A stretch of 64,000 bases of DNA from Syntrophomonas sp. (GTDB lineage Bacteria; Bacillota; Syntrophomonadia; Syntrophomonadales; Syntrophomonadaceae), in NCBI GenBank assembly GCA_016841425.1, contig JAENZE010000003.1, forward strand, positions 62,001-126,000, given 5' to 3'. Positions 1 through 64,000 of the stretch are shown in pieces. The notes under the pieces are model-generated. The model was given only the letters and a program-made list of their open reading frames with translations, ran no database searches and was not told the DNA's origin. A program made the position numbers and the translations under genes. Numbering within the stretch: the first letter of the stretch is position 1; each line of letters begins with the position of its first letter.

Positions 1-22
1 CGGCCTGAAGGGGGGAAGATGC

Positions 23-1519
23 ATGGGTGCTCCATTAAATACCGGATTTCAAATGAGTACACCCGTATTTAAAGTTGATCGGGATCCGGACAGATGCATT
101 CAGTGTGGGGTTTGTATTAACCAATGTGCCAATGAAGTACACCATATGGATAATGATGGCTGGATGTGGATTGAAGACGAAAAGTGTGTAGCCTGCCAGC
201 GCTGTGCAGTCCTCTGTCCTACTCGGGCTATCAGCATAACAGACTTCCCGGTAATTTATCGGGAAAACAGTCACTGGGGATCAGCTAGTATACGAGAAAT
301 ATATCGGCAGGCAGAGAGCGGCGGGGTACTATTAACCGGGATGGGAAATCCCCGGCCTTACAAGAGTTATTTTGACCACCTGCTGCTCAACGCCAGTCAG
401 GTTACCAATCCTTCCATAGACCCCCTGAGGGAGCCGATGGAATTGACAACTTATCTGGGCAATAAGGGCAGCTTGATAACCGAGACAGAAAAACCCTTTC
501 TCAAATTAAAAGTACCGATCATGTTCTCGGCCATGTCTTTTGGATCGGTCAGTTTGAATGTGCAAAAATCCTTATCGGCAGCGGCTCGAGATATGGGTAC
601 ATTTTGGAATACTGGCGAAGGGGGATTGCACCCGGATTTGAAAGAGTTTGGTTCCTGTGCCGTGGTGCAGGTAGCCTCAGGAAGGTTTGGAGTACATCCT
701 GGATACTTGGAGAACTCGGCGGCTATTGAAATAAAAATCGGTCAGGGAGCAAAACCAGGAATAGGCGGACATTTGCCTGGGGAAAAAGTTAGTGAAGAAG
801 TATCACTGACCCGGATGATTCCAGCCTGGTCTGATGCTATATCTCCAGCCCCTCATCACGATATCTATTCTATTGAAGACCTGGATCAGCTCATTGAGAC
901 CCTTAAGGTAGCTACCGGATACCGCAAGCCTGTCGCCGTAAAAGTAGCGGCAGTGCATAATATTGGAGCTATCGCTTCTGGGATAGTAAGAGCGGGAGCA
1001 GATATAGTGGCCATTGATGGGTTTCGGGGTTCAACCGGAGCTGCTCCCATGAGAATCAGGGACAACGTTGGAATACCCATAGAAATCGCCCTGGCTCAGG
1101 TGGATAGCCGGCTTAGAGATGAAGGTATCCGCCAACAGGCCTCCCTGGTAGCAGCCGGGGGAATCAGGAGCAGTGCTGATGTTGTTAAAGCGATAGCCCT
1201 GGGAGCTGATGCAGTCTACATCGCCTCGGCAGCTCTGGTGGCACTGGGATGTCATATGTGTCAGATGTGTTTTACGGGTAAGTGCAACTGGGGTTTGGCT
1301 ACTACTAACCCTGGATTAAGCAAGAGATTAAACCCGGAACTCGGTATCCAGAGAGCCAAAAACCTGCTGGCCGCCTGGGGACATGAAATACAGGAAATGA
1401 TGGGCGGCATGGGTATCAACGCTATCGACAGTCTGCGGGGCAACCGGTTGATGCTGCGGGGCATAGGTCTGAATCCGCAGGAACTGGATCTGCTCGGGAT
1501 CAAGTCGGTGGGGGATTAG
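23..1519 (+). CDS. Glutamate synthase FMN-domain protein with N-terminal ferredoxin domain (archaeal GltB2 type)
   Basis: The first 70 residues carry two [4Fe-4S] motifs (Cys25/28/31/35 and Cys55/58/61/65-Pro). The rest is the FMN-binding TIM-barrel domain of glutamate synthase, with GEGG and GIGGHLPGEKV stretches. A Cys-rich motif near residues 409-418 (GCHMCQMCFTGKC) sits where GltB binds a [3Fe-4S] cluster. A GGGGGGAAG Shine-Dalgarno precedes the ATG at 23. At 498 aa it is far shorter than bacterial GltB, because the amidotransferase and GXGXG domains are separate proteins in this type. It heads a tight cluster with a polyferredoxin, an FAD oxidoreductase and a GXGXG protein. The role (glutamate formation, or another amino transfer fed by low-potential electrons) is inferred; an amidotransferase gene may lie left of the window. 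Confidence 0.85.
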   Translation: MGAPLNTGFQMSTPVFKVDRDPDRCIQCGVCINQCANEVHHMDNDGWMWIEDEKCVACQRCAVLCPTRAISITDFPVIYRENSHWGSASIREIYRQAESGGVLLTGMGNPRPYKSYFDHLLLNASQVTNPSIDPLREPMELTTYLGNKGSLITETEKPFLKLKVPIMFSAMSFGSVSLNVQKSLSAAARDMGTFWNTGEGGLHPDLKEFGSCAVVQVASGRFGVHPGYLENSAAIEIKIGQGAKPGIGGHLPGEKVSEEVSLTRMIPAWSDAISPAPHHDIYSIEDLDQLIETLKVATGYRKPVAVKVAAVHNIGAIASGIVRAGADIVAIDGFRGSTGAAPMRIRDNVGIPIEIALAQVDSRLRDEGIRQQASLVAAGGIRSSADVVKAIALGADAVYIASAALVALGCHMCQMCFTGKCNWGLATTNPGLSKRLNPELGIQRAKNLLAAWGHEIQEMMGGMGINAIDSLRGNRLMLRGIGLNPQELDLLGIKSVGD

Positions 1520-1531
1520 GGGTGAATATAG

Positions 1532-1975
1532 ATGAAAGTAATATCAGTACCTGAATACTGCCTCGGATGCGGATTATGTGAAATATACTGTGCAGCCCAG
1601 CATGATGGGTATGATGGCAACGTCTTAAAGGCCTATAAAAGAGGACAGCCGACCCCCAGATCGGGATTAATAAAATTTTCACAAATATCCTGGCTCAATA
1701 CCTGTATGAACTGTGATGATGCACCCTGCTTAAATGCCTGTATAAGTGGAGCAGTTAAGCGAGACGAAGATGGAATTATCTATATCGATGAAAACCGTTG
1801 TGTCCAGTGTTATACCTGTGTCATGGTATGTCCTTATGGCCATGCACAGCCATCCAGCAAGAGCGGCAGGATTATTAAATGTGACCTGTGCCGGGACAGT
1901 GAAGGAATACCTGCATGTGTAAGCCACTGCCCCAATGCGGCATTGAAACTGGTGCAAGGGGGGGCGGAGCAATGA
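1532..1975 (+). CDS. Polyferredoxin-type 4Fe-4S electron-transfer subunit
   Basis: This 147-aa protein has four Cys clusters: CLGCGLCEIYC, CMNCDDAPCLNAC, CVQCYTCVMVCP and CDLC followed by ACVSHCP. That is the arrangement of HycB/DmsB-like four-cluster ferredoxin subunits. It lies 12 bp after the FMN-domain gene, and its stop overlaps the start of the FAD oxidoreductase (ATGA at 1972-1975), so translation is probably coupled. It most likely passes electrons between the flavoprotein and the glutamate synthase-like subunit. No membrane segment or signal peptide is visible. The electron donor cannot be read from the sequence. Confidence 0.85.
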   Translation: MKVISVPEYCLGCGLCEIYCAAQHDGYDGNVLKAYKRGQPTPRSGLIKFSQISWLNTCMNCDDAPCLNACISGAVKRDEDGIIYIDENRCVQCYTCVMVCPYGHAQPSSKSGRIIKCDLCRDSEGIPACVSHCPNAALKLVQGGAEQ

Positions 1976-3222
1976 AATACGTTATTATCGGAGGATGTAT
2001 AGCAGCCTGTGGAGCAGTAGAAGGGATTCGGAGTAAAGATGCCCAGGGGCAGATTATCATAATAGATGGGGAAAAAAGGGGAGCTTATACCCGACCTTTA
2101 ATAAGTTATTTTCTTTCTGAACCAAGCAAATATTCAGATGTAGATTATCGTTCCCCGGATTTCTTTAAAGATAGAGCGGTAGAGACTATCAAAGCCCGGG
2201 TTGAATTAATCGATCGCCCTGGCCAGTTGCTTAATCTGGACAACGGAGAGCAGATAGAATATGATCGGCTTTTGATAGCCACCGGTGCCAGTCCGATTAT
2301 GCCTCCTATCCCCGGAGCAGATCAGGACTGGGTGAAGAGCTTTTATACCATTGGGGACGCTGAGACGATCGACAGGGATATCGAGGCAGCACGGGAAGTG
2401 GTAGTAATAGGCAGCGGATTGATTGGTATGAAAGCTGCGGAGGCCCTTTTTAAAAGGGGGCTCAAGGTACATTTAGTAGAAAAAGAATCTCATATCCTGC
2501 CCCGGCAGTTAACTCCCGGAGCCGCGGTTTCTGTTCATCGTCACCTGGCCCGACAGGGTCTCGATATTATTACCGGGGAGGAAGTTGCAGTTATACATCC
2601 TGATCATCAAATTGAGCTGAAGAATGGTCAGAAACTATCGGCCGATTTGGTAATAATGGCAGTTGGCACCCGTCCTAATGTTGAACTGGCCGTAGCTGCA
2701 GGTTTGGAAGTTAGACAGGGTGTAGTGTTGGACGATTATTTAAGGACATCAGATCACAAAATTTATGCTGCTGGTGATGCTGCTGAAACCCTGAACGTGA
2801 TCAGCGGGAAGCAGGAAGTTATGGCCCTGTTGCCTCATGCTCATCGGGAAGGTTATCAAGCAGGCCGAAATATGGCCGGTATGGATGAGCTGGACCAGGG
2901 CAGCATACCAATGAACTCTGTTAAGCTCCTGGGTTGGAATATTTGTTCGGCCGGAGTTACAGGAGCCAGAGATGGAGAACTCTTGAGCTGGTATAGTAAG
3001 GAGCAGTTGCTGGAAATCAAGGTACGGGAAAATTATCTGATTGGATATATTGCTATAAATATGCCAGAAGTAGCAGGACCGCTTACCAATGCCATATCAA
3101 AAAAAATACCGGCAGCAGCTGGTGAATGGCAGGAATTTGTGGAAAGAGGACCATCGCTGGCCACGATTCCTTCAGCTTACTGGCAGGTATTAAGGAGGCT
3201 TGAGGCAAATGGCAGTAATTGA
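1972..3222 (+). CDS. FAD/NAD(P)-dependent oxidoreductase
   Basis: This is a pyridine nucleotide-disulfide-type oxidoreductase of about 416 aa. It has an N-terminal Rossmann fold beginning MKYVIIGG, a second NAD(P)-binding motif (VVVIGSGLIG near residue 145) and a C-terminal FAD motif (YAAGDAAE). The start at 1972 is chosen because it overlaps the upstream stop as ATGA and begins exactly at the Rossmann strand; an open stretch back to 1915 has no domain content. The family match is to NADH-dependent nitrite reductase/rubredoxin reductase-like flavoproteins. In this cluster it probably supplies reducing power from NAD(P)H through the polyferredoxin, in the role GltD plays for bacterial glutamate synthase. 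Confidence 0.85.
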   Translation: MKYVIIGGCIAACGAVEGIRSKDAQGQIIIIDGEKRGAYTRPLISYFLSEPSKYSDVDYRSPDFFKDRAVETIKARVELIDRPGQLLNLDNGEQIEYDRLLIATGASPIMPPIPGADQDWVKSFYTIGDAETIDRDIEAAREVVVIGSGLIGMKAAEALFKRGLKVHLVEKESHILPRQLTPGAAVSVHRHLARQGLDIITGEEVAVIHPDHQIELKNGQKLSADLVIMAVGTRPNVELAVAAGLEVRQGVVLDDYLRTSDHKIYAAGDAAETLNVISGKQEVMALLPHAHREGYQAGRNMAGMDELDQGSIPMNSVKLLGWNICSAGVTGARDGELLSWYSKEQLLEIKVRENYLIGYIAINMPEVAGPLTNAISKKIPAAAGEWQEFVERGPSLATIPSAYWQVLRRLEANGSN

Positions 3223-3940
3223 TGCTAGTAAATACAGCCAGCAAGAACTGATTAATATATTGAATAATTTGACCGACGATGACATTGAAATTACCGGCTT
3301 GTGCGGGCAGCGTTATGTAGCCTGCGGCTGGAAAAACCAGAAGCGTTTAATATTGGAAGGAGTACCGGGCAATAATTTAGCCGCATTTGCAGATGGGCCT
3401 GAAATCATAGTCCACGGAAATGCTCAGGAAGGTGTAGGAAATACTATGAGCAGCGGTCATATTCAAGTCCACGGACGGGTAGGAGACATTGCCGGGTATG
3501 GTATGCGCGGAGGAGAATTGTTTGTAAAAGAGCATGCTGGTTACCGCCTGGGTATTCATATGAAAGCTTATCAAGACCACAAGCCAGTCATAGTTGTAGG
3601 TGGATCAGTGGGCGCATTTGCTGGAGAATATATGGCCGGAGGCACTATAATAGTACTGGGCATTAATACCATTCAACCTCTGATAGGACATTACTGTGGA
3701 ACTGGCATGTATGGAGGAGAGATCTATTTAAGAGGAGATTACCCGGTAAAGCACGTGGCCCCCAATATCGAAAAAGTCGTAATATCTGGAAAGGAATTAG
3801 ATAATATCATTGACTACCTGCACAGATATTCTATATATTTTAAATACCCGCTGGAAAAAATACTGGATGAGCAATTTACACGTTTAACCGTGCAAAACGT
3901 CCGGCCTTTTGCAGGGCTATATGCGGGATTTGTAAGTTAA
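3209..3940 (+). CDS. GXGXG (glutamate synthase alpha C-terminal) domain protein, GltB3 type
   Basis: The protein has the repeated Gly pattern of the GltB C-terminal beta-helix (for example GNTMSSGHIQVHGRVGD, AGYGMRGGELFV and GEYMAGGTIIVLG), about residues 55-185 of 243. The ATG at 3209 is preceded by AAGGAGG at 3193-3199 with a 9-nt gap; a TTG at 3200 lies too close to that site. It overlaps the end of the FAD oxidoreductase, so the four genes form one operon. As in archaea, the stand-alone GXGXG domain would complete a split glutamate synthase. The same fold occurs in formylmethanofuran dehydrogenase subunit C, but the neighbours favour the glutamate synthase reading. Confidence 0.8.
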   Translation: MAVIDASKYSQQELINILNNLTDDDIEITGLCGQRYVACGWKNQKRLILEGVPGNNLAAFADGPEIIVHGNAQEGVGNTMSSGHIQVHGRVGDIAGYGMRGGELFVKEHAGYRLGIHMKAYQDHKPVIVVGGSVGAFAGEYMAGGTIIVLGINTIQPLIGHYCGTGMYGGEIYLRGDYPVKHVAPNIEKVVISGKELDNIIDYLHRYSIYFKYPLEKILDEQFTRLTVQNVRPFAGLYAGFVS

Positions 3941-4223
3941 CTCAACCAAACGTGTCTGTATGACACAAGTGCAGACGAAAATTGTAAGGATGAATGCTTA
4001 AGACCGCTTGGGTCCGGCCTTACTTTCTTCATATAAGTTAGCTAGGGATGCTTTAGATTGATGGGCTGAAACAAGTTATGTTCCCGCTCAACGAATCGCC
4101 TTTATCCCCCAGCGCTAACCTTAAGCTTTCATCCCCAAGAAGCTATTTTCGTACTAACTTTGATAAAATAAGCACAGACCGAGTGATTTATATACCCCAG
4201 CATATTTAAGCTGGTTGAGTTAA
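3937..4223 (+). other. Structured intergenic element closed by a 12-bp inverted repeat
   Basis: TTAACTCAACCA (3937-3948) and TGGTTGAGTTAA (4212-4223) are perfect inverted repeats that bracket almost the whole gap between the GXGXG gene and dapF. Inside are a GTGTC/GACAC hairpin (3952-3966), a GTAAGG/CCTTAC pair around GACC-gctt-GGGTC, and a long imperfect helix of 4035-4050 with 4104-4122. Near the end are a CAC/GTG stem and a CCAGC/GCTGG stem. I recognise no RNA family. It could be a structured leader or ncRNA, or a MITE-like insertion with terminal repeats CTCAACCA/TGGTTGAG and a TTAA target duplication. The strand is assumed. Confidence 0.4.
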
Positions 4224-4252
4224 TAATATAATATATAGAGAGGGGGCAGAAT

Positions 4253-5083
4253 GTGGAATTTATAAAAATGCATGGTCTGGGCAATGACTTTATTGTTGCC
4301 GAGGCCTCTTCTTTCCAGGATGCGATAAAATTTCAGCCATATGTGGCACAGCTCTGTGACAGGCATTTTGGAATAGGCGCAGATGGATTGATTCTAACCG
4401 GCAGAGATGCGGAGCAGGACGTGTTTATGAGGATCTTTAATTCAGACGGTTCAGAGCCCGAGATGTGCGGTAACGGAATTCGCTGTGTAGCTCTTTATGC
4501 CCGTAAATACGGTTTGGTCGATAAAGATCATTTTTCCATAAAAACCCTGGCAGGACCTAGACATCCAGAAATATATCAAGAGGCTGGAAAGGAATGGGTC
4601 CGAGTAGATATGGGAGAACCTCAATTAGAAAGGGAAAGTATACCCGTAACTGGGCAGGGAAGTAATATAGCTATTCCTTTAGGGTTGGAAGAAGGCTTTG
4701 TATTTACTGCGGTATCGATGGGAAATCCCCATTGTATAATATACGTTGATGATATCAGCTCCGTGCCCTTATCAGAATGGGGACCGCAAATCGAAACCAA
4801 TGAAATGTTTCCCGACAAGATTAATGTAGAATTTGTTAAAATTGTTAATGAAGATATACTGGAGGCTGTGGTCTGGGAAAGAGGAGCAGGAATAACCCTG
4901 GCCTGTGGAACAGGAGCATGTGCTATACTAGTAGCTTCCGTGTTGAACGGCAAATCCCTCAGAAAGGCAAAAGTTAGATTGCCAGGAGGAGAACTGGTAA
5001 TTGAGTGGAATGAACAGGATAACCACGTTTATATGAGCGGACCTGCAGTTGAAGTTTTCCGTGGAAGCATAGAATTGATATAA
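4253..5083 (+). CDS. dapF: Diaminopimelate epimerase
   Basis: DapF interconverts LL- and meso-diaminopimelate, the last step before lysine and the peptidoglycan cross-link precursor. The 276-aa protein opens with the family signature FIKMHGLGNDF. It has both catalytic cysteines: Cys72 in PEMCGNGIRC and Cys218 in TLACGTGAC. The start is GTG at 4253 after an AGAGGGGGC Shine-Dalgarno; the ATG at 4251 is in another frame and stops at once. It is followed 37 bp later by dapL, so both DAP-forming steps of the aminotransferase route are adjacent. Confidence 0.97.
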   Translation: MEFIKMHGLGNDFIVAEASSFQDAIKFQPYVAQLCDRHFGIGADGLILTGRDAEQDVFMRIFNSDGSEPEMCGNGIRCVALYARKYGLVDKDHFSIKTLAGPRHPEIYQEAGKEWVRVDMGEPQLERESIPVTGQGSNIAIPLGLEEGFVFTAVSMGNPHCIIYVDDISSVPLSEWGPQIETNEMFPDKINVEFVKIVNEDILEAVVWERGAGITLACGTGACAILVASVLNGKSLRKAKVRLPGGELVIEWNEQDNHVYMSGPAVEVFRGSIELI

Positions 5084-5120
5084 ATAAAAATCTCATCAAA
5101 ACGTCTAAAGGAGGACCAAG

Positions 5121-6287
5121 ATGATAGAGAACAATGCAATGCAAAGCTTACCCCCCTACTTGTTTGCCAGGATAGAGAAAAAGATAGAAGAGGCCAGGGA
5201 AAAGGGCATCGATATTATAAACCTGGGTATAGGTGATCCCGACCAGCCCACCCCTAAGAACATTATTGACAAGATGGCAGAGGCAATCTATGATTCCGCT
5301 AACCATCAGTACCCTTCTTCGGTTGGTTTGCTGGCCTACCGACAGGCAGTGGCCAACTGGTATAAGAAGCGCTTTAATGTTGAACTGGATGCTAAAACCG
5401 AGGTAGTATCTCTCCTGGGATCAAAGGAGGGTGTGGCCCATATTTCCTTCTGTTATCTTAATAAGGGCGATATTAATCTCGTTCCCGCTCCAGGATATCC
5501 GGTATATGGAATTGGAACCCTCCTGGCAGGAGGAGAATCTCACATAATGCCGCTAACTGCAGAAAATAACTTTTTGCCTATTCTGGAAGACATCCCAGTT
5601 GAAATAGCCAGAAAGGCAAAATTGATGTTTATAAATTACCCCAATAATCCTACCGGAGCAGTAGCTGATATCGGGTTTTTCTCCCAGGTAATAGAATTTG
5701 CCCGGAATTATGATATCCTGGTCTGCCATGATGCTGCCTACACGGAACTCTGCTATGATGGCTTTAAACCCCCCAGCTTTTTAGAAGCGCCGGGAGCAAA
5801 AGAAGTTGGTATCGAGATAAACTCTTTGTCCAAACCATACAATATGACCGGTTGGAGGATAGGATGGGCAGCCGGAAATCCTGCAGCGGTTGAGGTACTG
5901 GGCAGGTTTAAATCAAATGTCGATTCAGGAGTTTTTCAGGCTATTCAATATGCAGGTATAGAAGCCCTGGAAGGTCCCCAGGATAGCCTCAAGAGAATGC
6001 AGCAGATTTACCAGGAGCGCAGAGACATAGCATTGGAAGGACTTAAAAAGGCAGGTATGGAAGTTACTCCCCCCAAAGGCACCTTCTATCTATGGGTTCC
6101 AGTACCAGTTGGTTATAATTCCTCTGACTTTGCCGAAGCAGTGCTGGAAAAAGCTAATGTAATAATAACTCCCGGGTTAGGTTATGGAGAACACGGGGAA
6201 GGTTATTTCCGGATTACCCTGACTGTGGACAAATCGAGACTGGCAGAAGCCTTTGATCGTATACATAAAGCATTCGGCAAATTTTAA
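5121..6287 (+). CDS. dapL: LL-diaminopimelate aminotransferase
   Basis: This is a fold-type I PLP aminotransferase of 388 aa. The PLP lysine is Lys238 in [15 protein letters not shown], with NPNNPTGAV upstream. DapL enzymes convert tetrahydrodipicolinate directly to LL-DAP using glutamate, bypassing the acyl-blocked route. Adjacency to dapF, an AAAGGAGG ribosome site and the motif set favour DapL over a general aspartate-family aminotransferase, although the DapL2 subgroup resembles those enzymes. Directly after the stop comes a pair of inverted REP units that may help end transcription. Confidence 0.88.
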
Positions 6288-6300
6288 GTAATCATTACAA

Positions 6301-6428
6301 AAGGTGGACAAGGGGACGGTTCTCTCGTCCACCTTTGTTGTGCTTGGCAACAGGTTCCCAGACGATGTCTCTTGCCACCCTTGTCTTTCATTGAAAGTGG
6401 ACAAGAGAACCGTCCCCGTGTCCACCTT
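6301..6428. repeat. Pair of inverted REP units (BIME-like)
   Basis: Unit A (6301-6335) is a hairpin with arms AAGGTGGAC/GTCCACCTT around the core GGGGACGGTTCTCT. Unit B (6394-6428) is the same unit in inverse orientation (GTGGACA ... AGAGAACCGTCCCC ... TGTCCAC). The 58-bp spacer has a GGCAA/TTGCC pair. The pair lies between dapL (+) and the convergent PPOX gene, whose stop codon starts at the base after unit B. A further copy of B lies at 6976-7008 and relatives at 24.8, 25.7 and 53.0 kb. Confidence 0.85.
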
Positions 6429-6818
6429 CTATTCCACCTTGCTTCCTGCTTGCGGTCCGGGTGTAGTCAGATAAATTGTATCTACGTCTACCACCACCAC
6501 CCCTTTTGGCCTGAATGGTCTATCCTTAACCAGCTCCACTGCCAGTTCATAATTGGCGCCGCTGTTTTCAATGGTAGCCATACCTTTAAACTGGTATCCA
6601 GTCGAGCTATTCCAAACCGAAACCGACACCTGTGGATTAACCTGGATATTAGCAATGGTTTTATTCATAAAATTGTCTACCAGCATCAAACGATTATCAT
6701 CTAAAATGGAGTTAAAGTGAATCGGGACTGCATTGGGTAAACCGCTGCTGTCGGCAGTTGCCAGTACCCACATGGCACTTTTCAGCAGAGCTTTCATTTC
6801 CTCGTTAATCTTTGTCAT
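6429..6818 (-). CDS. Pyridoxamine 5'-phosphate oxidase-like flavin-binding protein
   Basis: This small split-barrel protein (129 aa from MTKINEEM) has the pattern of PPOX-family flavoproteins of anaerobes: an N-terminal helix, then LATADSSGLPNAVPIHF and PQVSVSVWNSSTGYQFKGMATIENSG. The start at 6818 follows GGGAGG; the longer reading to 6866 has no ribosome site. The substrate is unknown; such proteins bind FMN, FAD or F420, or act as flavin reductases. It is monocistronic, convergent with dapL and flanked on both sides by same-orientation REP units (6394-6428 and 6976-7008). Confidence 0.75.
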   Translation of the reverse strand: MTKINEEMKALLKSAMWVLATADSSGLPNAVPIHFNSILDDNRLMLVDNFMNKTIANIQVNPQVSVSVWNSSTGYQFKGMATIENSGANYELAVELVKDRPFRPKGVVVVDVDTIYLTTPGPQAGSKVE

Positions 6819-6975
6819 AGGCCAAAAACCTCCCTTATTTATAATGAGTATGGATAAATTATACAATATTACAGCCTGGGCTCATAATTGCAGATGATTT
6901 TCGCGATAATATAATGAAGAAATCTATGTGGTTTTCATAGGGTCTTGAGAATTGTATGGATCAGATCAAGGTGGA

Positions 6976-7008
6976 AAGGTGGACAAGAGAACCGTCCCCG
7001 TGTCCACC
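6976..7008. repeat. REP unit, same family as 6301-6428
   Basis: Arms AAGGTGGACA and TGTCCACC enclose AGAGAACCGTCCCCG, nearly identical to unit B at 6394-6428 and in the same orientation. It lies in the divergent region between the PPOX gene and argC, upstream of the ArgR-like boxes. Confidence 0.85.
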
Positions 7009-7029
7009 GAGTCCACGAAAATAAGTCAT

Positions 7030-7063
7030 TGCAAAAATATGCATGCGGATGTATAATTATAAA
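7030..7063 (+). promoter_or_regulatory. Tandem ArgR-like operator boxes upstream of argC
   Basis: TGCAAAAATATGCA (7030-7043) and TGTATAATTATAAA (7050-7063) match the ARG-box core TGAATAATTATTCA at 10 and 11 of 14 positions by eye. They start 20 bp apart, close to the roughly one-site-plus-3-bp spacing of known tandem ARG boxes. They lie 67-100 bp before argC, the first gene of the arginine cluster, which fits arginine-dependent repression. No argR gene is in this window. Confidence 0.5.
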
Positions 7064-7129
7064 TATTTTGCAGACGCAGTCACCTAAATTAATTAAGCAG
7101 TACAGTCTGGTGACAAGGAGGATTAAGAC

Positions 7130-8167
7130 ATGATTAAAGCAGGAATAATTGGAGATGGATATACAGCAGCAGAACTACTCAGGATACTGGCTGGACATGA
7201 TGAGGTGGAAGTAGTTTCCGTTTTATCTACCGAGAATGTAGGCCGAAGGATAGATTCCTTATTTCCTCATCTGACCGGTTTTTGCAGTCTGGAGTGTGAA
7301 GAGAGTGATGTGGAGCGCCTGATAGGTAGATGCGAGGTGGTATTCCTGGCTCTTCCTCATGGTTTATCGGTTAATATCGCTTTAAGATTGCTGGAGAATG
7401 ATATAAAATGCGTTGATCTAGGGGCGGACTTCAGACTAAAGGACCCCAGCTTATATAGAGAATATTATGAACTTGAACACGGTGCCCCTGAAATGTTAAA
7501 TAAAGCCGTTTATGGGCTGCCGGAGTTATATAGAGACCAGATAAAAAGATCGGCGATAGTTGCCAATCCAGGCTGTTTTCCAACTGGAGCTATTTTACCA
7601 CTGGTACCACTATTAGCTCAGGGTATCATAAAAACTGACGGTATTGTGATTGATTCCAAAACCGGAGTATCGGGAGCGGGCAGAACCGTTAAACCAGCCA
7701 GCCACTTCTGTGAGGTTAACGAGGGGATAAGAGCTTATGGTGTAGGCACTCACCGCCACGGACCGGAAATAAGGCAGGAGTTGAGTCTGGCCGCCGGAAT
7801 TAAGGTGGATATGATATTTACTCCCCACCTGGTTCCTATGAATCGCGGTATATTATCCACATGTTATGCACAGCTGGCAGATGGCATAAATGCAGGATCT
7901 GTAAGAAAGGTTCTAGAAGACAGCTATCGGGACGAATGTTTTGTCAGAGTATTGCCGGATGGTACCATGCCTCATACCAAATGGGTATATGGGAGCAACT
8001 TCCTTGATATCGGAATATATACCGATACAGGGAGTTCAAGGGTGATTCTGGTATCAGCACTGGATAACTTAACCAAGGGAGCATCCGGACAGGCGGTACA
8101 GAATATGAATTTAATGCTGGGTCTAAATGAAAGGAAAGCACTTATGTATGCCGGGGTTCATCCATAG
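7130..8167 (+). CDS. argC: N-acetyl-gamma-glutamyl-phosphate reductase
   Basis: ArgC reduces N-acetylglutamyl phosphate with NADPH to the semialdehyde, the third step of arginine synthesis. The 345-aa protein has an N-terminal Rossmann start (KAGIIGDGYTAAELLRIL), the active-site cysteine near residue 148 in VANPGCFPTGAI, and the conserved THRHGPEI region. An AAGGAGG site precedes the ATG. It is the first gene of argCJBDF-GNAT-argG, with ArgR-like boxes upstream. A short hairpin (8187-8206) separates it from argJ. Confidence 0.96.
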   Translation: MIKAGIIGDGYTAAELLRILAGHDEVEVVSVLSTENVGRRIDSLFPHLTGFCSLECEESDVERLIGRCEVVFLALPHGLSVNIALRLLENDIKCVDLGADFRLKDPSLYREYYELEHGAPEMLNKAVYGLPELYRDQIKRSAIVANPGCFPTGAILPLVPLLAQGIIKTDGIVIDSKTGVSGAGRTVKPASHFCEVNEGIRAYGVGTHRHGPEIRQELSLAAGIKVDMIFTPHLVPMNRGILSTCYAQLADGINAGSVRKVLEDSYRDECFVRVLPDGTMPHTKWVYGSNFLDIGIYTDTGSSRVILVSALDNLTKGASGQAVQNMNLMLGLNERKALMYAGVHP

Positions 8168-8186
8168 TAATGGAAAAAATTAACAG

Positions 8187-8206
8187 ATGTTTAGTGTGCT
8201 AAACAT
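8187..8206 (+). terminator. Hairpin between argC and argJ
   Basis: ATGTTTAG-TGTG-CTAAACAT is a perfect 8-bp stem followed by only three Ts. It could attenuate transcription or protect an mRNA end. It is too weak to call a full terminator, and argJ follows within 45 bp. Confidence 0.35.
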
Positions 8207-8250
8207 TTGCTGCTAATTATTTCGTAATGTATGAAAGGGAGGAATAAAGC

Positions 8251-9456
8251 GTGAAAATTATTGATGGAGGAATCACAGCTCCCCGGGATTTCCTGGCTCA
8301 GGGGGTATGTGCACAGATAAAAAACCATACTAAAAAAGATGTAGGGGTAATTTACTCAAAATTCACCTGTTCTGCAGCCGGGGTTTTTACTACTAATAAA
8401 GTTAAAGCAGCCTGTGTAGATTTGAGCTCGGTCCATCTATCCGATGGTCAGGCCCAGGCGATCATTGTGAACAGCGGTAATGCTAATGCCTGTAACGGCA
8501 TCCAGGGATTTGCTGACGCTCAACTAATGGCTGATTACTGTGCGGAAATTCTGGATATTTTACCCCGGGATGTAATAGTAGCCTCAACCGGAGTTATAGG
8601 AGTGCCCTTACCTATGGCTCAAGTAACCAGGGGAATAATGGAGGTCTGTCAGAGTCTCAGTGGTCAGGGATCAGCTGCAGTTGCAGAAGCCATCATGACC
8701 ACAGATCTTGCACCCAAAGAAATTGCCGTAGAGATAATACTGCAGGGTATACCGGTACGAATAGCTGGAATAGCTAAAGGCTCAGGTATGATTCACCCTA
8801 ATATGGCTACCATGCTGGCGTTTATAACTACCGATGCTGCAGTAAGTTCCCACTGCCTGAGTCAGTTAATTAAAGAATCTGCGGATATATCGTATAACAT
8901 GATAAGCGTTGACCGGGATACTTCTACCAACGACATGGCAATAATACTGGCCAACGGCCAGGCTGGCAACCCAATCATCAAAGATCCCGGCTCTGAAGAT
9001 TATAAACTCTTTAAAGAAGCTTTAGATTTTGTTAATACTACTCTCGCCAAAAAGATTGCCCGGGATGGAGAAGGAGCAAAACATCTTATAGAAATAAGGG
9101 TTTTAAATGCCGCGGATGAAAAAACAGCTCGTATGATAGGGCGGTCTATCAGCAGTTCAAATCTCACCAAAGCAGCTGTTTTTGGTGCAGATGCCAACTG
9201 GGGCAGGATGCTGGCAGCGGCCGGTTATTCCGGGGCCGATTTCGATCCCTATACAGTTGATATATATCTGGGTGAAGAAAAGGTAGCCGAGGACGGTATG
9301 GGATTGCCTTTTAATGAAACCAGAGCCAAGCAGGCATTGGAAGAAGATACGGTCGTAATTACGGTAGATCTCAAAGCTGGTCCCTATCAGGCTACCGCCT
9401 GGGGATGCGATTTAACCTATGAATACGTAAGAATAAACGCCGATTATCGCAGCTAA
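8251..9456 (+). CDS. argJ: Bifunctional ornithine acetyltransferase / N-acetylglutamate synthase
   Basis: ArgJ recycles the acetyl group from N-acetylornithine to glutamate and in bifunctional forms also makes N-acetylglutamate from acetyl-CoA. The 401-aa precursor has the self-cleavage site NMATMLAF (nucleophile Thr near residue 187), which yields alpha and beta chains, and the C-terminal ANWGRMLAAAGYSG region. It starts with GTG at 8251 after GGGAGG. Having argJ means the cycle needs no argE. Whether it is mono- or bifunctional cannot be read from the sequence. Confidence 0.96.
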   Translation: MKIIDGGITAPRDFLAQGVCAQIKNHTKKDVGVIYSKFTCSAAGVFTTNKVKAACVDLSSVHLSDGQAQAIIVNSGNANACNGIQGFADAQLMADYCAEILDILPRDVIVASTGVIGVPLPMAQVTRGIMEVCQSLSGQGSAAVAEAIMTTDLAPKEIAVEIILQGIPVRIAGIAKGSGMIHPNMATMLAFITTDAAVSSHCLSQLIKESADISYNMISVDRDTSTNDMAIILANGQAGNPIIKDPGSEDYKLFKEALDFVNTTLAKKIARDGEGAKHLIEIRVLNAADEKTARMIGRSISSSNLTKAAVFGADANWGRMLAAAGYSGADFDPYTVDIYLGEEKVAEDGMGLPFNETRAKQALEEDTVVITVDLKAGPYQATAWGCDLTYEYVRINADYRS

Positions 9457-9529
9457 TATCCAGACCCGGGTTTTAAATAGTAAACAATTGCTTATTAACA
9501 GCAACAAATGTTGGATTAGGAGGTATAAT

Positions 9530-10393
9530 ATGGTTATATCGGCGCTGGAAAAAGCTGAGATATTAGTAGAGGCGCTGCCTTATATAAAAGAATTCTATGG
9601 CCGGAAAGTAGTTATCAAATATGGTGGTGCGGCCATGATCGATTGTGATTTAAAACAAAAAGTAATGCAGGATATTGTTCTGATGAAATATGTAGGTATG
9701 CACCCAATAGTAGTACACGGCGGAGGCCCGGAGATTAATACTATGCTGGATCGGCTGGATATAGAGGTTCAGTTTATCAACGGCCTGCGGGTAACCGACC
9801 AGGCTACCATGGAAATCGTAGAAATGGTACTGGGGGGAAAGGTGAATAAGGAGATTGTGGCCGGGCTAAATGCCAATGGAGGAAAAGCGGTGGGTATATC
9901 CGGTAAGGACGGCGGTCTGATCCAGGCTGCTCCTGTGGACAGCAGCGGCCAAATGGGCCTGGTGGGGCAGGTTCAGAATATTAATCCCGGTATTATTGAG
10001 ACCGTGGTAGAAAACGGTTATATCCCGGTCATAGCCCCTATAGGCATGGGCGAAGATCAGCAAACCTATAATATTAATGCCGACCTGGTAGCAGCAGCAA
10101 TAGCTGTGGCTATAAATGCTGATAAATTGGTGCTCTTAACAGATGTTCCTGGTCTGCTTAAAGATCCTGCTGATCCGGGAAGTTTGATCTCGGTACTTAA
10201 ACTCAGTGAAGTAGATGCTTATAAAGAAGCAGGCATCATTACCGGCGGTATGCGACCGAAAGTAGACTGTTGTACCCACTCTGTTCAAGGAGGGGTAGGC
10301 AGAACTCACATCATTGACGGTAGAGTGCCTCATTCTATACTATTAGAGATATTTACTGATCAGGGTATTGGAACTATGGTAGTGGACCAATAA
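9530..10393 (+). CDS. argB: Acetylglutamate kinase
   Basis: ArgB phosphorylates N-acetylglutamate, the committed step. The 287-aa protein has the amino acid kinase motifs VIKYGGAAM near residue 26 and VVHGGGPEIN near residue 63, and the C-terminal ITGGMRPKV region. The start at 9530 follows AGGAGG with a 6-nt gap; the frame is open back to 9488 but has no ribosome site there. A long N-terminal helix (about 20 residues before the fold) is typical of arginine-inhibited hexameric ArgB, so feedback control is likely. Confidence 0.96.
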   Translation: MVISALEKAEILVEALPYIKEFYGRKVVIKYGGAAMIDCDLKQKVMQDIVLMKYVGMHPIVVHGGGPEINTMLDRLDIEVQFINGLRVTDQATMEIVEMVLGGKVNKEIVAGLNANGGKAVGISGKDGGLIQAAPVDSSGQMGLVGQVQNINPGIIETVVENGYIPVIAPIGMGEDQQTYNINADLVAAAIAVAINADKLVLLTDVPGLLKDPADPGSLISVLKLSEVDAYKEAGIITGGMRPKVDCCTHSVQGGVGRTHIIDGRVPHSILLEIFTDQGIGTMVVDQ

Positions 10394-10416
10394 TAACTTG
10401 AAAGGGAATAAATAAA

Positions 10417-11607
10417 ATGACTAATAATGATATAGCTAAAAAAGGGCAGCAGTATGTAATGAACACTTATGGGCGCTTCCCCATCGCACCTATTAGAGGG
10501 AAAGGATCTTATCTGTGGGATGCCGATGGTAAGCAGTATCTGGACTTTGTAGGCGGTATTGCAGTATGTATTCTGGGGCACTGCAATGATGAGCTGGTAA
10601 AAGCCCTGCAAGAACAAAGCTCACAACTATGGCATGTATCCAACCTGTATTGGATAAAACCCCAGGTAGAGGCTGCCGAAAAACTGGTGAAAGAATCAGG
10701 GCTGGATAAAGTTTTTTTCTGCAATAGCGGTGCCGAAGCCAATGAAGCAGCAATAAAGCTGGCCCGTAAACATTTTTATCGTAAACAGGAAGCCTCCCGC
10801 AACCAGATAATCGTGTTCAAAGAATCCTTCCACGGACGTACCCTGGCAGCAGTGACGGCAACAGGACAGACCAAGTATCAAGAAGGTTTTGCCCCTTTAC
10901 CGGGAGGATTTGTATACGCTGATTTTAATAATTTGACCTCAGTCGAAGCGCTGGTGGACGAGAATACCTGTGCGGTACTGGTGGAACCAGTACAAGGTGA
11001 AGGCGGCATTAAACCTGCGGATCCCTTATTTTTAAGCGGCTTGAGGAAATTATGTGATAAAGAAGGAATACTGCTCATTTTTGATGAAGTTCAATGCGGA
11101 ATGGGTAGAACCGGAAGTCTATTTGCCTTTCAGCAGTACGGTATTAAACCGGATATCATAACACTGGCCAAAGGACTGGGGGGGGGCTTCCCCATTGGGG
11201 CAATGGTGGCCAATGAGAAAGCTTCCAGCGGTTTTGCTCCCGGAGATCACGCTTCTACCTTTGGCGGCAATCTGCTGGCTACGGCAGCAGCCAACCAGGT
11301 CCTGGATATGCTTCATGCCGACGGCTTCATGCAGCAGGTACAGAAAACTTCCGGGTACCTGAAGAATGAACTGGCTAAGATTATTGACCAGCGGATCATT
11401 GAAACCCGGGGCGTGGGCTTCATGTTGGGTATGGAGTTCAACTGCGAAATAAAAGGTCTGGTTGATATCTGTCTGCAAAAAGGACTGCTGCTGGTGGGCG
11501 CAGGCCCTAATGTTTTGCGCTTTGTGCCCCCATTGACGATTAGTGAAGAGGAAATAAACCAGGCCATCAAGATATTACAAGAAGCATTAAAAGAGTGGAC
11601 CGTCTGA
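10417..11607 (+). CDS. argD: Acetylornithine aminotransferase
   Basis: This is a class III PLP aminotransferase (396 aa) that makes N-acetylornithine from the semialdehyde and glutamate. Visible motifs are NSGAEANEAAIKLAR, the LIFDEVQCGMGRTG region with the PLP-binding Asp, and the Schiff-base Lys near residue 252 in LAKGLGGGFPIGAM. It starts 23 bp after argB, with GAAAGGGAA as the ribosome site, inside the arg operon. Many ArgD proteins also accept succinyl-DAP, but dapL nearby makes that unnecessary here. Confidence 0.95.
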   Translation: MTNNDIAKKGQQYVMNTYGRFPIAPIRGKGSYLWDADGKQYLDFVGGIAVCILGHCNDELVKALQEQSSQLWHVSNLYWIKPQVEAAEKLVKESGLDKVFFCNSGAEANEAAIKLARKHFYRKQEASRNQIIVFKESFHGRTLAAVTATGQTKYQEGFAPLPGGFVYADFNNLTSVEALVDENTCAVLVEPVQGEGGIKPADPLFLSGLRKLCDKEGILLIFDEVQCGMGRTGSLFAFQQYGIKPDIITLAKGLGGGFPIGAMVANEKASSGFAPGDHASTFGGNLLATAAANQVLDMLHADGFMQQVQKTSGYLKNELAKIIDQRIIETRGVGFMLGMEFNCEIKGLVDICLQKGLLLVGAGPNVLRFVPPLTISEEEINQAIKILQEALKEWTV

Positions 11608-11643
11608 TAGAATAATAATTATTAAGGAAAGGAGTGGAGATTA

Positions 11644-12585
11644 ATGTTTGAAATTAATGATTCCCTGCGGGGACGGGATTTTATCAGTATATATGATTTT
11701 ACCGCAGAGGAAGTGAAATACATCCTGGAGGTAGGCAGTGAAATTAAAAAGCTGCAAAAAGCCGGGATTACCCATCACTATCTGGCCGGTAAGACTTTGG
11801 GGATGATATTCCAAAAAGCATCCACCCGCACCCGAGTAGCATTTGAAGTAGGCATGTATCAGCTGGGAGGGCATGCCCTGTTTCTGAGTCCCCGGGATAT
11901 ACAACTGGGTCGAGGGGAAACTATCAAAGATACAGCCCTGGTTCTGGGCCGAATGCTGGATGGAATTATGATCCGTACTTTTGATCATGACGAAGTGGTA
12001 GAATTAGCTAAATGGTCAGCTGTACCGGTAATCAACGGTCTTACTGATCTTCTGCATCCCACCCAGATAATTGGAGATCTAATGACTATCCAAGAACACA
12101 AAGGTGAACTTAAAGGACTGAAACTGGCTTTCGTCGGCGATGGAAATAACGTGGCCAATTCCCTGCTCAATGGCGGTGCCCGGGTAGGGATGGATGTTGT
12201 TATCGCCTCACCTTCTGGTTTCGAACCTGATAAAGAGGTACTAGCCCGCGCCCAGGCCGATGCTGTACAGACTGGCGCCAAACTATGGGTAGTCCAGGAT
12301 CCCGAAGAAGCAGTAGCAGGAGCAGATGTTATTTACACCGATGTATGGGCCAGCATGGGTCAAGAAGAGCAGGCAGAAGAAAAAGAAAAGCAATTTTTAA
12401 AATATCAGGTTAACAGCAGATTATTAAACCTGGCTAAACCGGATGCCATAGTTCTGCACTGCCTGCCGGCCAAACGCGGCAAGGAGATCACTGATGAAGT
12501 GATGGACGGACCCCAGTCAGTAGTATTCCAGGAAGCTGAAAACCGTCTGCATGCTCACAAAGCAATTATGGCCGTAACTATGTAG
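11644..12585 (+). CDS. argF: Ornithine carbamoyltransferase
   Basis: ArgF joins ornithine and carbamoyl phosphate to citrulline. The 313-aa protein has the carbamoyl-phosphate loop STRTRVAFE near residue 60, the HPTQ motif in LLHPTQIIGD, and the ornithine-binding HCLPAKRG near residue 275. An AAAGGAGTGG site precedes the ATG. It lies between argD and a GNAT gene in the same operon. No carA or carB gene is in the window. Confidence 0.96.
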   Translation: MFEINDSLRGRDFISIYDFTAEEVKYILEVGSEIKKLQKAGITHHYLAGKTLGMIFQKASTRTRVAFEVGMYQLGGHALFLSPRDIQLGRGETIKDTALVLGRMLDGIMIRTFDHDEVVELAKWSAVPVINGLTDLLHPTQIIGDLMTIQEHKGELKGLKLAFVGDGNNVANSLLNGGARVGMDVVIASPSGFEPDKEVLARAQADAVQTGAKLWVVQDPEEAVAGADVIYTDVWASMGQEEQAEEKEKQFLKYQVNSRLLNLAKPDAIVLHCLPAKRGKEITDEVMDGPQSVVFQEAENRLHAHKAIMAVTM

Positions 12586-12596
12586 GGGTATGGACT

Positions 12597-13019
12597 ATGG
12601 AAGGGTTAAACATTGAATTAGCTAAAGAAACGGATATACCTCTTATGCTTGAGCTTTGGCGAGACACTCCTGGGGTAGAATTAGGGGTTGGGGATGATGA
12701 AACATCTTTAAAAGCATTTATGCAAAAAAACCCCAGTACCTGTCTGCAAATAAAAACTCAGGGTGCCATAATTGGTACCGTTTTGGGAGGGTTTGATGGC
12801 AGACGAGGTTATATCTACCATTTAGCTGTGCACAGCAATTTTCAAGGAAAAGGTTATGGGAAAAAATTGTTGTATGAAGTTGTAATTCAACTTAAGGCAC
12901 TAAAGGCTGAAAAAATTGCCCTTTTTGTATTAAATAGCAACCATGCTGCCATGACTTTCTATGAAAAACAAGATTGGGTAAAACGGCAAGATGTGGAAAT
13001 ATTTTCGTTTAAAAGTTAA
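12597..13019 (+). CDS. GNAT-family N-acetyltransferase
   Basis: This 140-aa GNAT protein has the acetyl-CoA pyrophosphate loop near residues 84-91 ([14 protein letters not shown], the Q/RxxGxG/A signature). It starts 12 bp after argF and ends within the leader of argG, so it is transcribed with the arginine genes. A position inside arg operons suggests either an N-acetylglutamate synthase (ArgA-like short GNAT) or protein or metabolite acetylation. The sequence does not decide this. ArgJ could make a separate NAGS redundant. Confidence 0.8.
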
Positions 13020-13054
13020 TGGCACCAAACATAAGCAAAGGAGAGAAAACAAAC

Positions 13055-14260
13055 ATGGCAAAAGTTGTACTGGCATATTCAGGAGGACTGGATACTTCAA
13101 TAATAATACCCTGGTTGAAAGATAATTATGGTTATGAAGTCATTGCCTGCTGTGCTGATCTGGGGCAGGGGGAAGAGCTGGACCCGGTCAAAGAAAAAGC
13201 CATAAAGTCAGGGGCCTCCAAAATTTATATAGAAGACTTGAGGGAAGAATTTGTAAAAGATTTTATATTTCCGGTGCTGAAATCGGGAGCTATATATGAA
13301 AGAAAATATCTATTAGGCACTTCTTTTGCCCGTCCCTTGATCGCTAAAAAACTGGTGGAGATAGCAGAGAAAGAAGGGGCTGTAGCGATAAGTCATGGAG
13401 CGACCGGTAAAGGTAATGACCAGGTGCGCTTTGAGCTTACTGTAAAAGCCTTAAATCCTGATTTGAAGATAATTGCCCCCTGGAGAGAATGGGAAATCCG
13501 TTCTAGAGAAGACGCCATAGATTATGCAGCTGCTCATGGAATAGAAGTCCCAGTAAGTAAAGAGAAAATATACAGCCGGGATAGAAATATATGGCATATT
13601 TCTCATGAGGGAGGTGACCTGGAGGATCCAGCCAATGAACCAAAAAACGAAATGTATGTGCTTACCGTTCCGCCAGAAGAAGCTCCAGATAAACCTGCTT
13701 ATGTAGAAGTAGGATTTGAAAAGGGTATACCGGTATCACTGGATGGCAAGCCGTACCAAGCAGTAGATTTGCTGACCGAGCTTAATCGCCTGGGGGGCGA
13801 AAATGGGGTAGGTATTGTAACCATGGTAGAGAACCGTCTGGTGGGGATGAAATCACGTGGGGTTTATGAAACTCCCGGGGGTACTATTCTTTATCGGGCT
13901 CATGAAGAGCTGGAAAGGCTGACCCTGGATCGGCGCACCCTGCAGTTTAAAGAAATGGTGGCATTAAAATATGGAGAACTGGTTTATGACGGCAACTGGT
14001 TCAGCAAACTTAAATATGCTCTGGATGCTTTTATTGAAGAAACCCAGAAAACCGTGACCGGAAACGTTAAAGTTAAGCTCTATAAGGGAAGCTGTGACGC
14101 GGTAGCAGCTACCTCCCCATATTCATTGTATAACGAAGAACTGGCAACTTTCAGCGAAGATGAAATATACAGCCAAAAAGACGCGGAAGGTTTTATAAAC
14201 CTGTTTGGCCTGCCCCTGAAAGTCCAGGCTTTGCTGGACCGCAAAATAAACGATAAATAA
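13055..14260 (+). CDS. argG: Argininosuccinate synthase
   Basis: ArgG condenses citrulline and aspartate with ATP. The 401-aa protein starts [15 protein letters not shown], with the PP-loop SGGLDTS, followed by [13 protein letters not shown] and SREDAIDYA, all standard for the family. The start at 13055 follows GGAGAG; an in-frame ATG at 13019 has no ribosome site. It is the last gene of the main arg operon and is followed by a GC-rich hairpin at 14289-14315. The partner lyase argH lies 8 kb downstream. Confidence 0.97.
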
Positions 14261-14288
14261 GCAAACATTCAAATAGTTGTGTATTCTG

Positions 14289-14315
14289 AAGGGCAGGGAC
14301 TTAGTTTCTGCCCTT
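14289..14315 (+). terminator. Terminator after argG
   Basis: AAGGGCAG and CTGCCCTT form an 8-bp stem around an 11-nt loop, followed by a short T-containing tail. It sits 29 bp after the argG stop and probably ends the arginine operon. Confidence 0.7.
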
Positions 14316-14717
14316 TCATGGTTCTATTTGTTTCCGCTATTGTTCTCACCTATTGGTGGGGCTGGAGTGAATATATCGAAGCAGCTGTTCTAACAATATT
14401 TTGAATCTAAGCAGTTGTTAGGTCTGAATAATTATGAGGTGTAAAAACTGAATATAAGAAATGCTGACCAAAAAATGTTATCATTTCCTGAAATGAACTT
14501 GACAGATTTGGGTAATTATTTATAATTTTACTAGACGTAAAAAAGAAAAACGTATATAAATTGTGGAAAAAGGGGATACCTGAGGGTGGCTCCTGGTAAA
14601 CCAATGTTCTTATTAAAAGGCTATTGTTTTAGCTTTTGGTGATGATGTTGGTTTTTTTGGTCTTGGGCTCTGAAACTCGCTAAAATAGGTGTTATTATTA
14701 GAAAGGGCAGGCTGATT
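14316..14717 (+). other. 402-bp leader region before the MpsC-like gene
   Basis: No gene is visible. There is an inverted repeat CTAACAA (14390-14396) / TTGTTAG (14415-14421). A word GGTGGCTCC (14585-14593) is followed at 14600 by ACCAATGTTCTTATTAAAA. The same word pair with the same geometry occurs upstream of the next gene (15220-15228 and 15236 onward), suggesting a shared leader element. Confidence 0.3.
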
Positions 14718-15152
14718 ATGGCTGATAAGAAGGGCAGTAAAACAATACCACAGCACAGCGCCATTAATGATGATGAGCAGATTAAGCTAAATGAGCAGCA
14801 GAGGCGTCGGATTCAACATACATTTAAACTTTACATGGAAAAATACTTTAAAGAAAAGATGGGTAAAGGTGTTGACTATACTAAAGTTATTCTATGGGGG
14901 GATATGCTTATAATTCGGGGAGAAGGATTTTTGACTGAACCCGAAAAATACATTGTTGCCACAGAGTCAGGTAAGGACGTGGTTAATGCAGCTCGGAGGC
15001 AAGTAGCCAGGCAGCATTCGATTGACAACCAGGCCTACTTCGAACAGACCTTAAATGCCAGGGTAATTCATCAAATGTACGATATTGAAGCAGAGAACGA
15101 TTTCTGGATGCATGTTATGGTATTTGACCGAGTGTTGACAGAAGGCGTTTGA
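14718..15152 (+). CDS. MpsC-family (DUF2294) protein
   Basis: This 144-aa soluble protein has the helical-then-beta pattern of DUF2294: a basic helix (NEQQRRRIQHTFKLYMEKYF), a central GDMLIIRGEGFLTEPEKYIV segment, and the tail DFWMHVMVFDRVL. The first 20 residues are poorly ordered. Some DUF2294/MpsC proteins are linked to bicarbonate or membrane-potential functions, but nothing here shows the role. It stands alone with a GAAAGGG site, 218 bp before an alcohol dehydrogenase gene whose leader shares short words with its own. Confidence 0.6.
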   Translation: MADKKGSKTIPQHSAINDDEQIKLNEQQRRRIQHTFKLYMEKYFKEKMGKGVDYTKVILWGDMLIIRGEGFLTEPEKYIVATESGKDVVNAARRQVARQHSIDNQAYFEQTLNARVIHQMYDIEAENDFWMHVMVFDRVLTEGV

Positions 15153-15369
15153 ATAGGAGGGGTTGGTACCTAACCCTGACAGAAAATTAAATATACTGGT
15201 GGGATGAGGAGAAACAACAGGTGGCTCCGAAGAAGACCAATATTTTTATGAAATCTTGTTAAAACGGGCAGAAATCATAAAGGTATCGGTCATTTTTTTG
15301 TTAAAGGGGGGATAACGGCTAAATTACGATGGTGAAGGTTGTTTTAACAAAACGGGGAGGGATTTTATA

Positions 15370-16425
15370 ATGAGTGAAACCATGAAAGCTTTAGTGTATC
15401 GGGGACCTGAAAAAATTGCTCTGGAAGATGTTCCAGTTCCCAAAATAATTGAACCGGACGATGCCATAGTAAGAGTTACTACCTCCACAATTTGTGGAAC
15501 GGACATTCATATATGGCATGGTGGTATGCCGGAAGTTGAAGCTCCGCGTATAATAGGACATGAATTTGTCGGCGAAGTAGTAGAAGTAGGTCCAGCAGTG
15601 AGAAATTCCAAAGTAGGTGACAAAGTAGCGGTATCATGTGTTACCCAGTGCGGCGAATGTTTCTACTGTGTCCGTGGTACTTACTCTCACTGTACAACTG
15701 GAAGCTGGATTTTTGGTTATATGATTGATGGCTGCCAGGCAGAATATGTTCGAGTTCCCCATGCCAATCTGGGCATGTTTAAAATACCCGATGGTTTAAC
15801 AGAAGAAGATGTGCTGTTCGTAGGCGATATTTTATCCACCGGGTATTTTGGAGCTGAAAATGCGGATATTGAGCCAGGCGATACGGTTGCGGCTATGGGA
15901 TCCGGACCGGTTGGTATGTGTGCTATGGCTACGGCCAGGTTATGGGGACCATCTCAAATCATTGCGGTTGATATGGTTCAGGAACGCCTTGATGCGGCTG
16001 TTAAGAATGGCGTTGCTGATATTGGACTCAATCCGGCTAAAGTTAATGTTGTCGAAGCCATTAAAGATCTTACCGGTGGACGTGGTGCAGACCGGACCCT
16101 GGAATGTGTGGGTGCCAAGGGAACCTATGAACTAGCACTGGAGGCAGTAAGACCAGGCGGAAATGTTTCTATAATTGGTGTTTTTGAAGGACCACAGGTT
16201 CTGCCTATGAATACATTGTGGATTAAAAATATAAAAATATCTATGGGACTGGTAAATGCCAACCGTATTCCGGAATTGATAAAACTTATTCAGAACAAGA
16301 AAATAGATATGAATTACCTTTGTACTCATCATGCTCCATTGAATGACATTATTACAGGATATGATGTTTTTGGCAATAAGAAAGACAACTGTCTCAAATG
16401 GGTAGTAACCCCATATAAGAAGTAA
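15370..16425 (+). CDS. Zinc-dependent alcohol dehydrogenase (MDR family)
   Basis: This is a 351-aa medium-chain dehydrogenase. It has catalytic-zinc residues (the Cys in CGTDIHIWHGG and GHEFVGEVVEVG) and a full structural-zinc set (CGECFYC followed by HC). The nucleotide-binding segment is VAAMGSGPVGMCA, with IIAVDMVQERL after it. The lineup resembles clostridial secondary-alcohol/isopropanol-type dehydrogenases and also threonine or sorbitol dehydrogenases, so the substrate is open. A GGGGAGGG site precedes the ATG. A strong terminator follows, so it is probably monocistronic. Confidence 0.85.
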   Translation: MSETMKALVYRGPEKIALEDVPVPKIIEPDDAIVRVTTSTICGTDIHIWHGGMPEVEAPRIIGHEFVGEVVEVGPAVRNSKVGDKVAVSCVTQCGECFYCVRGTYSHCTTGSWIFGYMIDGCQAEYVRVPHANLGMFKIPDGLTEEDVLFVGDILSTGYFGAENADIEPGDTVAAMGSGPVGMCAMATARLWGPSQIIAVDMVQERLDAAVKNGVADIGLNPAKVNVVEAIKDLTGGRGADRTLECVGAKGTYELALEAVRPGGNVSIIGVFEGPQVLPMNTLWIKNIKISMGLVNANRIPELIKLIQNKKIDMNYLCTHHAPLNDIITGYDVFGNKKDNCLKWVVTPYKK

Positions 16426-16451
16426 CTCATTCACATATTCACTTTTCCATT

Positions 16452-16496
16452 AGAAACAGAAACCGTTCCTTTTCAGGATGGTTTCTGTTTCTTTTA
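16452..16496 (+). terminator. Strong terminator after the alcohol dehydrogenase
   Basis: AGAAACAGAAACC (16452-16464) pairs perfectly over 13 bp with GGTTTCTGTTTCT (16480-16492), followed by Ts. Confidence 0.88.
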
Positions 16497-16954
16497 TGGT
16501 ATCGAACACCAAATTACTACCCAGAGTGTATCAAGTTGGATGCTGCTCCCCCAATCCTTAGAACTGAACAATATGTACAATATCTACAAGCAGGGAAATC
16601 CGCTTTCAAACTGTAAAAATTGGAAGCGGATTTAATATTAATGGGGAAAATAATATTTGACATCTAGCAGCAAACTTATGACCTGGGACAACGGAGTATT
16701 AATCTTGCAAGGTTCTTATGTTTGCGTGAAAGCCTATTAAAATAGCAAGTAAATAAGTTGGGTACCATGCACCATACTTAATGAAATAATTATAGGCTAT
16801 ATGACCTAATGCAATTTAACTTCAAGGAACTTAGTCCAAAAATAAATCGCAATTCGGCAAAAAACCCGGTAACATTGATATAATTATAGAAAATTAAACG
16901 AGAAAGGCAATTAAGATTAAATATTGACGTTTGAAGTGTAATTGCAAATAAATT
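16497..16954. other. Gene-free stretch upstream of nrdD
   Basis: No supportable gene is seen. A perfect 10-bp hairpin AAATCCGCTT/AAGCGGATTT (16596-16605/16624-16633) with an 18-nt loop is the only strong structure; it lacks a T-run. The remainder is AT-rich. Confidence 0.4.
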
Positions 16955-17001
16955 ATACTGTATGTAGTACCTAATAACAAAATGCACCATATATATTGTG
17001 G
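16955..17001 (+). promoter_or_regulatory. Tandem NrdR-like boxes upstream of nrdD
   Basis: ACCATATATATTGTGG (16986-17001) matches the NrdR-box consensus ACACWATATATWGTGT at 13 of 16 positions. ATACTGTATGTAGTAC (16955-16970) matches at 11 of 16. The starts are 31 bp apart, the usual phasing of paired NrdR boxes, just before a ribonucleotide reductase operon. No nrdR gene is in the window. Confidence 0.55.
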
Positions 17002-17021
17002 TTGTGTAAGGAGGACGATGG

Positions 17022-19142
17022 ATGAGCATATTGAAGATAAAAAAGCGTGACGGTAGAATTGTACCCTTTGATAAAGAGAAAATCGTTGACGCTATTTTTA
17101 AGGCCGCCCGGGCAGTTGGCGGAAGTGACCGGAAGACCGCGGAAGAACTTGCTGATAAAGTTTTGGAACTGTTGGGATATTCATTTATGGACAGCTATGA
17201 GCTTCCAACGGTTGAAGATATACAAGATTTAGTAGAAAAAGTCCTGGTTCGCAATGACCATTATAAGACGGCTAAAGCATATATTCTATATCGCAAACAG
17301 CATGAGAGAATGAGGGACAGCCTCCAGCTCATCCAGAATAATGAGATTATCACCAATTATCTAGACCGCAGTGATTGGCGGGTGAAAGAGAATTCCAATA
17401 TGAATTTCAGCCTGCAGGGCATGAATTTTCATGTCTCTTCTATTGTCACCAGCCAGTACTGGCTGAATCAGATCTACACGCCACAGATGAAGCAAGCTCA
17501 AGAGGTGGGAGATTTTCATATCCACGACCTGGGTATCCTGGCCGTATACTGTGTAGGATGGGATCTCCAGGATTTAATACGTGAAGGGTTTAAAGGTGCC
17601 CGAGGTAAAGTAGTAAGCAAACCCGCCAAACACTTCAGGACAATTTTAGGCCAGATCGTTAATTTCTTCTATACTCTGCAGGGTGAAGCAGCTGGAGCCC
17701 AGGCTTTTTCTAATTTCGATACCCTCCTGGCTCCTTTTATATACCATGATGAGCTTAATTATGAGCAGGTCAAACAGTGCCTGCAGGAATTCATTTTTAA
17801 TGTCAACGTTCCTACCCGGGTAGGATTCCAGACTCCATTTACCAACATCACCATGGATTTAAAGTGTCCGCAGCATATGCAGGATGAACCAGCCATTCTG
17901 GGCGGCAGGATGTTGGACAAGACTTATGGTGAATTCCAGGAACAGATGGATATGCTTAATAAAGCATTTGCCGAAGTAATGATGGAAGGGGATGCAGAAG
18001 AAAGGGTATTTACTTTCCCTATTCCCACCTACAACATTACCCGGGATTTTGACTGGGACAACCCGGACTACGATAAAATATGGGAAATGACTGCTAAGTA
18101 CGGTATCCCGGGTTTTTCCAACTATATAAATTCGGATATGGATCCCGCCGATGCCAGGAGTATGTGCTGCCGCCTCCGTCTTGACAATCGGGAACTGAGA
18201 AAAAGAGGGGGAGGACTATTCGGATCTAATCCCCTTACTGGTTCCATCGGAGTAGTTACCATCAATATGCCCAGGATTGGATACCAGGCTATAGATAGAG
18301 AAGACTATTTCAGCAAACTGGGAGAAATAATGGATTTAGCAAGGGACAGCTTGGAAATTAAAAGAAAAATGCTGGAAAACCTTACTCAGTCAGGATTATA
18401 TCCATATTCCCAGTTTTACCTGCGGGCGGTTAAAGAGTCCTCCGGTGAGTTCTGGCTGAATCATTTCTCTACCATAGGATTGGTAGGCATGAATGAGTCC
18501 TGTTTAAACTTCATAGGACAGGATATAGGGAGCGAAACAGGGCATGAGTTTGCTCTGGAAGTAATGGAATTCATGCAGGCCAGGATTCTTGCTTACCAGG
18601 AAAGAACCGGCAACCTCTATAATCTGGAAGCAACCCCGGCCGAAGGTGTGAGCTACAGCATGCCTCGGAAGGATACCGCCAGATATCCTGATATCATAGT
18701 TGCCAATCAAGCTGATGTAATAAGCAGAGGAGCCCAGCCTTTCTATACAAATTCAACCCATCTGCCAGTGGGTTATACAGACGATATATTCCTGGCTATG
18801 AAACTCCAGGACCCCTTGCAGAGCATGTATACCGGAGGCACCACCTTCCACATCTTTTTGGGGGAAGCCCTGCCGGACAATCAGTCAGTCAAGAACCTGG
18901 TCAAAAAAGCCTGCGAGCAGTTCAGGATGCCTTATTACTATATATCACCTACCTTTAGTATCTGTCCGCAGCATGGTTATCTGACCGGTGAACATGCTAC
19001 CTGTCCGGTTTGTGAAAATGAAGGACAGGAAACCTGCTGTGAAGTTTATTCCCGGGTAGTAGGTTATCTAAGACCGGTAGACCAGTGGAATGAAGGAAAA
19101 CAACAAGAGTTTTCAAACCGGAAAACCTACAACATAGGATAA
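17022..19142 (+). CDS. nrdD: Anaerobic (class III) ribonucleoside-triphosphate reductase
   Basis: NrdD makes deoxynucleotides with a glycyl radical and is oxygen-sensitive. The 706-aa protein has an N-terminal ATP-cone (KIKKRDGRIVPFDKEKIVDAI, residues 4-95) that senses ATP/dATP. A zinc site near the C-terminus (CPQHGYLTGEHATCPVCENEG) precedes the glycyl-radical tail RVVGYLRPVDQWNEGKQQEF. The radical-generating enzyme NrdG is encoded 15 bp downstream. The ATG follows GGAGGAC, and paired NrdR-like boxes lie just upstream. Class III alone fits a strict anaerobe, though other classes could exist elsewhere. Confidence 0.97.
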   Translation: MSILKIKKRDGRIVPFDKEKIVDAIFKAARAVGGSDRKTAEELADKVLELLGYSFMDSYELPTVEDIQDLVEKVLVRNDHYKTAKAYILYRKQHERMRDSLQLIQNNEIITNYLDRSDWRVKENSNMNFSLQGMNFHVSSIVTSQYWLNQIYTPQMKQAQEVGDFHIHDLGILAVYCVGWDLQDLIREGFKGARGKVVSKPAKHFRTILGQIVNFFYTLQGEAAGAQAFSNFDTLLAPFIYHDELNYEQVKQCLQEFIFNVNVPTRVGFQTPFTNITMDLKCPQHMQDEPAILGGRMLDKTYGEFQEQMDMLNKAFAEVMMEGDAEERVFTFPIPTYNITRDFDWDNPDYDKIWEMTAKYGIPGFSNYINSDMDPADARSMCCRLRLDNRELRKRGGGLFGSNPLTGSIGVVTINMPRIGYQAIDREDYFSKLGEIMDLARDSLEIKRKMLENLTQSGLYPYSQFYLRAVKESSGEFWLNHFSTIGLVGMNESCLNFIGQDIGSETGHEFALEVMEFMQARILAYQERTGNLYNLEATPAEGVSYSMPRKDTARYPDIIVANQADVISRGAQPFYTNSTHLPVGYTDDIFLAMKLQDPLQSMYTGGTTFHIFLGEALPDNQSVKNLVKKACEQFRMPYYYISPTFSICPQHGYLTGEHATCPVCENEGQETCCEVYSRVVGYLRPVDQWNEGKQQEFSNRKTYNIG

Positions 19143-19157
19143 TATTTCAGGAGCAGG

Positions 19158-19880
19158 ATGATAATGAAATTTGCAGGTATGCTTAAACAGAGTTTGGTCG
19201 ATTACCCCGGGAAAATAGCAGCAGTGCTATTTGCCCGGGGCTGCAATTTTTGCTGCCCGTTTTGCCATAATGGACATCTGCTTATTAAACCGGGGAAAGC
19301 AGGTCCAGAATATATCAGCATGTATGAAGTACTGGGCTTTTTAAATGAAAGACAGGGCTTTCTGGATGCAGTGGTAATAAGCGGAGGTGAACCTTGCCTG
19401 CACCAGGAACTCCCGGCCGCCTTGAGCAGTATAAAAGACGCTGGATATCTTAGCAAACTGGATACTAACGGCAGCAGAACGTCTATGCTGAGCGAATTAT
19501 GCGTAAGATTTCTGCTTGATTATGTCGCCATGGATATAAAAGGAGCTTTGGATTACAAAAAATACCTGGTGGCTTGCGGGGGACGACTTAGCAGTGAGGA
19601 TTTTTTGAATGTAAAAGGTTCTATTCATCTCTTGAGAAATGCGGATATGGAGGTAGAGTTTCGAACTACCGTAGTACCTGAGCTGCATAAACCAGAAGAT
19701 ATTATAGAAATAGCAAAATACATCGAGGGAGCCTCCAAATATACCCTGCAGCAGTTTAATCCCCGGGATACCCTGAATCCGGAATATCTTTATATAAAGC
19801 CATACACCCGGGAGGAACTGCAGGATATAGCCGATGAATGCCGCAGATATGTAAAAGAGGTAAGACTCATTAATGTATGA
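19158..19880 (+). CDS. nrdG: Anaerobic ribonucleotide reductase-activating radical SAM protein
   Basis: NrdG uses S-adenosylmethionine and a [4Fe-4S] cluster to install the glycyl radical on NrdD. The 240-aa protein has the CxxxCxxC radical-SAM motif in RGCNFCCPFCHNG near residue 30 and ISGGEPCLHQEL near residue 75. It belongs to the longer pyruvate-formate-lyase-activase-like NrdG type. The frame offers ATG at 19158 and 19164; AGGAG at 19149-19153 favours the second. It is co-transcribed with nrdD. Confidence 0.93.
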   Translation: MIMKFAGMLKQSLVDYPGKIAAVLFARGCNFCCPFCHNGHLLIKPGKAGPEYISMYEVLGFLNERQGFLDAVVISGGEPCLHQELPAALSSIKDAGYLSKLDTNGSRTSMLSELCVRFLLDYVAMDIKGALDYKKYLVACGGRLSSEDFLNVKGSIHLLRNADMEVEFRTTVVPELHKPEDIIEIAKYIEGASKYTLQQFNPRDTLNPEYLYIKPYTREELQDIADECRRYVKEVRLINV

Positions 19881-19947
19881 AGCGCCTCTACCCAAGTATT
19901 GTTTATTACCCCTTTAGAAAAATGCAGAGCAGAAGAGGGAGGACACC

Positions 19948-22224
19948 TTGACTTCCATACAACAGGTATTGAAAAAATATTTTGGTTACAGTGAATTCAA
20001 ACCCGGGCAGGAGGCTATCATAAAAAACACTCTTCAAGGTCGTGAGTCGGTGGGCATAATACCTACCGGGGGAGGTAAGTCGTTATGCTATCAGATACCC
20101 GCCCTGCTGCTGCCCGGGATCAGCATTGTGGTATCACCGCTGATCGCCTTGATGAAAGATCAGGTGGACGCTCTCAACAATCTGGGAATCCCAGCCACAT
20201 ATATCAGTAGTATCCTAACTCCCCAGGAGATAAACCGGCGATTACAGCTAGTGTGCCAGAACCATTATAAACTTATCTACATAGCCCCGGAGCGCCTGAC
20301 ATCCGAATATTTTTCCCGACTGGCAGAGACAATCAAAATATCGCTTATTGCTATAGATGAGGCCCACTGTGTTTCCCAGTGGGGACATGATTTTCGTCCC
20401 AGCTATGCTGCCATTGCCCCCTGGATTGAGGCTATGCCATACCGGCCGGTTATAAGCGCCTTTACAGCCACCGCCAGTGACCGGGTAAGGGAAGATATAA
20501 TCCGTTTGCTTTCTTTGCGCAATCCCAGTATTCACCTAATCGGTTTCGATCGGCCAAATCTGCATTTCACAGTTATGAAAGGAACGGACAGAAAGAAGTG
20601 GGTGGAATATTATTTGAAGTCCCATGTCGAGCAGTCAGGAATCATTTATGCTGCTACCCGCAAAGAAGTTGATAGTATTTATGACTATATTAAATCCTGG
20701 GGGATTCCAGCCGGGAGATATCATGCCGGACTTAGCACCGAGGAGAGGAACCAGAGCCAGGAAGCTTTTCTGTATGATGATATCAAGGTTATGGTGGCCA
20801 GCAATGCCTTTGGTCTGGGGATCGATAAATCCAATATACGCTATATTATTCATCATAACATGCCCCGTAATCTGGAGTCCTATTATCAGGAAGCGGGCCG
20901 AGCCGGCCGCGATGGGGAAAAGGGGGATTGTATTCTTTTATACAGCCCGGCAGATATTCAGACCCACAAGTTTTTGATCGAGCAGACTACCTCATCTGAA
21001 GAGCGAAAAGCAGAAGAATACCAGAAGATGCAGGCTATGATAGATTACTGTCATACTACCCGCTGCTTGCGGCAGAGCATCCTGGAATACTTCGGAGAAA
21101 AAGATCTGCCAGAGAATTGCGGAAACTGCATTAACTGCACCCAATCCTATGAAAGCAGAGATATGACCATAGAAGCCCAGAAGATTTTCTCCTGCATCAT
21201 AAGAATGAATCAGCAGTACGGTATAAATCTGGTAGCATCCGTGCTCAAGGGATCTCAGAACAAGAGGATCCGAGAACTGCGACTCGATCAATTGTCTACT
21301 TATGGCATCATGAGCAATATGACCATAGGCGCTATAAGTGACTTGATCAATATGCTGGCAGCTGAAGACTATATCTATACTACTGCCGGTCAGTATCCAG
21401 TGGTTAAGCTCAAACAGAAGTCTCTCCCAGTGCTGAAAAGCCAGGCCCGGGTGATTCTGCGGATGCCTGCCCGGCCAGAAATAGTACAGGAGGACAGCCG
21501 GCTCTTCCAATCCCTCTGTGCTCTGCGCCGGGAAATAGCTCAAAAAGAACAGGTACCGCCTTACGTAATATTCCACGACCTAACTCTTAGAGAGATGAGT
21601 GCCCGGATGCCGCAGGACTATGACTCCATGCTGGCTATCAGCGGAGTAGGCGAGATAAAGATGCAGAAATACGGAGAGCAGTTTATGAATATAATTCGCT
21701 CCTATTCTTTAGAAGATAAGAGCAGCAGCCATATGGAGAGCGGTGAAAATGCGGCTCCGGTTAAAGAATCCAAACCAACCAAGCAACCTCAAGAGCCCAA
21801 ACAACCAAGTTATCTAATAAGCTGGCAGATGTATCAGACCGGGAGCACAGTGTCCGAAATAGCCAGACAGCGTAAATTGACCTATTTGACTGTACAGGAC
21901 CACATACTCCGGTCAGCCAGGGAAGGATTTACTGTAGACTGGAGAGAGATAGTGAGTGAGGAAGAAGAAGCATGTATCCTTAAAGCAATCCAGGAGGTTG
22001 GAAGCGAAAGGCTCAAACCTATCAAAGAGATGCTGCCCGAGGAGATAAGCTATTATGCCATAAAAGCGGTGATATGCCGGATGGAGCTGGATGGATGCAC
22101 TGACTCCAAGGATGCAGCAGATGAATTTTTTTTTTTCAAGCAGAAGACGGCATACGAGATAGTCCAGATTCAGGGAGAGTATTATGTACTGATAATGTAC
22201 ATCATCATGAGTAAAGATATATAA
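19948..22224 (+). CDS. recQ: ATP-dependent DNA helicase RecQ (3' end corrupted by adapter sequence)
   Basis: RecQ is a 3'-5' helicase in recombination and fork repair. The protein has Walker A in PTGGGKSLCYQIPA, the DEAH box AIDEAHCVSQWGHDFRPSY, motif VI QEAGRAGRDG, a zinc-binding C-rich segment (CRQSILEYFG ... CGNCINC) and an HRDC domain (about residues 510-590). A C-terminal helix-turn-helix domain follows near residues 630-710. The start is TTG at 19948 after GGGAGG. The last 33 residues cannot be trusted: an 11-T run and a 24-nt sequencing adapter lie at 22126-22160. Removing those 35 nt shifts the frame and gives a tail ending at the TAA at 22212-22214. Confidence 0.93.
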   Translation: MTSIQQVLKKYFGYSEFKPGQEAIIKNTLQGRESVGIIPTGGGKSLCYQIPALLLPGISIVVSPLIALMKDQVDALNNLGIPATYISSILTPQEINRRLQLVCQNHYKLIYIAPERLTSEYFSRLAETIKISLIAIDEAHCVSQWGHDFRPSYAAIAPWIEAMPYRPVISAFTATASDRVREDIIRLLSLRNPSIHLIGFDRPNLHFTVMKGTDRKKWVEYYLKSHVEQSGIIYAATRKEVDSIYDYIKSWGIPAGRYHAGLSTEERNQSQEAFLYDDIKVMVASNAFGLGIDKSNIRYIIHHNMPRNLESYYQEAGRAGRDGEKGDCILLYSPADIQTHKFLIEQTTSSEERKAEEYQKMQAMIDYCHTTRCLRQSILEYFGEKDLPENCGNCINCTQSYESRDMTIEAQKIFSCIIRMNQQYGINLVASVLKGSQNKRIRELRLDQLSTYGIMSNMTIGAISDLINMLAAEDYIYTTAGQYPVVKLKQKSLPVLKSQARVILRMPARPEIVQEDSRLFQSLCALRREIAQKEQVPPYVIFHDLTLREMSARMPQDYDSMLAISGVGEIKMQKYGEQFMNIIRSYSLEDKSSSHMESGENAAPVKESKPTKQPQEPKQPSYLISWQMYQTGSTVSEIARQRKLTYLTVQDHILRSAREGFTVDWREIVSEEEEACILKAIQEVGSERLKPIKEMLPEEISYYAIKAVICRMELDGCTDSKDAADEFFFFKQKTAYEIVQIQGEYYVLIMYIIMSKDI
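22126..22160 (+). other. Illumina P7 adapter preceded by poly-T (assembly artefact)
   Basis: Eleven Ts (22126-22136) are followed at 22137-22160 by all 24 bases of the Illumina P7 flow-cell oligo (CAAGCAGAAGACGG then CATACGAGAT). In reverse orientation this is the adapter end plus poly-A seen when a short insert is read through. It is translated in frame into FFFFKQKTAYEI, a peptide typical of this contamination. It is not biological sequence. Confidence 0.97.
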
Positions 22225-22264
22225 TAAGGAATGAGATAAGCAAGAACGAGTTTGAGGTGTATTT

Positions 22265-23650
22265 ATGAAGCTATGGAGTGGAAGATTTACCGCCAAAAGT
22301 GACCGATTGACCGAGGATTTTAATGCCTCAATCGCTGTGGACAGCAGAATGTATCGACAGGATATACAAGGCAGTATAGCCCATGCCCGAATGCTGGCCA
22401 AACAGGGAATCATTACTGAAGGAGAGAAAGATCAAATCATCAGGGGACTGATGGAGATACTCATCGAGATTGAAGCAGGTAAACTTGAATTTACCGTGGA
22501 AGCAGAAGATGTCCATATGAATATCGAAACCTTTCTGACCCAGAAGATAGGTGACGTAGGCAAGAAACTGCATACTGCCAGAAGCCGTAATGACCAGGTA
22601 GCATTGGATGTCAGATTATACCTGCGGGATGAGATAAAAGAGGTCAGGGAACTTATTCTGAACCTGCAGCAGGTCCTGCTGGATATGGCCGGTGACCATC
22701 TGGAAACAATCATGCCCGGGTATACTCATATGCAAAAGGCTCAGCCCTTGAGTCTGGCTCATCATCTGCTGGCCTATTTTGAAATGCTGCGCCGGGACCT
22801 GGATAGATTAGACGATTGTCATAAAAGAATGGATTATATGCCCCTGGGCTCAGGTGCACTGGCAGGCACCGGCTTCAACCTGGATAGAGATTATGTCCGG
22901 CAGCAGCTGGAATTCACCCATATAACCGGCAACAGTCTGGATGCGGTGAGTGATAGGGATTTTGCCCTGGAATTTTGCAGCTTTGCCAGCATTATGATGA
23001 TGCACCTGTCCAGATTTTCAGAGGAATTGATACTATGGTCCAGTGAAGAATTTTCTTTTGTGGAGATGGATGATGCTTTTTCCACCGGATCAAGCATCAT
23101 GCCCCAGAAGAAAAACCCGGATCTGGCTGAATTGGTGCGAGGAAAGACCGGTCGGGTCTATGGAGATCTGATCACACTTTTGACTATAATGAAATCACTG
23201 CCGTTGGCTTACAATAAAGATATGCAAGAAGATAAAGAAGCCCTATTTGATGCTATAGATACCGTCAAAAAATGTCTGCTGGTGTTTGCCCCTATGCTGC
23301 AAACCGCTCGTTTCAATACCGCCAACATGGCAGCTGCAGCCCGGGGTGGTTTTACCAATGCTACAGATTTAGCCGATTATCTGGCTGAGAAAGGATTGCC
23401 TTTCCGGGATGCCCATGCGGTGGTAGGAAAAGCAGTACTATACTGTATCGAGAAGAGTAAGATGCTGGAGGAAGTGAGCCTGGAGGAATACCAGAACTTC
23501 AGCCCTCTGATTGAGGATGACATATTCAGCTACCTGGATGTTAAAGCCTGTCTCGAACGCAGAAGAGTACCTGGCGGACCCGCCCCGGAAAGAGTAAGCG
23601 AAGCCCTGGAAGAAGCCAGCCGGTGGTTAAGGGGGATGTTAAGTGAGTAA
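22265..23650 (+). CDS. argH: Argininosuccinate lyase
   Basis: ArgH splits argininosuccinate to arginine and fumarate. The 461-aa protein begins [12 protein letters not shown] and contains the fumarase-superfamily signature [12 protein letters not shown] near residue 275 and [11 protein letters not shown] near residue 103. It has a TTTGAGGTG ribosome site and lies 41 bp after the recQ frame, separated from argCJBDFG by about 8 kb. The frame of a 91-aa hypothetical overlaps its last 8 bases. Confidence 0.96.
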
Positions 23651-23918
23651 ATTTAATCTTATAGATGGAAAACCAGACGAAGATGAAATCCTGGTATGGT
23701 GTGAGGAATTTTTCTTTAATATGCTAAATTTATTAAATGCCTTTTTCTCTAATGTTGATATAAAAGAGGCTGCTGAACGTATGAGCTTGATACCTTTTGA
23801 TCAACTGGTAGACGATCAATTGCTCGATGAAAGCGAGGAGACCAGGGCCATCGCAACTGCAAGAGTAGTCGAGCTGGCCGAAATGGAGGTCAGTTATCTC
23901 AAAGCTTACAGCGATTAA
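23643..23918 (+). CDS. Small acidic hypothetical protein coupled to argH
   Basis: This 91-aa protein starts within the last codons of argH (8-bp overlap), which implies translational coupling. It is acidic and mostly helical ([15 protein letters not shown], then EEAERMS-like and [15 protein letters not shown] segments), with no Cys motif, signal or clear membrane helix. I do not recognise a family. The overlap and normal codon use support it as real. Confidence 0.6.
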
Positions 23919-23993
23919 GCATATCCCCGGGCAAAAAAATATTTAGTTAATGCTATAATATTTCACTAGGGAAAGTAATAAGGGGGAAGAATA

Positions 23994-24158
23994 ATGGAAA
24001 AATGCAGTATGTGTAAAAAGGAATTTCCCGTTTCGGCCTTAAAAGAAATGGTTCAAATAGTAGGCAAAAAAGCTTATCTGGAAAAATACTGCCCGGTATG
24101 CCAGGCAGTAGCCGGGAACAACCCCAATTATTACTATTTGTCGGGAAAGAAAAAATAA
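23994..24158 (+). CDS. 54-aa zinc-ribbon-like small protein
   Basis: The ATG at 23994 follows AGGGGGAAG. The reading is MEKCSMCKKEFP, a 20-residue linker, then YCPVCQAVAG, ending NYYYLSGKKK. The paired CxxC motifs (Cys4/7 and Cys33/36) look like a small zinc ribbon. A TATAAT-like word at 23953-23958 lies about 40 bp upstream. The function is unknown; no neighbour overlaps it. Confidence 0.6.
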   Translation: MEKCSMCKKEFPVSALKEMVQIVGKKAYLEKYCPVCQAVAGNNPNYYYLSGKKK

Positions 24159-24252
24159 CCCTTGATATTGCTCTACTTAACCCGCAACTGATAACAAAAA
24201 CTTCGGGGGTTTTAAAAGGCAATAAACGCAATAAATAATATGGAGGTTCAAA

Positions 24253-24582
24253 ATGAGTATATTTGAGAAAGCCAGAGAACTTGGTCAGGAAATTAAGGAA
24301 ACCCAGGAGTTTAAAGAAATACAGCGAACCGGCCAGAACATAAAAGATAATCCCGATGCCCAACAGCTCATCCAGGATATCCAAACCATTCAGCAACAAC
24401 TGGAACTTGCCGAAAATGCAGGAGTTCAACCTGATCAGGAACATCTTGAAGAATTGGACAACATAAGATTAAAAATGGAGAATAACATTCTCATTAAGGA
24501 TTATATGAAAGCCCAGGAGGATTACAGCCGGCTGATGCAGGAAGTAAACAACACTATTAGTGAAGAGGTCAATAATTACTAA
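24253..24582 (+). CDS. YlbF/YmcA-family protein
   Basis: This 109-aa all-helical protein has the spaced hydrophobic pattern of Com_YlbF proteins (FEKARELGQEI, KEIQRTGQNI, LIKDYMKAQEDYSRLMQEVN). In Bacillus, YlbF, YmcA and YaaT form a complex that affects RNase Y activity and development. The ATG follows TGGAGG. The protein is soluble. This single paralogue stands directly before the tRNA-Thr locus. The family call is by pattern only. Confidence 0.65.
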   Translation: MSIFEKARELGQEIKETQEFKEIQRTGQNIKDNPDAQQLIQDIQTIQQQLELAENAGVQPDQEHLEELDNIRLKMENNILIKDYMKAQEDYSRLMQEVNNTISEEVNNY

Positions 24583-24702
24583 CTGGCACCAATTATTGGC
24601 GGAAGGAAACCGGATTATTTCCTGGTATACCTTGCTATATGAGCAGCTGGTCTTGACTCTTAATCCTGCACCTGCTATCATCAATTTGTCATAAAATAAT
24701 AA

Positions 24703-24777
24703 GCCGATGTGGCTCAGTGGCAGAGCAGCTGATTCGTAATCAGCAGGTCGGCGGTTCAAATCCGCCCATCGGCTCCA
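24703..24777 (+). tRNA. tRNA-Thr (anticodon CGT)
   Basis: The acceptor stem GCCGATG/CATCGGC, D-arm GGCTCAGTGGCAGAGC, anticodon arm GCTGA-TTCGTAA-TCAGC with anticodon CGT, T-arm GGCGG-TTCAAAT-CCGCC and encoded CCA are all present. It is the only complete copy here. Its 3' half is repeated at 27442-27487 and 30611-30656, so the gene is an integration target. Confidence 0.95.
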
Positions 24778-24790
24778 TAGAAAAGCAAGT

Positions 24791-24814
24791 AACCGCGCAG
24801 GATGCGCGGTTTTT
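24791..24814 (+). terminator. Terminator of tRNA-Thr
   Basis: AACCGCGC (24791-24798) pairs with GCGCGGTT (24804-24811), followed by Ts. The left arm is part of the 67-bp direct repeat shared with 27442-27508. Confidence 0.85.
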
Positions 24815-24817
24815 GGC

Positions 24818-24846
24818 GCCAACAAAGGGACGTTCTTTTTGTTGGC
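24818..24846. repeat. REP unit left of the RAYT gene
   Basis: Arms GCCAACAAA/TTTGTTGGC enclose GGGACGTTCTT. It begins just after the tRNA terminator and is the inverse partner of the unit at 25675-25704. Together they frame the transposase gene. Confidence 0.8.
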
Positions 24847-24898
24847 CTTTTTACACTGTTTTGTTATAATGGTAAAAAATAACTGGAGATTTAATAAA

Positions 24899-25669
24899 AT
24901 GAGGAAAACGCGAAAGCGAAGCGAAAGTGGAGTTTATCACGTTATTTTACGAGGAATCAACCGGCAAGATATCTTTTACGAGGATGATGATTATCAACGT
25001 TTTTTAGAAACTATAGTTAAGATGAAATCGGAGGATCAGTTTGCGGTTTATGGATATTGTTTAATGACGAACCATGTTCATCTGCTGGTTCGGGAAAACA
25101 TTGATACAATATCGCGTATCATGAGCCGGATCGGCACCAGTTACGCTTGGTGGTATAACCGTAAATATGGGCGAAGCGGTCACGTCTTTCAAGGTCGTTA
25201 CGGAAGTGAAGTCGTTGAAAACGACAATTACTTGTTAACTGTGATCCGCTACATACACAACAATCCGGTCAAGGCCAGGATGGTACAAAAACCAGAGCAA
25301 TATCGATGGAGCAGCATCCATGCTTATTATGGGGCAGGGGAGTATCCTAGTGGGTTAAGCGAAACAGCTTTCGTCCTAGGCATAATTCACCCGGACCGGG
25401 AAAGAGCAATGCTGGCCTTTCGTGAATTCATGAAGCTAGAAAATGAAGATAAATGTTTGGAAGATGAGATTAAGCACCGTAAGAGTGATAGCGAAATCAA
25501 AACAGAGATTGAAAAATTGATGAGCGGTGAACCCATCGGAAGGCTTCAAGGTATGGAAAAGGGAAAAAGAAATGAGATTTTAAGAAAAATCAAAGGAATC
25601 GACGGCGTATCACTCAGACAGATTTCCCGAGTTACCGGGCTCAGTGTGGATATTATTTTCAATGCCTAG
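24899..25669 (+). CDS. REP-associated tyrosine transposase (RAYT, Y1 family)
   Basis: This 256-aa HUH single-strand transposase has GVYHVILRGINRQ near the N-terminus, the metal-binding HUH motif in LMTNHVHLLVRE near residue 62, and the candidate catalytic Tyr in VIRYIHNNPVKARM near residue 118. A helix-turn-helix tail (SLRQISRVTGLSVDII) is present, as in longer RAYTs. The start at 24899 follows GGAG; the frame is open upstream to 24839 but without a ribosome site. It lies inside two inverted REP units, and related REPs occur elsewhere in the window. This enzyme type is known to cleave REP hairpins. Confidence 0.9.
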   Translation: MRKTRKRSESGVYHVILRGINRQDIFYEDDDYQRFLETIVKMKSEDQFAVYGYCLMTNHVHLLVRENIDTISRIMSRIGTSYAWWYNRKYGRSGHVFQGRYGSEVVENDNYLLTVIRYIHNNPVKARMVQKPEQYRWSSIHAYYGAGEYPSGLSETAFVLGIIHPDRERAMLAFREFMKLENEDKCLEDEIKHRKSDSEIKTEIEKLMSGEPIGRLQGMEKGKRNEILRKIKGIDGVSLRQISRVTGLSVDIIFNA

Positions 25670-26144
25670 TTGTACCCAACAAAAAGAACGTCCCCCTGTT
25701 GGCCTGGCCCCAGTTGATTATGTAAATAGTATGATAAAAAGCGATGGTGTGCCGAAATCGGAATGGAGCAATAATTCTGTTTACGTCTTAGTGGATGATA
25801 ATAATAAAGTACGCTATGTTGGAATAACAAACGATCCTAACCGCCGGGAGAAAGAGCACAAGGCTTGGTATTCCACCAAAAAGGATTATCATATGGTAGT
25901 CGTTATGTCTGGCCTGGACAGAAAGACCGCCAGGGCGGAGGAACAGATTCTTATATCTGCATTTACTCTTGAAGCCGTGGAGAGTGCGTTTAAGGCCCTG
26001 GACAACGGGCGTCGGGGCATTGCCGTAAGAAGGATGGGCGAATTTAAAGATGAATTAAATCGCGCGTTAGAAATTATGCGTGGGTCAGGCATTGGTTCAG
26101 CTTCAGCAACATTAGAAGACATAGAGGACTTATTCGGAATCTAA
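25662..26144 (+). CDS. GIY-YIG nuclease-domain protein, probably an orphan toxin C-terminus
   Basis: The frame encodes a GIY-YIG-like domain: VYVLVDDNNKVRYVGITNDPNRREKEHK (given here only as landmark pieces VYVLVDD, VRYVGIT, PNRREKEH) and the acidic residue in ARAEEQILI. The 5' end is doubtful. ATG at 25662, GTG at 25644 and ATG at 25731 are possible, none has a ribosome site, and the first codons run through the REP unit and the RAYT tail. This suggests a C-terminal module cut from a larger protein, as in polymorphic toxins. The next gene, 11 bp on with a strong ribosome site, may be the immunity partner (inference). Confidence 0.6.
   Translation: MPSCTQQKERPPVGLAPVDYVNSMIKSDGVPKSEWSNNSVYVLVDDNNKVRYVGITNDPNRREKEHKAWYSTKKDYHMVVVMSGLDRKTARAEEQILISAFTLEAVESAFKALDNGRRGIAVRRMGEFKDELNRALEIMRGSGIGSASATLEDIEDLFGI
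25675..25704. repeat. REP unit right of the RAYT gene
   Basis: CCAACA and TGTTGG enclose AAAAGAACGTCCCCC, the reverse of the core left of the RAYT gene. It starts 6 bp after the RAYT stop and overlaps the first codons of the GIY-YIG frame. Confidence 0.8.
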
Positions 26145-26155
26145 GGAGGTTTAAT

Positions 26156-26983
26156 ATGGGTGCTTGGGGTACAGCTATCTTTTCCGATGATTTTGCCTGT
26201 GATGTCAGAGATGATTACATAAAACAAATAATCAAGGGAAAGTCAAACGAAGAAGCAACAGAGATTATCAAAAAGAGCATGATGCCGGAAAGCGGAGATG
26301 AAGATTATCCAGTTTTTTGGATCGCATTGGCGGTTACGCAGTGGAAAAAGGGCCGCCTGCTTCCAGAGGTCAGGGATATGGCAATTGCACTAATCGAAAG
26401 CGGAGATGATTTAATCCGGTGGGAAGAGGAACCCCCAAAACAATATAAAAAAAGGGAAGCAGCATTAGAAAAGGCAAAACAGACTTTGCTTTCTCCCATG
26501 CCTCCAGCAAAAAAAATCCCGGTACCATCTTGGATGAAGTCAGACCCCTGGCAAAAAGGCGATGTTCTTTCCTACAAAATTACCCGGGAAGACATCGACT
26601 ATTCAGAATACTGCGGGAAGTACATCCTGCTGCGGGTGGAGGATATGGTTTTTAATAAAATCAATGAAACCTATTTGGCGCATTATGCTGTATTTGCCTG
26701 GTATGGAGATGAAATCCCGAACCCGGCTATCGTTGACAGTCTTACTTATCTGAAATTGCGTGAGGTGGAAGCAGGAACGCCGGATTACTTTTACTTTATG
26801 AGCGAACATATTTCAATAGATAAAAAGGATATCAAGGAGCATGACATAAAAGTCCTAATGAGCGATCCAGCTTTTAACACGAAGGACAGCGAACTATTGA
26901 AAAATGGCAGACAGGGTCATGGAATATCAAGCCCGGGTTATTTTGATAATCTTGTAGCGAAATTATTACACAATAATTTGTAA
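26156..26983 (+). CDS. DUF4259-like protein, possible immunity partner
   Basis: This 275-aa protein opens MGAWGTAIFSDDFACDVRDD, the signature of DUF4259-like proteins found next to toxin cassettes. A Pro-rich hinge near residues 115-125 leads to a second domain (KGDVLSYKI onward) without known motif. AAGGAGG overlaps the end of the GIY-YIG frame, so the pair is probably coupled. There is no signal peptide or membrane segment, consistent with a cytoplasmic antidote. That role is an inference from position. Confidence 0.6.
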   Translation: MGAWGTAIFSDDFACDVRDDYIKQIIKGKSNEEATEIIKKSMMPESGDEDYPVFWIALAVTQWKKGRLLPEVRDMAIALIESGDDLIRWEEEPPKQYKKREAALEKAKQTLLSPMPPAKKIPVPSWMKSDPWQKGDVLSYKITREDIDYSEYCGKYILLRVEDMVFNKINETYLAHYAVFAWYGDEIPNPAIVDSLTYLKLREVEAGTPDYFYFMSEHISIDKKDIKEHDIKVLMSDPAFNTKDSELLKNGRQGHGISSPGYFDNLVAKLLHNNL

Positions 26984-27243
26984 ACTTTACATAGGATTGG
27001 GTTGCTATGATAAACGCGTTAACATGTTGTTCCTTTTGTCTTTCGTTCTTGAGGCACTATTTGGTATTGATATAGGGCCAATTTTGGGTATCCCTCTACT
27101 TAAATAGAAAAATTAACGTTTAGGTACTTTAGTGGCTTGGTTCCGAAATCCTAGTGGAGCCAGGCCATTACGTTGCCTCCAGCTTATTCCGAGTTGTCGC
27201 CAGCTCGTTAAAAAGGTGAAAAAACTAAAATAACTGCAGAAGA
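26984..27243. other. Gene-free part of island 1
   Basis: No coding sequence is supported. An imperfect stem pairs TGGCTTGGTTCC (27133-27144) with GGAGCCAGGCCA (27156-27167), without a T-run. Downstream begins the segment homologous to the right end of island 2. Confidence 0.35.
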
Positions 27244-27487
27244 TAATTTTGCACTAGCCGCTTAAGCGGCTCGTCCGGCTGAGTATCTTATTTGATGACA
27301 CATTTATGACACATTACTAGTAACATCAGTAAAAACCGTTTAAAACTTGCTCGGATTAAACTAAACTCTGGAAAGTAAATAGACTGGCTGTTTGAAACCA
27401 AGGAAAACTATCTAAAAATGTCTTCAACTAGCCTCGCTCTCATTCGTAATCAGCAGGTCGGCGGTTCAAATCCGCCCATCGGCTCCA
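27244..27487. repeat. Right end of island 1, homologous to right end of island 2
   Basis: It begins TAATTTTGCACTAGCC and ends at a tRNA-Thr 3' half with CCA (27442-27487). 30401-30656 begins with the same 16-mer, shares later blocks (CCGGCT, GACACATTA, AACTCTG, AAACCAA) in the same order, and ends at a diverged tRNA 3' half. The lengths are 244 and 256 bp. The word GACACATT occurs twice here, possibly as arm-type recombinase sites. Confidence 0.65.
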
Positions 27488-27500
27488 TAGAAAAGCAAGT

Positions 27501-27523
27501 AACCGCGCGGCTTTGCGCGGTTA
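27501..27523. terminator. Hairpin after the second tRNA fragment
   Basis: AACCGCGC and GCGCGGTT form an 8-bp stem with a GGCTTT loop, like the tRNA-Thr terminator. It abuts the stop of the minus-strand LysR gene and could end its transcript. Confidence 0.6.
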
Positions 27524-28417
27524 GATTTTACCTTCACCTATAAGAATATCTAAAAATATTTGTTGATGCTTCATTAGTTCTTTGTCTTTTCTGTAGACTA
27601 CTGATAAAAATTCTGGTTCAAAATACTCACTTAAAGAAATAAAGCGGGAAGCTGTTCTGTTCAATGCAGGCAGATTTCTGACCACGGTGGCAAATGATAT
27701 TCCCAGCCCCATCTCTACATAGGTTAGATTAAGTTCAACATTTGAGGATTCCATCACCATATTATAGTCCAGATTATTCTCCATAAAAAGATTCTCCAGT
27801 TCAGTGCGCTTACTCGGTTCATTTCCCCTAGCAGGAAGAATAAGAGGGTATTTTACAATATCACTGAGTGTAATCTCTTCCAATTCACTTAAAGGGTGGG
27901 AGGTATTTATTATCAGGACAGTCTCTACTTCTTTCCAGCGGATCTTATTCAGGGAAGGAGGCACAAAGCTTTCAGTAGTGATACCAAAGTCAATCTCACC
28001 CTCCCTGACTAACTCAATGACCGCCTTTTGGGATCGGTCTAGGATGGTAAACTCAACCCAGGGAAAATCTTTCATATATATTTCCAGCTTTTCAGGCAAG
28101 AGCTGATTAAGTGAGGTGAAAGGGGCTGCGATTTTCAATTGGCCCTTTTGCAGTCCTTTAAGTTTGCTTAACTCATTAAGCAAATGATTATGTTGTGACA
28201 TAATAGAACCCGCAAACTCATAGAAAATTTCTCCTGCGGGAGTGATAACCAGTTTTCGTTTGCCGATTCTTTCAAAAAGAGATACTCCCAGTTCTTCTTC
28301 CAGCTTCCGGATTTGTTGTGATAATGCCGATTGAGTCCGATAGGTAATTGCGGCCGCTTTAGTAAAATTCCCCGTCTTTGCCGTGTAGTAAAAACCAACT
28401 ATTTGATGCCACTCCAT
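27521..28417 (-). CDS. LysR-family transcriptional regulator
   Basis: The 298-aa protein has an N-terminal winged HTH (TGNFTKAAAITYRTQSALSQQIRKLE, cited as pieces GNFTKAA and QSALSQQIRKLE) and a periplasmic-binding-like effector domain from about residue 90. It is divergent from two iron-sulfur protein genes, with a perfect 9+9 inverted repeat in the shared promoter region (28456-28477). LysR regulators usually control the divergent neighbour, so it probably governs the two iron-sulfur genes. The inducer cannot be guessed. Confidence 0.92.
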   Translation of the reverse strand: MEWHQIVGFYYTAKTGNFTKAAAITYRTQSALSQQIRKLEEELGVSLFERIGKRKLVITPAGEIFYEFAGSIMSQHNHLLNELSKLKGLQKGQLKIAAPFTSLNQLLPEKLEIYMKDFPWVEFTILDRSQKAVIELVREGEIDFGITTESFVPPSLNKIRWKEVETVLIINTSHPLSELEEITLSDIVKYPLILPARGNEPSKRTELENLFMENNLDYNMVMESSNVELNLTYVEMGLGISFATVVRNLPALNRTASRFISLSEYFEPEFLSVVYRKDKELMKHQQIFLDILIGEGKI

Positions 28418-28455
28418 GCTGTTTAACCCTCCTCAGGCCTTATTAGAGTTCCTAA

Positions 28456-28477
28456 TTAATGTTATTATTAACATTAA
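28456..28477. promoter_or_regulatory. Candidate LysR operator
   Basis: TTAATGTTA-TTAT-TAACATTAA is a perfect 9-bp inverted repeat with a 4-bp centre. It lies 39 bp from the lysR start and 89 bp before the iron-sulfur gene, a usual place for a LysR recognition site. Confidence 0.6.
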
Positions 28478-28565
28478 TTTCTTTAATATCAAGTATTAGT
28501 CTATAATTTTATCCAGGCTAGTTATCTTAATACAAGGTATAAGAAATTGAATTGGGGGGAGGAAA

Positions 28566-29639
28566 ATGCATCATTACCATCTACTCCAGCAGAAGCTGGA
28601 TAGACATCCAGTCGGAGCTCCTTATAGTGAGAAATTTATCGAGATCCTGAAGTTACTTTTTCCGCCGGGTGAGGTAGAGTTAGCGCTGTTACTGGATTTC
28701 AAACTAAAGAAAGTGGAAAATATCGTCCAAGAAATTGACATTCCGCTGGACGAGGCGGTAGCTAAACTTGAAGACATGGCAGATAAAGGAGCCATACTGG
28801 GGAAGAAAATTGGCGGGACCAGAGCCTATGCATTGCTGCCAAATTACCCCGGGTTGTTCGAGTATCCGTTAATGAGAAGCGGTGATCCTGAAAATCAGAC
28901 CAAGCTTGGACATTTATGGCATGCCTACTATATGGAGGCCATGGCTGCAGAACTCGGTTCTGCCAATCCCCCCTGGATGAGGGTGTTACCGGCAGAGGAG
29001 GCGATAGATTCAGAAATAGAAATCCTTCCTTATGAGGCGGCTTCGCAAATGATGGCAAAAGCTAAGAAAATAGCAGTTGGCAATTGCCCCTGCCGTATTT
29101 CTGAAGGTAAATGCGATAAACCCCTTGAGACTTGTCTATCTTTTGATGGTGCGGCAGAATTTCTTGCTGAACGTGGCATCGCTCGGGCCATAACATTGGA
29201 TGAAGCTATTGATATTTTAAAGAAAACCGAGGAAGCTGGTCTGGTGCATACCGGCAGTAACAATCAAGAAAACCTTTTATTTATATGCAATTGTTGCGTT
29301 TGCTGCTGCCATATGCTAAGGCTGATTACAGAGCATAACTTTCCGGATGGTGTAGCTAAATCCAGCTATATTGCTTGTCTTGAGGATGACCTTTGTACAG
29401 GATGCGAAATTTGCGTTGAGCGGTGTCCGGTTGGAGCAATTGCTTGTGACCATGACATAGCAGAGCTTAGCAAAGATAAATGCATTGGGTGTGGCCTTTG
29501 CGTTTCGCAGTGTCCAACCGATGCAGTGACTCTGACGAAGAGGGACACTTATACAATTACTCCGCAAACCTTAAATAGTCTTGCCAAGCAGGTAGTTGAG
29601 AATAAGAGAATCAGCTTAGAAGGGAGGATTGATTTATGA
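28566..29639 (+). CDS. 4Fe-4S protein with two C-terminal ferredoxin clusters
   Basis: This 357-aa protein begins with a helical region that may be winged-helix-like (residues 20-100). A Cys-rich part follows (GNCPCRISEGKCDKPLETC near residues 175-193), then a dense CNCCVCCCHM motif near residue 240. Two classical [4Fe-4S] motifs come last (CTGCEICVERCP and CIGCGLCVSQCP). The stop overlaps the next start (ATGA), so both iron-sulfur proteins are made together. It probably carries electrons to the QueG-like partner. I do not recognise a characterised homologue. Confidence 0.75.
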   Translation: MHHYHLLQQKLDRHPVGAPYSEKFIEILKLLFPPGEVELALLLDFKLKKVENIVQEIDIPLDEAVAKLEDMADKGAILGKKIGGTRAYALLPNYPGLFEYPLMRSGDPENQTKLGHLWHAYYMEAMAAELGSANPPWMRVLPAEEAIDSEIEILPYEAASQMMAKAKKIAVGNCPCRISEGKCDKPLETCLSFDGAAEFLAERGIARAITLDEAIDILKKTEEAGLVHTGSNNQENLLFICNCCVCCCHMLRLITEHNFPDGVAKSSYIACLEDDLCTGCEICVERCPVGAIACDHDIAELSKDKCIGCGLCVSQCPTDAVTLTKRDTYTITPQTLNSLAKQVVENKRISLEGRIDL

Positions 29640-30403
29640 AACAGGATATCAGAGAGTATGTTTTAAGTTTAGGTATTGATGATGTTGGGATTACAGCAGC
29701 TTCTGATTATGTTAGTCCGCGGTCACCTAAGTTAGAGACGATTTCTCCAGACATCAAATCAATTATCGTACTGGCCTTCAAGGAATTATCTTCGTGTGCT
29801 GGATCAGATAAAGATACGGCTATGAGCGGGAGACAGGATTTGATTGAATTTGCACGGTCATCGAACTATAAAGTGGCAAGGTATTTGGAACGAAACTATC
29901 GTGCTAAAACATTTACCGTACCGGTTAGCGTACCCTTTGCTATGGTGAAAGAAACTGGCGGGGCAGTTGGCCAGGTTTCCCTGCGGCATGCCGCCAGGGC
30001 TGCAGGGTTGGGAGTATTTGGCCGACACAACTTGATTATCCATCCCCGTTTTGGAACCAGAGTATTATTTTCAGCAGTCCTTACAGACCTGGACCTGCCT
30101 TCTGATCCTCCTTTAACAGATGAACTATGCAATGACTGCAATATTTGCGTTAAATCTTGTCCGGCTGGTGCTCTGGACGAGGAAGGTAAGACTGCTGTAA
30201 CCAAGTGTTTTAAAACTTGTCAACCGTATGGGTTAGGAAGTAATATTGCGTTTTGGAAAAAGGTTCTGGATGCCTCACCTGATGAACAACAGCGTATGAT
30301 GGGGAGTGTTGACTATTGGCGGCTTTATCAGTCAATACTGGTAGGAAACCAGTATTATTGCTTTGATTGTCTGGCTGTATGTCCAATTGGAACAGAAATC
30401 TAA
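29636..30403 (+). CDS. QueG-like (epoxyqueuosine reductase-related) 4Fe-4S protein
   Basis: This 255-aa protein resembles the QueG family: an N-terminal fold with SLRHAARAAGLGVFGRHNLIIHPRFG, then CNDCNICVKSCPAGAL, and a second cluster completed by CFKTCQ and CFDCLAVCPIG. It is shorter than true QueG and lacks its C-terminal HEAT-repeat part, so queuosine synthesis is unlikely. Short QueG-like proteins are common in anaerobes and unassigned. It is coupled to the upstream polyferredoxin-like protein. Its stop TAA begins the 16-mer that starts the conserved island right end. Confidence 0.7.
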   Translation: MKQDIREYVLSLGIDDVGITAASDYVSPRSPKLETISPDIKSIIVLAFKELSSCAGSDKDTAMSGRQDLIEFARSSNYKVARYLERNYRAKTFTVPVSVPFAMVKETGGAVGQVSLRHAARAAGLGVFGRHNLIIHPRFGTRVLFSAVLTDLDLPSDPPLTDELCNDCNICVKSCPAGALDEEGKTAVTKCFKTCQPYGLGSNIAFWKKVLDASPDEQQRMMGSVDYWRLYQSILVGNQYYCFDCLAVCPIGTEI

Positions 30404-30656
30404 TTTTGCACTAGCCCTTAATGTTGCTCATCCGGCTAAATTTCCTCACGGCTTAATCTTAAGTTCAGAGATGAAACAATTTTGACACATTACAATGGTG
30501 TGATAATTCATAAAGGCTTATTGGGGTATTCTGAACTCTGATACCAGCTAGAAGGGCTTTTTTAAAACCAAACAAAAAACTGCAAGATGTATACAGTGAC
30601 TCGCAGTTGAATTAGTAAACAGCAGGTCGGCGATTCAAATCCGCCCATCGGCTCCA
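30401..30656. repeat. Right end of island 2 with third tRNA-Thr fragment
   Basis: It starts TAATTTTGCACTAGCC, overlapping the stop of the QueG-like gene, and ends with the tRNA-Thr 3' half at 30611-30656. It aligns in blocks with 27244-27487. No gene is seen inside. Confidence 0.65.
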
Positions 30657-30666
30657 AAGGAAATGT

Positions 30667-30693
30667 AGGCCGCTCCAAGGTTGGAGGGGCCTT
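30667..30693 (+). terminator. Hairpin after the third tRNA fragment
   Basis: AGGCCGCTCC pairs with GGAGGGGCCT with one mismatch, followed by TTTT. It differs from the terminator at the intact tRNA, so it may be the original chromosomal flank or belong to another element. Confidence 0.65.
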
Positions 30694-30840
30694 TTAAATA
30701 TCTAGGAAAACCGATATGTAACTGGGTTGGTTCCATCGGTGCCGGAGGGAACGTGACCGGGATGCGATAGAAAAAATGAGTAAACAAAATAACGGCAACA
30801 TATAATTTGCAAACAACATTACTCAATTACTCTCGCTTAA

Positions 30841-31554
30841 GGCTATGATCAACCAGCTGATACGTCTGACAGCTTTCCAAAACCCCGCCTAACTGCCACA
30901 CCGATTCGTAAGGATGGTCACCATCCTATAATTATAATGCAGTGTGGGCCTATTCGTTTTCGGGTAGATGACAGACAACAAGCCACCATAAGGCCTTTTG
31001 ATCACTTGGTTATACCGCGTACTACTGAATTTGTACTGCCTAATACTTGTGATGCCTCTAAAATGCATGAGGTTTATGCAGCTTTGGCTGTTGATGAGAG
31101 ACGTAATGAGTTAATATTTGATGACATTCTTCATGCACTTAACAAAGGCCGATCACCCATTCTGCTCACGGAAAGGACCAGTCATCTAGAGTATTTTGCC
31201 CAACGGCTTAAGGGGTTTGCCAAAAATATTATCGTGTTGCGGGGTGAAATGGGGAAAGAGCAAAGACAGGCCCTGGCGGATGAGATAGCAAATATTCCTG
31301 ATGATGAAGAACGCATCCTTATAGCTACCGATCGGTATATCGGCGAGGGATTTGATGATGCCAGATTAGATACCCTGTTTCTTGTAATGCCTATTTCGTG
31401 GAAAGGGACCTTGCGGCAATATGTTGGCCGGTTACATCGTTTGCACCATAGTAAGAGTGAAGTACAGATTTATGATTATCTAGATATAAATGTACCGATC
31501 TTAAGCCGTATGTACGACAAACGTTTGCAAGGTTATCATAATATGGGTTATTAA
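30841..31554 (+). pseudogene. C-terminal remnant of a superfamily II helicase (TOTE-type)
   Basis: The frame opens right after a stop at 30838. It quickly gives LTATPIRKDGHHP (helicase motif III region) and MQCGPIRFRVD, then a complete helicase C-terminal half with ILIATDRYIGEGFDD and QYVGRLHRLHH (motifs V and VI). The ATP-binding N-terminal half with Walker A and DExH is absent. The motif wording matches large helicases of the TOTE conflict-system type. An ATG at 30937 could still start a 205-aa product, but no ribosome site is visible. It is most likely a decayed fragment, bordered by island 2 and an IS110 element. Confidence 0.7.
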
Positions 31555-31599
31555 GTCAAAATTAGATAAGATGGGAGTAGTATCGAAGAGGGAGTGGGA

Positions 31600-31880
31600 G
31601 AATGGCAGAGTAAAAAAATAAGGAAAGCAATATAAGGACAGTCTTTACATTAGAGACCCCCATGCGCAGTTTTGCGCGCCAGCAAAGCAATGAAAACTCT
31701 TAGCTTCTATGATATTCTTTTGCTACGGCATAAGTCGGAATGTCTTGGTGCCTTGAGCCCGATATTATAGACTGACTAAGGTTTCCTGCTTGAACCACAA
31801 ATTGTTGCCACGAGCACGCAGGGTAGATTAATACGTTTCAGGAAGCCCGCCGTAAATTTTAAATCATTGGAGGTCTGACA
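31600..31880 (+). ncRNA. Candidate bridge-RNA region of the IS110 element
   Basis: The 326-bp gap before the IS110 transposase is non-coding. It contains a GCGCA/TGCGC hairpin (31664-31677) and a larger TTCCTG (31783-31788) / CAGGAA (31839-31844) pairing with an open interior. IS110-group elements are known to carry a bridge RNA with target- and donor-pairing loops in the non-coding left end. Boundaries and loops are not resolved here; the call rests on position and structure. Confidence 0.4.
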
Positions 31881-33113
31881 ATGAATGTAATTTACGAGCG
31901 CTGTTGTGGTATGGATGTTCACAAGAAGACCATCGTTGCCTGTGTATTCTCAGGCAAAAAGAAGGAAATTAGAAGTTTCAGTACGATGACTGCTTCGCTT
32001 CTTTCTTTAGTTGACTGGCTTAAAAGCGTTGATTGTCAATGTGTTGCTATGGAAGCAACGGGATCATACTGGAAGCCAATCTACAATCTTCTGGAAATGG
32101 AGGAGATACCCGCTTTAGTTGTTAATGCTCAACATATCAAAGCTGTACCTGGTCGTAAAACTGATGTCAAAGACTCTGAATGGATTGCCGATTTACTTCG
32201 CCACGGCTTGTTAAATGGAAGCTTTATTCCCAAACGAGAACAACGTGAGCTCAAAGAACTTGTACGCTATCGCCGCAGCATGGTGCAGGAGCGTGCCAGA
32301 GAATTGAACCGCATTCAGAAAGTCCTTGAGGGAGCTAACATCAAATTATCTTCTGTAGTAAGTGAGATTGATGGTAAATCCTCTCGTGATATGCTTGCAA
32401 TGCTGGCTGCTGGCTGCAATGATGCAAAAGCTATGGCTAATAAGGCACGAAGGCAAATGCGTAAAAAGATACCTCAGCTTGAAGAAGCTCTTCATGGTTT
32501 TATGGGCGGACATCAACGTCTCATGCTAGATTCAATGTTAAAACATATTGATTTTCTTGAAGAACATATTTTATTACTGGATAAGGAAATCCGAGAGAAA
32601 ATGGAGCCTGTCCGTGAACAAATCTTCCTTGTTGATTCTATTCCCGGAATAGGAGAACGCAGTGCTCAGGTTATCATCGCTGAAATTGGCACTAATATGG
32701 CTCAGTTCCCCTCTGCTGCGCATCTTGCTTCATGGGCTGGTCTATGCCCAGGCAACAATGAAAGTGCAGGAAAACGTAAAAGTGGTAAAACTCGCAAAGG
32801 TAGCGATATACTGAGATCTACATTGATAGAGTGTGCCAAGGTAGCCGGTCATCTGAAAAGCACCTATTTTAGCGCCCAATACTCCAGAATTGCAGCAAGA
32901 AGAGGTAAAAATCGTGCTACTGTAGCGGTAGCCCATAGCATCCTTACAATCGTATATCATATGCTCAAAACAAACTCCCCTTACCAGGAACTTGGTCCTG
33001 ACTTCTTTGAGCAACGGCGAAAAACCGAAATAGTAAAAAAATCAGTCAAACGGCTAGAAGCACTTGGTTATGCAGTGAGCATTGATCATCAAATCAATGC
33101 AAGTACAGCTTAG
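31881..33113 (+). CDS. IS110-family transposase (DEDD)
   Basis: This 410-aa recombinase has the N-terminal RuvC-like DEDD domain (Asp in [11 protein letters not shown], Glu in AMEATGSYW, Asp in [14 protein letters not shown]) and a coiled middle part. The C-terminal transposase_20 domain has [20 protein letters not shown] and the candidate catalytic Ser in [19 protein letters not shown]. The ATG follows TGGAGG. The frame is intact, so the element may be active. No terminal inverted repeats or target duplication were found, as expected for IS110. Confidence 0.93.
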
Positions 33114-33245
33114 GCAACAATTCAATTTTTAAAGATCTTTTTGAAACTCAATCATTTGTTTGAGTCTAGTATTTTTTTGCCTTTTTATACTTTCCAGTTT
33201 ATCTTTGTTTTCAGGATAGACATTCCTTATATTTTGGTGCGTCTC

Positions 33246-33923
33246 TTAATTAGAATCAGTTTCGAAATGACTGGTAGGTTTTGGATTATTTAATTCTCCA
33301 AAATATTTACCCGGCGTAGACAAATCAAAATATAGCTTGGAGTCCTTAGTTATTCCCCAATCTTTTAATGAACCGGTATCCTGAATGCGATTAAATGCTT
33401 CTCTAAACATGGTGTTATGAGCTTCCTCCCGGTTTAACAGGAAGTCAATGGTTTCACGAACTCCCTTATCATTAATCTGACGGTACAGGTATTCATACAC
33501 CACTTTGGCTCTCTGTTCAGCAGCAATATTGGATAAGATATCGGCGGCCAGGTCGCCGGTAGAGTTAATATAGGCACCGGTCCAGGGAAACCCGGATGCA
33601 TTGGTCATAGCTGGACTTAGGCCGGTAAATACATGAGCTTCGATGCTGCCCACAGTTGCATTTTGACTATCCAGGTTATGGCCATTAAGCAGGTTAACGG
33701 TTGTAGCTACCATTTCCAAATGGCTGAGCTCTTCCGCAGCGATATCCAAGAACAGATCTTTAATTGCCGGGTCATTAATGCGGAAACTCTGGGACATATA
33801 CTGCAGAGCTGCTTTCAACTCCCCATCTCCACCTCCCAACTGTTCCTGCATCATAGCTGCATAGTTGGGATTTGGCCTATCCACCTTTACTTCATGTAAT
33901 AAACTCTTGTCGTGTTTAAACAA
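33246..33923 (-). CDS. Manganese catalase family protein
   Basis: This 225-aa ferritin-like four-helix protein has dimanganese ligand patterns: Glu in GGGDGELKAALQYM, the ExxH pair in AAEELSHLEMV, and the second pair in NIAAEQRAKVVYEY with NREEAHNTMF. Mn catalases detoxify H2O2 without heme, useful for an anaerobe. The start is TTG at 33923 after AAAGGAG. It is shorter than classical Mn catalase and somewhat like spore-coat CotJC. It is monocistronic, just downstream of the IS110 element and facing it. Confidence 0.88.
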   Translation of the reverse strand: MFKHDKSLLHEVKVDRPNPNYAAMMQEQLGGGDGELKAALQYMSQSFRINDPAIKDLFLDIAAEELSHLEMVATTVNLLNGHNLDSQNATVGSIEAHVFTGLSPAMTNASGFPWTGAYINSTGDLAADILSNIAAEQRAKVVYEYLYRQINDKGVRETIDFLLNREEAHNTMFREAFNRIQDTGSLKDWGITKDSKLYFDLSTPGKYFGELNNPKPTSHFETDSN

Positions 33924-34004
33924 TTAGAATGCTCCTTTCACTGAGTTATTTCTGATAGTATGTACAAGATAAAAACTGACTATGCCTTTATATTACTGTC
34001 ATAA

Positions 34005-34304
34005 CCTGTTTTTTATGTTGCAGATGATACTGAATTACAGCATGATATAAACGGATATTCTGTAGATGCTATTAGTAAATTGGCAAAGTTTGAAAACATT
34101 TATGAAGATTTAATAGCAAGTCAAAATCAAATACCCAAAGAATTAGAAAAACTTAGAAATGAGGGGAAAACAAAATCGGTTAGATTTAGAGAACTGATGG
34201 TTAATAAAATGACGAATGCTAATATTATCGAGCTTTTTAAGACTATGGTTTGTGATAACATTTTAACCTTTGCCAAAACGGCCCTTACCGCCAAAGAGCT
34301 TTGA
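34005..34304 (+). pseudogene. Fragment of an unknown coding sequence
   Basis: After a TAA at 34002 the frame stays open for about 100 codons. It yields an evenly composed, charged sequence (YEDLIASQNQIPKELEKLRN, KSVRFRELMVNKMTNANIIELF). The only possible start is a TTG at 34080 without a ribosome site, and the frame begins without a start codon. The 3' end overlaps the convergent GyrI-like gene by 42 bp. I take it as the tail of a lost gene, possibly phage-derived; the family is not recognised. Confidence 0.4.
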
Positions 34305-34907
34305 TGCCGCATCGATACCTCTGTTTTCATATTCCTCGGTTTCCTTTAGTTCTTCCTCAGTCTGTTTTCGTATTTTGGTACATACTTCGGTGTAGAATCC
34401 ATTGCCAAATCCGTTTCCTTCATCCATGTGGTATAGTTCAATATATTCTTCTTCAGAATTAGTATAGCCTTTAGTATTCATGTACGCTCTTAATTGGGGA
34501 TAGAGTGTGTTTTTATTAAGCGCTATCAGACGATTGGCATTGGCCGCGGTTGCTGCATATCGAGGGGCAACCGTGGTAATGGCATAGGGTTCCTCAACTG
34601 CGGGAAAATGATCATCATCGATTACGGCCCCAACGATACCAGGAATTGTATTAGTATCAATTTGAGTAGGGTCAGCCAGGTATATACTGATATACTGTTT
34701 TGATTCGATACCTTTGCTCTTAAGATATTTACGCAATTCTTTGATCTTACCGGTAGTAGACCAGGTTGACCCTATACTGCGTACATATACTATAGTATAG
34801 GGACCAATTTCTCTTTCTCCAAGCTGAGTACGGGAAAGTATTTTAAAATAGAGGATTGCGGCAATAAAAGCGATAAAAAAGACTATTTCTATAATTGTCA
34901 GTGTCAT
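34263..34907 (-). CDS. Membrane-anchored GyrI-like domain protein
   Basis: This 214-aa protein has one N-terminal membrane helix (IIEIVFFIAFIAAILYF, residues 5-21). A GyrI-like/SOUL-type effector-binding domain follows, with IVYVRSIGSTWSTTGKIKELRKYL and the later VAPRYAATAAN stretch. A charged C-terminus ends with a GKGRFGKG tail. The start at 34907 follows GGAGTG; the frame is open to 34952. GyrI-like domains bind small molecules; here the domain is probably cytoplasmic and membrane-tethered. The role is unknown. Confidence 0.65.
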   Translation of the reverse strand: MTLTIIEIVFFIAFIAAILYFKILSRTQLGEREIGPYTIVYVRSIGSTWSTTGKIKELRKYLKSKGIESKQYISIYLADPTQIDTNTIPGIVGAVIDDDHFPAVEEPYAITTVAPRYAATAANANRLIALNKNTLYPQLRAYMNTKGYTNSEEEYIELYHMDEGNGFGNGFYTEVCTKIRKQTEEELKETEEYENRGIDAASKLFGGKGRFGKG

Positions 34908-35034
34908 AATCGTTTTCACTCCATCCATATTGATGATCAAGCGGTAAAGCAAATAATAAATTGATTAAATATAATATTGCCCTTTGTTATATTTAATATT
35001 GAGAAGTTGTCAAAATCATATTTTATGGGATGTA

Positions 35035-35071
35035 TAGCAAAAAAGTGAGGCATAGCCCCACTTTTTCGCTA
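35035..35071 (-). terminator. Terminator of the 4-hydroxybutyrate operon
   Basis: AAAAAGTG (35040-35047) pairs with CACTTTTT (35059-35066), and the stem extends through TAGC/GCTA. Read on the minus strand it gives a T-run after the stem. It lies 48 bp beyond the permease stop. Confidence 0.8.
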
Positions 35072-35118
35072 TAGCAGCATCAGGTTTTTATAGGAGGAGC
35101 GTGTAATGGTAAAATGAG

Positions 35119-36549
35119 TTATGCAATGCTGGCTTTATTTGTTTCTTTGATTAGCTCTTCTTCTTTTTCAAGCCATTTTTCTATTTTATCAGACCACAGT
35201 TGTCCAAATTCTACGTCACCTTTGAAGAAATCATTGCCGTAGGCAAGGAATGTGGCTAAAATACCAACTGCGAAAGCATAAGCAGCACCTTTGGCTAACA
35301 GTACTCCGCCTATAACTCCTGCGATACCGAGGTCTCTGAAGCTCCTGGATTCCATGACTCCGATACGTACACTTACAAAGCCCTGAACTATCATGGTAAG
35401 AGCCAGAGCTACTGGCAGTATGGGCTTGGTCAGAGTAACTATAGGCATTAACCAGTAACCGGTAAATGTTCCCCAACGGAAGCTGGCGGCTCCGCCAAAT
35501 AATGAATCCATACTTTCGCGTCCTTTTTTGTAGCGTTCACAGGTAACAACCTGCATAGCTGCCCACAGAGGACCGCACATGGTTATGTCAGGACCCATGA
35601 TTGACATTATCAGGTTTCTCATACCAAATATCAGATGAGCCCGGTCAGGACTGTATTCGATAAGCTCATCAGGTCTGGTGATATCAGCGTCTTTTACCAG
35701 GGCCTGACTCTGGACTACATCACCGAAGAGAACGATATATACAGCCAGAATGGTAGGGATTGAAGCAGCATACATCGAGAGGGTAGGCCATCCCAGCGCA
35801 CCCCAGGGAACCCATTCGGTCCATAATACTCCAAAAGCTGGTTTGGTTATGCTCCATTCGATTACCGGCCAGGGAGTCTCGCCAAACAACGGTGCAGCGA
35901 TGATAGCAACTATTATACAGGGTAGTATCCCCAGGTTGCCGATAGTTGACCAGATACCTCCCTTAGCCATGAGGTTCTTAAAGTGGTTTGAAAATAAAAG
36001 ATAAAATGCAACTATCAAACATAGCGTACAGGTTATAGGGAATGAATCAAACTTTCCGCCAGCTGTAAATATCATATAGATAGCCGAGAAGCCTGCTCCC
36101 ATAATAACACCTGATTTAATACTATGTGGTATAAGGCTAATGAGCCTACCAGCCAACCCTGTAATTCCAAGGAAAATCGCAAATATGCCCAGCCCCATCT
36201 CAAATGCGATCAAGGCCTGCATTCGGGGTGCTCCTTCAGGGAAAAGCAGACAATATGCGATTAACAGCGGTATGGCTGGTGTGATCCAGCCTGGAACAAC
36301 CGGGTCTCCCAGCAGCGTATGCCAGGTATAGAGAAATCCATTTAATACTACTATTGCTATAGCAACTTCAAATGGCATTCCTAAAGTTTCCTGCAGAATC
36401 GGAATAGCACCCAGACAGACGGCACACATTATAAGGCCCTGGATATAATCTGCCCATTCCCATCGGTAATGGACACCGGGTAATCTTACTTTAAAAGGTC
36501 CGGCTGGAATAAAACGATTCTCTTTGCCGTATTCACGAAATTCACGCAT
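35119..36549 (-). CDS. Polytopic permease of the 4-hydroxybutyrate operon
   Basis: This 476-aa protein has about 12-13 hydrophobic segments and resembles the nucleobase/ascorbate (SLC23-like, xanthine/uracil permease) fold. Examples are PLLIAYCLLF, GVIMGAGFSAIYMIF and IPTILAVYIVLFGDVVQSQALVK. It ends an operon with CoA-transferase and 4-hydroxybutyryl-CoA dehydratase, so the substrate is more likely a carboxylate such as 4-hydroxybutyrate or crotonate than a purine. That is an inference. It has a long charged C-terminal tail (KIEKWLEKEEELIKETN). Confidence 0.7.
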   Translation of the reverse strand: MREFREYGKENRFIPAGPFKVRLPGVHYRWEWADYIQGLIMCAVCLGAIPILQETLGMPFEVAIAIVVLNGFLYTWHTLLGDPVVPGWITPAIPLLIAYCLLFPEGAPRMQALIAFEMGLGIFAIFLGITGLAGRLISLIPHSIKSGVIMGAGFSAIYMIFTAGGKFDSFPITCTLCLIVAFYLLFSNHFKNLMAKGGIWSTIGNLGILPCIIVAIIAAPLFGETPWPVIEWSITKPAFGVLWTEWVPWGALGWPTLSMYAASIPTILAVYIVLFGDVVQSQALVKDADITRPDELIEYSPDRAHLIFGMRNLIMSIMGPDITMCGPLWAAMQVVTCERYKKGRESMDSLFGGAASFRWGTFTGYWLMPIVTLTKPILPVALALTMIVQGFVSVRIGVMESRSFRDLGIAGVIGGVLLAKGAAYAFAVGILATFLAYGNDFFKGDVEFGQLWSDKIEKWLEKEEELIKETNKASIA

Positions 36550-36588
36550 TATTAATCCCCTTCCTCTTGTGTTTTTTATTCAACCTGC

Positions 36589-37884
36589 CTAAAAATAAAT
36601 CTCCTGGGTTTTTTGTTTAATGAAATTTCGAAAATCGGGATGTGCAATATTTATTAATGCATTCATTCTCTGTCTGATGGTCTTGCCCCGCAAAGCTGCT
36701 ATTCCATATTCTGTAACCACATAGTCTACGTCGTTTCTGGAGGTGGTAACACTGGATGCTAAATCCAGTGAAGGAACAATTCGGGAAACAGTACCTTTAG
36801 CAGCGGTAGAGGGTAGGGCTATAAAAGATTTTCCTCCCTTTGATCTGCTTGCTCCTCTTACAAAATCTACCTGCCCGCCGACTCCGCTGAACTGTACCGG
36901 GCCGAGTGTATCTGCGGCCACCTGTCCCATAACATCCACTTGAAGTGCTGAGTTGATGGAGACCATTTTGTCATTACGCATAACAACAAAGGGGTCATTC
37001 ACATAATCAACCGGGTACATTTCCACCATGGGATTTTCGTTAACCCATTGATACAGCTTTTTACTCCCCATAAGGAAAGTGACAATCATCTTACCTGGGT
37101 GAAGAGTTTTATGTTTACAGGTTATAATTCCTGCTTCAGCAAGTTCGACTACACCATCTGAGAACATTTCCGAATGAATTCCTAAATCATTTTTATCATT
37201 CAGGAATTTGAGAACCGCATCTGGAATAGCACCTATTCCCAACTGAAGCGTAGATCCATCTTCAATGAGTGATGCTATATTTCTTCCAATTTCCCGTTCT
37301 ACATCTCCTATCTGCGGCTGATCCAGTTCTATTATGGGTAAATCACATGCCACGAAATAGTCTATATCCTCCACTCGTATATATGAATTTCCCAGTGTTC
37401 TGGGCATATTGGGATTGACTTCTGCTATTACGGTTTTTGCAGACTTGATAGCCTGCATGGTGTAATCAACTGAAACTCCCAGGCTGCAAAAACCGAACTG
37501 ATCTGGTGGGGTTACTGTAACCATTGCTACATCTACCGGTAATCTGTTTTCCCGGAATAAAGCTGGTATTTCTGAAAAAAAGCAGGGAGTATAATCAGCC
37601 CTTTGTTCTTTTACGGCCTGTCTGGTGGGGCCTCCGATAAAGAGACCGTTGTGATGAAAGTGGGCAGACATTTCTGGCCGGGCGTACAGCCCTTTTCCCA
37701 TTGCTACCATATGCACTATTTCAACATTCTCCAGTTCCTCAGCTCTGGCTACCATAGCTTCTGGCAGCAGTTGAGGTTCTCCACAAGCGTGACCTAATAC
37801 TACCCTGTCCCCTGATTTGATGCATTTTACAGCTTCGTTGGCCGGAAATATCCTATTAATGTAATGCTGGTGCCAATTCAACAA
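36589..37884 (-). CDS. 4-hydroxybutyrate CoA-transferase family protein
   Basis: This 431-aa protein belongs to the acetyl-CoA hydrolase/transferase family. It has the GIGAIPDAVL segment and the expected catalytic Glu in LGIHSEMFSDG near residue 241. The C-terminal QVDFVRGASRSKGGKSFIAL region is typical of butyryl/4-hydroxybutyrate CoA-transferases. It starts with TTG at 37884 after AGGAGG and overlaps the small upstream gene by 7 bp. Its place beside the dehydratase supports 4-hydroxybutyrate activation with acetyl-CoA. Confidence 0.88.
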   Translation of the reverse strand: MLNWHQHYINRIFPANEAVKCIKSGDRVVLGHACGEPQLLPEAMVARAEELENVEIVHMVAMGKGLYARPEMSAHFHHNGLFIGGPTRQAVKEQRADYTPCFFSEIPALFRENRLPVDVAMVTVTPPDQFGFCSLGVSVDYTMQAIKSAKTVIAEVNPNMPRTLGNSYIRVEDIDYFVACDLPIIELDQPQIGDVEREIGRNIASLIEDGSTLQLGIGAIPDAVLKFLNDKNDLGIHSEMFSDGVVELAEAGIITCKHKTLHPGKMIVTFLMGSKKLYQWVNENPMVEMYPVDYVNDPFVVMRNDKMVSINSALQVDVMGQVAADTLGPVQFSGVGGQVDFVRGASRSKGGKSFIALPSTAAKGTVSRIVPSLDLASSVTTSRNDVDYVVTEYGIAALRGKTIRQRMNALINIAHPDFRNFIKQKTQEIYF

Positions 37885-38213
37885 TTTAACTTAACCTCCT
37901 CTCTCTCGTTTATTAATTGGCAAATTATTGTTGCCATTTGGTCGCTGGAAACTTGATAGTGATTAATATAGTTGCCAGCGACCAGTATCACATATTCAGC
38001 ATGATTTCTGATTTTAGCCAGGTCAACGCAGGCAACTGAACATCCACAGACTACCAGTGCTATATCTGCGTGTTTCTGGGTTATTTCAACAGGGGTTGAA
38101 ACTTTAAGGCAGTTTAGTACCTCATCAACCAGCTTCTTCCGGTTTATTAACGGGTTGCATCCCCCGCAATATTTTATTCTGAGCTTAATTGGTCTTTTAT
38201 CCAAATTCGTCAT
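37878..38213 (-). CDS. Small Cys-containing hypothetical protein in the 4-hydroxybutyrate operon
   Basis: This 111-aa protein has a CGGCN motif near residue 16 (KYCGGCNPLINRKKLVDEV), then ALVVCGCSVACVDL near residue 70. The remainder looks like a small alpha/beta fold. The Cys spacing suggests metal or redox binding, but no family function is known to me. It overlaps the CoA-transferase start and lies 16 bp after the dehydratase, so it is an integral operon member. Confidence 0.65.
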   Translation of the reverse strand: MTNLDKRPIKLRIKYCGGCNPLINRKKLVDEVLNCLKVSTPVEITQKHADIALVVCGCSVACVDLAKIRNHAEYVILVAGNYINHYQVSSDQMATIICQLINEREEVKLNC

Positions 38214-38229
38214 GTTTCATTAATTGAGC

Positions 38230-39708
38230 TTATTCCCAGTCTACGTCGTTGTTTTCTTTAACTCCGCACAGCTTCTCAGCCAGTTCCTTGCGATGCTCAA
38301 GGTCGATCAGCCTCGTAATCATAATCCTCTGTGCCTGTGGTGAACCCGCACCGTGCATTGACTCGGTCAGGTAACCGACTGCAGCGCATCCCAGGGTAAG
38401 ATTTTCCATCAGTCGCAGCATACGTTGACGGTTTTCAACGGGAACTTCGGTACTGGTGCTTGAATATTTCTTAACCAGTTCACCAACTTCAGGAATATCA
38501 AAGTCTTTTTCTGAAGGCATGGTTACGAAATAACCACCGGCAATATCCTGACCTAATCTTGCAATTTCATAAGGGAATCGGGTAACATTCTGCTTGCAGA
38601 TATTAGCGAGCAAGATGTCAATCAGATAATTACCGGCTGCTGTTTCCCGGCCCTCGGCTGAACAGGCAATGCCACAGGCATATAAGGTTTCATTGAGGTG
38701 GCACATTTCTACGATTTTGTCCTTAACTCCAGAAGCCTTGGCTACTCCTTGATAGTCTGCGAGGGCTTTGGCACAACCTATCAGGTTGTCACCAACGCCA
38801 ACCTTGCATCCGCCATAGCTCTGACGGTGATAGCCCGCAAAGCGTTCAACTATCATAGTTGTAAAGTCAGTTTCTCCGCACATAAAAACTCTGTCCCAGG
38901 GTACGAAAACATCGTTGAAAATCGTCATTACTTCTTGTCCGCCGAAATATTTGTTTCCAATGTCGATGTCGCCGCCCTCAAGTTTTCTGGTATCGCAGGA
39001 TTGACGTCCATAAACAAAAATCATACCGGGTGTATTCAAGGGAATTGCGAAACAAACAGCCCACTCTTCTTCACCAGGTTTGAGACTGTTATTAGGCATA
39101 ACCAGAATTTCGTGAGAATTGAGCATACCGGTCTGATGAAGCTTGCATCCGCGTACTACGATGCCGTCTTCTCTTTTCTCCACTACATGCAGATAAGCAT
39201 CTGGGTCAGGTTGCTGTCCGGGTGATTTTGATCTGTCCCCGCGGGCATCAGTCATGCACCCATCAACAGTGAGATCCTGGTTCTGGATGTCAATCAGCCA
39301 CTTTTTGAAGCGCTCATGATAATCTGTTTTATGTTTGGCATCCATTTCAAAGGTGGTATTGTATAAAGCATTGATAGCATCCATTCCTACACACCTCTGG
39401 AAACAGCAGCCAGTTTTTTGTCCCAGAAGACGAAGCATCTTTACCTTTTTGATTAAATCTTCTTTACTTTGATGCAGGTAGGCGAAACGATTAACTCTTT
39501 CGCCAGTCAGAGTTGATACTTCTGTCATCAGATCTTCGTATTCAGGCTCCTGAGCCAATTTGTAGGTCATGGCCATAGCATTTATAGATGGCCTAATAAT
39601 TGGGTTGTCCACGTAATTTTCAACTTTTTCACCGAACATGTAGACATCGATATCCCCGGCAATAGCCCTGAGGTCATCGATATACTCCTGCGGTTTTTTT
39701 AAGGTCAT
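38230..39708 (-). CDS. abfD: 4-hydroxybutyryl-CoA dehydratase / vinylacetyl-CoA delta-isomerase
   Basis: AbfD dehydrates 4-hydroxybutyryl-CoA to crotonyl-CoA using FAD and a [4Fe-4S] cluster. The 492-aa protein keeps the cluster ligands of the clostridial enzyme: Cys102 and Cys106 in CCFQRC, and the His and Cys in AGYHRQSYGGCK near residues 294 and 301. The REDGIVVRG and ESMHGAGSPQAQR stretches also match. The start at 39708 is chosen because AAAGGAG lies upstream; the GTG at 39726 would sit before that site. It is the first gene after a sigma-54 promoter (39827-39842). Confidence 0.95.
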   Translation of the reverse strand: MTLKKPQEYIDDLRAIAGDIDVYMFGEKVENYVDNPIIRPSINAMAMTYKLAQEPEYEDLMTEVSTLTGERVNRFAYLHQSKEDLIKKVKMLRLLGQKTGCCFQRCVGMDAINALYNTTFEMDAKHKTDYHERFKKWLIDIQNQDLTVDGCMTDARGDRSKSPGQQPDPDAYLHVVEKREDGIVVRGCKLHQTGMLNSHEILVMPNNSLKPGEEEWAVCFAIPLNTPGMIFVYGRQSCDTRKLEGGDIDIGNKYFGGQEVMTIFNDVFVPWDRVFMCGETDFTTMIVERFAGYHRQSYGGCKVGVGDNLIGCAKALADYQGVAKASGVKDKIVEMCHLNETLYACGIACSAEGRETAAGNYLIDILLANICKQNVTRFPYEIARLGQDIAGGYFVTMPSEKDFDIPEVGELVKKYSSTSTEVPVENRQRMLRLMENLTLGCAAVGYLTESMHGAGSPQAQRIMITRLIDLEHRKELAEKLCGVKENNDVDWE

Positions 39709-39769
39709 TACGTACACTCCTTTCACATTTACAATGATAATTACAGTTTGGAGTTACCGTTCAGAAACG

Positions 39770-39805
39770 TATTTAATGCATTAAATATAAGAACAACTTG
39801 TTCTT
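39770..39805. promoter_or_regulatory. Two perfect palindromes in the abfD 5' untranslated region
   Basis: An 18-nt palindrome centred on ATGCAT (39770-39787) is followed by a 17-nt one, AAGAACAA-C-TTGTTCTT (39789-39805). Both lie between the predicted transcription start (near 39815) and the abfD start, where a repressor could act. No binding protein is identified. Confidence 0.45.
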
Positions 39806-39826
39806 TTGCTGTACGTTTTCTGTTAT

Positions 39827-39842
39827 TGCAAACTTTGTACCA
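39827..39842 (-). promoter_or_regulatory. Sigma-54 promoter of the 4-hydroxybutyrate operon
   Basis: Read on the minus strand: TGGTAC-AAAGT-TTGCA, with GG and GC separated by exactly 10 nt, against the consensus TGGCAC-N5-TTGCA. The gene immediately upstream encodes a sigma-54-dependent activator, which supports the call. Transcription should start near 39815. Confidence 0.75.
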
Positions 39843-39975
39843 TGCTAAAAAAAAGAGAATATTTATTTAAAAAATGTTTTATGTAATTGAAAATAACGGT
39901 GTTTAAGAAGATATCAACGTTAAAATTGATAATTTGATAGGGTTATTATGTGGGGTTTGAAAAAGTATTGATCGC

Positions 39976-39987
39976 GATACGTTTTTG
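39976..39987. promoter_or_regulatory. Shared 12-mer, candidate activator-binding site
   Basis: GATACGTTTTTG (39976-39987) lies about 135 bp upstream of the sigma-54 promoter. The same 12-mer occurs in reverse orientation at 42196-42207, upstream of the activator gene. A site shared by the target and activator promoters could be the enhancer. Two copies are few, so this is tentative. Confidence 0.35.
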
Positions 39988-40097
39988 CATCTATTTTGTC
40001 TTATTAACTGCTGCTCTCCCTTACTTGATCAAGAAAGAATCAAGAGAAAAGTACCTATATACAAAAAGGTATCGGGTGAAACAATTATGAATCACCT

Positions 40098-42143
40098 TTA
40101 TTCATAGTCTGCCAGCTGAATACCGTAACGTGCTGCTTTACGGCATACGGTTGGTTGACTGACCCCGAGCATCACAGCTGCTTTTCGGGTACTGCCATAT
40201 TGTTTTAAAGAATTTAGGATCAGCTTTTTCTCAAATTCTTCAACTGCTTTTTTTAACTTTAGCTCATCAGGCAATTTTGATGGGAACTCCTCCTGTTTTG
40301 TATCCGATGATTCTAAATTAACTTCTTTTATAATGTTGCCGGGGACGGTAACATAAGCTCGCTCAATGATATTTTCCAGTTCCCGTATATTTCCGGGCCA
40401 ATCATAATTTATAAGCCGATCTACAACTTTTTCATACACTGCCTTATTGAGGCCGTACCTGTTGTTAAGTTTCTTGATAACGTGATAAACCAGAGCAGGA
40501 ATTTCTTCCCGGCGCTCTCTGAGAGGAGGTACACTAACCGGTACGACATTCAACCTGTAGAAAAGGTCTTTCCTGAAAGTGCCATTTGCTACCATGTCCC
40601 GCAAATTACGGTTCGTTGCAGCTATGATGCGTACATCTATCTTAATCGGGTTAACCCCGCCTACCCGGGTAATTTCAGACTCCTGGATAGCACGCAGCAG
40701 TTTGACCTGCAGGCTTAAAGGCAGTTCGCCTATTTCATCCAGAAAGAGTGCTCCCTTATCTGCAATCTGAAATAATCCTGCTTTCCCATGTTTCTGGGCT
40801 CCGGTAAATGCGCCCGCTTCATAGCCAAAAAGCTCTGATTCCAGGAGGTTGGCAGGTATAGCTCCACAATTTATATGAACTATAGGTTTGTCCTTGCGAA
40901 TACTATTGTTGTGCAGGATATTAGCTACCATCTCTTTACCCACACCTGATTCACCATAAATCAAGACGGTTGAATCCACCTGACCAAGGCGTATAATAAG
41001 ATCCAGAAGTTCCTTTGATTTCGGGGATCTGACGATGAAGTTTTCGCACAATTGAGCTTTTTTTAATTTTTCCTGGAAATGAAGATGCTGCACTTCTTTT
41101 TTCAATGTATTTAATTCGGTAATGTCACGTACATTGGTAACGACCCGGAAGAGATTACCTTGTTTATCAAAAATAGGATTACCGGTAACAAGAACAGTCT
41201 TTCCGGTGCTGATTTCCTGGGTAAGAGTGATTGGTTCCAGACGCTCGCGTACGAGCATGCTGACGGATTTATCGTAAACACCGGCTTCAACCAGTTCATC
41301 CATCGTTTTACCCAGGACATCTTCCATATTAACTCCTGTAATACGTTTGTAAGCCTCATTGGCATGGATAACTTTGCCTCTGCCATCGGTTACGAATATT
41401 CCGTCAAAAGAGGACTCGATTATGGCATCCATTTCTTCTTTTAATTCCAATGTGGCCTGTAATTCTTCGATAATAGCATCAAAGTCTGAAACATCCTGCA
41501 ATATCGCTACTGCTCCTACTACTTTTCCATCAACCACTATTGGAGTTCGGTTAGAAATAAAATGTCTGTCATTGAATACAAATTTCTGACTGGGTTCTAC
41601 TTTTCCGCTCTGTATAATGTTGGGAAGCCGACTGTTGGGAAAAAGACTTGAAAAGGGCTTTCCCAGTACTTCTGAACGCTTTTTTCCCAGCAGCTTTTCA
41701 GCGGCGGGATTAAAAATGTTGATATTTTCATCTGAATCTATACTTACAATGGCATTGTAAGTAGAGTTTATAACGGTTAAAAGCTCATTGTAATACACAC
41801 CGACAAGATGTTTCTGACAGATTGTGCCGATTACTTTTTGACCATCAACAACAGGTATTTGGCTGAAGTCACCGGTTTTTTGAATTATCTTAATATCGTC
41901 CTGCGGTGTTACGGTTGGTGGACTTTTAATCATATAATCTTTTATCTGCTTTTCTAAGTTATCCCCGTATGCTACTGCATGAAAAAGCTGGGTTTTATCG
42001 AACAGACCAAGCAGATTGTTATCCTCATCTACTACAGGAGCGCTGGCCACTTCGTTTTCTATAAAGAGCGAGGCAGCTTCCTGCAGCGTTGCTTCCGGTT
42101 TAAGCACTGACGGGCTGATTGTCATTATATCTTGTATTTTCAT
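40098..42143 (-). CDS. Sigma-54-dependent activator with CBS, PAS and Fis-type HTH domains
   Basis: This 681-aa protein starts with two CBS domains (residues 1-120, DIMTISPSVLKPEATLQEAA). Two PAS domains follow (about 130-230 and 245-345), then a central AAA+ domain with Walker A GESGVGKE and the sigma-54-contact motif GAFTGA, and a C-terminal Fis-like HTH (GSTRKAAVMLGVSQPTVCRKA). CBS domains often bind adenosyl compounds, so it may respond to energy or acyl-CoA state. It lies directly upstream of the abfD operon and its sigma-54 promoter, which it probably activates. Confidence 0.92.
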   Translation of the reverse strand: MKIQDIMTISPSVLKPEATLQEAASLFIENEVASAPVVDEDNNLLGLFDKTQLFHAVAYGDNLEKQIKDYMIKSPPTVTPQDDIKIIQKTGDFSQIPVVDGQKVIGTICQKHLVGVYYNELLTVINSTYNAIVSIDSDENINIFNPAAEKLLGKKRSEVLGKPFSSLFPNSRLPNIIQSGKVEPSQKFVFNDRHFISNRTPIVVDGKVVGAVAILQDVSDFDAIIEELQATLELKEEMDAIIESSFDGIFVTDGRGKVIHANEAYKRITGVNMEDVLGKTMDELVEAGVYDKSVSMLVRERLEPITLTQEISTGKTVLVTGNPIFDKQGNLFRVVTNVRDITELNTLKKEVQHLHFQEKLKKAQLCENFIVRSPKSKELLDLIIRLGQVDSTVLIYGESGVGKEMVANILHNNSIRKDKPIVHINCGAIPANLLESELFGYEAGAFTGAQKHGKAGLFQIADKGALFLDEIGELPLSLQVKLLRAIQESEITRVGGVNPIKIDVRIIAATNRNLRDMVANGTFRKDLFYRLNVVPVSVPPLRERREEIPALVYHVIKKLNNRYGLNKAVYEKVVDRLINYDWPGNIRELENIIERAYVTVPGNIIKEVNLESSDTKQEEFPSKLPDELKLKKAVEEFEKKLILNSLKQYGSTRKAAVMLGVSQPTVCRKAARYGIQLADYE

Positions 42144-42195
42144 AGTGCTGCCTCCCTCTTAACCTTACGTGCCAGGTTAAAAACAACAGATGATT

Positions 42196-42207
42196 CAAAA
42201 ACGTATC
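42196..42207. promoter_or_regulatory. Reverse copy of the shared 12-mer upstream of the activator gene
   Basis: CAAAAACGTATC is the reverse complement of GATACGTTTTTG at 39976-39987 and lies 53 bp before the activator start. The flanking ATC is also shared. Confidence 0.35.
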
Positions 42208-42357
42208 ATATCCTAATATTAGACAATGTGCGACAAAAATACAATGTTAAGGAAGTGTATCTCTGGCAAAAACAGCTAATACATTTTTGCTGGAGGTAAT
42301 TATTATGGTATAAATTTTGCAAGTATAGAAAAATTAAAAGGGGAAGGAGCGATATCT

Positions 42358-42963
42358 TTGAATGGATTTTGGGAAGATTTAAATGAAACCCCTCAAAAAG
42401 ATGCACTGCTTACGAAGCGTGGATTGCGTATCAGTTTTAGCAAAAAAGAGCTTAATGACTTCTTTGGCAAGTTATTAGAAAAAAGACCACTTGAATGTAT
42501 GGTTGGAGAAACCTCATTCTGGGTTCTTATACCAAGTCTGGCAGCCATCTACTCATTTCCACTTATTTTATGTATCACCAGAAACCCATGGTATACGCTT
42601 ATGTCTAGTCTGGGGTTAATGATATCTATGTCCTTATTCAATCAGTTTTCTTATAACTATAATGTTAATAATTACCTGGTGAAACCAGCGAGTAATATCT
42701 TGCCTAAACTGCTTATTAATTCATTTGGGACAGTTTTTTTATATATGACAGGAGCCGACATATGGCTGGCAGCACTGCCATTTATATGGTGGTTTCTTAA
42801 TGACTTTGTTCCCATTATTTATCTTATTACTGAATTATTACTTATCAAAGCAAAAACTTTGATGTGGAACCTTGGAGATCCAGACGGTGTGTTGAAGCAG
42901 GTAGGAATATATTGGGCAAAAAAATATAATTTAAAAACCGGCGAAAACGGGAAGGTATTATAA
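42358..42963 (+). CDS. Hypothetical membrane protein
   Basis: This 201-aa protein has a soluble N-terminus of about 55 residues. Four hydrophobic segments follow: FWVLIPSLAAIYSFPLILC, a second near residues 78-95, a third near 120-137, and WLAALPFIWWFLNDFVPIIY. The start is TTG at 42358, about 10 nt after GGAAGGAG; no in-frame ATG is nearby. It is divergent from the sigma-54 activator and convergent with hydABC. I do not recognise a family. Confidence 0.6.
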   Translation: MNGFWEDLNETPQKDALLTKRGLRISFSKKELNDFFGKLLEKRPLECMVGETSFWVLIPSLAAIYSFPLILCITRNPWYTLMSSLGLMISMSLFNQFSYNYNVNNYLVKPASNILPKLLINSFGTVFLYMTGADIWLAALPFIWWFLNDFVPIIYLITELLLIKAKTLMWNLGDPDGVLKQVGIYWAKKYNLKTGENGKVL

Positions 42964-43050
42964 GCTTTGATCATTTAAAAAGGTACGGGATTGAAAAGAG
43001 TTGTTATATTTACTGACATATATAACCTTTCAGGGAGGAAGTAAGTGGGA

Positions 43051-44832
43051 TTAAATTCTTTCTCTTTCTTCAAAATGAGTATGTAACAAATCCTGCGCGA
43101 ATTCTCCGTAAGGTTCTCCAAGATATTCTTTATATAATTTCAATACTTCGATATTTTCGTGAGCCTTTCTCAGTTGCTTATTTTTATCTTCCTGATATAT
43201 GGCTTCCTGTCGTTTTCTAACAATTTCGTAATTTCCATGATGATATGGCTGCCCACCTCCCGCGACACATCCTCCCGGGCAGGCCATAATTTCTATAGCA
43301 TCATAATCTTCTTTTCCGTCTCTTATTTGTTCCAAGAGTTGCCGAGCATTCCCCAGGCCGCTGGCTATACCAATTCGCAGCTCTTTATTACCGACCTTGA
43401 TAGCTGCCTTTCTAAGTCCGTTCGCGCCTCTTAATTGATCAAATTCGACGTTATCCAGTGGGTCTCCGGTTATCCATTCACAGGCAGTACGTATTACTGC
43501 TTCAATCACTCCGCCTGTATTCCCGAATATTGCTGCCGCTCCACTAGCCATACCCATGGGGCTGTCAAAATCACTTTCGGGCAGTTCCGCAAATTCTATT
43601 CCAGCTTCCTTGATCATTGCACCCAGTTCCCTGGTAGTTATAACTATATCAACATTATTATGTTCATCTTTTGTAAGTTCTGGACGTTTGGCTTCAGCTT
43701 TTTTAGCTATACATGGCATTACTGATACCACAACGATGTTATCAGGATCTATTTCATTCTTTTCTGCATAATAGGTTTTAGCTATAGTGCCAAACATTAT
43801 GTGTGGTGATTTGCAGGTAGAAGGCACATCCAGTAATTCCGGAAACTGGTGTTCGATGAACTTAACCCAGGCCGGGCAGCAGCTCGTCAGCATGGGCAAC
43901 CGTTTTTCATTATTCATACGATAAATCAGCTCAGTAGCTTCCTCCATTACAGTAATGTCAGCCCCAAAATTAGTGTCAAAAACTGCATCAAAGTCCATGC
44001 GTTTTAAAGCGGTAACCATTTTACCGGTCACTAAGGTTCCTGCTTCCATGTTAAAAAGCTCACCCAGGGCTGCACGTATAGCCGGAGCTGTTTGAACTAC
44101 TACATGTTTATCTGGATCGTTCAGTGCCTCCCATACCTTATCAGTATGATTTACTTCCGTTAATGCTGCGGTTGGACAAACCTGCACACACTGACCACAA
44201 TAAGTACATGAGGATTCAGCCATAGGAATATTAAAAGCAGGTCCTACAAAGGAATCGAATCCTCGGCCTATACCAGACAGTATTCCACAAGTCTGTACTT
44301 CGTTGCACATAGTTTCACATCGTCTGCAGTAAATGCACTTATTGGCATCCTTTACTATGGCGTCGCTGGATACATCCTTGGGATAATCCATTCGTTCTCC
44401 TTCCCATCGGATCTGCCGTACTCCTAATTCTGCTGCCAGTGCCTGCAGTTCACATTCCAGGTTCTTAGGGCAGGTAAAACATTCATTGGGATGGTTGGAA
44501 AGCAGGAGTTCAACCGCCATTCTTCTTGCTCTTATAGCACGAAGTGTATCAGTGCGTATTTCCATGTCCCTGGTGACAGGAGTCACACAGGCTGGTACTA
44601 AATCATTGCGGTTATTACCTTTAGAGAGTTCCACCATACAAACACGACAGGAGGAAGTCTTATTAACCATTTTTATATCATGTAAGTCAAGATGGCATAA
44701 AGTAGGTATTCTTATTCCGATTTGATGAGCAGCTTCCAAGATCGTAATTCCAACGGGGACGGTAATATTCTGATCATTAATCTTAATAGGAATAATTTCC
44801 TTATGGTCATCTGCTTCTTTGGGCTCCAGCAC
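43051..44832 (-). CDS. hydA: [FeFe]-hydrogenase catalytic subunit HydA
   Basis: This 593-aa subunit reduces protons to H2. It has an N-terminal [2Fe-2S] domain (CxxxxxxxxxxCxxC region, residues 35-55), a His-Cys [4Fe-4S] segment (HPNECFTCPKNLEC), two [4Fe-4S] motifs (CIYCRRCETMC and CTYCGQCVQVCP) and the H-cluster motifs TSCCPAWVKF, MPCIAKKAEA and EIMACPGGCVAGGGQP. It starts with GTG after GAGGTGATAA. No extra C-terminal ferredoxin domain is present, unlike the longer Thermotoga HydA. With HydB and HydC it forms an NADH-linked trimeric hydrogenase. Confidence 0.96.
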   Translation of the reverse strand: MLEPKEADDHKEIIPIKINDQNITVPVGITILEAAHQIGIRIPTLCHLDLHDIKMVNKTSSCRVCMVELSKGNNRNDLVPACVTPVTRDMEIRTDTLRAIRARRMAVELLLSNHPNECFTCPKNLECELQALAAELGVRQIRWEGERMDYPKDVSSDAIVKDANKCIYCRRCETMCNEVQTCGILSGIGRGFDSFVGPAFNIPMAESSCTYCGQCVQVCPTAALTEVNHTDKVWEALNDPDKHVVVQTAPAIRAALGELFNMEAGTLVTGKMVTALKRMDFDAVFDTNFGADITVMEEATELIYRMNNEKRLPMLTSCCPAWVKFIEHQFPELLDVPSTCKSPHIMFGTIAKTYYAEKNEIDPDNIVVVSVMPCIAKKAEAKRPELTKDEHNNVDIVITTRELGAMIKEAGIEFAELPESDFDSPMGMASGAAAIFGNTGGVIEAVIRTACEWITGDPLDNVEFDQLRGANGLRKAAIKVGNKELRIGIASGLGNARQLLEQIRDGKEDYDAIEIMACPGGCVAGGGQPYHHGNYEIVRKRQEAIYQEDKNKQLRKAHENIEVLKLYKEYLGEPYGEFAQDLLHTHFEERERI

Positions 44833-44856
44833 GTTATCACCTCTGCAATATAGTGG

Positions 44857-46554
44857 CTAATCAGCCTTTTTGCTTTTACGAGAATGTTTATTTACATTAA
44901 ATTTCAGCTTGGCTCTTGGATCCGGAATGAAAGCCAGGTATTCACTCATGAAATGTTTCATGGTACTTATTACAGGATTGGGTGCACTCTGGCCCAGTCC
45001 GCAAAGAGAACTGTCCCTGACCATATAAGTTAATTGTTTTAATGAATTTAGATCGGCCATAGTGCCTTTTCCACTGGTAATCTTATTGATTATTTCGTAC
45101 ATACGCTTGGTGCCTATACGACAGGGAGTACATCTTCCGCAGGATTCATCCATAGAAAATTCCAGATAAAATTTAGCTATGTTAACCATGTTGTCAGTTT
45201 CGTCCATGACGATCATTCCTCCAGAGCCCATCATAGATCCAATCTCGATAAGATTATCGTAATCTATCGGCGTATCCAGATATTCTTCGCTGATAACCCC
45301 TCCGGAGGGGCCGCCAGTCTGAATGGCCTTGAACTTATGTCCGTCTCTTATTCCGCCCCCGATTTCATAAATCAATTCCCGCAGGGTTATTCCCATAGGT
45401 ACCTCAGCCAGGCCGACGTTATTTATCTTTCCTGCCAGGGCAAAAACTTTGGTTCCTTTACTTTTCTCGGTACCGATAGATGCAAACCAACTGGAACCTT
45501 TAGTTATAATGGGTGCAATATTTGCGAAAGTTTCAACATTATTTACACAGGTTGGATAACCCCAGTAACCTTTCTGAGCAGGGTAGGGAGGTTTGAAATT
45601 TGGTTCTCCACGTTTACCTTCACATGAATTGATTAACGCCGTTTCTTCCCCGCATACAAAAGCCCCGGCACCATACTTTATCCTAATATCAAAATTAAAA
45701 TTACTGCCAAAGATGTTTGGCCCCAGCAGGCCTAACTTCCTGGCCTGACTAATTGCAGTATTCAAACGAGATACGGCCAGGGGGTACTCGGCTCGGATGT
45801 AAATTATACCCTGATCTGCACCCAGGGCATATCCTCCTATAGCCATTGCCTCTAGAACACAGTGAGGATCTCCTTCCAGTATACTCCTATCCATAAAGGC
45901 TCCAGGATCGCCCTCATCTGCGTTGCAGATAATGTATTTCCTCTCACCAGGTTGGGCTCGGGTGATTTCCCACTTAACTCCAGTTGGAAATCCTCCACCC
46001 CCCCGTCCCCTAAGACCTGACTTTTTTACTTCATCTATGATGAATTCTGGTGACATTTGAGTTACAGCACAGCCGAGGGCTTCGTACCCATCACATGCAA
46101 GATATTCAAAAATATCTTCAGGATTAATCAAACCACAGTGCCTTAGAGCAATCCGCATCTGTTTATTATCGACCGGGTTGGTTAATGCCAGACGATCTAC
46201 TGGTATGCCGTCTCTTATATGCTTTTCAATGATTTCCGGAACATCTTGCACATGCACCCTGCCATATATAACCGGAGATTGTCCTGGTACATTGATTTGA
46301 ACCGTAGGTTCCGAATAACAATTACCGATACATCCCACAGGAATCACACTGATATTCTTAAAATTTTTCTCTTTTATTTCATTTTCAAATGCAAGCTGCG
46401 TTTCTTTTGCTCCTGAAGAAATACCGCAGGTAGCCAAACCAACCAGTATTTCTATTCTATCCTCAATACTGCGGCCGTTAATTCTTGAATTCAAGCTTCT
46501 CCGATCGTTTCTGATTTTACTAAGGTCATCCAGCGAACATATCTTCATTATCAT
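44857..46554 (-). CDS. hydB: NADH-binding hydrogenase subunit HydB (NuoF-like)
   Basis: This 565-aa subunit oxidises NADH through FMN. It has an N-terminal thioredoxin-like segment with three visible cysteines, the NADH/FMN motifs GRGGGGFPTGVKWE and GAGAFVCGEETAL, and the NuoF [4Fe-4S] motif ESCGRCTPCRIGTKRM with the later Cys in SSLCGLGQ. It ends soon after that cluster and lacks the C-terminal 2[4Fe-4S] ferredoxin domain of Thermotoga-type bifurcating HydB. A trimeric enzyme of this kind from Syntrophomonas wolfei has been reported as NADH-dependent and ferredoxin-independent; the short HydB here fits that. Confidence 0.95.
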   Translation of the reverse strand: MIMKICSLDDLSKIRNDRRSLNSRINGRSIEDRIEILVGLATCGISSGAKETQLAFENEIKEKNFKNISVIPVGCIGNCYSEPTVQINVPGQSPVIYGRVHVQDVPEIIEKHIRDGIPVDRLALTNPVDNKQMRIALRHCGLINPEDIFEYLACDGYEALGCAVTQMSPEFIIDEVKKSGLRGRGGGGFPTGVKWEITRAQPGERKYIICNADEGDPGAFMDRSILEGDPHCVLEAMAIGGYALGADQGIIYIRAEYPLAVSRLNTAISQARKLGLLGPNIFGSNFNFDIRIKYGAGAFVCGEETALINSCEGKRGEPNFKPPYPAQKGYWGYPTCVNNVETFANIAPIITKGSSWFASIGTEKSKGTKVFALAGKINNVGLAEVPMGITLRELIYEIGGGIRDGHKFKAIQTGGPSGGVISEEYLDTPIDYDNLIEIGSMMGSGGMIVMDETDNMVNIAKFYLEFSMDESCGRCTPCRIGTKRMYEIINKITSGKGTMADLNSLKQLTYMVRDSSLCGLGQSAPNPVISTMKHFMSEYLAFIPDPRAKLKFNVNKHSRKSKKAD

Positions 46555-47072
46555 AATCCTTCACTGCTATAGGTCTTTATAATATTGTCGAGATTTTCTT
46601 CCTCTACCCGGGGATATACTTTGTTATCTACCATTACAATAGGGGATAACCCGCATGCTCCTATGCAACGTACATCCTTTAAGGTAAAATTTCCGTCTTC
46701 AGTTATCTGGTTGGATTCAATGTTGAGTTTTTCTTTAAACCTTTCTATGATCTGGTCTGATCCTCTCACAAAACAGGCTGTTCCCATACATACGCTGATA
46801 GTGTGCCTTCCTCGCGGCTCGGTAGTGAAGTAAGAGTAAAAGCTGACTACTCCAAAAACCTCAGCAGCCGGTATGCCTAATTTCCGGGCAATAAACAGCT
46901 GTACGTCTCTCGGCAGATAACCAAAAATACACTGAGCTTTATGGAGTATTTCTATTAATGCTCCCTGGGTATCACCCATATCAATAATGAACTTTTCTAA
47001 TTCGTCAAAATACTCTTCCGGTAATGGCTGGTCCCGATCTTCAGCAGCCTTAATAGCCTGTGGTTTTGTCAT
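46551..47072 (-). CDS. hydC: [2Fe-2S] hydrogenase subunit HydC (NuoE-like)
   Basis: This 173-aa thioredoxin-like protein has the four NuoE cysteines: CMGTAC near residue 100 and CIGAC near residue 140. Upstream lies the helical ALIEILHKAQCIFGYLP region typical of the family. Its stop overlaps the hydB start by 4 bp (ATGA). It is the first gene of hydCBA on the minus strand, with AAAGGTGAT before the ATG. It relays electrons between FMN and HydA. Confidence 0.95.
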   Translation of the reverse strand: MTKPQAIKAAEDRDQPLPEEYFDELEKFIIDMGDTQGALIEILHKAQCIFGYLPRDVQLFIARKLGIPAAEVFGVVSFYSYFTTEPRGRHTISVCMGTACFVRGSDQIIERFKEKLNIESNQITEDGNFTLKDVRCIGACGLSPIVMVDNKVYPRVEEENLDNIIKTYSSEGL

Positions 47073-47413
47073 ATAATCACCTTTAATATTTTTTGTTCTT
47101 TTACTCTACCTTTCCCATTTGTTAAATATCTATGTGTCCATATACGCGGTTCTGTTATGCTCTAGTCGATCCTCTCTGGTAATTGTTTCAAATATGAACA
47201 GCATATAGGAATCAAATTAACCCTCAGAGAAGGTAGCTAAAATGATTAAAAACTATAGAACTGCAGTATATTGAAGACAACGGAGTGGGAAATGGTCCTT
47301 CTGTTACCTGTCAGGGAATAATATTTTGTATGCCAACAAAAAACTTATCAAATCAGGTAATAATTTTGATATTATTAGTATAATAAGAGTCGTTCTATGT
47401 TGGAGGATAATAT
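47073..47413. other. Divergent region between hydC and the sensor kinase
   Basis: No gene is visible in 341 bp. A TATAAT at 47379-47384 may serve the kinase gene; no matching -35 box is clear. A half-site TTGTTAA (47118-47124) resembles half a Rex operator, but the other half is missing. Nothing stronger is seen. Confidence 0.3.
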
Positions 47414-48541
47414 ATGAAGTATGTATATAAAGTTATTGACTCCATCCAGAAAGACATTAATTTTTATAAAAAATTAGTGATATTAATATTTTGTGTATTC
47501 TGCATAGCTACAGCGGTTTATGTAAATTTGTATCTCAAAGAAGATATTGTATATACTCATTTTTTCTATATACCTATTATTCTGACCGGTATCTGGTACG
47601 GCATAAAGTCTCTTTACCTGGCCCTGGGGATGGGCATTCTTCATATCAGTATTAACTACAGTGCTTTTGGCGCGATAACTCTTTCGTCTCTGCAGAGGGC
47701 ACTTTTTTTTATAGTTATTGCACTGATAATATATTTTGTGACTAATTTCAGGTACGGACGATTGGATGAGGATTCAAATTCAGATAATCGTGGCAATGAA
47801 AGGGATAATCAACCGCTGGATTCTCGTCTGCAGAAGATTAATATGGTTGGACAGCTAGGGGTCGTCGTTGGTCATGAAATACGCAATCCATTGACAACAG
47901 TCCGAGGGTTTCTGCAATTGATGGGAAACGAACAATATTGTGAAGCAGCCCAGGAGTATTTTTCCTTAATGATTGAAGAGATTGATAAAGCCGATGCTGC
48001 AATAAGTCATTTGATTAACCTGGCGGATAACAAGGCCAATAACCGGGTAAAACAAAATCTTAATAACATTGTATGTGAAGGCCTGAATTATTATCTTCCC
48101 CCGGAAACGCACGGTAAGATAAAAATAGAAACCCATTTACGCGAAATACCAGATATACAGCTGGATAACCTGGAAATCAAGGAACTAGTTAAAAATTTAA
48201 TTACTAACGCAGTCGAAGCCATGCCAGATGGGGGAACCATTGTAGTCAGCACAGATTTAGTTGGCAATGAAGTTCTGCTTCTTATACAGGATCAGGGAAC
48301 GGGGATTTCCGGAGAAACAGCCAAACATATTGGAACCCCCTTCTTTACCACCAAAGAGACGTCTGCAGGTTTAGGACTGGCCATATGTTATAGTATTGCC
48401 AGGCGCCATTCTGCCCGGATTGAGTTTGTCAGCACCCCTAATGGTACCAAGTTTATAGTTCGTTTTTCCATAGGCATCCCCGAGAGAACAAAAGTACCTC
48501 CGGTTCTAGAATTATGTACATGCGCAGGTACTGCTGAGTAA
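47414..48541 (+). CDS. Membrane sensor histidine kinase
   Basis: This 375-aa kinase has about four N-terminal membrane helices (residues 18-115), then a HisKA domain with the phosphoacceptor in VVGHEIRNPLTTVRGFLQLM. The HATPase domain has N-box NLITNAVEAMPDG, G1 DQGTGI and G2 GLGLAICYSIA. There is no periplasmic sensor domain, so the signal may be sensed within the membrane. It resembles KinB-type sporulation kinases. The ATG follows TGGAGG. No response regulator gene is adjacent, so it is an orphan kinase in this window. Confidence 0.9.
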   Translation: MKYVYKVIDSIQKDINFYKKLVILIFCVFCIATAVYVNLYLKEDIVYTHFFYIPIILTGIWYGIKSLYLALGMGILHISINYSAFGAITLSSLQRALFFIVIALIIYFVTNFRYGRLDEDSNSDNRGNERDNQPLDSRLQKINMVGQLGVVVGHEIRNPLTTVRGFLQLMGNEQYCEAAQEYFSLMIEEIDKADAAISHLINLADNKANNRVKQNLNNIVCEGLNYYLPPETHGKIKIETHLREIPDIQLDNLEIKELVKNLITNAVEAMPDGGTIVVSTDLVGNEVLLLIQDQGTGISGETAKHIGTPFFTTKETSAGLGLAICYSIARRHSARIEFVSTPNGTKFIVRFSIGIPERTKVPPVLELCTCAGTAE

Positions 48542-48798
48542 AGGTTCCTGACCTGCATTTTAATTTATTTACCGCGCTGCTCACCTGTAATCACTTAGTC
48601 ATTAACTAACCACATGACTATGAGAATCTATTCCCGTTACCTATTAATACTATTCAGAAAAATAAAGCCTGGTCCAGTAGGATATACCCAACAAAACATT
48701 ACCCGGAGGCGGGATGCCGGTATTATTAGCAGCAATTCAAGCCAGTTCGCTCACTCTTGACGGGTATTTACTGCGACATTATAATAACATTAACTAAT
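48542..48798. other. Gene-free stretch before the first Uma2 gene
   Basis: Between the kinase stop and the operator at 48799 no gene or strong structure is visible. Confidence 0.3.
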
Positions 48799-48815
48799 AT
48801 AGCTAAAATAGCTAT
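48799..48815. promoter_or_regulatory. Candidate operator of the Phd-Uma2 gene
   Basis: ATAGCTA-AAA-TAGCTAT is a perfect 7+7 inverted repeat ending one base before the Shine-Dalgarno region of the downstream gene. The gene product has a Phd/YefM-like DNA-binding head, a family that usually represses its own promoter. Confidence 0.5.
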
Positions 48816-48832
48816 TGGGGGGAGGCGAAGCC

Positions 48833-49561
48833 ATGAAAGTCAATTCAACGGAACTTCAGAACAACTTCGGAAAATACCTGATGCTGGCGGCTAAGGAAGA
48901 TATCATCATTACCAGAAACGGTATGGAAATAGCTAGATTATCAGCCATAGATTCAGAGTGCACTGACGTACCCGGTGCAGTTAGGGAAAAGGCAGAAGAA
49001 TATAGCAGCGGAGGCAGAAGGGCCTCTTACGATGAGTTTTTGGAACTAACCAGGAATGCTGAGGAAAGATATGAATACATCGATGGTGAAATTTATCTGC
49101 TAGCCTCGCCTAAAACCGCGCACCAGAAAGCCCTGGCCGAACTTTTTGGGGTTTTTTTCAACTGGTTTCAGGGGAAAAGATGTACGCCTATGGTGGCACC
49201 TTATGACATCACCCTCAAGAGAAACCAGGAGAATATAAATGTTGTCCAGCCTGATATCATGGTCATTTGCAATCTTGAGGAAAAGCTGGATGAGAACGAC
49301 TATTACCAGGGTGTCCCAGACCTGGTGGTGGAAATATTATCAGAAGGTACTCGGAGCAAGGATTTAATACAAAAACTTGATCTATACATGTCATGTGATA
49401 TACGGGAATACTGGATTGTAAACCCGCTAAGCAGGGAGGTAACTGTTTACCTTTTTGCAGATAGAAACATCAGTAATAGTATTACATTCAGAAAATATGA
49501 AATCGTACAATCCTATATTTTTAAAGGACTATCCGCCGAACTGGATAGAATTTTTAGATAA
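48833..49561 (+). CDS. Phd/YefM-like head fused to a Uma2-family nuclease domain
   Basis: Residues 1-40 (MKVNSTELQNNFGKYLMLAA, then IIITRNGMEIARLS) look like a Phd/YefM antitoxin DNA-binding domain. From about residue 60 the protein is a Uma2 (DUF820) restriction-endonuclease-like domain with PDIMVICN, DLVVEILSEGTRSKDL and REYWIVNP. The PD-(D/E)xK core is present (Asp in QPDIM, Glu in VVEIL). The start is the ATG at 48833 after GGGGGGAGG. The fusion implies a DNA-bound nuclease or a self-contained regulator. Uma2 function is poorly known. Confidence 0.75.
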   Translation: MKVNSTELQNNFGKYLMLAAKEDIIITRNGMEIARLSAIDSECTDVPGAVREKAEEYSSGGRRASYDEFLELTRNAEERYEYIDGEIYLLASPKTAHQKALAELFGVFFNWFQGKRCTPMVAPYDITLKRNQENINVVQPDIMVICNLEEKLDENDYYQGVPDLVVEILSEGTRSKDLIQKLDLYMSCDIREYWIVNPLSREVTVYLFADRNISNSITFRKYEIVQSYIFKGLSAELDRIFR

Positions 49562-49612
49562 TGCTGCGGGCAGGTTTCATTGTCCAAGCTTACCGCACCC
49601 CCCTGATGCAGT

Positions 49613-50068
49613 TTATTTTACCGGCATTACAATTCTGGTGAGCAGTTCGCTTTCCGGTACTTCACCCGGTGCATTATAGTAATACTCATAACAAATCCCG
49701 GTGGGTTGATAATCATTATCTTCTATCCATTTAAACATCTCGTTATAGGGCTGCTCCATCTGGCTATAAGGTCCGGTATACATACATGAGGCATATTTCC
49801 CGGCAGGAATTTCGCGAAATACGATGTCTCCTTTACCCTGCAGCTGGCTGTTAACCGGAAAGCCCATCTCCACATCCAGATCCTCCATATCCATATTGTA
49901 GTAGGCTGTGAACGGCGCATCAGCAGGTTGTACGCCGAGTTCAGTCATATACTGCATGATCTTACCATAGGCTTCGCCAATAGTCTGAGGCAAATTCTCC
50001 ATCGGAGTTCTGGTTCTTATTGATAGAACCGGCTGGGCCTCCTGCTCATTCAATTCGATTTTCAGCAT
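49613..50068 (-). CDS. GyrI-like / AraC-type effector-binding domain protein
   Basis: This 151-aa stand-alone effector-binding domain has the alternating beta-alpha pattern of the family: SIRTRTPMENLPQTIGEAYG, an EMGFPV motif, AGKYASCMYTGPYSQMEQPY and CYEYYYNAPGEVPES. It probably binds a hydrophobic or cationic small molecule in the central cleft. It has GGAGG before the ATG and no DNA-binding domain. It is convergent with the first Uma2 gene, and 34.3 kb encodes a second, membrane-anchored member. Confidence 0.8.
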   Translation of the reverse strand: MLKIELNEQEAQPVLSIRTRTPMENLPQTIGEAYGKIMQYMTELGVQPADAPFTAYYNMDMEDLDVEMGFPVNSQLQGKGDIVFREIPAGKYASCMYTGPYSQMEQPYNEMFKWIEDNDYQPTGICYEYYYNAPGEVPESELLTRIVMPVK

Positions 50069-50254
50069 ATATAATCATACCTCCAATAATTAATTAACCC
50101 TGAACCGACAATTGGAAATCTTAACCTAATTGTACAATATCAGAGCAGTACAATCATTAACTAGCTTAATAATATTTTGTACTGACTGGAGATTTATTAA
50201 ACCCTCTTGATCTCCATTGCTGCCTTGAAGGAAAAATCAAGCCGGGTTTATTTT

Positions 50255-50280
50255 AGTTGACATCAGTTGATTATAGTTAA
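50255..50280. promoter_or_regulatory. Triple 10-bp-phased direct repeat before the HTH-Uma2 gene
   Basis: AGTTGA (50255), AGTTGA (50265) and AGTTAA (50275) recur at exactly 10-bp steps, one helical turn. They end 33 bp before the start of a gene whose product has an excisionase-like HTH. Such phased repeats suit cooperative binding of small HTH proteins. Confidence 0.45.
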
Positions 50281-50313
50281 AGAATAAAATATAATTTGAA
50301 TGGAGGTGATATT

Positions 50314-51066
50314 ATGGCCGAAGATAAGGAGCTGATAACCGCTCAGGTTTTGTCCGAAGCCTTGGATCTTTCAGTCGAAACCATCTGGAGATATACCCGG
50401 GAGAAAAAGATACCCTATATTGAATTGGGCAGCAAACAGTACCGCTATAAACTTGCCGATGTAATAAGTGCGCTTACAGCTTCAACTGTTCAGGAAAAGG
50501 CAGCTGGGTACGAAGCCCAACCACCTAATAAACTTACTTATCAAGACTATCTGCTGCTGCCGGAAGAGCCCGGCTGTCGATTTGAGATCCTAGAGGGCAT
50601 GCTGGTCAAAGAGCCGTCACCCAATGTTATGCACCAAAGAGTTTCACACCGGCTGCATAGGATACTGGAAGACTATTTCTGGCGGGTTGATCCCGAAGGT
50701 GAAATCTTTAATGCGCCCCTGGATGTAACCCTCTGGGACATTCACGTAGTTCAGCCGGATTTATTCTATGTGTCCGGGGAACAAAAGCTGATCGTGAAAG
50801 ATACTCGGATTGACGGAACCCCTACCCTGGTAGTAGAAGTTATTTCTCCTACCAGCCGCCGCAAGGACCGGCTGCAGAAACTTCGTATTTACCGGGAGGC
50901 CCAGGTACCGCACTACTGGCTGGTCAATCCCGAGGAAAAAACTCTGGAATGCTTTTCACTTCGAGATGGGGTATACGCTCTGGTTGCAGCCGGAATGGAA
51001 GAAGAGGTGGTAGAACATCCTCATTTTGCAGGCTTATCCATTGAATTAAAAGCCTTGTGGCGCTGA
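50314..51066 (+). CDS. Excisionase-like HTH fused to a Uma2-family nuclease domain
   Basis: Residues 5-55 form a MerR/excisionase-like HTH (LITAQVLSEALDLSVETIWRY, then KKIPYIELGSKQYRYKLADV). From about residue 75 it is a Uma2 domain with QPDLFYVSGEQ, LVVEVISPTSRRKDRLQK and HYWLVNPEEK. The start at 50314 follows TGGAGGTGAT. It is the second Uma2 protein within 1.5 kb, with an unrelated DNA-binding head. Its own promoter carries phased repeats. Whether it cuts DNA is unknown. Confidence 0.75.
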   Translation: MAEDKELITAQVLSEALDLSVETIWRYTREKKIPYIELGSKQYRYKLADVISALTASTVQEKAAGYEAQPPNKLTYQDYLLLPEEPGCRFEILEGMLVKEPSPNVMHQRVSHRLHRILEDYFWRVDPEGEIFNAPLDVTLWDIHVVQPDLFYVSGEQKLIVKDTRIDGTPTLVVEVISPTSRRKDRLQKLRIYREAQVPHYWLVNPEEKTLECFSLRDGVYALVAAGMEEEVVEHPHFAGLSIELKALWR

Positions 51067-51218
51067 AGATTCTTGGTATTTGTCACTATATTGCTAATCC
51101 TAAAAATATTTGGTATATTTTATATATACATCCATAATATGGAACATGCTTGGTGAACTTACTTGTATGGATTTGTATTCTTCTGATGTGATCCAGGTTT
51201 AAAAAGGAGGTTTGGGGC

Positions 51219-51467
51219 ATGAAATCAACTGGCGTGGTAAGAAAGATTGATGAACTGGGACGGATTGTAATTCCTATAGAACTGCGCAGAACGATGGGGA
51301 TAGACGATAGAGACGCTCTGGAGATACTTACTGACGGAGAGAAGATCGTTCTTCAGAAGTATTTGCCAGGGTGTATTTTTTGCGGCAATGTAGGTGAGGT
51401 ACAGAATTATAAAGGGAAATATATATGCGATAGTTGTTTTGAGGAAATGCAGCAGAAAGTAACTTAG
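51219..51467 (+). CDS. AbrB-family transcriptional regulator with zinc-binding tail
   Basis: This 82-aa protein has the AbrB swapped-hairpin DNA-binding domain in residues 1-45 (GVVRKIDELGRIVIPIELRR). A C-terminal segment with two CxxC pairs (CIFC near residue 50 and CDSC near residue 70) probably binds zinc. AAAGGAGG precedes the ATG. AbrB-type proteins control transition-phase genes in Bacillus. The C-terminal zinc motif is known in clostridial members. Confidence 0.9.
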   Translation: MKSTGVVRKIDELGRIVIPIELRRTMGIDDRDALEILTDGEKIVLQKYLPGCIFCGNVGEVQNYKGKYICDSCFEEMQQKVT

Positions 51468-51534
51468 AGCAATATTCAACAATTTCATGCATAATCTAAT
51501 ATAAGTCCTATAGCCTATTGATTTTTTAGTTTCA

Positions 51535-51850
51535 CCTTTTTTAGGTTCCTGCTCGGTTTACTCCTGATGAAAGGCAAATCTAATAAACAAATCAAACCAG
51601 ACTTTTCTAGATCAATGGTCTCCAAGCAGTGGTCCGCTTCTAGTTTTTGTTTGAAATCGGGTTCCCCTTGAGCTAGATATTGACTCTTCCCACATAGAGC
51701 CCCTCTCCCGCTCGCCTGCCGATAAGCTGTTTAGGGTATTGTTCCTGAATGAGCGACACTTTAATAACACCATCTGGACTTACCCTTTTCGGTTGATAAG
51801 ATAGCATATGTTTTTGAACTGTTAGCATATCGCTGTACCTCTTCACTTTA
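51535..51850 (-). pseudogene. Decayed coding remnant
   Basis: On the minus strand one frame reads MLTVQKHMLSYQPKRVSPDG onward to GRRAGEGLYVGRVNI and a stop near 51675. The next part continues in another frame (GEPDFKQKLEADHCLETIDL). The first part faintly recalls the beta-barrel after transposase or integrase cores, but I cannot name it. It looks like a frameshifted remnant. The rest of the 540-bp gap before 52008 shows nothing. Confidence 0.3.
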
Positions 51851-52007
51851 TTATTCAGATTATAGGGAACACATTAATTTTAACAAATATCTTAAGTTAA
51901 GTATCTTTTTGGCATACTGCTTATAACTATTCAACTCTAGCTTGCTTTTTCCTTCAGGGCAGGAATGTAGTGGATGGGAACGAATATATATTGAGGGAGG
52001 TGCATGA

Positions 52008-53015
52008 ATGAATATAGAAGAGATATATGAAAAAATTAAAGACAAGCCTGCAGATGAGCTAATTCCAATATATCAGGGTAATCGGGATGACTACCCGGAA
52101 GAGCTTATAACCGCCATAGAAATGGTCTTGAATGAAAGAGGGATAAGGGGAGAGCGGGAAGAGAAAAAGAGTAACAGCGGTGGATATATTCGGGGCAGCT
52201 TATGGGCATCTACAGCTGTCATTCCCTTATTAATAATACTAATGTTGTTTACTAATCCGGGGAGAGAAGAATATATCTACTACACCAAGCAGCAGATGGT
52301 TCAAGCCAGTGAAAATAACCCCATTTCTAAAGGTATGGCGGCTATAGTTCCGGAGAGTATTATCGATTCAGGATCCATCTACCGCGACTATCATCTTTTT
52401 GGCATCTATGAGAACAAAATCCTTGGTGATGTCAAGGTGTTAGGGATATTTAACCAGTGTATACTGTTGGGGGATCGCGATCTATTATTCCAGAGCAGCA
52501 GCACAGCATCTTCATTAAATGGGGGAATTACAGCGGATGAAGATAGCGGAGAACCCGACGTATATTTCTTAAATCGAGAAGTGGCACCTGGTTATGATGG
52601 GTATTACGTTTACAGTAACAGCAGATATGGTTTTTATATATATTACCCGCAGGAATTGAACCCAAACCGGATGCCGGCCAATGGTGACGGACAGGCCTTT
52701 ACTTCTAATGATGAATCAATAAGTCTCACGGTATTCGGTTCCAACCTGATATCTGAAGAAGAGATCAAAGATCTTTATGTAGATTGGATGGACACCATAC
52801 AGGGTGATATAACTTATACGGTCCTGGAGGATAACTATTTTATCTTGTCCTGGCTGGAAGGCGATACCATATATTATCAAAAGACCTTTGCCGGCAAGGC
52901 CAGTCAGAACACATTTATTTTCTCTTACCCGGGCGATAAAGCCGAAGAATATAAGGAAGCCGTTGAAATATTGGAGTCTTCCTTCACGCATGGAGATCTG
53001 GACCAGGCTCACTAG
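52008..53015 (+). CDS. Hypothetical single-span membrane protein
   Basis: This 335-aa protein has a charged cytoplasmic head (residues 1-62) and one membrane helix (SLWASTAVIPLLIILMLF, about 64-82). A large external part follows, ending in a beta-rich PsbP-like segment (YYVYSNSRYGFYIYYPQEL, then GDGQAFTSND and a C-terminal helix). Orientation is inferred from charge. GGGAGGTG precedes the start. REP units follow its stop directly. Confidence 0.6.
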   Translation: MNIEEIYEKIKDKPADELIPIYQGNRDDYPEELITAIEMVLNERGIRGEREEKKSNSGGYIRGSLWASTAVIPLLIILMLFTNPGREEYIYYTKQQMVQASENNPISKGMAAIVPESIIDSGSIYRDYHLFGIYENKILGDVKVLGIFNQCILLGDRDLLFQSSSTASSLNGGITADEDSGEPDVYFLNREVAPGYDGYYVYSNSRYGFYIYYPQELNPNRMPANGDGQAFTSNDESISLTVFGSNLISEEEIKDLYVDWMDTIQGDITYTVLEDNYFILSWLEGDTIYYQKTFAGKASQNTFIFSYPGDKAEEYKEAVEILESSFTHGDLDQAH

Positions 53016-53030
53016 AGTGTCGTGAGTATT

Positions 53031-53122
53031 ATGGCGGGACGGTTCTGGGCCATAAGGGGACGGTTCTGTTGATACAGCGGAAAGCATTGAGGTGTATCAA
53101 CAGAACCGTCCCCTTGTGGCCC
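53031..53122. repeat. REP cluster with three cores
   Basis: A small hairpin ATGGC ... GCCAT (53031-53053) encloses GGGACGGTTCTG. The next unit (53047-53075) and its inverse (53094-53122) form a 29-bp inverted repeat with one mismatch and an 18-nt loop. Each carries GGGGACGGTTCTG flanked by GGGCCA and TTGATAC. The whole can fold into a long hairpin that may also terminate transcription of the upstream gene. Confidence 0.85.
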
Positions 53123-53255
53123 TTTCAACCAGGGAAGGTGTGTCCCTGGTCCTTAGCTTGGGACTCTCAAACTGCTTCCGACAAACCCCCGCTATTCTCG
53201 ACATTCCCCACAGAGGATGCCACCTCTTTTGACAATTTTCACCATAAGTCCCGAG

Positions 53256-53288
53256 TTGTGGATAAAATGTTGATATTGTGGATAAAAT
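53256..53288 (-). promoter_or_regulatory. Two perfect DnaA boxes, 20 bp apart
   Basis: TTGTGGATAAAAT occurs at 53256-53268 and 53276-53288. Each contains TGTGGATAA, the reverse of the consensus DnaA box TTATCCACA. They lie in the non-coding interval between the REP cluster and a small membrane protein gene. Two boxes do not make an origin; a DnaA-controlled promoter or titration site is possible. Confidence 0.6.
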
Positions 53289-53404
53289 TTAGGAAATTAT
53301 TCTCAAACAAATTGGAATGACCCCGGTCTTTTTTTTCAGTACCAAGCAGGCTGCGGCAGGAATATAATATCCTGTGTAAAATAATGGAAAGGAAGCTGCG
53401 GAAC

Positions 53405-53821
53405 ATGACTGAAATTAGCGGGCAGGTACTGGTCTCTATCGTACTAGTTTTTATTATCTGGTTTATAATTATCATCAAGCTGCTTGATATCTGGGCCAAT
53501 AAACAATACTATGATCTGCGCAAAATTGCTCGAACTGAAATTCAAACTATGAATAGAGAGCTTATTGAAAAGGTTCAAAGCAATACCGGACAAGTGGAAA
53601 AAATCCACAGGATGCTGGACCTGACATTGCTTGAAATTGATGCTAAATTGGAATGCCTGATGGATAACAACAGTCAGATAAGCGGTATTGATGTCAGGAC
53701 CATTGAAATTGCCAGGACGGTTAGAAAAATACCGGGAATTGAATTTCAGCTCAGAGAAGCGCTAAGAAATAACCGCAGCATAACCTATTTGGAATATATG
53801 TTAAGAGAATATGGCAACTAA
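53405..53821 (+). CDS. Small membrane-anchored coiled-coil-like protein
   Basis: One N-terminal membrane helix (VLVSIVLVFIIWFIIIIKLL) is followed by a charged helical region (residues 28-138) suited to a coiled coil. The ATG at 53405 is chosen because AAAGGAAG lies 11 nt upstream; an ATG at 53384 is in frame but sits before that site. The topology is that of YtxG-like or cell-envelope helper proteins. No function is assigned. The DnaA boxes lie about 120 bp upstream. Confidence 0.6.
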   Translation: MTEISGQVLVSIVLVFIIWFIIIIKLLDIWANKQYYDLRKIARTEIQTMNRELIEKVQSNTGQVEKIHRMLDLTLLEIDAKLECLMDNNSQISGIDVRTIEIARTVRKIPGIEFQLREALRNNRSITYLEYMLREYGN

Positions 53822-54003
53822 TAATGCCTGCCTCTAAATTGGTATCCCTTAATTCGATTCGAGGAAACAGAATTTGTATAAGGTAAATTACGGAATTAAT
53901 TTTGAACTATATCCTTAACATATAGTTCATAAGTGATAAAATATTAATATTACCTATAAGTTTGGAAATTAATCCTAATATAATTTAAGAGGGGGCAATA
54001 AAG

Positions 54004-54921
54004 ATGCTGCTGCCTTTGGCAAAAGGAATTTCAGTATTAATGCCAAATGCGCCAAATTTTTACCCCTATTGTATATGCATGTACATAGAGGGAGAGCAAA
54101 GGGCCGTTATCGATTTTGGAGCTGGTATCAAAGCTTTTGAAGAAATAGACAAGAAATCAGTAGATATTGGTATACTAACTCATAACCATCCTGATCATAC
54201 CCATTGTGGGGTGCTTTTTACTGATACTCGGCTCTATACCGGTAAAGAAGGGGAACAATCATATAGCAGTGAGGAGAATTATCTTAAGCTAAGAGGATTT
54301 GGGTTATGGAAGCAATTTATGGGAGACAAGCCACTGCCCGTAGCTGATGATACATTGCGAATTTATAAGGATATTCCCGGAAAGCCGGGCTTCATAAAGC
54401 TAGATCTAGCTGGAACAATCACTGATAGGCAGCAATTCGATTTAGGACGGGGAATACGGTTTACTGCTGTACATCTGCCAGGACATTGTATCGATCATTA
54501 TGGATTCTACTTCGAAAAAGAAGGAATACTATTTGCAGGCGATATTGATACTACCCGAGGCGGTCCATGGTATGGAGATGGCTGCTCAAATGTAGGGCAG
54601 TTTATTAAGTCCGTGCAGCTGATAAAAGAAATTGATCCTCATATCTTCGCATCATCTCATCGCCGGCCGTTGACTGAGCACATCGGACAGAGTCTGGATA
54701 CCTATCTGGGGGTTATGATGGACCGGGAACAGCAGATATATGATTTGTTGAGAGAACCTCATACCATAGAACAGATGGCAGAGTATCAACTGGCCTTTAA
54801 AAAGCGGATCTTTTATATGGAAGACTTCTGGGAAAGACTATACGTCCATCATCATTTGCAGCATTTAATGGAGTTAGGAGCAGTAGTTGAGATACAGTCA
54901 GGTATCTTCCGGCAGGCTTAG
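54004..54921 (+). CDS. MBL-fold metallo-hydrolase
   Basis: This 305-aa protein has the metallo-beta-lactamase metal sites: THNHPDHTHCG near residue 60, LPGHCIDHYG near residue 160, FAGDIDTTRGG near residue 179 and SSHRRP near residue 218. A C-terminal helical part (about 230-305) resembles the winged-helix tails of glyoxalase-II-like members. It probably hydrolyses a thioester or lactone; the substrate is unknown. GAGGGGGC precedes the ATG. A strong terminator follows. Confidence 0.85.
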   Translation: MLLPLAKGISVLMPNAPNFYPYCICMYIEGEQRAVIDFGAGIKAFEEIDKKSVDIGILTHNHPDHTHCGVLFTDTRLYTGKEGEQSYSSEENYLKLRGFGLWKQFMGDKPLPVADDTLRIYKDIPGKPGFIKLDLAGTITDRQQFDLGRGIRFTAVHLPGHCIDHYGFYFEKEGILFAGDIDTTRGGPWYGDGCSNVGQFIKSVQLIKEIDPHIFASSHRRPLTEHIGQSLDTYLGVMMDREQQIYDLLREPHTIEQMAEYQLAFKKRIFYMEDFWERLYVHHHLQHLMELGAVVEIQSGIFRQA

Positions 54922-54936
54922 GTGCAAAGGTCGAAG

Positions 54937-54970
54937 AACCCGGGAGCATAATTAAAGCCCCGGGTTTTTT
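54937..54970 (+). terminator. Terminator after the MBL gene
   Basis: AACCCGGG and CCCGGGTT form an 8-bp GC-rich stem, followed by six Ts. Confidence 0.9.
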
Positions 54971-55154
54971 GTTTATTTGCACATAATGTTCTGCATTGCA
55001 CTGTATAATACCTGATACTCTTAGATAACAGGTACTGCAAAAAAAGCAATTTGTTAAAAGCACATGACAGCTTTATTTAAACATCCAGGATTGCTGATTT
55101 TGGTCTTATGGTATAATTAATGTAACTTCTATTTCAAATTTGAGGTGTTGTCTT

Positions 55155-57059
55155 TTGTTTGATTTGACTCCTGAACAAGTGAATATTAAGGAATCCTGGT
55201 TTAGTTTTATTAATGACGGCATAGTAACAAAAGACGTAGTGAGGCCTGAAATATTAAGATCCTGGCAGAGATGCCGGAACCTAATAGAGCCCTTTGCAGA
55301 AGGAAAACCTGGTTTATCCAACGAGAAACTGCTGTTTCGGCAGAGTCAGAATATTGAAATGATTAAAATTGCCTGGCCGATTATGCAAGAATTAGGCGCG
55401 GTTATTGATAAGAGTATAGTACTTTTGTCCGATGCGGAAGGCTTTGTTTTAGAGGTTATTGGCAATGATGAATTGCTGCCAGTGGGTATTTGCTGCCAGG
55501 AAAACGTGGTTGGTACTAACTGCATAGGGACTGTTTTAATAGAAGGAAAATCCATGGAAATCAGGGCCTTTGAACACTTCCGCCATTGTCTCCATTTTTA
55601 CAGCAGTATCGGGGTGCCCATAAAAGCTGATTCTAGTATTATTGGGGTACTCAGTGTGATGAATCCTTTTCATGATTTGACCCCGGAGATTATCCAACTG
55701 GTCAAATACGCAGCAACCACCATAGGGATGGGAATTACCAAGAAAACCGAGATAGATTCGATTCTGGACTGTGTACAATACGGTCTTTTTGTAATAGATG
55801 GCAAGGGAAGTATAATTAACCTGAACAAAAAATCCCAGGAAGTGCTGGGAGTTAATGATAGAAATGAAGTAATAGCCAAATCTATCGGAGCATATGTTCC
55901 GGGCTATAAGGATTTGCTAAAAGTATTGCTCGATGCAAAACAGGATAAATATGAATTCCAAATCAATAATGGCATAAGAGATCTTCATTGTTCTTTACGC
56001 ATTAAGGAGCCTTTAAAGTCTGCGGAGCAGAAGGAGCATTCCATGATTCTGTTTACCTATGATTTTGAATCTAATCAGGATAGCAAGCGCTCTATGCATA
56101 CTCCCAGAAACGAATTGTTTTCCTTTAACGAACTGATTGGTGAAAGTAGTTCCTGGGTTCAGGTAAAGGATCTGGCCAGAAAAGCAGCCCGGGTGAACTC
56201 CAACATTTTAATTGAAGGCGAAAGTGGAACCGGTAAAGAATTATTGACCCAGGCTATTCATAGAGCCAGCCAACGACCAGGTCCTCTTGTTCCTATAAAT
56301 TGTGGTGCCATACCTAAAGAACTGCTGCAGAGTGAGTTTTTTGGATACGAGGAGGGCGCTTTCACCGGAGCCAAGAAGGGCGGTGCCATTGGAAAATTCG
56401 AAATGGCGGATGGAGGTACAGTATTTCTGGATGAAATAGGAGAAATGCCTATTGATATGCAGGTGAGCCTGTTAAGATTTTTGCAGGATAGGACGGTAAT
56501 CAGGGTAGGCAGCAGCAGGTCCAAAAGAGTTGATGTGCGGGTAATAGCTGCCACCAATCGTGATCTTGATGAGGCCATCAGCTGTGGTGTATTCAGGGAA
56601 GATCTGTTTTATCGTCTTAATGTAATAAACATCAAGCTGCCCCCGCTCAGGAGAAGAAAAGAAGATATTCCCATGCTGGTTAACAGTATAATTAAGGAAT
56701 TGGGAGGCAGTGATAATAAGGGTATACAAGGTATAAGTGAGGAAACCTTGGCCATACTGCAGCGCTATCATTGGCCCGGTAATGTCAGGGAACTGCGTAA
56801 TGTTATTGAACATGCAGTAGTATTTGCAGAAGGGCAAACCATTACTACAGATTGTCTTCCCCAGCGCTTTTTCCAGATTAATTTGGCCGATGAATCCAGT
56901 GACTTGAGAAATCAGCAGCTGCACATTATTAACAAGGTTCTGGAAGAGCATAATGGCAATATATCCCAGGCTGCTCGAGCCCTGGGCATAACTCGCAGCA
57001 CCCTGTATAGGAAAATCGAACAGATGAAAATTTTAGCCGAATATACAGACGGCAAGTAA
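55155..57059 (+). CDS. Sigma-54-dependent activator (AcoR-like)
   Basis: This protein of about 634 aa has an N-terminal GAF-like domain (to about residue 195), a PAS domain, a central AAA+ domain with Walker A GESGTGKE and EGAFTGAKK, and a Fis-like HTH (NISQAARALGITRSTLYRKIEQ). The architecture matches acetoin-operon activator AcoR. The start is TTG at 55155, because GAGGTG lies 8 nt upstream; a TTG at 55140 precedes that site. It is convergent with thiolase-hbd, whose locus has two sigma-54 promoters, and is their likely activator. Confidence 0.92.
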   Translation: MFDLTPEQVNIKESWFSFINDGIVTKDVVRPEILRSWQRCRNLIEPFAEGKPGLSNEKLLFRQSQNIEMIKIAWPIMQELGAVIDKSIVLLSDAEGFVLEVIGNDELLPVGICCQENVVGTNCIGTVLIEGKSMEIRAFEHFRHCLHFYSSIGVPIKADSSIIGVLSVMNPFHDLTPEIIQLVKYAATTIGMGITKKTEIDSILDCVQYGLFVIDGKGSIINLNKKSQEVLGVNDRNEVIAKSIGAYVPGYKDLLKVLLDAKQDKYEFQINNGIRDLHCSLRIKEPLKSAEQKEHSMILFTYDFESNQDSKRSMHTPRNELFSFNELIGESSSWVQVKDLARKAARVNSNILIEGESGTGKELLTQAIHRASQRPGPLVPINCGAIPKELLQSEFFGYEEGAFTGAKKGGAIGKFEMADGGTVFLDEIGEMPIDMQVSLLRFLQDRTVIRVGSSRSKRVDVRVIAATNRDLDEAISCGVFREDLFYRLNVINIKLPPLRRRKEDIPMLVNSIIKELGGSDNKGIQGISEETLAILQRYHWPGNVRELRNVIEHAVVFAEGQTITTDCLPQRFFQINLADESSDLRNQQLHIINKVLEEHNGNISQAARALGITRSTLYRKIEQMKILAEYTDGK

Positions 57060-57084
57060 AAAGAGCCCAGATGGGCCCTTTTCA
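57056..57084 (+). terminator. Terminator after the AcoR-like gene
   Basis: AAAAGAGCCC-AGAT-GGGCCCTTTT folds with one mismatch into a stem ending in Ts. Confidence 0.8.
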
Positions 57085-57161
57085 GGCCCGAATATTTGTG
57101 TTATTTCAAAAAGCCCACAGGACCACAATTTAATGTTCGCGAAGCTCACAAATTATAAAAG

Positions 57162-57208
57162 AAGTCCGCTCAATCAACGTACTCTGAGTACGTCTCAATC
57201 GCGGACTT
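57162..57208. terminator. Bidirectional terminator hairpin
   Basis: AAGTCCGC (57162-57169) pairs with GCGGACTT (57201-57208). Inside, ACGTACT-CTG-AGTACGT adds a 7-bp stem. The structure is symmetrical with A/T on both sides and lies between convergent genes. Confidence 0.75.
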
Positions 57209-57277
57209 TTCTTATGCCTTGATCTTAGCTCCTGTCATCGGCCTGGCATCTTGCTTTGTTCTTTTATAAAGTTCTTG

Positions 57278-58576
57278 CTATCTGCATCTCTGCCACACTG
57301 CCGCAGCTCCCATGCCCATCCCGATACACATTGACTCAACAATGTAATCTACATCGGAATAATCAGGATCATCAAACAGTGCGGTTATATCACAGGCAAT
57401 TCTAGCCCCGGTGCAGGCCAGAGGATGGCCTATAGAAATACCGGAACCCCATACGTTGACCCGATCCATAGGAAGTTTCAGAGCCTCATGGCAGCAGTAA
57501 TAAGCCTGGGAGGCAAAAGCTTCATTTACTTCCCATAAGCCGATTTGATCAACAGTTAATCCAGCTCTTTTCAGAGCCACGGGGATAGCCACAGCCGGAC
57601 CAATTCCCATGATTTGCGGATCGATACCTGCCACTGCTGAACTTATTAACTTCATCCTGGGTTTTAACCCCAGGGCCTTGCAGCCTTCTGCGGTAGCCAA
57701 TACTAAACCAGCTGCCGCATCATTGATCTGACTGGAATTTCCGGCAGTAACTGTAGCCAGGTCGTCCTTCATGAAGACAGCAGGCATTTTAGCCAGTCCT
57801 TCGATAGTGGTATCACGGCGCAGCCCCTGGTCCTGCCAGACTATCATCTCTACGTCATCCGTAATACCGTCTTCTATTCTTTTTTTGGCCAGTCCTTCGG
57901 GAGCCGTATATAACGCTTCCGGTGCCTTATCAGAGATGTTTGCACTTTTGGCTGGGACCTTACACTTAATGGGAACGATTACGTCTTTGGTCTTACCCAG
58001 TCCGTCATTGGCATCCTGAGCAGCAGCGCACCTCATATGGCTTTCATAAGCAAATTGGTCCTGCACTTCCCGGCTGATATTATATTTTCTGGCCACCTGT
58101 TCAGCGGTCCAGCCCATCATCGGTGACATAGGATTATAATACTTGGCTCCTTCTGGATTGCGGTCCGAACCAGCACCCATAGGGATATGGGTCATATGCT
58201 GGGCTCCGCCTGCAAATGCTACTTCCCCTGACCATCCTGCACCCATAGTAGCAGTAGCGGTAACCAGGGCTGAAAGGCTGGAAGCACAAAAACGATCCAC
58301 TGTCATGCCTGGAACATCATAGGACCCACCGGAAAGAAGCCATGCATTACGCCCCATATTGCCGCCCTGCTCCCCAAAGGCATTGGCGGTAGCTGCCCAG
58401 TAAACATCGCCGACTATCTTCTGTTTTTCCCAATCCTCGCCGATACCGATTTTTCTGCGTAAATCCTTAATTACCATGGCCGATAGGTCATCGGCCCGAA
58501 CATTCATAAACCAGGATTGTTTCCCGGCTCGAGCAACCGCGGTACGGGCTGCCTCAACCACAAATACTTCTTTCAA
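57278..58576 (-). CDS. Acetyl-CoA C-acyltransferase (thiolase)
   Basis: This enzyme cleaves 3-ketoacyl-CoA with CoA to release acetyl-CoA. The 432-aa protein has the nucleophilic Cys in VDRFCASSLSALVTA near residue 91, NEAFASQAY near residue 350, GSGISIGHPLACTGAR near residue 384, and the second catalytic Cys in ESMCIGMGMGAA near the C-terminus. It lies 15 bp after hbd in the same operon. Chain-length preference cannot be read. Confidence 0.94.
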   Translation of the reverse strand: MKEVFVVEAARTAVARAGKQSWFMNVRADDLSAMVIKDLRRKIGIGEDWEKQKIVGDVYWAATANAFGEQGGNMGRNAWLLSGGSYDVPGMTVDRFCASSLSALVTATATMGAGWSGEVAFAGGAQHMTHIPMGAGSDRNPEGAKYYNPMSPMMGWTAEQVARKYNISREVQDQFAYESHMRCAAAQDANDGLGKTKDVIVPIKCKVPAKSANISDKAPEALYTAPEGLAKKRIEDGITDDVEMIVWQDQGLRRDTTIEGLAKMPAVFMKDDLATVTAGNSSQINDAAAGLVLATAEGCKALGLKPRMKLISSAVAGIDPQIMGIGPAVAIPVALKRAGLTVDQIGLWEVNEAFASQAYYCCHEALKLPMDRVNVWGSGISIGHPLACTGARIACDITALFDDPDYSDVDYIVESMCIGMGMGAAAVWQRCR

Positions 58577-58591
58577 TTCTTATACCCCCTT

Positions 58592-59482
58592 CTATTTAAA
58601 TAAAGCCGGATTGTTTCCTAAATTATTTCCCTCAGCATCATATATGTAGTAGCCTTTGCCAGTTTTACGACCCAGGAATCCAGCTCTGATCATCTGGTTA
58701 GTAAACAAGCAGGGGCGGTATTTGTCCTCTCCAAACTCCCGGTAAAGAGTCATCCTGGTAGCCAGGCTGATATCTATGCCCACAAAATCTCCCAGTTCAC
58801 AGGGTCCCATACGCCAGTTTGCTCCCAGTTTCATACACTTATCGATAGCATCTGGAGTAGCTACCCCCTCCTGCAGCATAAATGGCACTTCTCCACTTCC
58901 CATAGTCAGGATGCGGTTTACTACAAAGCCGGGTGAATCTTTAACCGGTACCGGTTCTTTACCCAGCTTGCGGCTGAGTTCCATTATAGTCTGTTCAGTC
59001 TCTGCTGAAACCTGCAAAGGTCTGACTACTTCCACCAGTTTCATCATTTGTACCGGGTTAAAGAAGTGCATACCGATAAACTGGGAAGGCCTTTTGGTTA
59101 CATTGGCAAGTTCGGATACCGACAGAGATGAAGTATTGCTGGCCAGAATCGTTTCTGGCTTGCAAATACTGTCCAACTGCTGGAACAGGTTTTTCTTTAT
59201 CTCCATGTTTTCCACTATAGCTTCAATAATAACATCACAATCAGCTACATCCTGGAGGTTGCTGCTCTTCACTATCAGCCCCAGTATACCCGCCTTAACT
59301 TCCTCGGTCAGTTTGCCTTTGGCTACCGCTTTGCCCAGCATTTTATCTATCCTGTTAACTGCTTTTTCCACCAATTCCAGGTTAATATCATTCAAAACTA
59401 CGCTTAAACCCGCTTGAGCACAAGCCTGAGCAATCCCCAGACCCATAGCTCCAGCCCCGATAATTCCAACTTTTTTTATCAT
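58592..59482 (-). CDS. hbd: 3-hydroxybutyryl-CoA dehydrogenase
   Basis: Hbd oxidises 3-hydroxyacyl-CoA with NAD. It has VGIIGAGAMGLGIAQACAQ at the N-terminus, the catalytic His in IGMHFFNPVQMMKLVE near residue 140, and the C-terminal NRMGPCEL-like stretch (ANWRMGPCELGDFVGID). The start at 59482 is chosen because AGGAGG precedes it; the frame is open to 59563 without domain content. At 296 aa it is somewhat longer than the usual 280-290. It is transcribed with thiolase from a sigma-54 promoter at 59639-59654. Confidence 0.94.
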   Translation of the reverse strand: MIKKVGIIGAGAMGLGIAQACAQAGLSVVLNDINLELVEKAVNRIDKMLGKAVAKGKLTEEVKAGILGLIVKSSNLQDVADCDVIIEAIVENMEIKKNLFQQLDSICKPETILASNTSSLSVSELANVTKRPSQFIGMHFFNPVQMMKLVEVVRPLQVSAETEQTIMELSRKLGKEPVPVKDSPGFVVNRILTMGSGEVPFMLQEGVATPDAIDKCMKLGANWRMGPCELGDFVGIDISLATRMTLYREFGEDKYRPCLFTNQMIRAGFLGRKTGKGYYIYDAEGNNLGNNPALFK

Positions 59483-59638
59483 CACATTATTACCTCCTCT
59501 TAAATTCAGAACACTTGGAAAACTGCTGGTCCCGATAGAATATTCTCCCCCCTTCCATAACAATAGGCATCCGACAGTTCAAGCAGACAGGCACATTTTC
59601 TGGAATTTTTGGGTATGAGCCTCATCACGTTGATTTAC

Positions 59639-59654
59639 TGCAAGAATGATACCA
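59639..59654 (-). promoter_or_regulatory. Sigma-54 promoter of hbd-thiolase
   Basis: On the minus strand TGGTAT-CATTC-TTGCA has GG and GC 10 nt apart. It lies 157 bp before hbd and is back to back with the sigma-54 promoter of the acyl-CoA dehydrogenase gene. Confidence 0.7.
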
Positions 59655-59714
59655 ATGCCGAGAATAAGTCTATTCCAAGGTCACCTGCAAACGGAATGTA
59701 TTATTTTTATGCAG

Positions 59715-59726
59715 TAAATGCATTTA
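59715..59726. promoter_or_regulatory. Palindrome between the divergent sigma-54 promoters
   Basis: TAAATGCATTTA is a perfect 12-nt palindrome between the two -24/-12 promoters. Its ATGCAT centre also occurs in the abfD leader palindrome. It is a possible activator or repressor site. Confidence 0.3.
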
Positions 59727-59869
59727 ATTAAAACATTGCTCTACAACTGATCAAACGCTGCAATATCCCGATCAAAACATAGGTTAGCAGGGGGTCTTTC
59801 TTTACCAGCCTATCAGTTTGGGCGACAGTAAAATCGCTTTCGATTCCCAGGTTAAGCCTCCAAGATGGC

Positions 59870-59885
59870 TGGCATTATTTTTGCA
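59870..59885 (+). promoter_or_regulatory. Sigma-54 promoter of the acyl-CoA dehydrogenase gene
   Basis: TGGCAT-TATTT-TTGCA matches the -24/-12 consensus at all but one conserved position, with GG and GC 10 nt apart. Transcription would start near 59897, giving a leader of about 127 nt. Confidence 0.8.
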
Positions 59886-60023
59886 CCAATACATAAGAGA
59901 GTACGCATTTTATAGCTACAAAGGGGGGATGCAGCTGATAAGGGGCTACAGCAGTAATTTGTTTATGAGCAGATACAGGGCACAGCAATTATACAGTAAA
60001 GCTTGAAACAAGGAGGATAAAAA

Positions 60024-61865
60024 ATGTCAGCTAATTTTGCATATTTGAATACGAGGGACCTGGAGTTTATTTTACAAGAATGGCTGCCTACCGAAGAAAT
60101 CTTTAACTATCCCAGGTTTGCCGAATACTATTCTAAAGATGATGTGAAGTCAATATTACAGCCGATTCTGAAGATGTGTAAAGAAGTCATAGAACCTACC
60201 AATGATGATGGCGACAAAAATCCGGTTAAGTTTGAAAATGGAAAAGTAACCCTGCCCAAATCTTTCGGACCACTGTTTCGGCAACTGCAGGAACAGGGTT
60301 GGGGGACTTCAAATATAGACCGCTCAGAAGATGCCATGATATTGCCCCAGGTAGTGTTTTCCTCGGTGTGGGAAATGATAACCGCTGCCAACCCGGCCTT
60401 CTCTCCCTATATTGCCTTAACCAGTGGTGCAGCCAATTTAATTCAAACATTTGCTTCAGATGATCTTAAAAAGCGTTTCCTTCCTAAAATGATGGACGGG
60501 ACCTGGTCAGGCACCATGTGTTTAACCGAACCTACCGCCGGATCAGACGTGGGTGATATCCTGTCCAGAGCTTACCCCACTGATGATCCGCGTATATTCA
60601 AGATAAAAGGCAATAAAATATTCATCACCGGTGGTGATAATGATTTTACCGAGAATATTATTCATCTATATTTGGCCCGGGTGGAAGGAGCCAGCGAGGG
60701 CACCAAAGGCATATCCCTCTTTATAGTTCCTAAATACTGGGTGAATGAGGACGGCAATGCAGGTGAGCTGAATGATGTTCAGACTACTGGCGTTGAGCAT
60801 AAAATGGGGCAGGCTGGCTCCTGTACCGCGGCTTTGTCTTTTGGAGAGAATAATGAATGCCGGGGTTTTCTCCTGGGTATAGATCCCAGGAATAACAATG
60901 GTCAGGGTGAAGGGATGGCTCAAATGTTCCAGATGATGAATGGGGCCCGGATGCAGACCGGACAGGCGGCTCGCTCCTGTATAGCCAATGCCTTCTACAA
61001 TGCCCGTGATTACGCCAAGGACAGAATACAGGGACGTGCGCTGACCAATCCTAAAGGCGGCAGGGTAAACATTATTAATCATGAAGATATCAAAAGGATC
61101 CTATTAATGGGTAAAGCTCATGTAGAAGCCATTAGAGCCATGATGTATAAAATAAACTTTGCTTTTGATGTCCGGGAATGGGATCCTGATCCCGAGAAAA
61201 GGGAAGCCGCCAACGACCTTATCGAGGTTGTTACCCCTCTGTGTAAAGCTTATCCCTCAGATGAAGCCTGGTGGTTGATCGGAGATGCTATTCAAGCTTA
61301 TGGCGGCTATGGATATTGTGAAGAATACCCGGTGGCGCAGATTGCCCGGGATGTTAAAATCTATTCTATTTGGGAAGGAACCAATTTTATTCAGTCCCTG
61401 GACCTGGTAGGACGCAAATGGACTATGAATAAAGGAGCTACCTTTGCCCGATTCCTTAAGGGAATTAAAGATTTTTATGAAACTAACAAAGCTTCCGAAG
61501 GTTTTCAGAAGGAATTTGAAAACCTGGGCAAAGCTTTAGATGCTTATGCTAAGATTCAGAAATCCATAATGAGCTATATGGGACAGAAGCAGTTCGCAAT
61601 GCTGCCGTTAAATTCCCATCGTATTTTAACCGCCACCTCTCAGCTGTTCTGCGGCATGTGTATCCTGGATCAAGCCTTAATTGCACAGCAGAAAGCTGCT
61701 GAACTGGGAAAAGAACATTTCGATTATAATTTCTATGCAGGTAAAGTAGCTGCAGCCAGGTACTATCTGCGCAACGTGGTGCCAAATGTATGGGCAGTGG
61801 CCGAACTGGTGCAGGATGGTGATACATCGGTTCTGGATATTCCTGTTGAGGCATTTGACTATTAG
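60024..61865 (+). CDS. Acyl-CoA dehydrogenase (long, DmdC-like form)
   Basis: This FAD enzyme makes the 2-enoyl bond in beta-oxidation. The 613-aa protein has the FAD/substrate loop LTEPTAGSDVG near residue 172, the R-T/GGYGYCEEYPVAQIARDVK region, and the candidate catalytic Glu in YSIWEGTNFIQ near residue 450. The extra C-terminal domain (residues 470-613) marks the long subfamily that includes 3-methylthiopropionyl-CoA dehydrogenase and others. AAGGAGG precedes the ATG. With hbd and thiolase it forms a beta-oxidation locus lacking only an enoyl-CoA hydratase. Confidence 0.93.
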   Translation: MSANFAYLNTRDLEFILQEWLPTEEIFNYPRFAEYYSKDDVKSILQPILKMCKEVIEPTNDDGDKNPVKFENGKVTLPKSFGPLFRQLQEQGWGTSNIDRSEDAMILPQVVFSSVWEMITAANPAFSPYIALTSGAANLIQTFASDDLKKRFLPKMMDGTWSGTMCLTEPTAGSDVGDILSRAYPTDDPRIFKIKGNKIFITGGDNDFTENIIHLYLARVEGASEGTKGISLFIVPKYWVNEDGNAGELNDVQTTGVEHKMGQAGSCTAALSFGENNECRGFLLGIDPRNNNGQGEGMAQMFQMMNGARMQTGQAARSCIANAFYNARDYAKDRIQGRALTNPKGGRVNIINHEDIKRILLMGKAHVEAIRAMMYKINFAFDVREWDPDPEKREAANDLIEVVTPLCKAYPSDEAWWLIGDAIQAYGGYGYCEEYPVAQIARDVKIYSIWEGTNFIQSLDLVGRKWTMNKGATFARFLKGIKDFYETNKASEGFQKEFENLGKALDAYAKIQKSIMSYMGQKQFAMLPLNSHRILTATSQLFCGMCILDQALIAQQKAAELGKEHFDYNFYAGKVAAARYYLRNVVPNVWAVAELVQDGDTSVLDIPVEAFDY

Positions 61866-61916
61866 AGGTTTCGGTCTTTAATCAAATATTCTGATCACTG
61901 TGGATTAGACTTATAA

Positions 61917-61962
61917 AAATGGCGGTTCCATGTTAAGGCTGAACATACTGGACCCGCCATTT
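61917..61962 (+). terminator. Hairpin after the acyl-CoA dehydrogenase gene
   Basis: AAATGGCGG and CCGCCATTT form a 9-bp stem with an inner GGTTCCA/TGGACC pair. Only three Ts follow, so termination strength is uncertain. Confidence 0.55.
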
Positions 61963-62189
61963 ATCGTCAGCCCCAATTTTATTAAAATAATTGGATACTA
62001 TCTGTCAAAAAATGATAGAATGTAGTCATTCGAATTATGCCAGGTGGAAGTGACCTGATACAATGATTAGAGGTAAAGCATTTTCGAACTTTGGGTCATT
62101 GAACCCCCAGGCATTATAGCCATAATTTCGATAAGACCTGAGACTTATTGAGAATAAGGTAATTTTAGTTATGCAGGAGTGAATTTTAA
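61963..62189. other. Region upstream of trkH
   Basis: No gene is visible. I looked for a c-di-AMP (ydaO-type) or potassium-linked riboswitch and saw none of the conserved words. Confidence 0.3.
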
Positions 62190-63635
62190 TTGATTAGACC
62201 AAGCGTTATACTCGGCATCATGGGGAAGATACTCGTTATAATTGGTCTGGCTATGGCCACCAGCGTATTGTGCTCACTATATTACCATGAAGCAATTTAT
62301 AACCAACTATTAATGGCTACAGTTATTACCCTGATCAGCGGTTTCATTCTCTGCTTTTTTTTCGGAGATGCGAGTGAACTCAATTACAAAGAAGCCTTTG
62401 CTATCGTAGCTTTGGGATGGCTGACCGCCTGTTTTTATGGTTCCCTGCCTTTTGCACTTAGCGGGTACTTTGCATCTTATACTGATGCATTATTTGAGAC
62501 AGTATCCGGGTTTACAACGACCGGTGCTTCCATATTAACCGATATTGAGGCCCTGCCCCGCGGCCTCTTATTTTGGCGCAGCCTTACCCAGTGGCTGGGG
62601 GGTATGGGAATAATGGTGCTGTTTGTAGCCCTTATTCAGGTTATTGGCATTAGAGCCAGCCAAATCTACAAGAACGAGATAGCAGGCGGGTCAGTAGCAG
62701 GTAAGGTCAATTCCAAAGCCCGTGATACAGCCAAAAACCTCTGGATAGCTTATCTGGCGCTTAGTGCTATACTGCTGCTTGTGTTGTGGGGAGAAGGCAT
62801 GGGTTTGTTTGATGCGTTCTGTCATACCTTTGCAACTATGGCCACCGGTGGTTTTTCTACTCACAATGCCAGCATAGCATACTTCACCAACCCGGCCATA
62901 CATTGGACCCTAATAGTATTTATGTTTCTGGCCGGAATCAATTTCGCTTTGTATTATCTTGCTTTTGCTAAAGGGGATCTGTTAGTATTCCCGCGTAACC
63001 GGGAATGGAGATTTTACCTGCTGGGAGTCATCATTGCCACTGTCCTGGTCTTTGCAGGCCTGCATGATCTTCCAGTTGGCGAATACCGGATCAGAACCAG
63101 CCTGTTCCAGGTTATATCAATATTCACCACTACCGGCTTTGCTACTGCTGATTACCTCCAGTGGAGCATGCTTTCTCAGGGTATACTGCTGATACTGTTT
63201 TTTATCGGAGGCAGTGCTGGATCAACCGGAGGAGGAATAAAGGCAGGCCGCCACCTCATTATGCTGGAGAGAGCCAGGATAGAACTAAGAAAAATAGTCC
63301 ATCCCCGGGCTGTCATTTCCCAGCGCCTGGATCAAAATACTATCAGCGATTCCCTGGTAATGAATGTGTTACTGTATTTTTTCCTGTATATGTTTATAGT
63401 ATTTATAGGGATGTTACTGCTGGCCGCCATGGGTATAGATATTCTAACCAGTTTTACGGCTGCAGCCAGCTGTATGGGCAACGTCGGCCCAGGTTATGGG
63501 GCAGTAGGACCGGTCCTAAACTACGCATTTATCCCGGACGCCGGTAAACTTATGTTAGCGGTTCTTATGCTGCTGGGCAGGTTGGAGATATTCCCGCTTT
63601 TAGTATTGTTTTATCCGCTTTTCTGGAAAAAATAA
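62190..63635 (+). CDS. trkH: TrkH-family potassium uptake protein
   Basis: This 481-aa protein has about ten membrane segments and four selectivity-filter loops of the Trk/Ktr type: TVSGFTTTGASIL, FATMATGGFSTHN, IFTTTGFATADY and ASCMGNVGPGYG. It moves K+ across the inner membrane and needs a cytoplasmic TrkA partner, not seen here. The start is TTG at 62190, with GGAG 11 nt upstream. It stands between the beta-oxidation genes and a PLP gene. Confidence 0.94.
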   Translation: MIRPSVILGIMGKILVIIGLAMATSVLCSLYYHEAIYNQLLMATVITLISGFILCFFFGDASELNYKEAFAIVALGWLTACFYGSLPFALSGYFASYTDALFETVSGFTTTGASILTDIEALPRGLLFWRSLTQWLGGMGIMVLFVALIQVIGIRASQIYKNEIAGGSVAGKVNSKARDTAKNLWIAYLALSAILLLVLWGEGMGLFDAFCHTFATMATGGFSTHNASIAYFTNPAIHWTLIVFMFLAGINFALYYLAFAKGDLLVFPRNREWRFYLLGVIIATVLVFAGLHDLPVGEYRIRTSLFQVISIFTTTGFATADYLQWSMLSQGILLILFFIGGSAGSTGGGIKAGRHLIMLERARIELRKIVHPRAVISQRLDQNTISDSLVMNVLLYFFLYMFIVFIGMLLLAAMGIDILTSFTAAASCMGNVGPGYGAVGPVLNYAFIPDAGKLMLAVLMLLGRLEIFPLLVLFYPLFWKK

Positions 63636-63672
63636 CTTCACTTAGACCAGCATAGAAAGGAAGTGGCGTTTA

Positions 63673-64000
63673 ATGAAATCAAGCCTGGAACGAGTATCGC
63701 TGGGTTTTTTCCCTACCCCTTTGCATAAGCTGGAAAATCTTAACCGCATCCTGGACGGACCTGAGCTCTATATGAAACGGGACGACTACACCGGTCTGGC
63801 TCTGGGTGGGAACAAGGTGAGGAAATTAGAGTATATAATGGCTGAGGCCCTTGATAAAGGTGCCCAGGTTATAATAACCACCGGTGCAGTTACCTCCAAC
63901 CATGCCCGGCAAACAGCCGGAGCCGCTGCTGCCCTGGGTTTAAAATGCCAGCTGGTTCTATCCGGAGATGAACCGGAAACCAGGCAGGGCAACTTCCTGT
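63673..64000 (+). CDS. D-cysteine desulfhydrase / ACC deaminase family protein (5' part)
   Basis: This PLP-dependent enzyme runs off the window edge after 109 codons. The start MKSSLERVSLGFFPTPLHKL is followed by the PLP-Lys motif LALGGNKVRKLEYIM near residue 51 and TGAVTSNHARQTAGAAAALG. The family includes D-cysteine desulfhydrase and 1-aminocyclopropane-1-carboxylate deaminase; the wording is closer to the desulfhydrase group. AAAGGAAG precedes the ATG. Confidence 0.85.
   Translation, partial: MKSSLERVSLGFFPTPLHKLENLNRILDGPELYMKRDDYTGLALGGNKVRKLEYIMAEALDKGAQVIITTGAVTSNHARQTAGAAAALGLKCQLVLSGDEPETRQGNFL

Follow-up and report, generated by a model that had tools for sequence, protein, structure and literature searches.

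An Illumina flow-cell primer sequence at the 3' end of recQ in a Syntrophomonas genome and its very probable origin by mispriming at a P7-like site

Introduction

The recQ gene of Syntrophomonas sp. (assembly GCA_016841425.1) ends in a stretch of Illumina adapter that is a sequencing artefact and not biology. The stretch consists of a run of T followed by the complete P7 oligo, and the genome continues immediately behind it. Very probably, the flow-cell primer T10-P7 misprimed on a P7-like genomic site during sequencing and the consensus was overwritten at that place. The window analysed here is a stretch of 64,000 nucleotides from contig JAENZE010000003.1, and all coordinates refer to it unless another record is named.

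Results

A complete P7 oligo joined directly to the genome

Positions 22126-22136 of the window are eleven T and positions 22137-22160 (forward strand) are the complete 24-base P7 oligo, CAAGCAGAAGACGGCATACGAGAT, matched exactly; together they read TTTTTTTTTTTCAAGCAGAAGACGGCATACGAGAT (11 T plus 24/24 P7 bases). The initial annotation had reported this run within the recQ frame, and the match is indeed exact: it is the one P7 occurrence in the window against none expected from shuffled sequence. Searched by sequence pattern, the whole assembly (3.58 Mb in 27 contigs) holds this single copy, even with three mismatches allowed. P5, TruSeq (AGATCGGAAGAGC) and Nextera (CTGTCTCTTATACACATCT) sequences occur nowhere in the assembly, and P7 is absent from all of the other genomes of the phylum that were searched (397/397). 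The site lies deep inside a 284 kb contig, and neither an index nor a library adapter follows P7 on its 3' side. Instead, the genome resumes directly at 22161, from where the sequence aligns with the recQ-argH spacer of relatives.

The ten T at 22127-22136 (forward strand) match the spacer of the surface-immobilised P7 primer, as a ten-T spacer has been described for P7- and P5-type surface primers (PMC11123353). The eleventh T, at 22126 (forward strand), is read as a native base because the primer has only ten T and because a congener (L004) has GAG GAA TAA where the window has GAT GAA T; the recQ stop codon now lost would have begun with it. The oligos grafted by Illumina itself share the T10 spacer.

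The probable end of RecQ

The recQ open reading frame spans 19948-22224 and encodes 758 residues by reading through the adapter, where its translation runs from AADE into FFFFKQKTAYEIVQIQGEYYVLIMYIIMSKDI and a stop; the spurious peptide made from the adapter is FFFFKQKTAYEI. The credible coding part covers 19948-22125 (forward strand), which is 726 codons when counted from the TTG start that the ORF caller chose, and its product is 81-84% identical to those of the closest congeners (G001 and G003), a protein difference of 16-19%. Six Pfam domains score above their cut-offs, namely DEAD, Helicase_C, RecQ zinc-binding, RQC, HRDC and HTH_40, and all lie within residues 19-709, so that the protein is a RecQ helicase with a C-terminal HTH_40 (residues 621-709) placed ahead of the artefact. 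The alignment to relatives extends to residues 715-726. The remainder, residues 727-758 with the stop of the mechanical frame (22126-22224, forward strand), has no Pfam domain match and is missing from the aligned relatives; this 32-residue extension is spurious. The earlier view that the annotated tail is false and derives from Illumina contamination is thus supported, whereas its warning that any C-terminal domain call would be false was wrong, all domains lying before residue 727.

Deleting the 35 nt does shift the frame to a stop at 22212-22214, as had been calculated. The tail obtained in this way was taken for the real one, a reading rejected on the evidence of the relatives, which lack it and end RecQ at this very point (AGEE in L004, GDEQEK in L003 and IPNE in the third congener, L005, each followed by the stop). 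In the two closest relatives, L003 and L004 of the same genus, the recQ stop lies within a few codons of 22126. Since RecQ of the relatives ends at the junction, the native stop codon was most likely overwritten by the adapter, and the stop at 22212 is meaningless.

A P7-like native site in congeners

In the same two congeners, the orthologous spacers carry GCATATGAGAT or GGATATGAGAT, which end within a few bases of where the GCATACGAGAT of P7 ends. Compared with the last 12 bases of P7, these sites match at 10/12 and 9/12 positions, scores that random window positions reach with p < 0.00005 (fewer than 1 in 20,000) and p = 0.0004 (about 4 in 10,000), respectively. When the adapter was hidden from the aligner, 22161 fell within 2 nt (L003) or 6 nt (L004) of the base that follows GAGAT, and the correspondence of the sites is therefore independent of aligning the adapter itself. 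The P7-like site at the orthologous position of the two congeners points to annealing of the flow-cell primer to native sequence, and the last P7 bases in the window may largely coincide with what the genome had there. The strain's own genome also matches the last 12 bases of P7 with one mismatch at nine other places where no adapter is found; site similarity alone therefore does not decide where the artefact falls.

Parallel cases in public records

The same T10+P7, joined straight to genome without an index, occurs in public records, and five such cases have intact close relatives for comparison. All five (5/5) lie on P7-like native sequence, as the recQ site probably does to judge from its congeners, and in all five T10+P7 replaces an equal number of native bases, leaving the length unchanged. 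The intact relatives show this one-for-one replacement directly, whereas for the window the relatives are only congeneric. In Escherichia coli 2024CK-00535 (NZ_CP157243), 34 nt replace 34 native nt and all 22 differences in 601 bases (22/22) lie inside them, the native site being CCAGCAGAAGCCGTCAACGATAT. In the Klebsiella plasmid NZ_CP117742, the native sequence is CAACGCAGAAGACGTCATCGAGAT and 19/19 differences fall inside the adapter stretch. The katG gene of Shinella (CP132317) has TCAAGCAGAAGTACGGCAACAAGAT as its native sequence, and relatives of Klebsiella phage Marfa (MN044033) have CCGGCATACGAGAT. For these four sites, the P7-anchored score exceeded that of every one of 20,000 random positions. 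The fifth case is the D-series of Vibrio phages (D173, OZ196032), with native GTGGACGGCATCCGAGAT, in which the overwriting is graded among sister records, reaching differently far at the T run's 5' end. Equal length together with graded extent indicates that reads ending in P7 overwrote the consensus column by column, as opposed to the insertion of a molecule.

Among the Vibrio phages OZ196032, OZ196232, OZ195770, OZ195765 and OZ196201, the overwrite differs by one to three columns, and one record is intact. The related Klebsiella phage EI (MN106245) carries the index-less T10+P7 at the same place as Marfa, in the portal protein gene, which in EI is annotated as two pieces; EI was thus unfit as an intact comparison and other relatives were used for Marfa. 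For Proteus phage Saba the collection offers no close relative with an intact site, and this phage stands outside the five cases. In E. coli NZ_CP157243, the T10+P7 occupies 1731289-1731322 and alters a phage tail sheath gene; of the 5,426 complete genomes of E. coli, 9 have a T10+P7 match. The phage records G4500, KAW1E185 and SaPL were rejected as index-less cases, being index plus Nextera read-through. Read-through of the same composition (P7, index, Nextera) splits one gene of Escherichia phage G4507 (MK327946, 76684-76717), whose two parts both bear the annotation "baseplate hub subunit and tail lysozyme" and which is a single gene in related phages.

The recQ-argH spacer and its surroundings

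Upstream of recQ are genes for an anaerobic ribonucleotide reductase and a radical SAM protein, and downstream lies an intact argH for argininosuccinate lyase (22265-23650, forward strand; Pfam Lyase_1 and ASL_C2). The order recQ, spacer, argH is the same in the congeners. Strong conservation within the genus marks the spacer at 22190-22264 (TGATAATGTACATCA...AAGATATATAATA...GAGGTGTA), which probably holds the promoter and ribosome-binding site of argH. Its first part, at 22190-22225 (forward strand; TGATAATGTACATCA...AAGATATATAAT), is conserved in L003 and L004 and contains a -35/-10-like pair, TGTACA-18-TATAAT, a consensus match of which about one per region is expected by chance; this element, inside the false recQ tail, is probably the argH promoter. 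A terminator search between recQ and argH found none, and an Rfam search of the window returned only tRNA, with no RNA element in the recQ-argH spacer. The sole tRNA of the window is a tRNA-Thr (anticodon CGT) at 24703-24777, which is overlapped by a likely spurious antisense frame at 24469-24825 (RWADLNRRPADYESAALPLSH) and followed closely by an IS200-like Y1 transposase ORF at 24839-25669.

Discussion

How could a primer of the flow cell come to stand in an assembled gene? The 34 nt at 22127-22160 are identical in sequence to the flow-cell primer T10-P7. While clusters were being amplified, the 3' end of the surface P7 primer would anneal to a P7-like native site after recQ, probably one ending in CATAYGAGAT. 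Priming there would give truncated clusters in which the strand starts with T10-P7 and runs straight into the genome without an index. Reads toward that end would carry P7, as its reverse complement, plus poly-A, and would escape trimming keyed to the library adapter. If these P7-carrying reads came to dominate the consensus, the adapter would be written over native bases, the recQ stop codon among them, and the frame would extend into the argH promoter region, adding 32 false residues. We infer the flow-cell step, the dominance of such reads as the last step, the native T22126 and the position of the stop within the overwritten bases.

The last step is where the main alternative differs. A scaffold join or gap closure in the recQ-argH spacer through an adapter-tipped contig end, with about 16 nt or more of native sequence missing, leaves room for mispriming as the origin of the adapter, and it is a lesser but appreciable possibility. 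It draws on a landmark distance: from GA(T/G)GAA to the end of GAGAT there are 57 nt in both congeners and 41 in the window, which is 16 nt shorter, so that, in line with the earlier suspicion about the join, some native bases may be missing at the site. Against this stand a spacer length that varies in this family on both sides of the site, and the five parallels, in which the length does not change. By analogy with these parallels, in which T10+P7 replaces an equal native length, overwriting, though not necessarily one for one, is also a more likely reading of the site than the plain insertion assumed at first.

Ordinary adapter read-through, in which short inserts are read into the adapter and an untrimmed, adapter-bearing contig end is later joined, is improbable here, although it is the commonest route by which P7 enters public assemblies. 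Of 246 P7 copies in the genome and viral contigs retrieved, 233 are followed by an index and TruSeq or Nextera sequence, mostly at contig ends, and such contamination shares with the window a complete P7 after a T run. Read-through nevertheless requires an index and a library adapter between P7 and the genome; the window has neither, its site is joined directly to the genome deep within the contig, and no library adapter occurs elsewhere in the assembly. That the stretch truly belongs to the genome, as a P7-containing insertion of natural or cloned origin, deserves almost no credence: the reading frame does stay open through all 32 residues, but an exact 24-nt match with T10 is unexpected by chance, P7 (often with T10) recurs in phages, plasmids and genomes that are unrelated and come from many laboratories, and the relatives lack it and keep the conserved stop codon that it removes.

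Beyond this genome, the mispriming of the flow-cell primer would probably be an instance of a distinct and sequence-predictable class of error, in which the flow-cell primer misprimes at P7-like sites and index-less T10+P7 replaces the consensus there base for base. Such errors are not ordinary adapter contamination, and trimming keyed to TruSeq or Nextera could miss them. If it is real, it affects even genomes labelled complete, and the P7 sequence would allow one to predict where genes and stop codons are broken. Complete chromosomes of E. coli, plasmids and reference phages contain the same 34-mer, with genes altered or split as a result. Such places could be located by scanning for index-less T10+P7, and a search for P7-like sites would show which regions to inspect. 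In the papers searched, neither KQKTAYEI nor the string of T10 plus complete P7 occurs, and a search there on flow-cell mispriming and adapters inside assemblies returned nothing useful. The forecastability of index-less T10+P7 sites is a modest methodological point.

For the organism itself, the biological interest is low. In this genome, the recQ stop is lost, a false tail of 32 residues is added and the annotation wrongly treats the probable argH promoter as coding sequence; the end of its RecQ protein should be placed near residue 726.
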